DNA of 30,426 nucleotides, from IMG/VR virus record IMGVR_UViG_3300023180_007329, positions 1-30,426 of that record, one strand, 5' to 3'. Source of the DNA: a virus. The first letter of the stretch is position 1; each line of letters starts with the position of its first letter. The position numbers were made by a program, and so were the translations under genes. Under the pieces are notes generated by a model, which saw nothing but the letters and a program-made list of their open reading frames with translations, was not told the origin of the DNA and made no database searches. Positions 1 through 30,426 of this stretch are shown here, piece by piece.

Positions 1-1069
1 CTAACAGTCGAGGACCCTCTCGCTTTGTTTGCTGACCGATTGTCTGTTCTGCGTGACTTTGGGTAATCTTAATTCTATGTTCAGAGTGTTGGACAACGCC
101 TATAAATTTTGGTATAACACCACCAGCACGTTCAATTTGAATTAAATCACCCAGCCCAAGATCGTGCTCTTCTATAATACCTATATTGTGAAGAGTTACA
201 CGTGAAATGGTGGCGTCATCGAGCACAACTGGCTCGACAACGCCTGTGGGATTCACAGTGCCAGTACGACCGACTACCCATAAGACATCTTGTAAAGTAG
301 TAACTGCAATTTCAGTCATACGCTTTTTGAGAGCCACAGCAAATCTTGGATACTTTGAAGTGTATCCAAGATGTTGTGATTTAGCATATGAGTTTGCACG
401 ATACACTACACCGTCTTGTGGGTATTCCCAAGCGCGATCTTCAAGCACCGTAAAGAATCCCATCCCTGTTAAAACTTTCATACGAGGCAAGTAATCCATA
501 TCGACCCCAAGCCAATCGTGTGCGATAAAATTAATATTTCTGTCTTTAAAATCGTGCGCAGATTTTAAGCCTAATGCGCCTGACACATAATTTCTAAAGT
601 TTTCTACTTCATTGTCTGTTACACACTCACCGTTAACAATAATTTCATCGAACTGAGTATCAATACGGTGTGGAATATTTTTTATCCATTCTGCAAGATG
701 TGTTACATCTTCTCCTTGTTCTCCGTTACCACGAGTAATTGCAAGCTTAAGCTTGCCTCTACGATAAACCAGAGTTAAGTTAGAACCATCAATTTTTGGG
801 AGTATAACATCCATCCAGGGTTCAACTTCTTCTTCTCCTTCATAGATTTTACGAAGAGAGTAAAGTTTATATGGATGTGTGATTTTACCAGCAGAACCGC
901 CTACACTAAGTGTTGGGGAATCGTGATCACGCCAACCTTGTGCTTTTTCCATTGCTTCAAGCTTATCATACAACTGATCATACTCGCCATCCGAAATAGA
1001 CGGAGCTGACAAGTCATAGTAAGCATGATTGTGCTTTTGAATAAGTTGTTTGAGTTCTTTGTAATTCAT
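1..1069 (-). CDS. ligA: NAD-dependent DNA ligase, partial (C-terminus beyond window)
   Basis: Seals nicks in duplex DNA using NAD+ as AMP donor; in a phage it would serve replication and repair. Translation from the ATG at 1069 runs open to the window edge (about 356 residues). It shows the Ia region (HAYYDLSAPSISDGEYDQLY, residues 15-34), SPTLSVGG (51-58) and the adenylation motif PKIDG with the nucleophile Lys at about residue 92. Later come a GVVYRAN block, LGYTSKYPRFAVALKK, then OB-fold matches VGRTGTVNPTG and ERAGGVIPKFIGVV. The zinc-finger, HhH and BRCT parts are outside the window. The N-terminus is shorter than in host LigA, where the lysine is near 115. T4 itself uses an ATP-dependent ligase, so this is a different ligase class. 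No clear ribosome-binding site precedes the start. Family assignment is secure. Confidence 0.95.
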   Translation of the reverse strand, partial: MNYKELKQLIQKHNHAYYDLSAPSISDGEYDQLYDKLEAMEKAQGWRDHDSPTLSVGGSAGKITHPYKLYSLRKIYEGEEEVEPWMDVILPKIDGSNLTLVYRRGKLKLAITRGNGEQGEDVTHLAEWIKNIPHRIDTQFDEIIVNGECVTDNEVENFRNYVSGALGLKSAHDFKDRNINFIAHDWLGVDMDYLPRMKVLTGMGFFTVLEDRAWEYPQDGVVYRANSYAKSQHLGYTSKYPRFAVALKKRMTEIAVTTLQDVLWVVGRTGTVNPTGVVEPVVLDDATISRVTLHNIGIIEEHDLGLGDLIQIERAGGVIPKFIGVVQHSEHRIKITQSHAEQTIGQQTKREGPRLL

Positions 1070-1107
1070 ATAAAGAATATATCAGAAAAAAAGAGGAACA
1101 ATCAATA

Positions 1108-1133
1108 GAAAACTCGCAGGATTACGAGTTTTC
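1108..1133 (-). terminator. Hairpin terminator between the DUF3310 gene and ligA
   Basis: On the minus strand GAAAACTCG and CGAGTTTTC form a perfect 9-bp stem around an 8-nt loop, followed by TATTG. The stop codon of the DUF3310 gene lies in the loop. The U-run is short, so termination may be partial, leaving some readthrough into ligA. The A-rich 5' arm means it could also work in the other direction. Confidence 0.5.
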
Positions 1134-1571
1134 AACCATTTTAATTAAATCATCAAGATACCAACGAGCTTTTTTAAGATCTTCAAGCTGTTTTTCTTTA
1201 GTATCGTGCTTAAGATTATACCGAGTAACATACTTTATAACGTTACCTTGTGAAAAACCCATATCCCAAGAGTCAATATAGGCTGTAGTTTCAATGCCCT
1301 TATTATAGTGAGGTGGGTGATTTACCATGTCTACATCACGATTTAGGTAATCACGTATCTTTTTCTCTTCAGGCGAAGAAGAAATCTGTCTACGAGTAGT
1401 TTCACCAAAGTTACGTTCATATACTGTTTTACCCCCATCAGGAGATTCATATATTTTAGGAGTTACAACATCATGATGAGATCGAGAGTTTTCAATTTTA
1501 TGTTTTCGTTCAGCTTCTTCTTCTTTTGTTTTTCTTGAAAGAAACTGTTCAAAAGTTTCATACTTATCCAT
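1122..1571 (-). CDS. DUF3310 family phage protein
   Basis: A 149-residue protein. The C-terminal 65 residues are a DUF3310 domain: VNHPPHYNKGIET at 83-95, then GNVIKYVTRYNLK and a KKARWYLDDLI helix. DUF3310 occurs in many phages, alone or fused to nucleotide-metabolism domains, and its biochemical role is not settled. Residues 1-80 are charged, probably flexible, and match nothing I recognise. The start at 1571 has a strong ribosome-binding site (AGGAGACTAT before ATG). It lies 8 nt downstream of the bL33-like gene and is the last gene before the hairpin at 1108-1133, so it appears to end the operon. Family assignment is firm; function is unknown. Confidence 0.85.
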   Translation of the reverse strand: MDKYETFEQFLSRKTKEEEAERKHKIENSRSHHDVVTPKIYESPDGGKTVYERNFGETTRRQISSSPEEKKIRDYLNRDVDMVNHPPHYNKGIETTAYIDSWDMGFSQGNVIKYVTRYNLKHDTKEKQLEDLKKARWYLDDLIKMVENS

Positions 1572-1579
1572 ATAGTCTC

Positions 1580-1783
1580 CTACTTTGAATGAGGTGGCAT
1601 TTTTGATTCAACGAACCAAACATGTTGACGAAGTTTTGGGTGGTACTTACGCATACGCAATTTTTGCGCATTACGTAGTTGAGTTAAGGTTTTAGCATGA
1701 ATAAAATGGTACGAAGCTGAATCTCTCTTCTCACCTTCTGGTATCATCCATACTTTATTATTTCTATTCTTTTTAGCAGCCAT
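1580..1783 (-). CDS. bL33-like ribosomal protein
   Basis: A 67-residue basic protein whose second half resembles large-subunit protein bL33. The stretch KLRMRKYHPKLRQHVWFVES (42-61) aligns with the bacterial pattern KLELKKFDPVVRQHVxxKEAK, including the RQHV run. Residues 24-35 (SYHFIHAKTLTQ) correspond to the family's F-Y-x-T-K-N strand. An N-terminal extension of roughly 15 residues is present and the zinc cysteines of C+ forms are absent. bL33 sits near the E site of the 50S subunit, so a viral copy could replace the host protein in new ribosomes. The start overlaps the upstream stop (TAATG), indicating translational coupling. The match was made by eye; a profile search would settle it. Confidence 0.7.
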   Translation of the reverse strand: MAAKKNRNNKVWMIPEGEKRDSASYHFIHAKTLTQLRNAQKLRMRKYHPKLRQHVWFVESKMPPHSK

Positions 1784-2091
1784 TATTCTACCTTATTTTT
1801 AACAGCTTTAAGAAGTTTTTGAAGATTTTCTTTTTTATTGAGATTTACTCCATCAACTTCAATTTCAAGGATTTCTTCGAGTTCACGAAGCATGACTTTA
1901 ACCGTTTGAGAACGATCTTCTTCTTCCACAACGGGTTTTTCATAAATTTTTAATTGAACTAATTTACTTATAACACTTCTATATCCTTTTGAGAAGTGAG
2001 AAGCTAATTCATATACGTCTTTTTGTTCATCTTCTGTATACATTCTAATTAGTTCTGCTTCTTGTTCATCATTCCAGGCTTTAACGCTCAT
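1783..2091 (-). CDS. Small phage protein with N-terminal helix-turn-helix-like region
   Basis: A 102-residue protein. The start WNDEQEAELIRMYTEDEQKD followed by ELASHFSKGYRSVISKLVQL looks like a Myb/SANT or GcrA-type tri-helical DNA-binding fold: an acidic first helix, then a putative recognition helix containing YRSVISKL. Residues 55-102 are charged and helical. From memory, similar proteins are common in T4-like marine phages, but I cannot name a function. It is tightly packed between the PC4 and bL33-like genes: the PC4 stop is 2 nt upstream, and its own stop overlaps the next start as TAATG. A transcription or packaging accessory role is possible but unproven. Confidence 0.6.
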   Translation of the reverse strand: MSVKAWNDEQEAELIRMYTEDEQKDVYELASHFSKGYRSVISKLVQLKIYEKPVVEEEDRSQTVKVMLRELEEILEIEVDGVNLNKKENLQKLLKAVKNKVE

Positions 2092-2093
2092 TT

Positions 2094-2357
2094 TTACTCC
2101 AATTCTAATTCAAGCTGATTGTTCCATACATATCGTTGAGCAACAGCTTTACTTGCGTCTTCTAATAGAGGGATAAGAGAACTTACTTCATCGGCTGGGA
2201 TAGAAAATCCAGATTTAGTGGGATACCATTGACCTGTATCTCCGTCCATAGCATATTCTCTAATATGCAGATAAAGAATTTCTCTAAATTCATTAATTGT
2301 TACTTTTACAGCGTTTCCGTTTGGTTTATGAAAAGCTGTTCCAAAATCAATATTCAT
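2094..2357 (-). CDS. PC4/p15-like ssDNA-binding protein
   Basis: An 87-residue protein matching the transcriptional coactivator p15 (PC4) fold. KVTINEFREILYLHIREYA (18-36) is followed by WYPTKSGFSIPADEVSSLIP (44-63), the family's paired strands and basic loop that bind single-stranded DNA. In phages and bacteria these small dimers are linked to transcription, replication or recombination. I place the start at the ATG at 2357 because it forms an ATGA overlap with the oxygenase stop and is preceded by AGAG. The longer frame from 2399 would need a TTG start inside the upstream gene. The acidic tail (LELELE) is also seen in ssDNA-binding proteins that recruit partners. Confidence 0.8.
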   Translation of the reverse strand: MNIDFGTAFHKPNGNAVKVTINEFREILYLHIREYAMDGDTGQWYPTKSGFSIPADEVSSLIPLLEDASKAVAQRYVWNNQLELELE

Positions 2358-2938
2358 ACTATCTCTATTTGATCTGTGTTTATAAAATTTTTTAACCAAG
2401 GGGTAACTGGATATGCCTTAAATACTTGTACCAAAGAATATCTGGTTTCTGTTTTTGAGTTATTCATCATACCGTGTGCTACTAAGTCTGGATCAAATAA
2501 AACAGTTTCTCCTACCTTTAAACTAAATTGCTCTATCTCACCATTTAATTGAAACTGGTATATAAAATCATCACTGCCAGTAAGTGCTGTTACAGCTCTT
2601 AAACGAAAATCATCATTTGAAACCGCATTAACGTTATTATCATCCGTATGTAAAGGAATTGTTTGTCCAGGTTCTTGTTTATGAACTCTAACACGGGTTG
2701 TTTCAAACTTGAAATAATCAATTAAGGACTTACATAAACTATAGTATTTTGTATATTTAAAATCTTTTGGGTTTTCAACTGGTTTATTTCTATAAAAACT
2801 ATGTATATTTCCATCTACGCTTTTTATAGAAACTGCGTCTACATTACCTGCAAGATCTTGATCATCATGTGGTTTAAAATTTAGTTTAGATAACCAAGAG
2901 TTATCAAAGACTAATTTCGTCTTGGCAATCATAAGCAT
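2354..2938 (-). CDS. 2OG-Fe(II) oxygenase
   Basis: A 194-residue protein of the 2-oxoglutarate/iron dioxygenase superfamily. Iron ligands are the HTD triad (His97, Asp99) and His155 in DPDLVAHG. Arg166 in TETRYSLV is the likely 2-oxoglutarate anchor. Spacing and the GETVLFDPD strand resemble aspartyl/asparaginyl beta-hydroxylase or prolyl hydroxylase types. Substrate cannot be read from the sequence; proteins, nucleic acids or small molecules are all known for phage members. It overlaps the upstream 463-residue gene by 35 nt and the PC4 gene by 4 nt, so it is co-translated with them. It is one of five such oxygenases in this window, and they are not close copies of one another. Confidence 0.85.
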   Translation of the reverse strand: MLMIAKTKLVFDNSWLSKLNFKPHDDQDLAGNVDAVSIKSVDGNIHSFYRNKPVENPKDFKYTKYYSLCKSLIDYFKFETTRVRVHKQEPGQTIPLHTDDNNVNAVSNDDFRLRAVTALTGSDDFIYQFQLNGEIEQFSLKVGETVLFDPDLVAHGMMNNSKTETRYSLVQVFKAYPVTPWLKNFINTDQIEIV

Positions 2939-4295
2939 AAATATAATCCTTTAATCTATTTCCTTCAACAGGACGATCTAAATAGTCTTTACCAAGAATC
3001 CAAAGATTAGGATTTTTTTCTTCTAATTGGTTAATCCATGTTTCATAACAATCTTTAACACCACTCAGACCTCTTGTATATTGTGCGCCTACTGTATGAA
3101 AAGCATTACTCCACCAAATGAGTGAGTTTTCTTCCTGAGTTACTATATTAGTAACTTTTTCAGGATTTTCACAAATATCACAGTGAATATAAGAATGAGA
3201 TAATGTTTTATATCTATCCCAATGGTTTTTAATATCTTTTTCTGTTCCCCACCATTTTATCTCTCTTTCCCAAAGTTCTTTTCTTGAGAGAGTTTGTGTC
3301 TCATTCCCACCAGTTTCATTAATTTGATATTTTCTTTGAGCGTAGTCTAAAAAAGCTGGATAATCTTCGCCATCCCATTCTTTTAAGAGTAGCTTTTTAA
3401 AAGCTAAAGCAGCTTTACTGTAATCATAATAAACTATTTCACAATCATCAGTAAAAGCATAATGATGTAAAATCATATTAGGCTTAAAACTAGCAGCTAC
3501 GGCATAGAGTTTATTAATTGGTTTTTCTATGTTAACATATTTTAAATCAGCGTAGTTTTCTGTATTCCAAAAGAATACACATTGTTGAGCATAGTTAACA
3601 ATATTTGAAATCCAAGATAATTGATGTTCAAGATCTGCCGCACTTGTTGTAGGGTAGATATATTCTTTAAATTCTCTTATTTTAGGATGAAAATTATATA
3701 CTGTTAGATCATTTTGTAGACTGACATTAATAAAATTCCAACCATCAACAAGGGGGGTACAGATTGTAAGTTCTTCAGTTGGTTTTAGAGATAAAGGTGT
3801 ATAGTCATCATGTATGTCTTTCACATGTCTTTCTGCTCTTACTACAAACTCTTCTCCTGAGTTTTTGTTACCAAACACAGGTTTATCGAATTTTTTATAA
3901 TAATTAAGGTTAACTAACATGCATTGTTTATGTAATCCATAATACCCTTGTGCACCTGTTGGGTTGTTTTTATTCTTTTTGTTTTTATCCATTATATGCC
4001 CAGTAATAAAGAAATCTTGTTTACTAATCCATTTCTCTATAAAAGTGAAAAAAGAAGCATCTTTGATAATATGACCAACAGATTGAACTATACAATAGTC
4101 TACATCATGTTTTAAAGCTTCATCTAATACATCATTAATATTTTGCTTTACTATAATAGGTCCAAAATATTTAAATCTGGTAAAAAACTCAGTAATCTCT
4201 TTATTCTTTTGCGCTTGAGATAGGTTATGAGATGTACGTGTATCATCATAGATGCCTACAACGTAGTTTTTATTTTTACCCATGATTCTTTTCAT
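2904..4295 (-). CDS. Large phage protein of unknown function, glycosyltransferase-like N-terminus
   Basis: A 463-residue protein I cannot assign. Residues about 10-190 alternate strands and helices, with DYCIVQSVGH and FFITGHIMDK, which recalls the nucleotide-sugar fold of GT-A glycosyltransferases. I see no clear DxD motif, so this is weak. The C-terminal half is rich in Trp and aromatic residues (KELWEREIKWWG, SLIWWSNAFHT) and has one CDIC pair. It lies between two 2OG oxygenase genes, 6 nt after one and overlapping the next by 35 nt, so it is probably part of the same modification unit. An alternative start (MGKNKN) lies 12 nt inside. Structure prediction would be the quickest route to a function. 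Confidence 0.7.
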   Translation of the reverse strand: MKRIMGKNKNYVVGIYDDTRTSHNLSQAQKNKEITEFFTRFKYFGPIIVKQNINDVLDEALKHDVDYCIVQSVGHIIKDASFFTFIEKWISKQDFFITGHIMDKNKKNKNNPTGAQGYYGLHKQCMLVNLNYYKKFDKPVFGNKNSGEEFVVRAERHVKDIHDDYTPLSLKPTEELTICTPLVDGWNFINVSLQNDLTVYNFHPKIREFKEYIYPTTSAADLEHQLSWISNIVNYAQQCVFFWNTENYADLKYVNIEKPINKLYAVAASFKPNMILHHYAFTDDCEIVYYDYSKAALAFKKLLLKEWDGEDYPAFLDYAQRKYQINETGGNETQTLSRKELWEREIKWWGTEKDIKNHWDRYKTLSHSYIHCDICENPEKVTNIVTQEENSLIWWSNAFHTVGAQYTRGLSGVKDCYETWINQLEEKNPNLWILGKDYLDRPVEGNRLKDYIYAYDCQDEISL

Positions 4296-4301
4296 AACTT
4301 T

Positions 4302-4907
4302 TTACAACCAAATCTTCAACTTTTTAGTTTTTACTCCGTGAACTATAATATGATATCTATCTTCTTTTGACTCATTAATATAGGCATGTTCATTACCTAC
4401 ATCTAACATCATCGCAGTTCCAGGCTTAAAAGGAACAAATCCTTCATGACCTTTCATTTTCATTTTACAACCATTAGGGTGATTTAAAGCCATATTGATA
4501 GGAGAAAGTTTATTAATATCCGTATCTTTATGTGGGGTAATAAAACCTCCTGGTTCAAGTAACATGAATCTTACTCTGTAGTAGGAAGAAAAAGGAAATA
4601 CATTCTTAAAAAAAGAAACGGTATTAGGACAAAGACCTGAAATTTCTGTCCATCTATAAGGAGTTTCTTTGTTAGATTTATATCCATATTGTTCATAGTG
4701 ATTAGTTTTTTCTGCTGAAATACCGTGAATTGATAAGCTACGCCAACCCTGATGCCTATAACCTCCAGCCCCGTCTTGGTCGCGATGTTTTACAAAACGA
4801 TCTTTTAGTGCAATAGCCTCTTTAAGCATAGATTCATAGTTGAATTGAATATCAAGCTTTAACCAAGGTAACCCACTTTCGTTTACTATCCAATTAAAGT
4901 CTTTCAT
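4302..4907 (-). CDS. Aspartyl/asparaginyl beta-hydroxylase-like 2OG-Fe(II) oxygenase
   Basis: A 201-residue dioxygenase of the aspartyl/asparaginyl beta-hydroxylase type. From the ATG at 4907 the metal ligands are His126 and Asp128 (ITPHKDTD) and His174 (GNEHAYINES), with Arg184 (KEDRYHIIVHG) as 2-oxoglutarate anchor. The RVRFMLLEPGG strand before HxD and the NGCKMKM segment between the ligands fit that family. Such enzymes hydroxylate protein side chains or free amino-acid derivatives; the substrate here is unknown. The start overlaps the Fe-S carrier stop as TGATG, implying coupled translation. A TTG just upstream would add one residue and is less likely. Confidence in the family is high. 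Confidence 0.88.
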   Translation of the reverse strand: MKDFNWIVNESGLPWLKLDIQFNYESMLKEAIALKDRFVKHRDQDGAGGYRHQGWRSLSIHGISAEKTNHYEQYGYKSNKETPYRWTEISGLCPNTVSFFKNVFPFSSYYRVRFMLLEPGGFITPHKDTDINKLSPINMALNHPNGCKMKMKGHEGFVPFKPGTAMMLDVGNEHAYINESKEDRYHIIVHGVKTKKLKIWL

Positions 4908-5446
4908 CAATATATATCCAGTAGATCTTCATCAAATGCAAAACTTGTTCCACATCCGCAAGAAGCGCGTGCTCCTGGATTGTCTACTTTGAGTAATTTA
5001 TTCATTCCTTTATCTTCAAGATCGATAGTAGTTCCATATAAAAATTGTAGAGATTCACGATCAACTAAAGCTGGTGGCGATTCCGAAAACTGAATATCTT
5101 CATCTGTAATTTCTGAAGCCACATCAAAAGCGTAATTAAAACCGGAGCACCCCCCACCGTAGACTGAAAACTTAAAATATTGTCCTTCTTCCAGATTTTG
5201 TGTAATAAAAATTCTAGCTTTAGGAGTAATATTTGGCAGCTGACCAGAATAAGACTCATCAATAATTGGAGCATGTCCATGAAAATCCTGTAATACTTTA
5301 TCTGCAAGAGAGGGCTGATGATTATCTAAAACCTTTTGAGCCAACCTTGCAAGCTCCTTTTCATCTTTATTTTCTTCTAGTTCTGCTTCAAGTTCTGCAA
5401 ACCACTTATCAAGATCGGAGTCTGATGGGAGTTGATTTTCCTGCAT
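4907..5446 (-). CDS. A-type iron-sulfur carrier (IscA/ErpA/HesB family) with N-terminal extension
   Basis: Residues 72-179 are a complete A-type Fe-S scaffold: YGGGCSGFNYAF with Cys100, and ASCGCGTSFAF with Cys163 and Cys165. These are the three conserved cysteines that hold the cluster. Such proteins hand clusters to apo-enzymes. Hosts have their own, so a phage copy probably supports Fe-S maturation during infection; two radical SAM enzymes in this window are possible clients. The first 70 residues are acidic and helical and are not part of the family, whose members are usually 105-120 residues. The ribosome-binding site is AGAGGA, 6 nt before ATG. It overlaps the upstream GT4 gene by 38 nt. 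Confidence 0.92.
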   Translation of the reverse strand: MQENQLPSDSDLDKWFAELEAELEENKDEKELARLAQKVLDNHQPSLADKVLQDFHGHAPIIDESYSGQLPNITPKARIFITQNLEEGQYFKFSVYGGGCSGFNYAFDVASEITDEDIQFSESPPALVDRESLQFLYGTTIDLEDKGMNKLLKVDNPGARASCGCGTSFAFDEDLLDIY

Positions 5447-6575
5447 GTAAATCCTCTATTACTTTCACGTAAGATTTTGTAACTGATTCCCAAGTGTTTG
5501 GAAAAGATGTTTCTTTGACTTTTTTAAATAGCTTTTCTCTATCGTGAGAATGATAAATCCATTGTAACATTTTTTGTAAAGAATGTCCATCTGGCTCATT
5601 CATAATTGTATGAGAATTCATCATAGTAAAAGCATCTCCTGGCTTTTGAGCAAAAATCTGTCCAGAAGTGATATCAACAGCTGTTGGTTTAGTTTGTATA
5701 CGTAGTCCAATATCTTCAGGAATAAAATCTTGGTGAGGGCCTTTATCAGGAATAATAGGTAAACACCCACAAGCAACAGCTTCTTGAATATGCATACCAA
5801 ATCCTTCTGCCCTATAAGGATGAACCACGACTTTAGAAGCAGTAAACAACCCCGCCATTTCTTTATCAGATAAGGCATCATCAATATAAGTAACTTTAGC
5901 ACATCCTGTTTTATACTGCATTTTAATAATTTCATTCAAAACATTATTTTTTCCGTAAATTTGAGGATTATCTTTAATAATTAATCTTGCATTATCGTAT
6001 GATTTAAAACATTTATGCCAAGTATTAATTAGTAAGTCTAAACCTTTTCTCCACTGAGAGTTGCCAACATATACAAAATTAAATTTATTAGGATCAATAT
6101 CGTATTTTGTTAAAGGTTTAGCAGATTGATTAAAAATCTTTTCATTGTATCCATTAGGAATAGTTGTGATTTTATTTGGATTTAAACCACCTCTTATAGC
6201 TACATCTCTAATGTAGTTAGAGGGCACAATTACGTGATCAGCAAATGTTTCCCATTTGTATTGCCATTCAAAAGGTATCTTTGGATATTCCCAAGGTTGG
6301 ATATAAATAACTTTTGTATTTTCTTTTGCAGGCCATTGCCAAATAGGGGGGTAAGAGTGTCTAATTTGAATATTAATTTCTTCTTTTGAATGATCTTTTT
6401 GTTGTAGTTCTTTTAATACTTTTACAGTATCTTTGCTTAAACCGTGAACGGGATCGTAAGAATCAAGAGAAGTTATAAATACATTATGAGTTTTACTTAA
6501 TTCTAAAGCTAAGTTACGATTAATTAGTGTTAAAGAATGGTTATCATAAAATTTACCAATAAGTTCTATATTCAT
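5409..6575 (-). CDS. GT4-family glycosyltransferase
   Basis: A 388-residue GT-B glycosyltransferase of group 1 (GT4). The C-terminal domain begins at FNFVYVGNSQWRKGLDLL (165-182). It carries the nucleotide-sugar site HPYRAEGFGMHIQEAVACG (252-270), with the E-x7-E pair at Glu257 and Glu265. The N-terminal domain has the usual VIVPSNYIRDVAIRGG and ITTIPNGYN segments. It transfers a sugar from an activated donor, with acceptor unknown. No membrane segment is visible, so it acts in the cytoplasm. The start overlaps the previous stop as ATGA. Gene order (GT4, GT2-like, methyltransferase) points to one glycan or glycoprotein being built stepwise. Confidence 0.92.
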   Translation of the reverse strand: MNIELIGKFYDNHSLTLINRNLALELSKTHNVFITSLDSYDPVHGLSKDTVKVLKELQQKDHSKEEINIQIRHSYPPIWQWPAKENTKVIYIQPWEYPKIPFEWQYKWETFADHVIVPSNYIRDVAIRGGLNPNKITTIPNGYNEKIFNQSAKPLTKYDIDPNKFNFVYVGNSQWRKGLDLLINTWHKCFKSYDNARLIIKDNPQIYGKNNVLNEIIKMQYKTGCAKVTYIDDALSDKEMAGLFTASKVVVHPYRAEGFGMHIQEAVACGCLPIIPDKGPHQDFIPEDIGLRIQTKPTAVDITSGQIFAQKPGDAFTMMNSHTIMNEPDGHSLQKMLQWIYHSHDREKLFKKVKETSFPNTWESVTKSYVKVIEDLHAGKSTPIRLRS

Positions 6576-7426
6576 TGATATGCTTTTCCTAAATTTTGTC
6601 TAATGTAGTCTTCAACTTGTTCTGAAGGGATTGGAATTACTTGGGGCCATTGTGCGCCACCCAAACCTGATGTTTTAAAGTTTTCAAGCTCATGGTAATT
6701 ATCCCAAGTTACTTTTGACCAGATTTGATAAAAAGGATCTTGTTCTACTAAATCAGAGTGCCCAATATTATTAATTTTCTCATGAAGCTCTTTATCTGGA
6801 CGGCAAAGACTCCAGTGCAAAGCAACAAGAGGACTCATCAGTCTTTTGTCTCCTGCAGCAGATTTATCTGTCCATCTGGCATAGGTAAAAGTACTATCTT
6901 TAGAAGTTACAACACCTTGATTTTCTCCAAAAAAGGGAGAGCCATCTGTGTTAGCGATTACAAGAGTTTGTGAGTTTCCTTCTTCATCTGTAACAACCTT
7001 ATATGGAGTAGCCCAAGTCATACATATATCCATCTTATTTTTATAAAGTTCTACTAAAGGACAAAAATCATAAAAAAACTCTTTTGCATTAATTAGTATT
7101 TCATCTGCATCAAACGAAAAAATCCAATCATTTGAGCATTGAGCTTTTAAAAAGTTTCTTTCAAAATTATCGTTTTCAATTGCAACTTGAGACTGGTGAA
7201 AATCTTCTTCAATAATTGATATTTTTCCGTCACCGTCTATTTGTGAAAGTTCTTTCCATAACGCTTCTTCATTAATGGAAAAAGGATTACCACTCCAGGT
7301 AATACGATCTTTATCAATTCCTAATATAATCTCATCTACATAGTTGTAGTAGCGTTCAATTGATTTCGGTAAAAATCTATTAGCATCATAAGATATTAAA
7401 CTTATTGCACTTTTCTTACTTGCCAT
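6572..7426 (-). CDS. GT2-like glycosyltransferase (GT-A fold)
   Basis: A 284-residue protein starting AISLISYDANRFLPKSIERY, the early strand-helix of GT-A glycosyltransferases. The metal/nucleotide motif DAD is at residues 106-108 in WIFSFDADEIL. Residues 185-250 are variable and probably bind the acceptor. No transmembrane segment is seen. It overlaps the upstream methyltransferase gene by 11 nt and the GT4 gene by 4 nt. It differs from the other two GT-A-like proteins of the cassette in length and motif context, so each probably adds a different sugar. The donor cannot be predicted from sequence alone. Confidence 0.82.
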   Translation of the reverse strand: MASKKSAISLISYDANRFLPKSIERYYNYVDEIILGIDKDRITWSGNPFSINEEALWKELSQIDGDGKISIIEEDFHQSQVAIENDNFERNFLKAQCSNDWIFSFDADEILINAKEFFYDFCPLVELYKNKMDICMTWATPYKVVTDEEGNSQTLVIANTDGSPFFGENQGVVTSKDSTFTYARWTDKSAAGDKRLMSPLVALHWSLCRPDKELHEKINNIGHSDLVEQDPFYQIWSKVTWDNYHELENFKTSGLGGAQWPQVIPIPSEQVEDYIRQNLGKAYQ

Positions 7427-8168
7427 TTTTAACCTGCGTATTAGCTGAGGGTTTAGAGGCTACTTTGGGAGTAGCTACAGCTTTTTTTACAAACCCAAAA
7501 ATTCTAATTCCACTGTAGTATTTAGAAGCATCAGCATTACCTCCTGATACTCTGACTTCATCGAATTGAGAATTAACTTTTGATTCATGACGTTTAATAG
7601 CTTCATTAAGTTGATTTGCATGATCATGGTTTGATTGCTGACTAAAGATTACAACAGAGCTTTGAGACAACGATGGTAAAATGTGATTAAAAAAGTCATC
7701 GTAAAGAGCACTATTTATCGGGCTTATATCAAAAAAACATAAGTTAAATTTATTATTAGGTAAGTCTGCTTTCTGAAAATCGCCCTCGATAATTTGTATT
7801 TTATCTCCATTTACAACATCAGGTTGTAATCGATACGTATTAAGATTAGCTTCAAGTTGGGACTTCATATTATCCCAAATATAACCTTCAGGAGCCCACT
7901 TATTTGCTTCTCTATCATCATATTTAAAATTATCTATACCAGTAGCATTAATATCATTTCTACGCATAGCAGCAATTAAAGTTGAACCTTTATATACTCC
8001 AATTTCAAGATAATTTACAGACTCTGCTCCACATAAATTGTTAATTAAACATCTTAACCTAATAGAACTAAGTCCGTGCATTTCTCGTTCTCGTTCTGTA
8101 ATTTTTGATTTTTCATTATCAGCCATTTCGAGTGAGGCTTTAACCCACTCATGGTTTAGTTTACCCAT
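7416..8168 (-). CDS. Class I SAM-dependent methyltransferase
   Basis: A 250-residue protein with the SAM-binding motif I VNYLEIGVYKGSTL (51-64). A GIDNF acidic loop follows, then IIEGDF and the strand FNLCFFDIS, typical of the Methyltransf_24 group that often acts on sugars, small molecules or surface polymers. The last 25 residues (VATPKVASKPSANTQVKNGK) are a low-complexity Pro/Ser/Ala tail of the type used as a linker. Placed inside the glycosyltransferase cluster, O-methylation of a sugar is the simplest reading. Start and stop overlap neighbours (ATG at 8168 overlaps the membrane-protein stop). Substrate is inference only. Confidence 0.85.
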   Translation of the reverse strand: MGKLNHEWVKASLEMADNEKSKITEREREMHGLSSIRLRCLINNLCGAESVNYLEIGVYKGSTLIAAMRRNDINATGIDNFKYDDREANKWAPEGYIWDNMKSQLEANLNTYRLQPDVVNGDKIQIIEGDFQKADLPNNKFNLCFFDISPINSALYDDFFNHILPSLSQSSVVIFSQQSNHDHANQLNEAIKRHESKVNSQFDEVRVSGGNADASKYYSGIRIFGFVKKAVATPKVASKPSANTQVKNGK

Positions 8169-8380
8169 TATTTTCTCCTCTTAAATAAATATTTATCTAA
8201 CAAATAAAACGGAATACAAAATATAAAAAATAAAATCCAAAACACTAATAATGGTATTAACCATATCACACTTGCACACAATGCGAGTATAATTAAAAAA
8301 GTTATTAATGGACCTGCTTTTTCGCGTTGTTTGTATATAGATTTTGTTAATTCATCTTTTGTTATATACACCTTATCCAC
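8168..8380 (-). CDS. Small two-helix membrane protein
   Basis: A 70-residue protein with a polar N-terminus (1-22), a hydrophobic stretch from about 23 to 62 long enough for two membrane helices, and a basic tail (DKYLFKRRK). No known family recognised. It is translationally coupled on both sides (8 nt overlap upstream, 1 nt downstream) within the glycosyltransferase cassette. It might anchor the cassette enzymes at the membrane or be a small inner-membrane effector. A holin is possible by shape, but its position away from the lysozyme gene argues against that. Confidence 0.6.
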   Translation of the reverse strand: MDKVYITKDELTKSIYKQREKAGPLITFLIILALCASVIWLIPLLVFWILFFIFCIPFYLLDKYLFKRRK

Positions 8381-9113
8381 TTTTTATCTCCTTGTCCAGC
8401 GTTTTGTAAAATTTTGAGTTTGCCCATTTCGTCTGTAGTCTTGCGAGGTTTCTCATTTCCATTTTTATCTTCGATTCATCTTTTATTCGTTTGTTATCTC
8501 TGGATTCGTGGTGATAGAGTCGTACAGGTATTTGATAGATGCTGAAACCAGCTTGTCGTCCTGATAAGCAGTAATCGACGTCTCTGTTGTACGTCCATTC
8601 AAAGGAGGGGTCAAAGTCGCCCACGGTATCAATAAATTTCCGTCTAATGTAACAACCTCCAAATGTTGTCCATGCCACTTCCCGCGTGGAATCGTATTGT
8701 CCTGTATCAACTTCCAGTTCTGACTTAAACGTTCCCCCGTTTTCAAGAACCAACCCACTTCCAAAGTGATCTGGTCTTTCATCAGTGAATTTACCCCCTG
8801 CACATTGTATGTAACATTTGCCACTTTCGTTTCTTGCGGGGTACAATAGCAGACAACCAAACATTCCTGCTTCTGGATACTTTTCGACATATGAAAGTAC
8901 CTCCTCAAACCAGCCGTCATGATGTGAGGTCATGTCGGCATGTAAAATAAAGATGTCATCTTTTGGATATTGATTCCATATTTTTTGAAACATCAAATCT
9001 GATCCAATTCCAGCAACATCACGCTCGTAGTGAACATCTAATTCCCAAAACTGATTTTTGTGATGAATAATCTCTTCTTCAAATACATAGGGTGTAATAA
9101 TTTTAACTGTCAT
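8373..9113 (-). CDS. GT2-family glycosyltransferase
   Basis: A 246-residue GT-A glycosyltransferase. Features in order: early strand VKIITPYVFEEEII, then DDIFILHADMTSHHDGW with HAD (58-60) in the DxD position. AWTTFGGCYIRRKFIDTVGD (147-166) is the conserved acceptor-side strand. YNRDVDYCLSGRQAG (175-189) matches the ED-Y-x-x-R type catalytic region of rhamnosyltransferase-like GT2 enzymes. IPVRLYHHES closes the core. Soluble, with no membrane segment. It overlaps the next gene by ATGA. An RmlB-like gene in the same cassette suggests a deoxysugar donor, but that link is inference. Confidence 0.88.
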   Translation of the reverse strand: MTVKIITPYVFEEEIIHHKNQFWELDVHYERDVAGIGSDLMFQKIWNQYPKDDIFILHADMTSHHDGWFEEVLSYVEKYPEAGMFGCLLLYPARNESGKCYIQCAGGKFTDERPDHFGSGLVLENGGTFKSELEVDTGQYDSTREVAWTTFGGCYIRRKFIDTVGDFDPSFEWTYNRDVDYCLSGRQAGFSIYQIPVRLYHHESRDNKRIKDESKIKMEMRNLARLQTKWANSKFYKTLDKEIKSG

Positions 9114-9526
9114 ATAAATATATATTCTCTATTTTTATCTTTTATCGTTTCAAATTTAATTTTGTTTTCTCTATGATCATTTAAGATCTTATCAAATCCA
9201 TATAAAGTGATAGTGTTAAATCCTAAAACTTGAGCTAACACAATTGCATTTAGTCCTGAACTTAAGCTATGAGATTTTACCCATTTTTTTGAGTCAAACT
9301 CGTAGCATCTCGGATAATCTTTATATCGAGGATAAACTTTAGGAGTTGTAAAAATTAGTTGATGTGTAAAACCGTCTGTGTTTTTTCTTAATAACTTATC
9401 TAATATAGGTTCGTCTATAGCTACTATTATATTAGACCAAGAGCAGTGAAAGTTAGTTCCTATAGTAAAATAATCAGGTTTTGCTAAAACCTTTGACTCT
9501 CCTCCTCCAACTATATTACAAATCAT
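9110..9526 (-). CDS. Small Rossmann-like protein, possibly sialyltransferase/DUF115-like
   Basis: A 138-residue protein beginning ICNIVGGGESKVL, a glycine-rich turn after a strand. NIIVAIDEPILDKLL and SGLNAIVLAQVLGFNTITLYGFD follow. The pattern of a short pseudo-Rossmann domain ending in 'G-F-x-x-I-x-L-Y-G-x-D' recalls small GT29/GT42 sialyltransferase-like or DUF115 proteins found in glycan clusters. I recognise no catalytic residues with certainty. It overlaps both neighbours by 4 nt and sits among glycosyltransferases, which supports a role in the same pathway. Family assignment is tentative. Confidence 0.55.
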   Translation of the reverse strand: MICNIVGGGESKVLAKPDYFTIGTNFHCSWSNIIVAIDEPILDKLLRKNTDGFTHQLIFTTPKVYPRYKDYPRCYEFDSKKWVKSHSLSSGLNAIVLAQVLGFNTITLYGFDKILNDHRENKIKFETIKDKNREYIFI

Positions 9527-9687
9527 TGTTTATCTTTAATTTCTTTGATCCTTGCATCAATCCACTTTTTAACTGCCTCAGATTCTTCCCTTGAAAGATT
9601 CCAGCGTTCTTTGTGATTTGCTACAGCAAAATCGTGAGACTCCCACTGAAGGGCGTGTAAAAGAGCCATCTCAATACTGGTAAGCAT
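9523..9687 (-). CDS. Small hypothetical protein (54 aa)
   Basis: Reading MLTSIEMALLHALQWESH at the start and ending KKWIDARIKEIKDKQ, this 54-residue frame fits exactly between two genes. Its ATG overlaps the epimerase stop as TAATG, and its TGA overlaps the next start as ATGA. Such double coupling is strong evidence that it is translated. The protein is helical, charged and soluble. No family recognised; it could be an accessory subunit of a neighbouring enzyme. Confidence 0.65.
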   Translation of the reverse strand: MLTSIEMALLHALQWESHDFAVANHKERWNLSREESEAVKKWIDARIKEIKDKQ

Positions 9688-10703
9688 TAGATTAATTTAT
9701 CCGTCCATGTTTTAGGGGTTTCGTCCGTTACAAACTCTAACGGTAAGTGATATTCAAACTCTCTTGGTTCTTGGCCTTTTATCCACCCAACCATGTCTTT
9801 GATAGTCTGATCTACAGAAATAGTAGCATTATAATTAAACTCGCTTCTTATTTTATTAGAAGAGCAAAATGCATTTTTTACTTCTCTTGGTCTATCTGGA
9901 AAGTGATTAAATGACGGATAAATTTCACAATAGTGTCCTACTTTATAAGCTAACTGTTTAATTGATATTTCATTATCATCAGGACCAATATTAAATACTT
10001 GTCTTGTGATATCTCTATCAGTTGTCATCATTTTATAAACAGCTTCTATACAATCATAAACATTAGAAAACGATCTTGTTTGTTCACCGTCTCCATAGAT
10101 AACAATTGGTTTGCCTTGGATACAACGATTAATCATGATTCCTAATACGTTTCGAAAAGGGTCATAGTATCTTTGTCCAATTCCAACTACATTGTGAGGT
10201 ACAACAGTCACAAAGTTTAATCCATGAATTTCATTTAACATCTCAAGATGTTCTTCTGCTTGAGCCTTTGCTAATCCATAAGGATCTACTGGTTTACGGA
10301 GCATATCTTCTGTAAAAGGTGGTTGTTGATCTCCATATCGAGCCATGGAAGAGCAATTAATTAAAAGCCTTACATTATTGGCAATACAAGCTGAGGCTAC
10401 AGAGACGGTTCCAGACACAATAGAGTTTACTGTAATTGCGGGAGAAAAAACGCTTAAACCTTCATATGGCAGTGCAGCTGTATGAAAGACACAATCTGCT
10501 CCTTTGCAGATCTCAGTTAAAAGAGCTGTATCTTGGATATCTCCCCTAATATACTCAGCTCGCTCAGGAACATTACCCTCAACACCGCCAATCATATTAT
10601 CTATACCTACAACTTCATAATCACCTTTATTGATTAAATATCGCGCATAAGTACTTCCAAGCAATCCTGAAATGCCTGTAATTACAACTTTTTTCTTTTT
10701 CAC
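9687..10703 (-). CDS. NAD-dependent nucleotide-sugar epimerase/dehydratase (extended SDR)
   Basis: A 338-residue extended short-chain dehydrogenase. The Rossmann motif GISGLLG (Gly10, Gly13, Gly16) binds NAD. Catalytic residues are Ser118/Ser119 and Tyr142-x3-Lys146 (YGLAK). Overall it resembles UDP-sugar 4-epimerases of the GalE/WbpP type: VVPHNVVGIGQRYYDPF and QTRSFSNVYDCIEAV are the usual substrate-domain segments. It would interconvert nucleotide sugars for the cassette. I take the GTG at 10703 as start because it forms a GTGA overlap with the RmlB-like stop and has AAGGGAG upstream. A TTG one codon earlier is possible. Exact sugar specificity cannot be told. Confidence 0.88.
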   Translation of the reverse strand: MKKKKVVITGISGLLGSTYARYLINKGDYEVVGIDNMIGGVEGNVPERAEYIRGDIQDTALLTEICKGADCVFHTAALPYEGLSVFSPAITVNSIVSGTVSVASACIANNVRLLINCSSMARYGDQQPPFTEDMLRKPVDPYGLAKAQAEEHLEMLNEIHGLNFVTVVPHNVVGIGQRYYDPFRNVLGIMINRCIQGKPIVIYGDGEQTRSFSNVYDCIEAVYKMMTTDRDITRQVFNIGPDDNEISIKQLAYKVGHYCEIYPSFNHFPDRPREVKNAFCSSNKIRSEFNYNATISVDQTIKDMVGWIKGQEPREFEYHLPLEFVTDETPKTWTDKLI

Positions 10704-11662
10704 CAAACAAACTCCCTTTTATAATGTTTTACAAGTTCAACTATATCTTTATTAAAATCATGCTTTGGTGCCCAGCCTAATGCTCTTAAAGGTCTACATG
10801 CAATAGCATATCTTTCATCTTGCCCAGGTCTTTCATAAGATAAATCATAATATTCATGAATTTTAGGTACAGATCTATTGAGATAACCCACAAAATAAGC
10901 TTTAATTATCTTTTCAACTGTATCTTTATTCATTTGTTCAAATTGAGATGAAATATTATAAATACTATTTCTTTCTGCTTTGTTATAAAGCAGTAAAATT
11001 GCCTCTGCTGTATCTTCTGAATGCGTCCATGTTCTATATGGTTTTCCCATATTGTGTAATTTTATTGTTTTGCCTCTTGAAAGTCTTTTTACAGATAATG
11101 GAATAAGTTTTTCAGGATATTGATAGTATCCATAATTATTTGAAGGACGTGCTATAATATACTCAAGACCATGAGTTCGTGCCCAACTTTGAATTAATAG
11201 ATCAGCAGCAGCTTTAGAAGCAGAGTAAGGATTAGATGGATTAAGAACATCCCATTCATTAAACTCTCCTTCAACAATATCACCATATACTTCATCTGTA
11301 GATATTTGAAAAAAGAGCGGTTTATCGCTACGGATCACAATTCTATTATTAATCAGTTCTAATAAATTCCTTACTCCATCAATATTTGACTGAATAAAGT
11401 TAGAGCAATTTTGATTACCGATATCTACATCAGATTCAGCAGCAAAGTTAAAAATAACATCACATTCTGGAAGCCACTTAACCTTTCTTATATCTTCTTT
11501 AATCCAAGTAAACTTATTAGTATCGTAATTTAAATGAGCCTGGTTAGCTACATGTGTAAATTTATCTATCCCATACACTCTCCAACCACTTCTCAAAAGT
11601 AACTGAGTGAAAGTAGTACCGATAAACCCAGCAAATCCTGTAACTACCGCTATTTTATTCAT
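10700..11662 (-). CDS. rmlB: dTDP-glucose 4,6-dehydratase-like enzyme
   Basis: A 320-residue extended SDR with the RmlB signature set: GFAGFIG (Gly9, Gly12, Gly15), STDEVYGD with Thr122-Asp123-Glu124, and YSASK (Tyr146, Lys150). RPSNNYGYYQYPEKLIPL and RTWTHSEDTAEAI follow. The TDE triad is what separates 4,6-dehydratases from plain epimerases. The product would be an NDP-4-keto-6-deoxy sugar, the usual precursor of aminated deoxysugars, which fits the DegT aminotransferase directly upstream and the acyltransferase beyond. It is slightly shorter than host RmlB (about 350). It overlaps both neighbours. The enzyme class is secure; whether the donor is dTDP- or UDP-linked is not. Confidence 0.92.
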   Translation of the reverse strand: MNKIAVVTGFAGFIGTTFTQLLLRSGWRVYGIDKFTHVANQAHLNYDTNKFTWIKEDIRKVKWLPECDVIFNFAAESDVDIGNQNCSNFIQSNIDGVRNLLELINNRIVIRSDKPLFFQISTDEVYGDIVEGEFNEWDVLNPSNPYSASKAAADLLIQSWARTHGLEYIIARPSNNYGYYQYPEKLIPLSVKRLSRGKTIKLHNMGKPYRTWTHSEDTAEAILLLYNKAERNSIYNISSQFEQMNKDTVEKIIKAYFVGYLNRSVPKIHEYYDLSYERPGQDERYAIACRPLRALGWAPKHDFNKDIVELVKHYKREFVW

Positions 11663-12650
11663 TTAAACCCTCTGTTATAGGAAAACACATAATTTTATTA
11701 TATAGTTCTTTAGAAACTGGTAATCCTCTTAAAGGATGGTAATACTTTTTGCAATCTTCGTTAGGAAAGTCATTCTCTGTTACAGGATTATCAAAGATAT
11801 AAGGTAAGCAAGATGGTAAGAATTTATCTTCGTCTGAATGATTTGGGTGAGCAGTTCCTTGATATTGTGTATTGAGATCAATTAACTTATTAAAATAGTT
11901 ATCTACCAATTTTTTCTGCAAATCATCGATGTCAAAAGAGTCCCAATATTGAAGAATTGCTGCAGCTGCTATTTCACTCATTTTGTAATTATTACCTCGT
12001 TCATTGAATTGTTTGTCAACTAATCCAAAATTACAAGCAACTCTAACTCCTTCTTCCAGATGTTTATCAACTATGGCTAAACCTCCCTCTCCGAATCCGA
12101 TGTGTTTTGTATGATGAAGAGAGATATAAGAAGCTTGCCCTAAGTTACAAGTGTTTATACCATTTAAAAACGTATAAGGAGTAGCTGCATTATCAAAAAT
12201 CACAATTTTTTTATGTTCTTGCGCATACATTAAGATTTGGTCTAAATCTTGGATATGACCAAAACAATTAGTGATAATGTAAATCTGACCATAATTATGT
12301 GCATATTCATCATAAATATTCATATTACAAGCAGAATCAATATCCGTAATTATTGGGCCTATGGCGGGTCCTTGAGAATTTGAAGGAAAAGTAAAGTCTT
12401 GAGTACATATTCTCATATTTGCATTATTTCTTCTCATCATAGCATACAAAATAGCATGAAGAGCAGAAGTTCCAGAAGAAGTTGCTATAACAGCTTTAGA
12501 GTCTACTATTTGTAGCATATCACGAGCACGATTTTCGAGCTCTTTTACAGCCCAGCCACCGTTTGCGAACTGATTAGTTTCTTGCGCAGTTTTTAAATAT
12601 GTCTGTAGATTATTGTAATCTATTTTTTTACGTAATATGTATTGAGTCAT
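11655..12650 (-). CDS. DegT/DnrJ/EryC1-type sugar aminotransferase
   Basis: A 331-residue PLP enzyme. SSGTSALHAILYAMM (58-72) forms the phosphate-binding start, FDNAA has Asp153 that pairs with the cofactor nitrogen, and Lys182 in HHTKHIGFGEGG is the Schiff-base lysine. NNYKMSEIAAA is a conserved active-site loop. Family members transaminate keto-sugars made by RmlB-type enzymes. The neighbouring RmlB-like gene (8-nt overlap) makes a 4-keto-6-deoxy sugar the likely substrate. It is about 40 residues shorter than most relatives, mainly at the C-terminus, but all key residues are present. A second family member lies at 18078-19169 and is clearly divergent. Confidence 0.9.
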   Translation of the reverse strand: MTQYILRKKIDYNNLQTYLKTAQETNQFANGGWAVKELENRARDMLQIVDSKAVIATSSGTSALHAILYAMMRRNNANMRICTQDFTFPSNSQGPAIGPIITDIDSACNMNIYDEYAHNYGQIYIITNCFGHIQDLDQILMYAQEHKKIVIFDNAATPYTFLNGINTCNLGQASYISLHHTKHIGFGEGGLAIVDKHLEEGVRVACNFGLVDKQFNERGNNYKMSEIAAAAILQYWDSFDIDDLQKKLVDNYFNKLIDLNTQYQGTAHPNHSDEDKFLPSCLPYIFDNPVTENDFPNEDCKKYYHPLRGLPVSKELYNKIMCFPITEGLNE

Positions 12651-13398
12651 AAATAGTTTTCCAGTTTATGAATGGCGTAATACAATTATTTTGTAAGTGT
12701 GTTGCATGTCCAGGAACGGGACATAAAGAACCTACTTGTGCAAAAGCTTTCCAAGTCCAGGTATCGTCAGCAAAAACTCCAGATCGTAGAAGTTCATACT
12801 TGTAGTGTAGCCAAGTTTTTCCTAATGCTGCGATTGTAAGAGTCGCACTTGGTATAGATCTTAAATGACCATATGGACCTGCATGTAAGTCACATTCTTT
12901 TTTTCTATCAATAGTGTATCTATCAGGATAATCATAAGGTGCATAAAAACCTTGATATCCTTGTTTGAATATTTCTTTCATAGCTGTAATAGCATGATCT
13001 ACGTGAAGATAATCATCTTCACAGACATATATTACTTCATCAGGATATTTTTCTGCTGTTTCAACTAAAAACTCCATTAAATCAGGACAAGAATTTGCGG
13101 TTACTGGATGATAGTCGGGGTATGGGTGATTCTTTCTTAGCTCATCAAGAGAGGTAATATCTTTTTGATACCACCAAGCTTTTGTATTCTTTTTCATCCA
13201 TTCTAAAGTATCTTGTGTAGTTCTATCATTTACTACATAAATAATATCTTTTTCATCTAAACCCTTTTGTATGGACATATAACACTTGCGAAGTATTTCA
13301 AGTTTCCCATGCCCTTCCCAACGAGGTTTATCTTCAAATCCGTCTCCGAGAGATCCAGGCGATAAATTAGCTTCGCAGCTTCTAAATAAAACGATCAT
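12628..13398 (-). CDS. Glycosyltransferase-like protein (GT-A fold)
   Basis: A 256-residue protein. DIIYVVNDRTTQDTLEWM resembles a nucleotide-binding half of a GT-A fold. YVCEDDYLHVDHA carries EDD (127-129) where DxD is expected. TWTWKAFAQVGSLCPVPGHATH, with Trp and His residues, could form the active-site lid. It has no membrane helix. The start (ATG at 13398) overlaps the acyltransferase stop as ATGA, and the end overlaps the aminotransferase by 23 nt. I call it a glycosyltransferase from fold-like pattern and context; donor and acceptor are unknown. Confidence 0.72.
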   Translation of the reverse strand: MIVLFRSCEANLSPGSLGDGFEDKPRWEGHGKLEILRKCYMSIQKGLDEKDIIYVVNDRTTQDTLEWMKKNTKAWWYQKDITSLDELRKNHPYPDYHPVTANSCPDLMEFLVETAEKYPDEVIYVCEDDYLHVDHAITAMKEIFKQGYQGFYAPYDYPDRYTIDRKKECDLHAGPYGHLRSIPSATLTIAALGKTWLHYKYELLRSGVFADDTWTWKAFAQVGSLCPVPGHATHLQNNCITPFINWKTIYDSIHIT

Positions 13399-14021
13399 GA
13401 GTCTTTATCCAGTACAAGTCCGTGTTGAAAAAACTGTCTGTCTTCCATGTCTTCAAAAAGCGTTTCTCCCGCAGAAAGAGTGTTTTCATTTCCAATGGAG
13501 CATTTTGGGGTTATGTGAGTACCAGTTCCTAAAAAGTTTTCATTTCCCACTCTACAATAACCCATAATACCTGCATAAGGAGAGAATACGTTATTATCAC
13601 CAAGAATAGTATCATGATGAATAGATGAATAGGAGTAGAGCATATTAAAATTGCCAATCTCTGCGTTAGCATTGATTAGAGAGAAATTCATAAATAGATT
13701 ACCTACACCCATTGTGCTCATTTTTGATACATGAGCATAACCAGCTTCTACATTAGGAAAATGCCACTGATTAGTAGGATAATGATTTGTAAAGTGTGAG
13801 ATAAAGTTTCTACGCCACTGTTTATTGCCAGTAGCTAAAATGAAACGAGCTGATACAGGATAGTCAAACTTTGTAGAACCTTCTTCACCTATAAGAATAG
13901 CCTCATCATTTTTAAGAATGATGAAGCCTCCAAAAGTTTCTTTAACTGCGTGTCCTAAAATGATTTGTTCGAAGACTTCTTGTGCAAAGCCACCGTTGCC
14001 AAGAATGTAGATATTAGACAT
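13395..14021 (-). CDS. NeuD-like sugar O/N-acyltransferase (left-handed beta helix)
   Basis: A 208-residue acyltransferase. The N-terminal Rossmann-like part begins IYILGNGGFAQEVFEQI (4-20), and residues 95-195 carry imperfect hexapeptide repeats forming a left-handed beta helix. His135/His136 in SSIHHDT provide the catalytic base. Relatives (NeuD, PglD and similar) acetylate amino sugars, which suits the adjacent aminotransferase. The start at 14021 is preferred: it has GAGGG just upstream and the protein then begins with the family's own first strand. A longer frame to 14069 would run into the tmRNA coding piece and adds 16 residues unlike the family. The ribosome-binding site lies in the 3' end of that RNA. 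Confidence 0.87.
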   Translation of the reverse strand: MSNIYILGNGGFAQEVFEQIILGHAVKETFGGFIILKNDEAILIGEEGSTKFDYPVSARFILATGNKQWRRNFISHFTNHYPTNQWHFPNVEAGYAHVSKMSTMGVGNLFMNFSLINANAEIGNFNMLYSYSSIHHDTILGDNNVFSPYAGIMGYCRVGNENFLGTGTHITPKCSIGNENTLSAGETLFEDMEDRQFFQHGLVLDKDS

Positions 14022-14026
14022 GATTC

Positions 14027-14211
14027 CCTCATATAGTTGGTGGCCCGTTCTGTTGCTAGGTGGAACCATACCCCATGAGACTATGCCGCTAGGCGGATGT
14101 CCTCGATTACAAAGTTATCGTTTGCAATTATTTAAGTCTTGCGGTTGAGGTCGCTTGCGCACCTGCTTCTCCACTCGCCTAATCAGCACCTGTCGATCCT
14201 GGTTCAGCCCC
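14027..14211 (-). ncRNA. ssrA: tmRNA, coding piece of a permuted (alphaproteobacterial-type) gene
   Basis: The RNA begins GGGGCTGAACCAGGATCGAC at 14211, matching the universal tmRNA 5' end (acceptor strand plus D-loop). At 14125 a resume codon GCA opens a frame reading ANDNFVIEDIRLAA and ending TAG at 14083-14081, a typical proteolysis tag with LAA terminus and the alphaproteobacterial ANDNF start. Between these is a GNRA-capped hairpin (AGGTGC-GCAA-GCGACCT). After the tag, CTCAT (14079-14075) and ATGAG (14032-14028) can close a stem. The 3' boundary is approximate and touches the next gene's ribosome-binding site. tmRNA rescues stalled ribosomes and tags their products. Its 3' acceptor half lies upstream at 14450 onward, so the gene is circularly permuted. 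Confidence 0.88.
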
Positions 14212-14223
14212 ATCATAAGCACA

Positions 14224-14430
14224 CTAGTCTTGAAGACCCCATTTGATTCGCAACCAAAGTCTATCATACAAGTAATAACTTGTAGTCCAAACAAGATTTA
14301 TAATGATAACAGGTAATATTGCTGTTGTATAATCTTGTCCAGTAATCAATAACATAATATAAGTTGAAAGTATAACCCAACATCTGTATATAAGTGCTTT
14401 GACTAAAGTTCTTTTTTTTGTTGCCTTCAA
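14224..14430 (-). CDS. DUF2061 small membrane protein encoded between the tmRNA halves
   Basis: A 68-residue protein with a basic start (KATKKRTLVKALIYR) and two hydrophobic segments. LLITGQDYTTAI and the ending WTTSYYLYDRLWLRIKWG match DUF2061, a small bacterial inner-membrane family with the pattern 'Y-Y-x-x-(E/D)-R-x-W'. Function of the family is unknown. The start appears to be TTG at 14430 (weak GGA 5-8 nt before it), only 20 nt after the tmRNA CCA end. The stop is 12 nt before the 5' G of the tmRNA coding piece, so the gene fills the spacer that is normally cut out of a permuted tmRNA precursor. It would be translated from the precursor or the excised spacer. Confidence 0.72.
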   Translation of the reverse strand: MKATKKRTLVKALIYRCWVILSTYIMLLITGQDYTTAILPVIIINLVWTTSYYLYDRLWLRIKWGLQD

Positions 14431-14449
14431 TGATATTCCAATGTGTTTA

Positions 14450-14520
14450 TGGTGGAGCTGACGGGCACTGCCCCCGTGTCCAGTCTACCTTTTGGTTCGC
14501 TTCTTCGAAGCTCTGTATCC
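14450..14520 (-). ncRNA. ssrA: tmRNA, acceptor piece (CCA-bearing 3' half)
   Basis: On the minus strand GGACACGGGGGCAGTGCCCG is followed by TCAGCTCCACCA, ending at 14450. CAGCTCC pairs over all 7 positions (one G-U) with GGGGCTG at the start of the coding piece. ACGGG/CCCGT form a 5-bp T-stem closing a 7-nt loop (GGCAGTG) that lacks the usual TTCRA. CCA is encoded. The 5' limit (about 14520) is a guess from typical acceptor-piece length, and I could not find by eye the long P2 helix to the coding piece. Order acceptor-spacer-coding on the same strand is the permuted arrangement. It may overlap the small frame at 14485-14625. Confidence 0.75.
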
Positions 14521-14625
14521 TAAGTAATCAGGTTGTTCTTTAACCTTGATTTTAAAAATTCTGATAAACCAGCGTTCAAACCATTTTTGTAAGTAGCACA
14601 TAATTTTTTCTATGTTATTGTCCAT
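14485..14625 (-). CDS. Possible small basic protein (46 aa) overlapping the tmRNA acceptor piece
   Basis: A frame from ATG 14625 to TAG 14485 encodes MDNNIEKIMCYLQKWFERWF at the start and a very basic tail ending YRASKKRTKR. It overlaps the upstream oxygenase gene by 16 nt. There is no good ribosome-binding site, and its last third lies in what should be the acceptor RNA. Either a real small gene abuts the tmRNA, or the frame is chance. Amphipathic and basic; no family recognised. Confidence 0.35.
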   Translation of the reverse strand: MDNNIEKIMCYLQKWFERWFIRIFKIKVKEQPDYLGYRASKKRTKR

Positions 14626-15200
14626 ATATTTATGGCTTTTTTTCTTCCGTGTAAAGTGCCGTTTGTATGGAGATACTGACTATCAAAAACGCAGATAGAA
14701 CCAATTTCCCAATTAAAAACGTGTTTTACACTTAACCCTTCTAATAAATCATACTCAAAATGAGACAGATATTTATTATAGATTTCAAGATCAAATGGCT
14801 TATTATTAATGTTTTGAACTAGATGTTTATTTTCTTTGTTAAGTTTGAAACTTTCTTTATACCATTTATTATTAAAAATAATAGTAGAAGCTTTATTTTG
14901 TATTTCTAAAGGTATAACTATATGCTTATCGTGTCGTTTTCCAAACTCAGTATCTGTATGAATGTCTAAATTATAGTTTAACACTGAAAAAAATATTGAT
15001 TTAGGATATGAGTCAACATTCACTTTTTTAAGAGTATTAATCAACCAATCTTTAGGCCAATTATCTTCATGCCAATTAAATCCTGTTTTTAACCAAAGCT
15101 CTTTTCTGGGTATAATATAATCATCTTTAAAAGACATCCATTTTAAAAGTGCTTTAATCTCATTATTTGAAACAATGTTTTCATGAATCTGTACTGTCAT
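14610..15200 (-). CDS. 2OG-Fe(II) oxygenase
   Basis: A 196-residue dioxygenase. Metal ligands: His81 and Asp83 (LDIHTDTEFG) and His178 (FDSQYLHTNG). The basic residue after it is Arg186 in LHGRKKAINIWT, the expected position for binding 2-oxoglutarate. IPLEIQNKASTIIF between the ligands forms the central strands. Proteins of this size and layout are common in marine phages, and no substrate is known. It overlaps the preceding 94-residue gene by 20 nt and precedes the tmRNA locus. It shares little sequence with the other oxygenases here beyond the metal site. Confidence 0.8.
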   Translation of the reverse strand: MTVQIHENIVSNNEIKALLKWMSFKDDYIIPRKELWLKTGFNWHEDNWPKDWLINTLKKVNVDSYPKSIFFSVLNYNLDIHTDTEFGKRHDKHIVIPLEIQNKASTIIFNNKWYKESFKLNKENKHLVQNINNKPFDLEIYNKYLSHFEYDLLEGLSVKHVFNWEIGSICVFDSQYLHTNGTLHGRKKAINIWTIT

Positions 15201-15465
15201 TCATGCTCTCAATATGAACATATTTACCTTTAGGTAAGTCTTTTGCAACTAATGCAGCTTGTACTTTTGCTTTAGAAAAAGTATCGTATTTAACTGGTTG
15301 TATCACACCATCTACTTCTTCCATGATACAACCAATTTCTTCTGAGTCTACATCATGTATTTCTACTACATAGTACATTCTAAATTTTACATTTCTTAAG
15401 TCTGCTAAATTGATTGTATCAGTTTCTACTAATATATAGTCTTTATGTAAAGAGACTTTCGTCAA
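15181..15465 (-). CDS. Hypothetical phage protein (94 aa)
   Basis: An acidic 94-residue protein with alternating hydrophobic strands (DYILVETDTINL, RMYYVVEIHDV), probably a small beta-rich fold. No family recognised. The start is TTG at 15465, chosen because GAAGGAG sits 7 nt before it; the first ATG would remove the first 29 residues. It overlaps the upstream gene by 23 nt and the downstream oxygenase by 20 nt, so it is part of one translated string. Confidence 0.6.
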   Translation of the reverse strand: MTKVSLHKDYILVETDTINLADLRNVKFRMYYVVEIHDVDSEEIGCIMEEVDGVIQPVKYDTFSKAKVQAALVAKDLPKGKYVHIESMNDSTDS

Positions 15466-15691
15466 TGGTTAACTCCTTCGGTAAATCTTCTACTGTATTC
15501 CAGTTAAAGATTCTGAAAGAGTCTGCTTCTAAATCCCAAACAAGCTCCATTCCATCTGGATAGTGTTGTTCAGAACCAGCTCCACTAACACGAGTCTCTA
15601 AAAACTGATCTGGTAAATCTGCTAAACGCGCAAAAGTCATTTGACGAGACTCACCGTTCTTTTTCTTAAAAGTGCCTTTAAATGCTTTCAT
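15443..15691 (-). CDS. Conserved-looking phage protein (82 aa)
   Basis: An 82-residue protein starting MKAFKGTFKKKNGESRQMTF, with VWDLEADSFRIFNWNTVEDL near the end. It seems a small SH3- or beta-barrel-like fold. I believe similar proteins occur in T4-like marine phages but know no function. The ATG at 15691 is preferred over the one four codons earlier because GGAG stands 6 nt upstream. It is the first gene after the promoter-like site at 15717-15746 and the paired 10-bp repeats. Confidence 0.6.
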   Translation of the reverse strand: MKAFKGTFKKKNGESRQMTFARLADLPDQFLETRVSGAGSEQHYPDGMELVWDLEADSFRIFNWNTVEDLPKELTIDESLFT

Positions 15692-15701
15692 ATAAATCTC
15701 C

Positions 15702-15731
15702 ATTAGTTATAAAGAGATTATATTAGTTATA
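15702..15731. repeat. Paired 10-bp direct repeats overlapping a promoter
   Basis: ATTAGTTATA occurs at 15702-15711 and again at 15722-15731, exactly 20 bp apart (two helical turns), with the minus-strand -10 element overlapping the second copy. Equal-face spacing of this kind is typical of a dimeric regulator's operator. The AT-rich content means chance is possible. Confidence 0.45.
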
Positions 15732-15746
15732 CCTACCATTATGCAA
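15717..15746 (-). promoter_or_regulatory. Sigma70-type promoter for the 15691 gene
   Basis: Minus strand: TTGCAT (15746-15741), 18-bp spacer, TATAAT (15722-15717). The same hexamers with the same spacing occur on the plus strand at 19601-19630. Transcription would begin near 15710, about 20 nt before the ATG. Confidence 0.5.
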
Positions 15747-16047
15747 GGTTCATTTTACGTAAAGCGCTTACATACTGCGCTTTAATTGTTTCCCACTCAT
15801 CAGAGGTAAATCTATAATGAAATTCATATGATTCTGAAAAGAGTTTAACACGGTTTGAAAGCTTTTGCAACTCCCAATATCTGCCATGTATTTGTCCATA
15901 CCACTTTTGAGTATCCTTACTCATGATATGAGTAAAAGTATCAAGAGAAAAAACTAAGTTGTGAACATGATTATCGCTGATTCTGACTGCGAGGTGAACG
16001 TGATGAGTTTCTGGATTGATTTGAATTTTGGTTAGGTCTTTGAACAT
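15739..16047 (-). CDS. Hypothetical phage protein (102 aa) overlapping the bS21-like gene
   Basis: A 102-residue protein beginning MFKDLTKIQINPETHHVHLA. Strands VRISDNHVHNLVFSL and a C-terminal helix follow. No family recognised; it is rich in His and aromatic residues. It overlaps the tail of the bS21-like gene by 77 nt in another frame. A longer start at 16086 would overlap by 116 nt and has no better ribosome-binding site. Its end lies just before the promoter at 15717-15746. Confidence 0.55.
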   Translation of the reverse strand: MFKDLTKIQINPETHHVHLAVRISDNHVHNLVFSLDTFTHIMSKDTQKWYGQIHGRYWELQKLSNRVKLFSESYEFHYRFTSDEWETIKAQYVSALRKMNLA

Positions 16048-16315
16048 TCTTTTTCTTTCGGTTGTTACGAACTGCGTTACGTTCATCGCGTATGAATTTT
16101 TGTTCTAATTGAGCACGTTTCTTTTCCCAACGCTTCCGACCAGCTTTTTCAGCTAATCTGCGTTCTTCACCTTTTGAACGAAAAAAACGTCTATCGCGAA
16201 GTTCTTTCCCAAGTCCTTCAGCTAACATCTTCTTTTTCATGATGCGTAAGGCTTTGCCTACATCATTATTCTTTACATATATCTTCATTCGCATTTCAGA
16301 TGATGAAGCAGACAT
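15971..16315 (-). CDS. bS21-like ribosomal protein with C-terminal extension
   Basis: Residues 11-75 align along their length with small-subunit protein bS21: IYVKNNDVGKALRIMKKKM, then GLGKELRDRRFFRSKGEERR, then KAGRKRWEKKRAQ. These match the family's 'V-x-E-N-E-x-x-x-x-A-L-R-x-F-K-R' start, the R-R-x-F-Y centre and the basic helix. bS21 sits by the anti-Shine-Dalgarno region of 16S rRNA, and phage homologues are known and thought to bias initiation. A tail of about 35 residues rich in Asn, Ser, Arg and Gln is extra, and it is read across the start of the next gene. AGGA lies 10 nt before the ATG at 16315. Two further in-frame ATGs (residues 8 and 10) are possible starts. Confidence 0.87.
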   Translation of the reverse strand: MSASSSEMRMKIYVKNNDVGKALRIMKKKMLAEGLGKELRDRRFFRSKGEERRLAEKAGRKRWEKKRAQLEQKFIRDERNAVRNNRKKKNVQRPNQNSNQSRNSSRSPRSQNQR

Positions 16316-16392
16316 AATTCAAATTTCCTGAAAAGTACTGCATACAAAATAATTCTTCCTCTTTGGTTAAATGTGTGCTAATTATATTAGCT

Positions 16393-17262
16393 CTAATATT
16401 CATATCTTTTAAAAACTTCTTTAGATTGTTTTTTATCTGGATTTGAAGGGCACATTCCGCATATCCATTCATCTTCATTTTTAAAAAATTGTTCAATCTT
16501 CGTTTTAGAATCAGTTGGTGAAATACCTTTATATTTTGAATAAGGCTTCCAGTCTGGATCTTCTAAAAGATTGTATTTTGATAAAAAGTCATTTAAATAA
16601 GTAATAGCTCCACATTTGTGAAGCTTGCCATGGTACAGTTGAACGCTATGTTTTGATACACAATTTTCCCAACTTTCTCGTGGCTTTTCATCCTTATAGG
16701 GTTTAGCTGTATAACCATTTCCAGTATAAGTTTTATACCAATGACCGCGCATATCTCTTATTTCTACTTCAAGACCATCGTAGTCAAAAACAGTTCTAAA
16801 CCAAGTTTTCATCTTTACAGTTGAGTTCCCCCAGCTGTTTAGATATTGTAACTCATTTTTGAATTTTTTTAAATAACTTTTTTCACTTGAGTGAAGCGTG
16901 ATTACTAACACACAGTTATTTTTTCGTAGGGCATCTTGTAACCAACCTTGTTTTGAAAGAGTAAAGCCGTTTGTAAATAGTTTTATAGTAGAATCAGGAA
17001 ACAATAATCTATAATCTTCCATTATTTTAGAACACTCTTTATTTAAAAGAGGCTCTCCTCCTAAAAGATTTACTCTTTCAGGCTTTACTATCTTTGACCA
17101 TGGTTTTGCCCAGTCGTACAGCGTTTTTCTTGAGAATATTTCTTGAAAACCGTAGTTTGACCAATGATTACAACCGTCACAGTTTAAGTTGCAGCGATTT
17201 GCTATATGAACGTCAAGCATATAGCACGATATAAGTTTATTTTTTATTTCGTTTCCAAACAT
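16393..17262 (-). CDS. Radical SAM enzyme with C-terminal cysteine region (copy A)
   Basis: A 289-residue radical SAM protein. The 4Fe-4S cluster motif is CNLNCDGC (Cys24, Cys28, Cys31), followed by the SAM-binding GGEP (68-71). Later cysteines (ENCVSK, LHKCGAI, ICGMCPS) form a SPASM/twitch-like region that could bind an auxiliary cluster. Enzymes of this layout modify peptides or sugars. It is a paralogue of the next gene upstream, sharing LLGGEPLL, LFTNG, and the QLYxGKLxKC and CGMCPS segments. They are not identical, so two steps or two substrates are likely. It overlaps copy B by 26 nt. The A-type Fe-S carrier in this window could mature it. Confidence 0.9.
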   Translation of the reverse strand: MFGNEIKNKLISCYMLDVHIANRCNLNCDGCNHWSNYGFQEIFSRKTLYDWAKPWSKIVKPERVNLLGGEPLLNKECSKIMEDYRLLFPDSTIKLFTNGFTLSKQGWLQDALRKNNCVLVITLHSSEKSYLKKFKNELQYLNSWGNSTVKMKTWFRTVFDYDGLEVEIRDMRGHWYKTYTGNGYTAKPYKDEKPRESWENCVSKHSVQLYHGKLHKCGAITYLNDFLSKYNLLEDPDWKPYSKYKGISPTDSKTKIEQFFKNEDEWICGMCPSNPDKKQSKEVFKRYEY

Positions 17263-18115
17263 TTTTATTTTTTATGATTTCAGGCTTTGATGGACACATC
17301 CCACAAATATCTTCAGGGTTTCTGTAGGTATCAAACCATTGAGAGCGTGCTTCTTCTGAAGCTTCTTTTGATAATTTAATATAGTTATCTCTATAAGGTA
17401 GCCATTCTGCTGCATCATCCAGTGTTTCAATAAAATCTGATAAAAATGCAGCTTGTGGACATTTGTATAATTTTCCTTTGTAAAGCTGAGTACAGTGATC
17501 CCACCTACATATAGTGTGAGCCTCTGTTGGATCAGAATGATAAGGTTTAAAATCTTTTGTGTACAATCTGTTCCAGTTTGTTACCATATTACGTAATTCT
17601 ATTTTAACACCTTGAGTTTCATACACTTTTGCAAAAGACACAATAGACTTCTCAGTTCCTGAAATAGCTTCATTTCCTAAAAAATTAAGTATAGCTGCCA
17701 TTAGTAAGTCTTTATACTTTTTTTCAACAGAATGAACACTAATCACTAAAATACAGTTAGTATCTTTTAGAGTTTTTAATAAATACTTATGTTTATTCAG
17801 TAATAGTCCGTTTGTAAATAATCTGAGATCTGTTTTTGGAAAAGCATCTCTACAGTGTGTTATAATTTTATCTAAGTTTTTTATTAAAAGAGGTTCTCCC
17901 CCCAAAAGCTGAAGTCTTATAGGATTTACATATTGTTTCCAATAGGTTACATCTTCTATTAGATTACTCTCAAGCAAATCAGTGCCCTTAATTTTTGCAA
18001 GATTAGAGTAAGAATTACAACTTTCGCACCCTAAATTACATTTTAAATTAGTTATTATATTTAAAACATCCACATCTTTAGGATACTGCATTAGCAATTC
18101 TTTCGAGTTCTTCAT
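17237..18115 (-). CDS. Radical SAM enzyme with C-terminal cysteine region (copy B)
   Basis: A 292-residue radical SAM protein with CNLGCESC (Cys26, Cys30, Cys33) and GGEP (72-75). IELRNMVTNW follows, then TQLYKGKLYKCPQAAFLSDF and ICGMCPSKPE. The C-terminal cysteines again suggest a second cluster site. It follows a DegT aminotransferase with a 38-nt overlap (14 nt if the start is the ATG at 18091). The grouping of DegT plus two radical SAM enzymes suggests sugar chemistry such as dehydration, epimerisation or amination. Peptide modification is the main alternative; no obvious precursor peptide is seen next to it. Confidence 0.9.
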   Translation of the reverse strand: MKNSKELLMQYPKDVDVLNIITNLKCNLGCESCNSYSNLAKIKGTDLLESNLIEDVTYWKQYVNPIRLQLLGGEPLLIKNLDKIITHCRDAFPKTDLRLFTNGLLLNKHKYLLKTLKDTNCILVISVHSVEKKYKDLLMAAILNFLGNEAISGTEKSIVSFAKVYETQGVKIELRNMVTNWNRLYTKDFKPYHSDPTEAHTICRWDHCTQLYKGKLYKCPQAAFLSDFIETLDDAAEWLPYRDNYIKLSKEASEEARSQWFDTYRNPEDICGMCPSKPEIIKNKNVWKRNKK

Positions 18116-19169
18116 CTGTTAAAAAATGGTGCGAGGGTAAATGAACCAAGTTATCGACAAAGTGCGACACTTTTGGAAGATGTTTACGATTTTTGTAGAA
18201 AGGAAAAGAATTAACTGGTTGTTTAAACATTGTTCGCGCTAAACACTTAACCTCTTGAAGACGTTCCAAAACACCCACAACCTCTTTTGAAGGAACAAAC
18301 ATTGAGAATCGTTCCCAAATATAATTTTCTCCTGGTATAGATTTATAGGGAAGATTATCATTATACCAAGTAGCAACCTGTCTTCGACGCTCTCGATACT
18401 GATTTTGTTCAAAAAGTTCTATCTCTCGCAAAAGAACTGCACAAGAAGTAACGTCCATAAAACTCTTTGTACCAATTTGTACAACTTCTCGATTCTTATT
18501 AGTGCCGTGTGCTTGAAGTTCAAAGAACTGTTCATGCAATTCAGGAAAACGAGTAGCAATTGCGCCTCCTGACCCAAGTGTTCCAGGAAATTTTGTAAAA
18601 TCAAAAGAGTAGCATACAGCATCTGATGCAGTTCCTGGTAAGTAAGAGTAAGGCTCTCCCATAACAAAAGCAGGAGCTGCGTCTTCTATAATTCGTACAC
18701 CGTAGTGGTCACAAATCGAAGAAATTTTAGATACATCTACTATTGTACCAAAATTATGAACTACAATAATAGCTGCTGGAGCTTCTTTACGAATCATTGT
18801 TTCTAATTCGTTTAAATCTATATTACCTGTTTCATCTATATCACAAAAATCTGTTTCACGACCCATAATAGTCGGAGCATTAGCAAAAGCTCTCCAACCA
18901 TAGGCTGGAACAATTATACGATCTCCTAATTTTGTTAGACTTTGAATACAAATTTGCAAAGCATCTGTACAGCAATCTGTCCAACACCAGTAAGGAATGT
19001 TTGTGTAAGGCATTACTTTTTTAACAAGTTGTTGTTGAACAGGAGCTAACTCTCGACCATCTTCAGCCTGCCATGGATGATCCATGTGATCTGAAATTGC
19101 TCGCAGATAATCTACTTTATGTGTTTCAATACGTTTTTTATGGGGAATAAAAGATATAGCTTTTGGCAC
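18078..19169 (-). CDS. DegT/DnrJ/EryC1-type aminotransferase (second copy)
   Basis: A 363-residue PLP enzyme of the sugar aminotransferase fold. Asp163 (RIIEDAAPAF) pairs with the cofactor and Lys193 (SFDFTKFPGTLGSGG) forms the Schiff base. TDCCTDALQICIQ takes the place of the usual G-T-x-A-L start, with two adjacent cysteines. It is standard length, unlike the first copy at 11655. The start is GTG at 19169, overlapping the upstream TAG. It leads into the two radical SAM genes. Aminotransferase class is firm; substrate unknown. Confidence 0.9.
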   Translation of the reverse strand: MPKAISFIPHKKRIETHKVDYLRAISDHMDHPWQAEDGRELAPVQQQLVKKVMPYTNIPYWCWTDCCTDALQICIQSLTKLGDRIIVPAYGWRAFANAPTIMGRETDFCDIDETGNIDLNELETMIRKEAPAAIIVVHNFGTIVDVSKISSICDHYGVRIIEDAAPAFVMGEPYSYLPGTASDAVCYSFDFTKFPGTLGSGGAIATRFPELHEQFFELQAHGTNKNREVVQIGTKSFMDVTSCAVLLREIELFEQNQYRERRRQVATWYNDNLPYKSIPGENYIWERFSMFVPSKEVVGVLERLQEVKCLARTMFKQPVNSFPFYKNRKHLPKVSHFVDNLVHLPSHHFLTDEELERIANAVS

Positions 19170-19435
19170 TACACGCCAACAATTGTTTTAATCCAGGTTA
19201 CAACTTGATTGTGATCACGTTTTGCGTGTTTAGTTTGCATTCGTGCACCATCTTTAAAAATCATTAGGCAAGGCATGCGGGTGGGGGTTTTAGAATAGAG
19301 AGCAAGACGAGCATCTTCATGAGTAGCTTGTTCTGTGGTTACTTCGGGAATTGAAATATTTATTGCCTGTTCCTGCTCACTCATATATTGTTGAGTTAAG
19401 GAATCAGAAAATAATACAACTTTATAGCTCGGCAT
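19169..19435 (-). CDS. Thioredoxin-fold-like small protein
   Basis: An 88-residue protein. SKTPTRMPCLMIFKDGARMQ (48-67) resembles the cis-proline strand of thioredoxins ('x-P-T-x-x-x-F-K-x-G'), and VVTWIKTIVGV resembles the final helix. The N-terminal CxxC active site is absent, so it is not an ordinary thioredoxin. It may keep only the binding half of the fold. It overlaps the coiled-coil gene upstream by 14 nt and the DegT gene by 1 nt. Confidence 0.5.
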   Translation of the reverse strand: MPSYKVVLFSDSLTQQYMSEQEQAINISIPEVTTEQATHEDARLALYSKTPTRMPCLMIFKDGARMQTKHAKRDHNQVVTWIKTIVGV

Positions 19436-19610
19436 TGAGATGATCCTTTATAGCTTGTAATTCAGTTACTATTTGTTTGAGTTCGTTTCTCAGTTCAGTA
19501 AGCTCTTGGTGCAAAAATCTGATATCGCCACCAAGATCATTAGCCAGCTCATGAATTTGCCCATGAACGTCTTTTACTTCCATACGAACATATTTTTCTG
19601 TTGCATACAT
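19422..19610 (-). CDS. Small coiled-coil protein (62 aa)
   Basis: A 62-residue protein, almost all helical with a heptad-like pattern (LHQELTELRNELKQIVTELQAI), so it probably forms a coiled coil. No family recognised. It is the first gene of the long minus-strand run, 22 nt after the late-promoter box at 19632-19639. Confidence 0.6.
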   Translation of the reverse strand: MYATEKYVRMEVKDVHGQIHELANDLGGDIRFLHQELTELRNELKQIVTELQAIKDHLNAEL

Positions 19611-19630
19611 GTGATTATTTTATATATAAT
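19601..19630 (+). promoter_or_regulatory. Sigma70-type promoter for the rightward genes
   Basis: Plus strand: TTGCAT (19601-19606), 18-bp spacer, TATAAT (19625-19630). Start near 19637 gives a leader of about 53 nt before the ATG at 19690, which has AAGGA upstream. The -35 hexamer lies within the first codons of the leftward gene. The same -35/-10 pair and spacing occur at 15717-15746. Confidence 0.5.
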
Positions 19631-19631
19631 G

Positions 19632-19639
19632 TATTTATA
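19632..19639 (-). promoter_or_regulatory. T4-type late promoter for the leftward genes
   Basis: Reading leftward the box is TATAAATA, the consensus late promoter of T4-like phages read by the phage sigma factor. It stands 22 nt before the ATG at 19610, directly at the head of the minus-strand block. Other copies of this octamer in the window point away from their genes or lie in a constrained coding motif. Confidence 0.6.
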
Positions 19640-19689
19640 AGTCAAGAAAATAATGTCTTGCAACCTTTCAACTATAATAAGGAACGACT

Positions 19690-19866
19690 ATGCACAAACG
19701 TCCCACCCTTCAAGAGGCAAAACTCTTTTTAACACAACACTCACCTGATACAATACGCGAGTATGAACAGCTTGTAGAATCACATGGTGAATTCTTTGCT
19801 GCTCGCTTCATTGTTGATATTGTAGATCACTTTAATCACTTACATGAGAAGGCAATCAATGGTTAG
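19690..19866 (+). CDS. Small hypothetical protein (58 aa)
   Basis: A 58-residue frame, MHKRPTLQEAKLFLTQHSPD at the start and VDHFNHLHEKAING at the end. It has AAGGA 6 nt before the ATG and ends in an 8-nt overlap with the next gene (ATGGTTAG). Helical and soluble; no family recognised. It is the first gene of the rightward run. Confidence 0.65.
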   Translation: MHKRPTLQEAKLFLTQHSPDTIREYEQLVESHGEFFAARFIVDIVDHFNHLHEKAING

Positions 19867-20209
19867 ATCAACTCCCAAATTTTCACCAGGCGGATACTCT
19901 GTTTGGTCAGTAAAACGAACTCTTCGCGAGTCTATCAATGTCGCTCGATACTCACCTTGGTGTGCAGTTGAGTGGATGGACGAAGCCAAAAATCGCATAT
20001 CTTTGGAAAACCCGCTATTTGACGAGTTTGATGAAGCTGCTGAACGCATTAATGCTCTGTGGCGGTCATACGAACGAATGCACTGGTATGAGGCTCGTGA
20101 GTTTTGGCGACGTGGAAAAGTGGTAATGCCTCCACAACGCATTAAAACCTTTGGCGAAGTGAATACAGCACATACTGCCAAATCAATTCAAGATTTATTT
20201 AAAATTTAA
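19859..20209 (+). CDS. Hypothetical phage protein (116 aa)
   Basis: A 116-residue protein rich in Trp, Arg and Glu (SVWSVKRTLRESINVARYSP, WYEAREFWRRGKVVMPPQR). It looks mostly helical and basic, perhaps nucleic-acid binding. I recognise no family. The start at 19859 follows GAGAAGG by 6 nt; an in-frame ATG five codons earlier is possible but lies upstream of that site. Confidence 0.6.
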   Translation: MVRSTPKFSPGGYSVWSVKRTLRESINVARYSPWCAVEWMDEAKNRISLENPLFDEFDEAAERINALWRSYERMHWYEAREFWRRGKVVMPPQRIKTFGEVNTAHTAKSIQDLFKI

Positions 20210-20253
20210 TGTTGCCATTCGGCACAATCTTTGCTATTAATAAGAGGTAAAAA

Positions 20254-20628
20254 ATGTTTTTTAAGTTGACATCGCGCAACGCATATCGTGATTTAGTTCG
20301 TAACAGCCGTCGCATCTGCGTTGCTGCTATAAGTGATGAAGAGAAAAGCTCCGCTTTTCAAGAGCTATACACACTACTTCAGGGAAAGTTAGACGAAACT
20401 GAACGTTCACTTAACTCGCAGCCAGCTTATGCACAACGTTGTGATCATTGGAACCAACGTGATGTACGTTCGATCAAGCCTGTCAAAAACGAAAACAATC
20501 CTTGGCTCAGGTTCAAACGTGAGTTTGTTGACGCTATGAGCCAGGATGTTAAGTTACACGCGAAGCGTGTGTCTACGGCTCTGGCGTGGTTCTACGCTGA
20601 TCCTTGGAAGGATGATTGGATTCGATGA
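20254..20628 (+). CDS. Hypothetical phage protein (124 aa)
   Basis: A 124-residue basic protein with a helical N-terminal part (NAYRDLVRNSRRICVAAIS) and a Trp-rich end (TALAWFYADPWKDDWIR). No family recognised. AGAGGT stands 6 nt before the ATG. The 44-nt gap upstream shows no structure I can name. Its stop overlaps the next start as ATGA. Confidence 0.6.
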   Translation: MFFKLTSRNAYRDLVRNSRRICVAAISDEEKSSAFQELYTLLQGKLDETERSLNSQPAYAQRCDHWNQRDVRSIKPVKNENNPWLRFKREFVDAMSQDVKLHAKRVSTALAWFYADPWKDDWIR

Positions 20629-20993
20629 CTCCTGATGAAGCTGCTGAACTAGTATTCAGAATTATAGGTGGAATGCCTGTAGAAGTATTTGATGAAGATG
20701 ATGGATCTGTTTGGGAAAATGAACAATGGGAACTTGTGTCACCACGTCGCGAAGGCGACTTTGCTGGGTCACGCGCTATCGGTTCTGCCAACTTGGTCAC
20801 AGCACTCAATCTCATTCATCAAAAAATACTCATCCATCGCTCGGAGAGCGACATCACTTCAAGCTCGGACACATCGTTGTCCCTATTCAATGTAGCCATG
20901 AAACAGCTTCAAGATCAACGTCTTGTACGCCGCAAACCTGCTAAAGTAAGAGAAACTTTTCAAATTATCACCGCTAACACCAACGTATCATAG
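20625..20993 (+). CDS. Hypothetical phage protein (122 aa)
   Basis: A 122-residue protein beginning MTPDEAAELVFRIIGGMPVE, with an acidic patch (FDEDDGSVWENEQWE) and a basic C-terminal region (RLVRRKPAKVRETFQIIT). No family recognised. The ATG at 20625 is chosen for its ATGA overlap; an upstream in-frame TTG is less likely. Confidence 0.6.
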   Translation: MTPDEAAELVFRIIGGMPVEVFDEDDGSVWENEQWELVSPRREGDFAGSRAIGSANLVTALNLIHQKILIHRSESDITSSSDTSLSLFNVAMKQLQDQRLVRRKPAKVRETFQIITANTNVS

Positions 20994-21001
20994 AGGACTA
21001 A

Positions 21002-21238
21002 ATGGAAAAAGCACTTCAAGAAGAAATTCGTAAAGAAATTAACCGCATTGTAGATTTGATGATTCAAGCTGACTCAATTCGTGAATCTATTGCAGAACTA
21101 AAAAAAGATATTAAAAATGAGTATGGACTGCCTGTGACAACGATCACAAAAGTAGCTACTATTATTCGTAAACAAAATCTTGAAGAAGAAGAACAAAAAT
21201 GGGAAGAAATTAAAGAGTGGGTTGATGCCTGTTCGTGA
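21002..21238 (+). CDS. Small helical protein resembling T4 DsbA (dsDNA-binding)
   Basis: A 78-residue charged protein, two long helices with IRESIAELKKDIKNEYGLPV at the middle and EEEEQKWEEIKEWVDA at the end. The pattern of a helix, a 'K-D-I-x-x-x-x-G-L/V' turn and a lysine-rich second helix recalls the T4 double-stranded DNA-binding protein DsbA, which helps late promoters. The resemblance is by eye and modest. It overlaps the oxygenase gene by 14 nt. Confidence 0.5.
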   Translation: MEKALQEEIRKEINRIVDLMIQADSIRESIAELKKDIKNEYGLPVTTITKVATIIRKQNLEEEEQKWEEIKEWVDACS

Positions 21239-21806
21239 TTTTATCCACGAAGACTGGCAAGATTGTATACAAACTTATACTAACGAACTGGTCAAAAAGA
21301 ATATCCAGCCTCTATTGAAACATATAGAGGCTAATTCTTTCTCTGATCCTAATCATCAAAACAGAATAATTTGTAATTTAAATGGAAAAACTGCTGTTTT
21401 ACTTGAGCAAGGAGATGTTTATGATTGGCACTCTGACTCTTTTTCTTTTGAAGGTAGGCAATTATCAAATCCTCGTGGCGGAAGATTTTGGACACGTATT
21501 ATCTACTTAACTGAAGGAAAACCTCTTGAGATCGGAAACTGGAATCCTACAGGTCAGTTAGGTGCTGATTTTGACTATCCAGAACCTTCAGAGACTATTG
21601 CAACTATTTATCCCAGTCCAGGAAAAACTGTTACTTTTCCTTGTTTTATGGTTCACAGAATACAGCCCACCGTTGATAACAAAAGATGGACTTTTGTTGA
21701 CTTTTTAAGTACTGTAGGTTATAATGGATTTAACACATCAAGATATAACAATTTGTTAAAAAGGTATTTTAATGAAGATTTTAGGAGTGAGCTCTTATCA
21801 TCATGA
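21225..21806 (+). CDS. 2OG-Fe(II) oxygenase (prolyl-hydroxylase-like)
   Basis: A 193-residue dioxygenase. Ligands: His69 and Asp71 (YDWHSDSF) and His144 (PCFMVHRIQP), with Arg154 (DNKRWTFVDF) to hold 2-oxoglutarate. RFWTRIIYLTEG is the strand after the first ligands, as in PKHD/prolyl hydroxylase types. I start it at the ATG at 21225 rather than an earlier TTG, because the extra residues (KKKNKNGKK) are only the overlapping upstream gene read in another frame. It overlaps the carbamoyltransferase by 35 nt, suggesting a shared pathway of hydroxylation then carbamoylation. Confidence 0.85.
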   Translation: MPVRDFIHEDWQDCIQTYTNELVKKNIQPLLKHIEANSFSDPNHQNRIICNLNGKTAVLLEQGDVYDWHSDSFSFEGRQLSNPRGGRFWTRIIYLTEGKPLEIGNWNPTGQLGADFDYPEPSETIATIYPSPGKTVTFPCFMVHRIQPTVDNKRWTFVDFLSTVGYNGFNTSRYNNLLKRYFNEDFRSELLSS

Positions 21807-23139
21807 CAGCGCTGCTGCTTCTTTAATAGATGGACATATTAAAGGAGCTTCTCATGAAGAGCGTTTTTCTCGTGAAAAGTTTGATAAAAGATTTCCGTCT
21901 AATACAGTTCGCTGGCTTAGAGATGCTTGGGATGATTGGGATTTTGTCTCTTTCTATGAAGAAACAACTTATGCACAGTTTAAGTCTGAAATAAAACAAT
22001 ATACATCAGCACGTCCTATACTCGTAGATCATCACGAAGCTCATGCTATGAGTTCTATTTGCACTACTAACTGGACCGAGTGTGCTGTTATGGTGGTTGA
22101 TACTGTAGGTAATCGTTATTCAACATCGCTCGGAGTTTATCGTGACGGTCAAATAGAGTGGTTAAAACGTTTTCGTTATCCTAATTCTCTTGGTTTATTT
22201 TATTCAGCGGCTACCCGTCTTTTAGGTTTTCAACCACTTTCAGACGAGTGTAAAGTAATGAGTGCAGCTGCTTATGGAGAGCCTAAGTGGGAAGGTTGGA
22301 TTCATAAGCATGTTTTAAACTGGCAATCTCTCAAAGGTGACTACACAGTGCTTCAAGATTTAGAGCGCGGTGTAGGATTTGGTAAATTAGATTGGGATAT
22401 CGCAGCTTCTGTTCAAAGTGTTCTTGAAAAAACTCTTTTAACTTTAAGTTACTGGATTCAGCAAGAAACAGGCATGACAAATTTAGCTTATGCAGGAGGA
22501 GTTGCCCTTAATTGTGTAGCAAATACTAAACTTTTAACTCTTACTCCTTGGGATAAAATTGCAATTCAACCAGCAGCTGGAGATGCAGGATGTGCTATTG
22601 GTGCAGCTGCGTTAATTGAACGACCTTTGTGGGAAACTCCCTATCTTGGTGTTCAGTCTACTAACAATATTTTAGCAGATGATTGTGCAGACCGACTTAT
22701 ACGTGGAGAGATTGTACCTGTAATACAAGGACGTGCTGAGTTTGGTCCTCGTGCTCTTGGAAATCGATCATTGCTCTGCGCACCAACTCCTGATAATATT
22801 AAAAAACTTGATATTATAAAGGAGCGACATGATGATTCGTGGAGGCCGTATGCGCCTATATGCCAAGTTGAAGAAGCAGATAAGTTTTTTGAAGTGCATC
22901 AACACTGTCCTTATATGTTGTTTGTTTCTAACATTGTTGATGGTAATTTTACCACTCATGACATGACTGCCAGACTTCAAACTGTTACAGGATCCTCAAA
23001 TCCTTATCTTTGGAAAGTGCTGGAAAAAACTCGACAATATGGGTATCCCATTCTTATAAATACCAGCTTAAATACGAAAGGAAAACCCATTGTCAACACA
23101 GTGGAAGATTTTAAAAGAGAAGTTCAATTACACAACTGA
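21772..23139 (+). CDS. NodU/TobZ-family carbamoyltransferase, short form
   Basis: A 455-residue protein. MKILGVSSYHHDSAAASL opens the YrdC-like/ASKHA nucleotide fold, and DHHEAHA (86-92) is the metal and carbamoyl-adenylate motif. LAYAGGVALNCVANTKL and QGRAEFGPRALGNRSLL follow, and LINTSLNTKGKPIV is near the end. The family forms O-carbamoyl groups on hydroxyls of sugars or, in some phages, modified bases. It is about 100 residues shorter than NodU or TobZ (around 570), with losses between motifs rather than truncation. Carbamoylation of a hydroxyl made by the preceding oxygenase, or of a cassette sugar, are the two readings I would test first. Confidence 0.92.
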   Translation: MKILGVSSYHHDSAAASLIDGHIKGASHEERFSREKFDKRFPSNTVRWLRDAWDDWDFVSFYEETTYAQFKSEIKQYTSARPILVDHHEAHAMSSICTTNWTECAVMVVDTVGNRYSTSLGVYRDGQIEWLKRFRYPNSLGLFYSAATRLLGFQPLSDECKVMSAAAYGEPKWEGWIHKHVLNWQSLKGDYTVLQDLERGVGFGKLDWDIAASVQSVLEKTLLTLSYWIQQETGMTNLAYAGGVALNCVANTKLLTLTPWDKIAIQPAAGDAGCAIGAAALIERPLWETPYLGVQSTNNILADDCADRLIRGEIVPVIQGRAEFGPRALGNRSLLCAPTPDNIKKLDIIKERHDDSWRPYAPICQVEEADKFFEVHQHCPYMLFVSNIVDGNFTTHDMTARLQTVTGSSNPYLWKVLEKTRQYGYPILINTSLNTKGKPIVNTVEDFKREVQLHN

Positions 23140-23782
23140 GGTAGACACTGATACTCTTCCTACAGGCAGAACTTATCACACACCTGATGGATCATACCCA
23201 TCTATTACAACAGTTTTAGGAAAAACCTCAGACAATACATGGTTACAACGATGGATTGATAAGGTTGGAGAGGAGGAGGCTCGCCGTGTTTCTAAAGAAG
23301 CTACAGACCGTGGGACGTTGGTTCATGAGTTTGCTGAAAGACACTTCAACGGAGAAAACATCTGGGAAGAAATCTCGTTACAGAAGTTGGATGTTAGACA
23401 AATGAGCCGCGATTTAATTCGTGCTACAGAACGAGGTATTGAAGAGATTTGGGGACAAGAACAAGTACTTTGGTCTAACAAATATCAATATGCTGGACGT
23501 TGTGACATGGTTGGAGTTTGGAAAGGCAAACCTACAATTATTGATTTTAAAACCTCAAAAAAGAAAAAATCTTCTAAACAAATTACAGACTATTATATTC
23601 AAGGATGTGCATATGCTGTAGCTCATAATGAGATGTATGGAACTGGTATAAGAGATATTGCAATTATAATGACTATTGACGGTGACGATCCCATAATTTT
23701 TGAACAAGACGCAGTTCCATTTTTACCTCTTTTAAAAAACAGGAGACAACAATATGATCAATTGGTTAATCAACAAGTATAA
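23090..23782 (+). CDS. PD-(D/E)XK nuclease (RecB-like exonuclease)
   Basis: A 230-residue nuclease. RGTLVHEFAERH with His79, YAGRCDMVGVW with Asp139, and TIIDFKTSKK with Asp152-x-Lys154 make the PD-(D/E)XK active site. YYIQGCAYAVAH is the usual following Q/Y helix of RecB-type enzymes. It would act on DNA ends in replication, recombination or host DNA breakdown. The likely start is TTG at 23090: AAAGGA stands 7-8 nt before it and no ATG lies near. It overlaps the carbamoyltransferase by 50 nt. A late-promoter-like octamer at 23055-23062 could be coincidence. Confidence 0.87.
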   Translation: MSTQWKILKEKFNYTTEVDTDTLPTGRTYHTPDGSYPSITTVLGKTSDNTWLQRWIDKVGEEEARRVSKEATDRGTLVHEFAERHFNGENIWEEISLQKLDVRQMSRDLIRATERGIEEIWGQEQVLWSNKYQYAGRCDMVGVWKGKPTIIDFKTSKKKKSSKQITDYYIQGCAYAVAHNEMYGTGIRDIAIIMTIDGDDPIIFEQDAVPFLPLLKNRRQQYDQLVNQQV

Positions 23783-23933
23783 AGACTGGCAATTTGAGAG
23801 AGAGTTTCAAAAACGTAAAAAAGAACTCATGGAACTTGATCCTTTTATCTACGAAATTCCTGAAGAAAAACCGCATAAAGATCCTACGAGATACGATACT
23901 TGGGAACATAAAGGTAAAGATATAGACTTTTAA
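23754..23933 (+). CDS. Small phage protein (59 aa)
   Basis: A 59-residue protein, MINWLINKYKDWQFEREFQK at the start. Basic and helical, then a proline-rich middle and an acidic end (KGKDIDF). It has a strong AGGAGA site before the ATG, overlaps the nuclease by 29 nt, and ends directly against the next ATG (TAAATG). I believe similar proteins are widespread in T4-like marine phages, function unknown. Confidence 0.7.
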   Translation: MINWLINKYKDWQFEREFQKRKKELMELDPFIYEIPEEKPHKDPTRYDTWEHKGKDIDF

Positions 23934-24125
23934 ATGACACGTCGTATTAAAAAACCATTAAAGGATTTTTTTGATAATCACTCTTTGACAGATGCTGAAA
24001 AATCTTTTATATTAGGTTGTATTCAGGCACAGAATAAATTTCCCCAACTAACTCATCGTCAATGGCAGATAGTTTGTGAGATAAAAGAGAGATATAAAAA
24101 TGGCAAAAATTCCAGGAGTGAATAG
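23934..24125 (+). CDS. Small helical phage protein (63 aa)
   Basis: A 63-residue basic protein, KSFILGCIQAQNKFPQLTHR then QWQIVCEIKERYK, two helices around a proline turn. No family recognised beyond a likely phage-conserved hypothetical. It starts immediately after the previous stop and overlaps the next gene by 26 nt. Confidence 0.6.
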   Translation: MTRRIKKPLKDFFDNHSLTDAEKSFILGCIQAQNKFPQLTHRQWQIVCEIKERYKNGKNSRSE

Positions 24126-24456
24126 ATTACCAAGCGGAAAAATTGAATATCGCGGAAAGAAATTTGATGGATTCAACAAACCAAGAAGGTCAGACCGACC
24201 AGAGAAAAAAGGCATGGTGTTGGCAAAAGAAGGTGAAAAAGTTCGACTTATACACTTCGGAGATGCGTCAATGGGGCACAACTATTCTCCAGAAGCGAGA
24301 AGAAGTTTTAAAGCCCGTCATGCAAAAAACATCGCCAAAGGAAAAATGTCAGCAGCTTATTGGGCTGACAAAGTGTATTGGGCAGGACCTGGTGGATCTA
24401 AAAAATCGCCTCCAAAAGGTCAAAAACTCACCAGAGGAATAAAACGCAGAACATGA
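24100..24456 (+). CDS. Conserved phage protein, basic (118 aa)
   Basis: A 118-residue basic protein with KKGMVLAKEGEKVRLIHFGD, SMGHNYSPEARRSFKARHAK and KMSAAYWADKVYWAGPGGSK. This set is familiar from T4-like marine phages, where the protein carries no assigned function. The central region resembles a small nucleic-acid-binding fold, and tails are rich in Lys and Arg. GAGAG precedes the ATG. The stop overlaps the next start as ATGA. Confidence 0.7.
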   Translation: MAKIPGVNRLPSGKIEYRGKKFDGFNKPRRSDRPEKKGMVLAKEGEKVRLIHFGDASMGHNYSPEARRSFKARHAKNIAKGKMSAAYWADKVYWAGPGGSKKSPPKGQKLTRGIKRRT

Positions 24457-24590
24457 GTAGTTGTTGTTCTCGTAAAAGAACTTGGAAAGACTTTGCGTTT
24501 TTACCCGCAGCACTTGTCATTACCGTGCTTGGATTAGGTACACTATTAACTATCGAGATAAGCGTTGCATACGCTTTAGGACTATTGTGA
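24453..24590 (+). CDS. Small membrane protein (45 aa)
   Basis: A 45-residue frame starting MSSCCSRKRTWKDFAFLPAA, then one hydrophobic helix (LVITVLGLGTLLTIEISVAY). It overlaps both neighbours (ATGA upstream, TGATG downstream), so translation is likely. The CC pair near the N-terminus could be modified or bind metal. No family recognised; a holin-like role is conceivable given one helix and a basic head, but unproven. Confidence 0.6.
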   Translation: MSSCCSRKRTWKDFAFLPAALVITVLGLGTLLTIEISVAYALGLL

Positions 24591-25063
24591 TGAGTAACAG
24601 AACTTTTAGAATTTTAGGACTTTTATTTATAGCAGCTTTTTATTTTGCTGCTTTACCTTATGTTTATGCAGAAACTACTACAGCAACTATACAAGACCAC
24701 TTTAAAACCGTAACAAAACAAGTTCCTTTTACCGAAACTACTTGTGAGCTTATAGATGTTCCTATCTATGGACAATCAAATCAAGGAGCTTCAACTACTG
24801 ATTTACTGTTTGGTGCTCTAATCGGTGGAGCAATTGGGAATAATATTCCAGGCGAAAAGAATGGTGGAGCTGCAGGAGCTGTTGTAGGCACAATTATTGC
24901 TAATGAGGCAGGCAAGAATAAACAAGTTGTAACAGGATACCGTAGAGAAGAACAGTGTAAAGATATTACACGTTATCAAAATGTAACTGATCAGGTTTAT
25001 TCACACTCTACAATTACTTTCACTTCTGCTGGACGTACCAGAACAATTAGGTTCTATGAATGA
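24590..25063 (+). CDS. Exported glycine-zipper protein
   Basis: A 157-residue protein from the ATG at 24590. Residues 1-27 form a signal peptide (GLLFIAAFYFAALPYVYA, then E). Residues 71-108 (LLFGALIGGAIGNNIPG, then GGAAGAVVGTIIANEAG) are a glycine-zipper 2TM region as in the Rickettsia 17-kDa antigen/SlyB group of envelope proteins. Two cysteines (CELIDV and QCKDI) could form a disulfide in the periplasm. No lipobox. Phage copies may alter the host envelope or block superinfection. A longer upstream frame exists but lacks the signal peptide at its start. Confidence 0.78.
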   Translation: MSNRTFRILGLLFIAAFYFAALPYVYAETTTATIQDHFKTVTKQVPFTETTCELIDVPIYGQSNQGASTTDLLFGALIGGAIGNNIPGEKNGGAAGAVVGTIIANEAGKNKQVVTGYRREEQCKDITRYQNVTDQVYSHSTITFTSAGRTRTIRFYE

Positions 25064-25254
25064 GACGCGGCGGTTCATCTATCACACGTTATATCGAATC
25101 CAGAATCACTCTACTTAAAAATGATTTACAATTAGCTTCTGATACATACGATAAAATGTGGTATAAGCGTTTAATTCAAGAATTAGATTGGGCTCTCGAA
25201 ATGGAGTCTAAACCCAAAGAAAATTGTACTTTACATAAGCGAGGTATTGAATGA
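25060..25254 (+). CDS. Small hypothetical protein (64 aa)
   Basis: A 64-residue protein, helical and charged (ITLLKNDLQLASDTYDKMWY, then LIQELDWALEMES). It overlaps the exported protein and the cysteine-rich gene by 4 nt each (ATGA at both ends). No family recognised. Confidence 0.6.
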   Translation: MRRGGSSITRYIESRITLLKNDLQLASDTYDKMWYKRLIQELDWALEMESKPKENCTLHKRGIE

Positions 25255-25412
25255 ATACGTCAGAAAAAACTTGCAATAAATGTGGTCATAGCTGTCATTG
25301 CTGGGGTGGTGAATGTCCCGACTGTGTAAATGATGTATGCGAAACTTGTGATTGCGGAACAACTCAGTCCGAACGGGACATCCCAACTTCTTTTATTAAC
25401 CCAAACACTTAA
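25251..25412 (+). CDS. Cysteine-rich mini-protein (53 aa)
   Basis: A 53-residue protein with nine cysteines in its first 35 residues: 8, 11, 15, 17, 22, 25, 30, 33 and 35, plus two histidines (14, 16). Paired C-x2-C units suggest one or two zinc sites, or an Fe-S or copper site. The tail (SERDIPTSFINPNT) is polar. It overlaps the previous stop as ATGA and ends 3 nt before the next gene. It has no signal peptide, so it should be cytoplasmic. No named family recognised. Confidence 0.65.
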   Translation: MNTSEKTCNKCGHSCHCWGGECPDCVNDVCETCDCGTTQSERDIPTSFINPNT

Positions 25413-25415
25413 ACT

Positions 25416-26147
25416 ATGCCAACAAATAAAACCATAAAATTTCACTTGGTAAAACCCTTACCAGATCAAATCATACTTCCACCAGTTGCTTCTAAAAAAG
25501 TAGTTCCTTCTTGGTTTAAAAATTTACACCCAAAAGTTGAAGATAAAAGATTAGGCGAGATTTCATCGGTAAAGCGTTGTATGCCTTTTTTAGACGCTAT
25601 GACAGCTGGTTATACCTTATTAATGCATATGGACGTAGTTGTTCAAAAAATGGAAGATGGAACAATTCATCTTCCTTATATTGATAAACAACATCAAGAG
25701 TTAATGGAACTTTGGAAACCAATTGAGACCCACCCATCTACACAAGTTAAGGGTTCAGCTTTTGAAAATATGACTATTCTTAAATATATGAATCCTTGGG
25801 TTATTGAAACTCCTAAAGACTACTCAGTCTTGTATTTACCCTGTATCAACAAATTAGAATCTCCTATTATTCCTTTAACAGGTTTAGTAGATTCTGATGT
25901 CTATCATAATGTTGTTAATATCCCTTTTTTACACACAGAATTAGAAACTGGAGGTCCTCCTGTTGTAATTCCTGCAGGTACTCCTATGTGCCAAATTATT
26001 CCTGTAAAAAGAGATAACTGGACTCAAAAAGTTACAGTATTAGATAAACAACATATGAAAACTATGACTAAACAAGTAAAAGAAATGGATGAAGATCGTG
26101 AAGACTATTATATGAAAAATTTACACGAAAAGAAAGGATATAACTAA
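25416..26147 (+). CDS. Conserved-looking protein of unknown function (243 aa)
   Basis: A 243-residue protein, beta-rich in the middle. WVIETPKDYSVLYLPCINKLE is followed by FLHTELETGGPPVVIPAGTP and CQIIPVKRDNW, reminiscent of a cupin-like barrel with a 'P-x-G-T-P-x-x-Q-x-x-P' strand. A weak resemblance to DUF6065 is possible. The C-terminal 40 residues are helical and charged (KTMTKQVKEMDEDREDYYMK). No catalytic residues can be assigned. It is followed by lysozyme with TAATG overlap. Confidence 0.6.
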   Translation: MPTNKTIKFHLVKPLPDQIILPPVASKKVVPSWFKNLHPKVEDKRLGEISSVKRCMPFLDAMTAGYTLLMHMDVVVQKMEDGTIHLPYIDKQHQELMELWKPIETHPSTQVKGSAFENMTILKYMNPWVIETPKDYSVLYLPCINKLESPIIPLTGLVDSDVYHNVVNIPFLHTELETGGPPVVIPAGTPMCQIIPVKRDNWTQKVTVLDKQHMKTMTKQVKEMDEDREDYYMKNLHEKKGYN

Positions 26148-26590
26148 TGGATTTAGAAAAACTAAGAGAGGAAATCGCTTATGATGAAGGAGTGGTTCAC
26201 GAAATTTATTTGGATCATCTTGGCCTCCCAACTTTTGGTATTGGGCATCTTGTGCTTGAGAGCGATCCAGAACATGGATTACCAGTTGGAACGCCAGTCG
26301 ATGAGTCTCGATGCAATGAGGCCTTCGAACAAGATATCCAAACAGTCTTGTCAGACTGCAACAAGCTTTACTCAGAGTTTGAAGATTTGCCAGAAGAAGC
26401 TCAAAGAGTAATTGCTAATATGATGTTTAATATGGGACGTCCTCGTCTCTCAAAATTCAAAGGCATGAAAGCAGGAGTTGATGCTCGTGATTGGAATCGT
26501 GCTGCTGATGAAATGATCGATTCTCGTTGGTATCGACAAGTAACTAAACGAGCCGACAGGCTTGTACAACGTATAAGAGCTTTAGCTTAG
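26147..26590 (+). CDS. T4-type lysozyme (GH24 endolysin)
   Basis: A 147-residue muramidase. The catalytic triad fits T4 lysozyme spacing exactly: Glu14 (YDEGVV), Asp23 (IYLDHLG) and Thr29 (PTFGIGH). IANMMFNMGRPRLSKFKGM and RWYRQVTKRADRLVQRI complete the helical lobe. It cleaves the glycan strand of peptidoglycan for host lysis. There is no signal peptide, so release would need a holin; none is obvious next to it. It overlaps the preceding gene as TAATG and is followed after 9 nt by the BMP gene. Confidence 0.93.
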   Translation: MDLEKLREEIAYDEGVVHEIYLDHLGLPTFGIGHLVLESDPEHGLPVGTPVDESRCNEAFEQDIQTVLSDCNKLYSEFEDLPEEAQRVIANMMFNMGRPRLSKFKGMKAGVDARDWNRAADEMIDSRWYRQVTKRADRLVQRIRALA

Positions 26591-26599
26591 GAGGAATAA

Positions 26600-27664
26600 A
26601 TGCTAAAAAAACTACTAATTGCGAGTGCTTTTGCACTTGCATCTTTTTCTGCTTTTGCAGCTGAACCTGTAAAAGTAGGATTTATCTATGTTGGTCCGAT
26701 TGGGGATCACGGTTGGACCTATCGTCACGATATCGGTCGTCAACAAGTTGAAGAACATTTTGGCGATGCGGTTGAGACTATTTATCTTGAGTCAGTTTCC
26801 GAAGGACCTGATACTGAACGTGCTATTCGTATGATGATTCAAGAAGGTGCTGATATTGTTTTTACCACTTCATTTGGGTTTATGGATCCAACACTTCGAG
26901 TAGCAAAAGAAAATCCAGATGTGTATTTTGAACATGCTACTGGTTTTAAACGTCATGATAATATGTCAACCTATGGTTTGAGACTTTATCAAGCTCGTCA
27001 CGTGCAAGGTGTGATTGCAGGACTGATGACTAAAACAAACAAAATTTGTTATGTCGCCGCTTTTCCAATTCCAGAAGTGATTCGTGAAATTAATACATAT
27101 TATCTTGGAGCAAAATCAGTTAATCCTGATGTAGATATTGATATTGTTTGGGTTAATACTTGGTACGATCCAGGCAAAGAATCACAAGCTGCAGAAGTTA
27201 TGATTGCAGATGGTTGTGATATGGTTGCCCAACATACAGACTCTCCTGCTCCACTTCAAGCTGCTCAAAAAGCTGGTGTGCTCGGTTTCGGACAAGCATC
27301 AGATCAAATTAAGTTTGCACCAAAAGCACAGCTAACTGCTACTATTGATAACTGGGGTCCCTACTACATTAAAAAGGTACAACAAGTAATCGATGGAAAC
27401 TGGCAAGTAGAAGACTACTTTGGTCATATGAATGAAGGTGCTGTTGGTATGGCTGACTTTACTAATATGCCAGCAGATGTAGCTGCAAAAGCTCAAGAAG
27501 TAAAAGATGCTATTTCTAATGGTGAGTATTTTGCTTTTACGGGTCCTCTATATGATAATACAGGAACTCTTCAACTTAAAGCAGGTGAAATTGCTGATGA
27601 TATGCATCTTAATACAATGATGTATTATGTTGAAGGTATTGATGCAAAAGTACCAGGAAGTTGA
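26600..27664 (+). CDS. BMP-family periplasmic solute-binding protein
   Basis: A 354-residue secreted protein. Residues 1-20 are a Sec signal (KKLLIASAFALASFSAFA, then AEP). The mature part starts VKVGFIYVGPIGDHGWTY, the BMP/PnrA/Med fold used by ABC importers of nucleosides and purines. EGADIVFTTSFGFMDPTL, ADGCDMVAQHTDSPAPLQAA and GFGQASDQ are ligand-region segments. No lipobox cysteine, so it is free in the periplasm as in many alphaproteobacteria. No permease or ATPase gene is present, so it would load a host importer. AGGAGG before the ATG is a very strong ribosome-binding site. Host origin by transfer is likely. Confidence 0.92.
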   Translation: MLKKLLIASAFALASFSAFAAEPVKVGFIYVGPIGDHGWTYRHDIGRQQVEEHFGDAVETIYLESVSEGPDTERAIRMMIQEGADIVFTTSFGFMDPTLRVAKENPDVYFEHATGFKRHDNMSTYGLRLYQARHVQGVIAGLMTKTNKICYVAAFPIPEVIREINTYYLGAKSVNPDVDIDIVWVNTWYDPGKESQAAEVMIADGCDMVAQHTDSPAPLQAAQKAGVLGFGQASDQIKFAPKAQLTATIDNWGPYYIKKVQQVIDGNWQVEDYFGHMNEGAVGMADFTNMPADVAAKAQEVKDAISNGEYFAFTGPLYDNTGTLQLKAGEIADDMHLNTMMYYVEGIDAKVPGS

Positions 27665-27667
27665 TTA

Positions 27668-28528
27668 ATGATTCCAGTAATTGACTTTAAAAAAGATAAT
27701 GTACTGGAAGAAATTCGCAAAGCCTACACAACTGTGGGCTTTGCTGTTTTTACAAATGCAATATCAGAAGCTCATCAAATGACTATGAATCATTGGTTTG
27801 ATAAATGCAAAGAATTTTTTGAACTATCTGCTGAAACTAAAAAACTATATGCATACGAACCTGAAACAAATTTAGGATACTCAATGGTTGGTGATGAGAA
27901 TGTTGATCCAACAGCTCCTAAAGATATAAAAGAATCTTTTAACTATAATAACACTAGAATGAAAGACTCTCTTTGGCCTACACAAATTCCTTTTTTTAAA
28001 GTAACTGCTTTAAACTCAATTCGTGTAGCTGATGCTCTCACTATTCGTATTTTACGGCTTTTTGATTCTATTTTGGGAACTGACGGAATTTTAGAACGAA
28101 CTCATCAACGTCCTTATAATACTACTCGAATTATTCACTATCCCGCATATGAAGGTTCTTTAGAAAACAAACAAATGCGAATTGGTGAACACAGTGACTA
28201 CGGCACTATCACTTTATTGTGGCAACTCAATGATGTGCCTGGTTTAGAAGTACAGGATTTAGGAGGTGTCTGGCATCCCGTACCTTACGAAAAGGATAGT
28301 GTCGTAGTTAATATTGGTGATCTACTTCAGAGATGGACTAATGACTATTTTAAATCTACTAAACATCGTGTAGTAAATTCTCATATTCATCTTCCAAGAT
28401 TTTCAATGCCTCACTTTGTTGATCCAGAGCCTGGAACTATTGTTAATAATCTTACTAAAGAACCAGCAAAATATGAGCCAATTGAAAGTTTGGAATATTT
28501 GAACTGGCGATTAGCACAGTCTTACTAA
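27668..28528 (+). CDS. Isopenicillin-N-synthase-like 2OG-Fe(II) oxygenase
   Basis: A 286-residue enzyme. An N-terminal DIOX_N domain (MIPVIDFKKDN to ETKKLYAYEPE) is followed by the jelly roll. Iron ligands are His175 and Asp177 (GEHSDYGTITLL) and His233 (KSTKHRVV). Arg244-x-Ser246 (PRFSMPHF) binds 2-oxoglutarate. All motifs are intact, so it is probably active. Relatives act on small molecules such as amino-acid or pyrimidine derivatives. It lies 3 nt after the BMP gene, so the two may share a substrate class, for example uptake then oxidation of a nucleobase-like compound. That is inference. Confidence 0.92.
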   Translation: MIPVIDFKKDNVLEEIRKAYTTVGFAVFTNAISEAHQMTMNHWFDKCKEFFELSAETKKLYAYEPETNLGYSMVGDENVDPTAPKDIKESFNYNNTRMKDSLWPTQIPFFKVTALNSIRVADALTIRILRLFDSILGTDGILERTHQRPYNTTRIIHYPAYEGSLENKQMRIGEHSDYGTITLLWQLNDVPGLEVQDLGGVWHPVPYEKDSVVVNIGDLLQRWTNDYFKSTKHRVVNSHIHLPRFSMPHFVDPEPGTIVNNLTKEPAKYEPIESLEYLNWRLAQSY

Positions 28529-28535
28529 TTTTAGT

Positions 28536-28564
28536 TTGCCTTTTGGTTATTCAAATTATATAAT
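28536..28564 (+). promoter_or_regulatory. Sigma70-type promoter for the synthetase-like gene and tRNA
   Basis: TTGCCT (28536-28541), 17-bp spacer, TATAAT (28559-28564). The -10 is perfect and the -35 matches at four of six. Start near 28571. It sits in the 95-nt gap after the oxygenase and gives the synthetase-like gene and tRNA their own transcript. Confidence 0.6.
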
Positions 28565-28575
28565 CTATTAATTTG

Positions 28576-28606
28576 TGCGCAAGGATTATTCCTTGCGCAT
28601 TTTCTT
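28576..28606 (+). terminator. Rho-independent terminator/5' hairpin
   Basis: TGCGCAAGGA (28576-28585) and TCCTTGCGCA (28590-28599) form a perfect 10-bp stem with TTAT loop, followed by TTTTCTT. It ends the BMP/oxygenase transcript. A transcript from the promoter at 28536 would carry the hairpin at about +6, so it may also protect or attenuate the next message. Confidence 0.82.
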
Positions 28607-28623
28607 AAACGAAAGGCGTAAAA

Positions 28624-29469
28624 ATGACTCAATTAATTTCTCCTACAAAATTTACTCGTACCGTAGACCTTTTAAGGTCTTTTTTTATGGATAAAGGTTT
28701 TGAAGAAGTTCATACTCAAAATCGATTATCAATTTTAGCAGCTTGTGAAGACCCATTCAATGTTGCTACTTATAACTATGCAGGCAATGTTTGGCCTCTT
28801 CCACAAACTGGTCAAATGTGGTTAGAACATGAACTATTATCACAGCCCGATTCAAAGGGCTTTTTTTGTGTCTCCACTTCGTATAGGCAAGAACCAAATG
28901 CTATTCCAGGAAGACACGATATAATCTTTCCAATGTTTGAATTCGAGTTTCCAGGAACTTTTGAAGACCTTAAAAATATGAATCGAGAGTTAGTAGAACA
29001 TATGGGGTTTGCTACTCCAACAGAAAAAACATATGCAGAATGGCAAGAGCATTTTGGATTAAGTTCTGATATTGAACTGAAAGCAGAGCATGAAGTAGCT
29101 ATGTATAATGAATTTGGAAGTACTTTTATAACAGAGTTTCCCGAAATGACCTCTCCTTTTTGGAATATGAAACGATTTGATGATGGAATTCGTGCTAAAA
29201 AAATGGATGTTATTCTTGGTGGTATGGAAACTATTGGTTCTGCAGAACGCTCAACTAATGTAGATCAGATGCGTGATACTTTTCATACTATTACTAATGG
29301 TGAATATAGCGAACTACTATATAAACTATTCTCAAAAGAACGAGTAGAAGCTGAATTAGAAAAATTCTTAAGTTTTGACTTTTTTCCACGAGTTGGTGGA
29401 GGCATTGGAATGACTCGCATGATTGCAGCTCTTGATAAGTTAGAAGAAAAGGCACTTGCCGCAGAATAA
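28624..29469 (+). CDS. Class II aminoacyl-tRNA-synthetase-like catalytic core (AsnRS/AspRS-related)
   Basis: A 281-residue class II synthetase catalytic domain. Motif 2 is YRQEP with Arg88 and Glu90, then GRHDIIFPMFEFEF. MDVILGGMETIGSAER resembles the AsnRS/AspRS 'M-D-x-L-x-x-G-x-x-E-I-x-G-x-x-x-R' region, and motif 3 is GGGIGMTR (258-265) with the ATP-binding Arg. It lacks the N-terminal anticodon-binding domain of true AsnRS (total about 430-470). Relatives of this size include archaeal asparagine synthetase A-like proteins and EpmA. It could make asparagine, charge a tRNA, or load an amino acid on something else. The tRNA 7 nt downstream makes charging a serious option. AAAGG precedes the ATG. 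Confidence 0.87.
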   Translation: MTQLISPTKFTRTVDLLRSFFMDKGFEEVHTQNRLSILAACEDPFNVATYNYAGNVWPLPQTGQMWLEHELLSQPDSKGFFCVSTSYRQEPNAIPGRHDIIFPMFEFEFPGTFEDLKNMNRELVEHMGFATPTEKTYAEWQEHFGLSSDIELKAEHEVAMYNEFGSTFITEFPEMTSPFWNMKRFDDGIRAKKMDVILGGMETIGSAERSTNVDQMRDTFHTITNGEYSELLYKLFSKERVEAELEKFLSFDFFPRVGGGIGMTRMIAALDKLEEKALAAE

Positions 29470-29476
29470 AGATTTT

Positions 29477-29561
29477 TCTGGGGTGGTGAAACTGGTAGAC
29501 ACGCACGATTGTTTCTCGTGTGCCGCGAGGCGTGGTGGTTCGAATCCATCTCCCAGAGCCA
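29477..29561 (+). tRNA. tRNA with class II (Leu-like) body and GUU (Asn) anticodon
   Basis: An 85-nt gene with CCA encoded. Acceptor TCTGGGG/TCCCAGA (last pair G-U), D-arm GTG/CAC with loop AAACTGGTAGA, anticodon stem CACGA/TCGTG and loop TTGTTTC. The variable region is TGCCGCGAGGCGT with a GCC/GGC stem, and the T-arm is GGTGG-TTCGAAT-CCATC. D-loop and long variable arm are like tRNA-Leu. Anticodon GTT (29511-29513), U1-A72 and G73 are asparagine identity elements. Position 37 is T rather than the near-universal purine and 38 is C. Asn or Leu charging, or a non-translational role, cannot be decided from sequence. Confidence 0.85.
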
Positions 29562-29575
29562 AATTTTTAATTTAA

Positions 29576-29609
29576 ATTTCACAAAACTGTAACATTTGTG
29601 TAATATAAT
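29576..29609 (+). promoter_or_regulatory. Pho box promoter for the phosphate transporter
   Basis: ATTTCAC-AAAA-CTGTAAC (29576-29593) matches the PhoB site of two 7-bp repeats with a 4-bp spacer (CTGTCAT type). A third partial repeat GTGTAAT follows at 29598. TATAAT at 29604-29609 begins 10 bp after the second repeat, the standard distance. It would switch on under phosphate starvation through the host PhoB. Confidence 0.7.
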
Positions 29610-29613
29610 AAAG

Positions 29614-29640
29614 CAAGAGATCAATAGATCTCTTGTTTTT
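29614..29640 (+). terminator. Rho-independent terminator after the tRNA
   Basis: CAAGAGATC (29614-29622) and GATCTCTTG (29627-29635) form a perfect 9-bp stem, loop AATA, then TTTTT. It ends the synthetase-like/tRNA transcript. It overlaps the likely start of transcription from the Pho box promoter, a very compact join. Confidence 0.8.
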
Positions 29641-29662
29641 ACTTTTACAAGGAGAAATTAAA

Positions 29663-30426
29663 ATGGAACTTTTAACTCTTTGGATGGGTATTGGGTTTTT
29701 ATTTGCGGCTTACTCTGTGATCGCAAATGATTCAGTACAAACACTTGGTACTTGGATTGCCTCTAATAATGATAGATTTAATTGGAAGACGATGTGGTTA
29801 GCCGCTTCGTCTGTTTTATTATGGGCTTTATGGTACGGTTGGTACACATATGGAGGAGATATTTCCTACGGTAGACTCAATAAAATTCCTTTTCAAGAAA
29901 TTCAGTGGTATCACGCGTTAGCCCCTGGACTTTTACTACTGCTGACGCGTATTGGAGTACCTGTTAGTACTTCTTTTTTAGTATTATCAGCTTTTGCTTC
30001 TACTTTTGTATTAGAAAAAATGTTAATGAAATCTATGATGGGATATGCCGTTGCTGCTGTAGCTGCTTATATCATTTGGATTGGTGTAACCAAAATTTTA
30101 GACGAAACAAAACCAGTTAAAGAAGAACACAAACGTTGGTGGAGAATTGGTCAATGGATTACTACTGGTTTCTTATGGTGGACTTGGCTATCTCATGACA
30201 TTGCTAATATTGCAGTGTTTTTACCACGGCAGATTCCTGTAGACATGATGATCGCTATTTCTGCTATCTTTGTTGGTGGACTTTGGTTTATGTTTAGAGA
30301 AGGAGGCGGTAAAATACAAAAGATTGTATTAGAAAAACATAATACTCGTTATGTTCGTTCTGCTACAATTATTGATTTAGTGTATTGGCTTATTTTATTC
30401 TTCTTTAAAGAACTGAATGATATTCC
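29663..30426 (+). CDS. PiT-like inorganic phosphate transporter, partial
   Basis: Translation from the ATG at 29663 runs open to the window end (254 residues), with at least six hydrophobic segments. FAAYSVIANDSVQTLGTW (14-31) resembles the PiT signature 'G-A-N-D-x-A-N-x-x-G-T'. The second repeat WLSHDIANIAVFLPR is its inverted partner, and GVPVSTSFLVLS matches the conserved 'P-V-S-T-T' loop. It would bring phosphate across the inner membrane, driven by an ion gradient. AAGGAG 8-9 nt before the ATG is strong. The Pho box upstream supports the assignment. It is divergent from textbook PiT, so the family call rests on motifs and context. Confidence 0.78.
   Translation, partial: MELLTLWMGIGFLFAAYSVIANDSVQTLGTWIASNNDRFNWKTMWLAASSVLLWALWYGWYTYGGDISYGRLNKIPFQEIQWYHALAPGLLLLLTRIGVPVSTSFLVLSAFASTFVLEKMLMKSMMGYAVAAVAAYIIWIGVTKILDETKPVKEEHKRWWRIGQWITTGFLWWTWLSHDIANIAVFLPRQIPVDMMIAISAIFVGGLWFMFREGGGKIQKIVLEKHNTRYVRSATIIDLVYWLILFFFKELNDI

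Follow-up and report, generated by a model that had tools for sequence, protein, structure and literature searches.

Exchangeable small-protein genes in the spacers of phage permuted tmRNA genes

Phage permuted tmRNA genes appear to carry exchangeable small-protein genes that lie within the tmRNA precursor and are expressed from it, a reading to which we give a probability of about 0.85. We analysed a 30,426-nt stretch of marine phage DNA (IMG/VR record IMGVR_UViG_3300023180_007329), here called the window, in which a membrane-protein frame fills the spacer between the two halves of such a gene. The single case picked out in an earlier sequence-only reading is one instance of a general architecture, and protein genes nested in tmRNA spacers are apparently a wider, undescribed arrangement. 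Since the frame in the loop is complete and conserved, with different genes in different phages, one transcript appears to supply both RNA and protein. The proposal first made for the window, that its spacer is at the same time a protein gene, is well supported by purifying selection, by recurrence, by unrelated frames in the same slot and by the lack of a promoter in long spacers.

The window locus and its relatives

The Rfam model RF04321 matched a permuted tmRNA at positions 14511-14081 on the minus strand with 98.8 bits (cut-off 47, E 2.5e-18), and the alpha_tmRNA model RF01849 matched the same gene at 14561-14039 (-) with 77.5 bits. This covariance search placed the acceptor piece where the sequence-only reading had put it, and the halves at 14450 and 14211, paired through GGGGCTG and CAGCTCC, had been located correctly. 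The CCA-bearing acceptor (3') piece, comprising the T arm and CAGCTCC-ACCA (14450-14511, -; CCA end at 14450), is encoded upstream of the 5' coding piece (14039-14211, -), which starts GGGGCTGAACCAGGATCGAC with its 5' G at 14211. Pairing of CAGCTCC (14460-14454) with GGGGCTG (14211-14205) is complete (7/7) and includes G3-U70. The tag reading frame, ANDNFVIEDIRLAA* (14081-14125, -), has the Ala resume codon and a hydrophobic LAA end, and aligns with the tag region of RF04321. ARAGORN did not call the window tmRNA gene, which may explain why such genes stay unannotated.

The window spacer spans 238 nt (14449-14212, -). It opens with a hairpin 5' arm, TAAACACATT (14440-14449, -), which forms 9 of 10 pairs with the 3' arm, AGTGTGCTTA (14216-14225, -), a pairing backed by covariation over 67 distinct sequences; the 3' arm overlaps the stop codon of the frame, and TGAT then runs to 14212. 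The loop holds a complete 68-codon gene for a DUF2061-like membrane protein of 68 aa (14224-14430, -) with a TAG stop. A weak Shine-Dalgarno-like GGA (14437-14439, -) lies 6 nt 5' of its TTG start, and the motif in relatives is AGGAG (L004) or AAGG (L006). The gaps between frame and tmRNA halves had been put at 20 and 12 nt; we measured 19 and 12, so the second, from the end of the stop to the tmRNA 5' G, was exact and the first was one base off. The frame itself proved real, whereas its membership of DUF2061 fell under the Pfam cut-off: PF09834 is the best match of the window protein at 19.6 versus 23.1 bits (E 0.0012). DUF2061 was matched by all 11 homologues scanned (E up to 0.1, best 1.5e-4), and with the window score below the cut-off "DUF2061-like" is therefore the safer label. 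AlphaFold2 modelled a two-helix hairpin (residues 2-29 and 34-61, pLDDT 76) and the best 19-residue hydropathy is 1.76; the product is predicted to be a small helical membrane protein.

Just upstream of the acceptor piece, no strong sigma70-like promoter was evident in the window. The T4-late-promoter-like CATAAATA (14627-14634, -) is a weak candidate for an upstream promoter, identified by consensus match only. A 46-aa frame at 14485-14625 (-), ending ...KVKEQPDYLGYRASKK, overlaps the acceptor piece and bears a weak resemblance, by eye and alignment only, to the spacer protein of another locus (L307, KVKPQPGYLGRDMARK).

Sixteen loci in IMG/VR carry a relative of the window protein. The frame-in-spacer layout is common to L002, L003, L004, L005 and L006 (RF04321 104-108 bits) and is found too in L014 and L016, whose records end inside the spacer; the window architecture was met again in records from seven other metagenomes, of which two break off within the spacer. 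Both hairpin arms and the frame are kept in L007 and L008, where no tmRNA is detectable. In L009 (76% protein identity) the gene lies just upstream of a permuted tmRNA with a short, 28-nt hairpin spacer; the tag frame of this tmRNA (3300-3520 of that locus) apparently has 29 codons (ANASKGEVTVSGKNVKFSARTAQRQTLAV), far above the usual length. More distant relatives have the DUF2061-like gene elsewhere, and free-standing homologues exist. The frame had no match in INPHARED phages, and the family was absent from the bacterial and archaeal genomes searched.

Three related in-spacer copies are intact, with Nei-Gojobori dN/dS of 0-0.20 against the window and one another and 0.13-0.20 in pairs differing by more than one base; by the same method, L007 against L006 gave 0.048. 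L006 starts with ATG at the alignment position of the window TTG. As judged from these comparisons, the window-type frame is under purifying selection. Decay of the frame beside conserved tmRNA halves, named beforehand as the observation that would tell against a coding spacer, was not seen: relatives with the window spacer have an intact frame.

Spacers across phage permuted tmRNA genes

We surveyed permuted tmRNA genes with pattern scans followed by a small Python rule set requiring a T-arm, acceptor pairing and a downstream tag motif. The rule set assigned most spacers; the survey is biased by its patterns, two of the three favouring one arm type, and by its restriction to the matches listed. 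Among these matches were 149 unique phage permuted tmRNA genes, of which two, automatic pairings in L179 and L281, were excluded as mis-joins, leaving 147 genes for later statistics. Phage spacers among the matches listed have a median length of 74 nt (quartiles 46 and 105) and normally form a hairpin with arms of about 11 bp. Most start like TAAACACA and end like TGTGTTTATGAT, the arms that two of the three patterns favour. Pairing in the arm helix is 95.5% across 67 distinct sequences, and 11/11 of its pairs show two-sided changes; for arms and acceptor stem taken as a whole structure, 0/500 shuffles equalled the real value by any measure.

The 30 chromosomal spacers found in sampled alphaproteobacterial genomes are 10-48 nt long, so the earlier statement that the spacer is usually short holds for bacteria. 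Two spacers of 89-90 nt with phage-type arms belong to second tmRNA copies in Microvirga genomes; in L338 and L339 (Microvirga genomes G086 and G082) the second permuted tmRNA stands beside a normal chromosomal copy. Inspected by eye, the long alphaproteobacterial spacers L440 and L441 showed no small-protein gene in the phage layout.

Frames were counted in the long spacers (minimum 95 nt) of the survey's listed matches, which form 32 clusters. A same-strand ATG frame spans the loop in 21 of the 32, an antisense one in 3, and dinucleotide shuffles predict 3.4 loop-spanning frames versus the 21 observed (z 10.6). This count does not depend on the window's TTG start, because the cluster representative L006 uses ATG. 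Loop frames mostly start at spacer nucleotides 19-27, often with a Shine-Dalgarno-like motif just past the arm. A stop ending exactly 12 nt short of the 5' G is common to several frames of unrelated sequence, which is partly due to the TAG carried by the arm; other frames stop inside the tmRNA 5' piece, at +13 nt (L040, L107, L137, L243, L235) or +42 nt (the Melnitz family, L158).

Spacer frames are unrelated among phages and include DUF2061-like, DUF6356, zinc-ribbon-like and small membrane proteins. The spacer of L111 encodes a DUF6356 protein above the cut-off (PF19883, E 4.2e-11); others encode a 78-aa hydrophobic protein (L276), a 75-aa protein (L146), a 21-aa single hydrophobic helix (L056) and cysteine-rich proteins that are zinc-ribbon-like by eye (L150, L274), and Pfam matches to DUF6585 and an Rce1-like family were weak and under the cut-off. 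In-spacer DUF6356 copies gave pN/pS of 0.06-0.21 with pS up to 0.81. Among the matches listed, 10 DUF6356 relatives lie at tmRNA loci and 38 lie where no tmRNA was detected. In L380 and L381 (about 1482-1925), a DUF6356 frame and an overlapping membrane-protein frame share a spacer of ~440 nt, resembling a tiny operon. The TCCTCC acceptor of L380 was considered as a false match and this was rejected, since the E-value scan (43.8 bits, E 2.7e-7, slightly under the cut-off) supports a real permuted tmRNA.

Pfam found no homing endonuclease domain in the window protein or ten other spacer proteins, and the spacer ORF as a homing endonuclease or other mobile gene was set aside on that ground. Likewise, cmscan of the window and related loci found no intron family in the spacers, and a self-splicing intron or known structured RNA as spacer content was rejected for lack of an Rfam match. 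Many spacers are frame-free and look like structured RNAs. Those of 65-80 nt form families with conserved internal sequence; one such group comprises L188, L210, L249, L320, L108, L193, L268 and L272, and others are L222/L232/L308 and L174/L190/L265/L288/L313. The frame-free spacers of L188, L222 and L265 matched no Rfam family.

The window and L002 are identical at 237/238 spacer positions, at 51/60 in the acceptor piece and at 88/125 (about 70%) in the 5' piece. L235 and L163 agree fully in the 5' piece and to 96% in the acceptor piece yet differ in the spacer frame, and L174/L111, L118/L207 and L040/window join similar tmRNA pieces to different spacers. On this evidence, spacers are swapped as cassettes between tmRNA genes, in both directions, and recombination at conserved tmRNA sequence and arms would be the simplest reading of the swaps.

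A spacer frame is also present in cultured Methylophilales phage Melnitz, for which there are four isolate records (PMC9004378). Its spacer is 142 nt long, and a Shine-Dalgarno-led frame, MFKWLSKTRLVVITRDYF..., extends into the tmRNA 5' piece by 42 nt (L370 1234-1377; MZ577095.1, about 44824-44967); the frame is unannotated, the record having only SsrA over it. All 21 IMG/VR matches listed for the Melnitz-type query lie at a permuted tmRNA and 0 are free-standing. The Melnitz-type N-terminus is present in 18 of these 21 loci, with a shortened frame in L432, and L437-L439 match only via the tmRNA-encoded end. Melnitz-type copies have pN/pS mostly of 0.2-0.4. In the related L433-L436, which have their own stop, this N-terminus is fused to the YEDLCK C-terminus of the L284/L194 type; such chimeric frames suggest recombination inside spacer frames.

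With sigma70-like sites defined by a score of at least 10/12, and mononucleotide shuffles for comparison, an upstream site was found in 86/144 phage tmRNA genes among the matches listed versus 8/144 in shuffles. In most, the -10 box ends 54-64 nt before the acceptor strand. Inside long spacers the count was 0/45, and a separate promoter for the spacer frame was rejected, none being found across these 45. The Melnitz tmRNA lies just downstream of an early promoter (PMC9004378).

A proposed shared transcript and its alternatives

At the level of sequence, the comparisons demonstrate selection on the frames, covariation of the arms, rules of strand and position, and cassette exchange. The precursor would close a long helix made of the acceptor stem, the ACCA/TGAT junction and a spacer hairpin of about 10-11 bp, whose loop the small-protein gene would fill. 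A single transcript from upstream of the acceptor piece would then be both tmRNA precursor and mRNA, with ribosomes entering just past the 5' arm and stopping at the 3' arm. Permuted precursors are probably processed by RNase P and tRNase Z (PMC3985003); RNase P and tRNA 3'-end processing would cleave at the 5' G and behind CCA, so that both tmRNA pieces come free and the spacer is left as a mini-mRNA closed by its hairpin. We propose that, because the transcript is shared, the protein would be made with the timing and promoter of the tmRNA. A shared transcript for tmRNA and protein is all that the sequences indicate; the link between processing and expression suggested in the sequence-only reading is hypothetical.

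Against nesting stand the window's TTG start, its weak Shine-Dalgarno motif and the lack of a strong promoter just upstream. The many frame-free spacers, the DUF2061-like and DUF6356 genes that lie outside tmRNA genes, the tmRNA-less L007 and L008 and the survey's preference for one arm type weigh on the same side. The start, the motif and the Pfam score under the cut-off would also fit a chance open frame, untranslated, in an AT-rich structured spacer, but purifying selection and free-standing homologues speak against it, as do the DUF6356 match above the cut-off in another spacer and the strand bias of 21 versus 3. Comparative evidence thus strongly disfavours a chance frame, which we consider very improbable. 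We give slightly less credence still to an ordinary protein gene beside a tmRNA that is a decayed relic or a metagenome assembly artefact. The contigs are metagenomic and L007 and L008 have no tmRNA, yet the covariance scores are high, G3-U70 is invariant, the stems covary, and the arrangement recurs in separate assemblies and in four sequenced Melnitz isolates.

A narrower version of the nesting model, rather than an alternative to it, has slightly better than even odds in our judgement: the loop would be only a docking site, a real expressed gene sitting in an insert-tolerant loop under a strong promoter, with processing and expression independent. Unrelated frames, structured-looking RNAs and short hairpins share the one loop. 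DUF2061-like and DUF6356 genes also live outside tmRNA genes, and the frame persists in L007 and L008, where tmRNA is undetected (dN/dS 0.048 for L007 against L006); the protein is therefore not dependent on the tmRNA. Melnitz-type proteins, however, are found in spacers only (21 loci with tmRNA and 0 free among the matches listed), and frames fit the arms precisely, a fit that permits coupling and does not demand it. We think it unlikely that precursor processing controls translation, such that frames ending at +13 or +42 would become nonstop mRNAs made by RNase P and tagged by tmRNA in ArfA-like feedback. Those two sets of frames favour this coupling, as does the analogy of the ArfA mRNA, which RNase III cleaves and trans-translation monitors (PMC3985003). 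The window frame, however, ends ahead of the 5' G, a separate stop is present in the Melnitz-related L433-L436, and run-on into tmRNA is expected in 2/3 frames because the arm sequence is fixed. Somewhat more doubtful again is a full switch by tmRNA maturation, in which the uncut precursor would be translated, cleavage would free the mini-mRNA, and run-in frames would go nonstop and be policed by tmRNA in a self-regulating loop.

Significance and comparison with known systems

If small-protein genes are nested in tmRNA precursors as we propose, a processed non-coding RNA precursor can also carry exchangeable protein genes. The arrangement would reveal a hidden set of small phage proteins, missed by annotation because the region is labelled tmRNA or not called, and may help to explain the retention of long-spacer permuted tmRNA genes in marine phages. 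Direct testing is possible with cultured phage Melnitz on OM43 strain H5P1.

The sequence-only reading knew of no described case, and we likewise found no report of a protein gene in a permuted tmRNA spacer in the open-access literature searched; the parts of the 2025 tmRNA database paper considered here describe none (PMC11915505). Permuted two-piece tmRNA genes (RF04321/RF01849) are known from Alphaproteobacteria and from the marine phages Melnitz and Mosig, among others (PMC9004378), and the window gene resembles them in gene order, acceptor stem with G3-U70, tag frame and covariance match. Unlike the sampled bacterial chromosomal genes, with spacers of 10-48 nt, its spacer holds a protein gene. 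The parts of the database paper considered here do describe extra content in intervening sequences of permuted tmRNA genes, a tRNA-Ala gene in one and a repetitive element in another (PMC11915505); foreign sequence in the spacer is common to both, whereas here it consists of recurrent, selected protein genes. ArfA nonstop regulation in E. coli (PMC3985003) is an analogy for frames that stop beyond the RNase P site only, and not for the window frame. The same parts of the database paper report group I introns with homing-endonuclease genes in tmRNA T-loops (PMC11915505), which likewise place a protein gene within a removed segment of the tmRNA precursor. Unlike them, the phage frame lies between CCA and the 5' G, with no intron family and no homing-endonuclease domain, and removal of the phage spacer would be expected by tRNA-type cleavage, in contrast to the splicing of group I introns.
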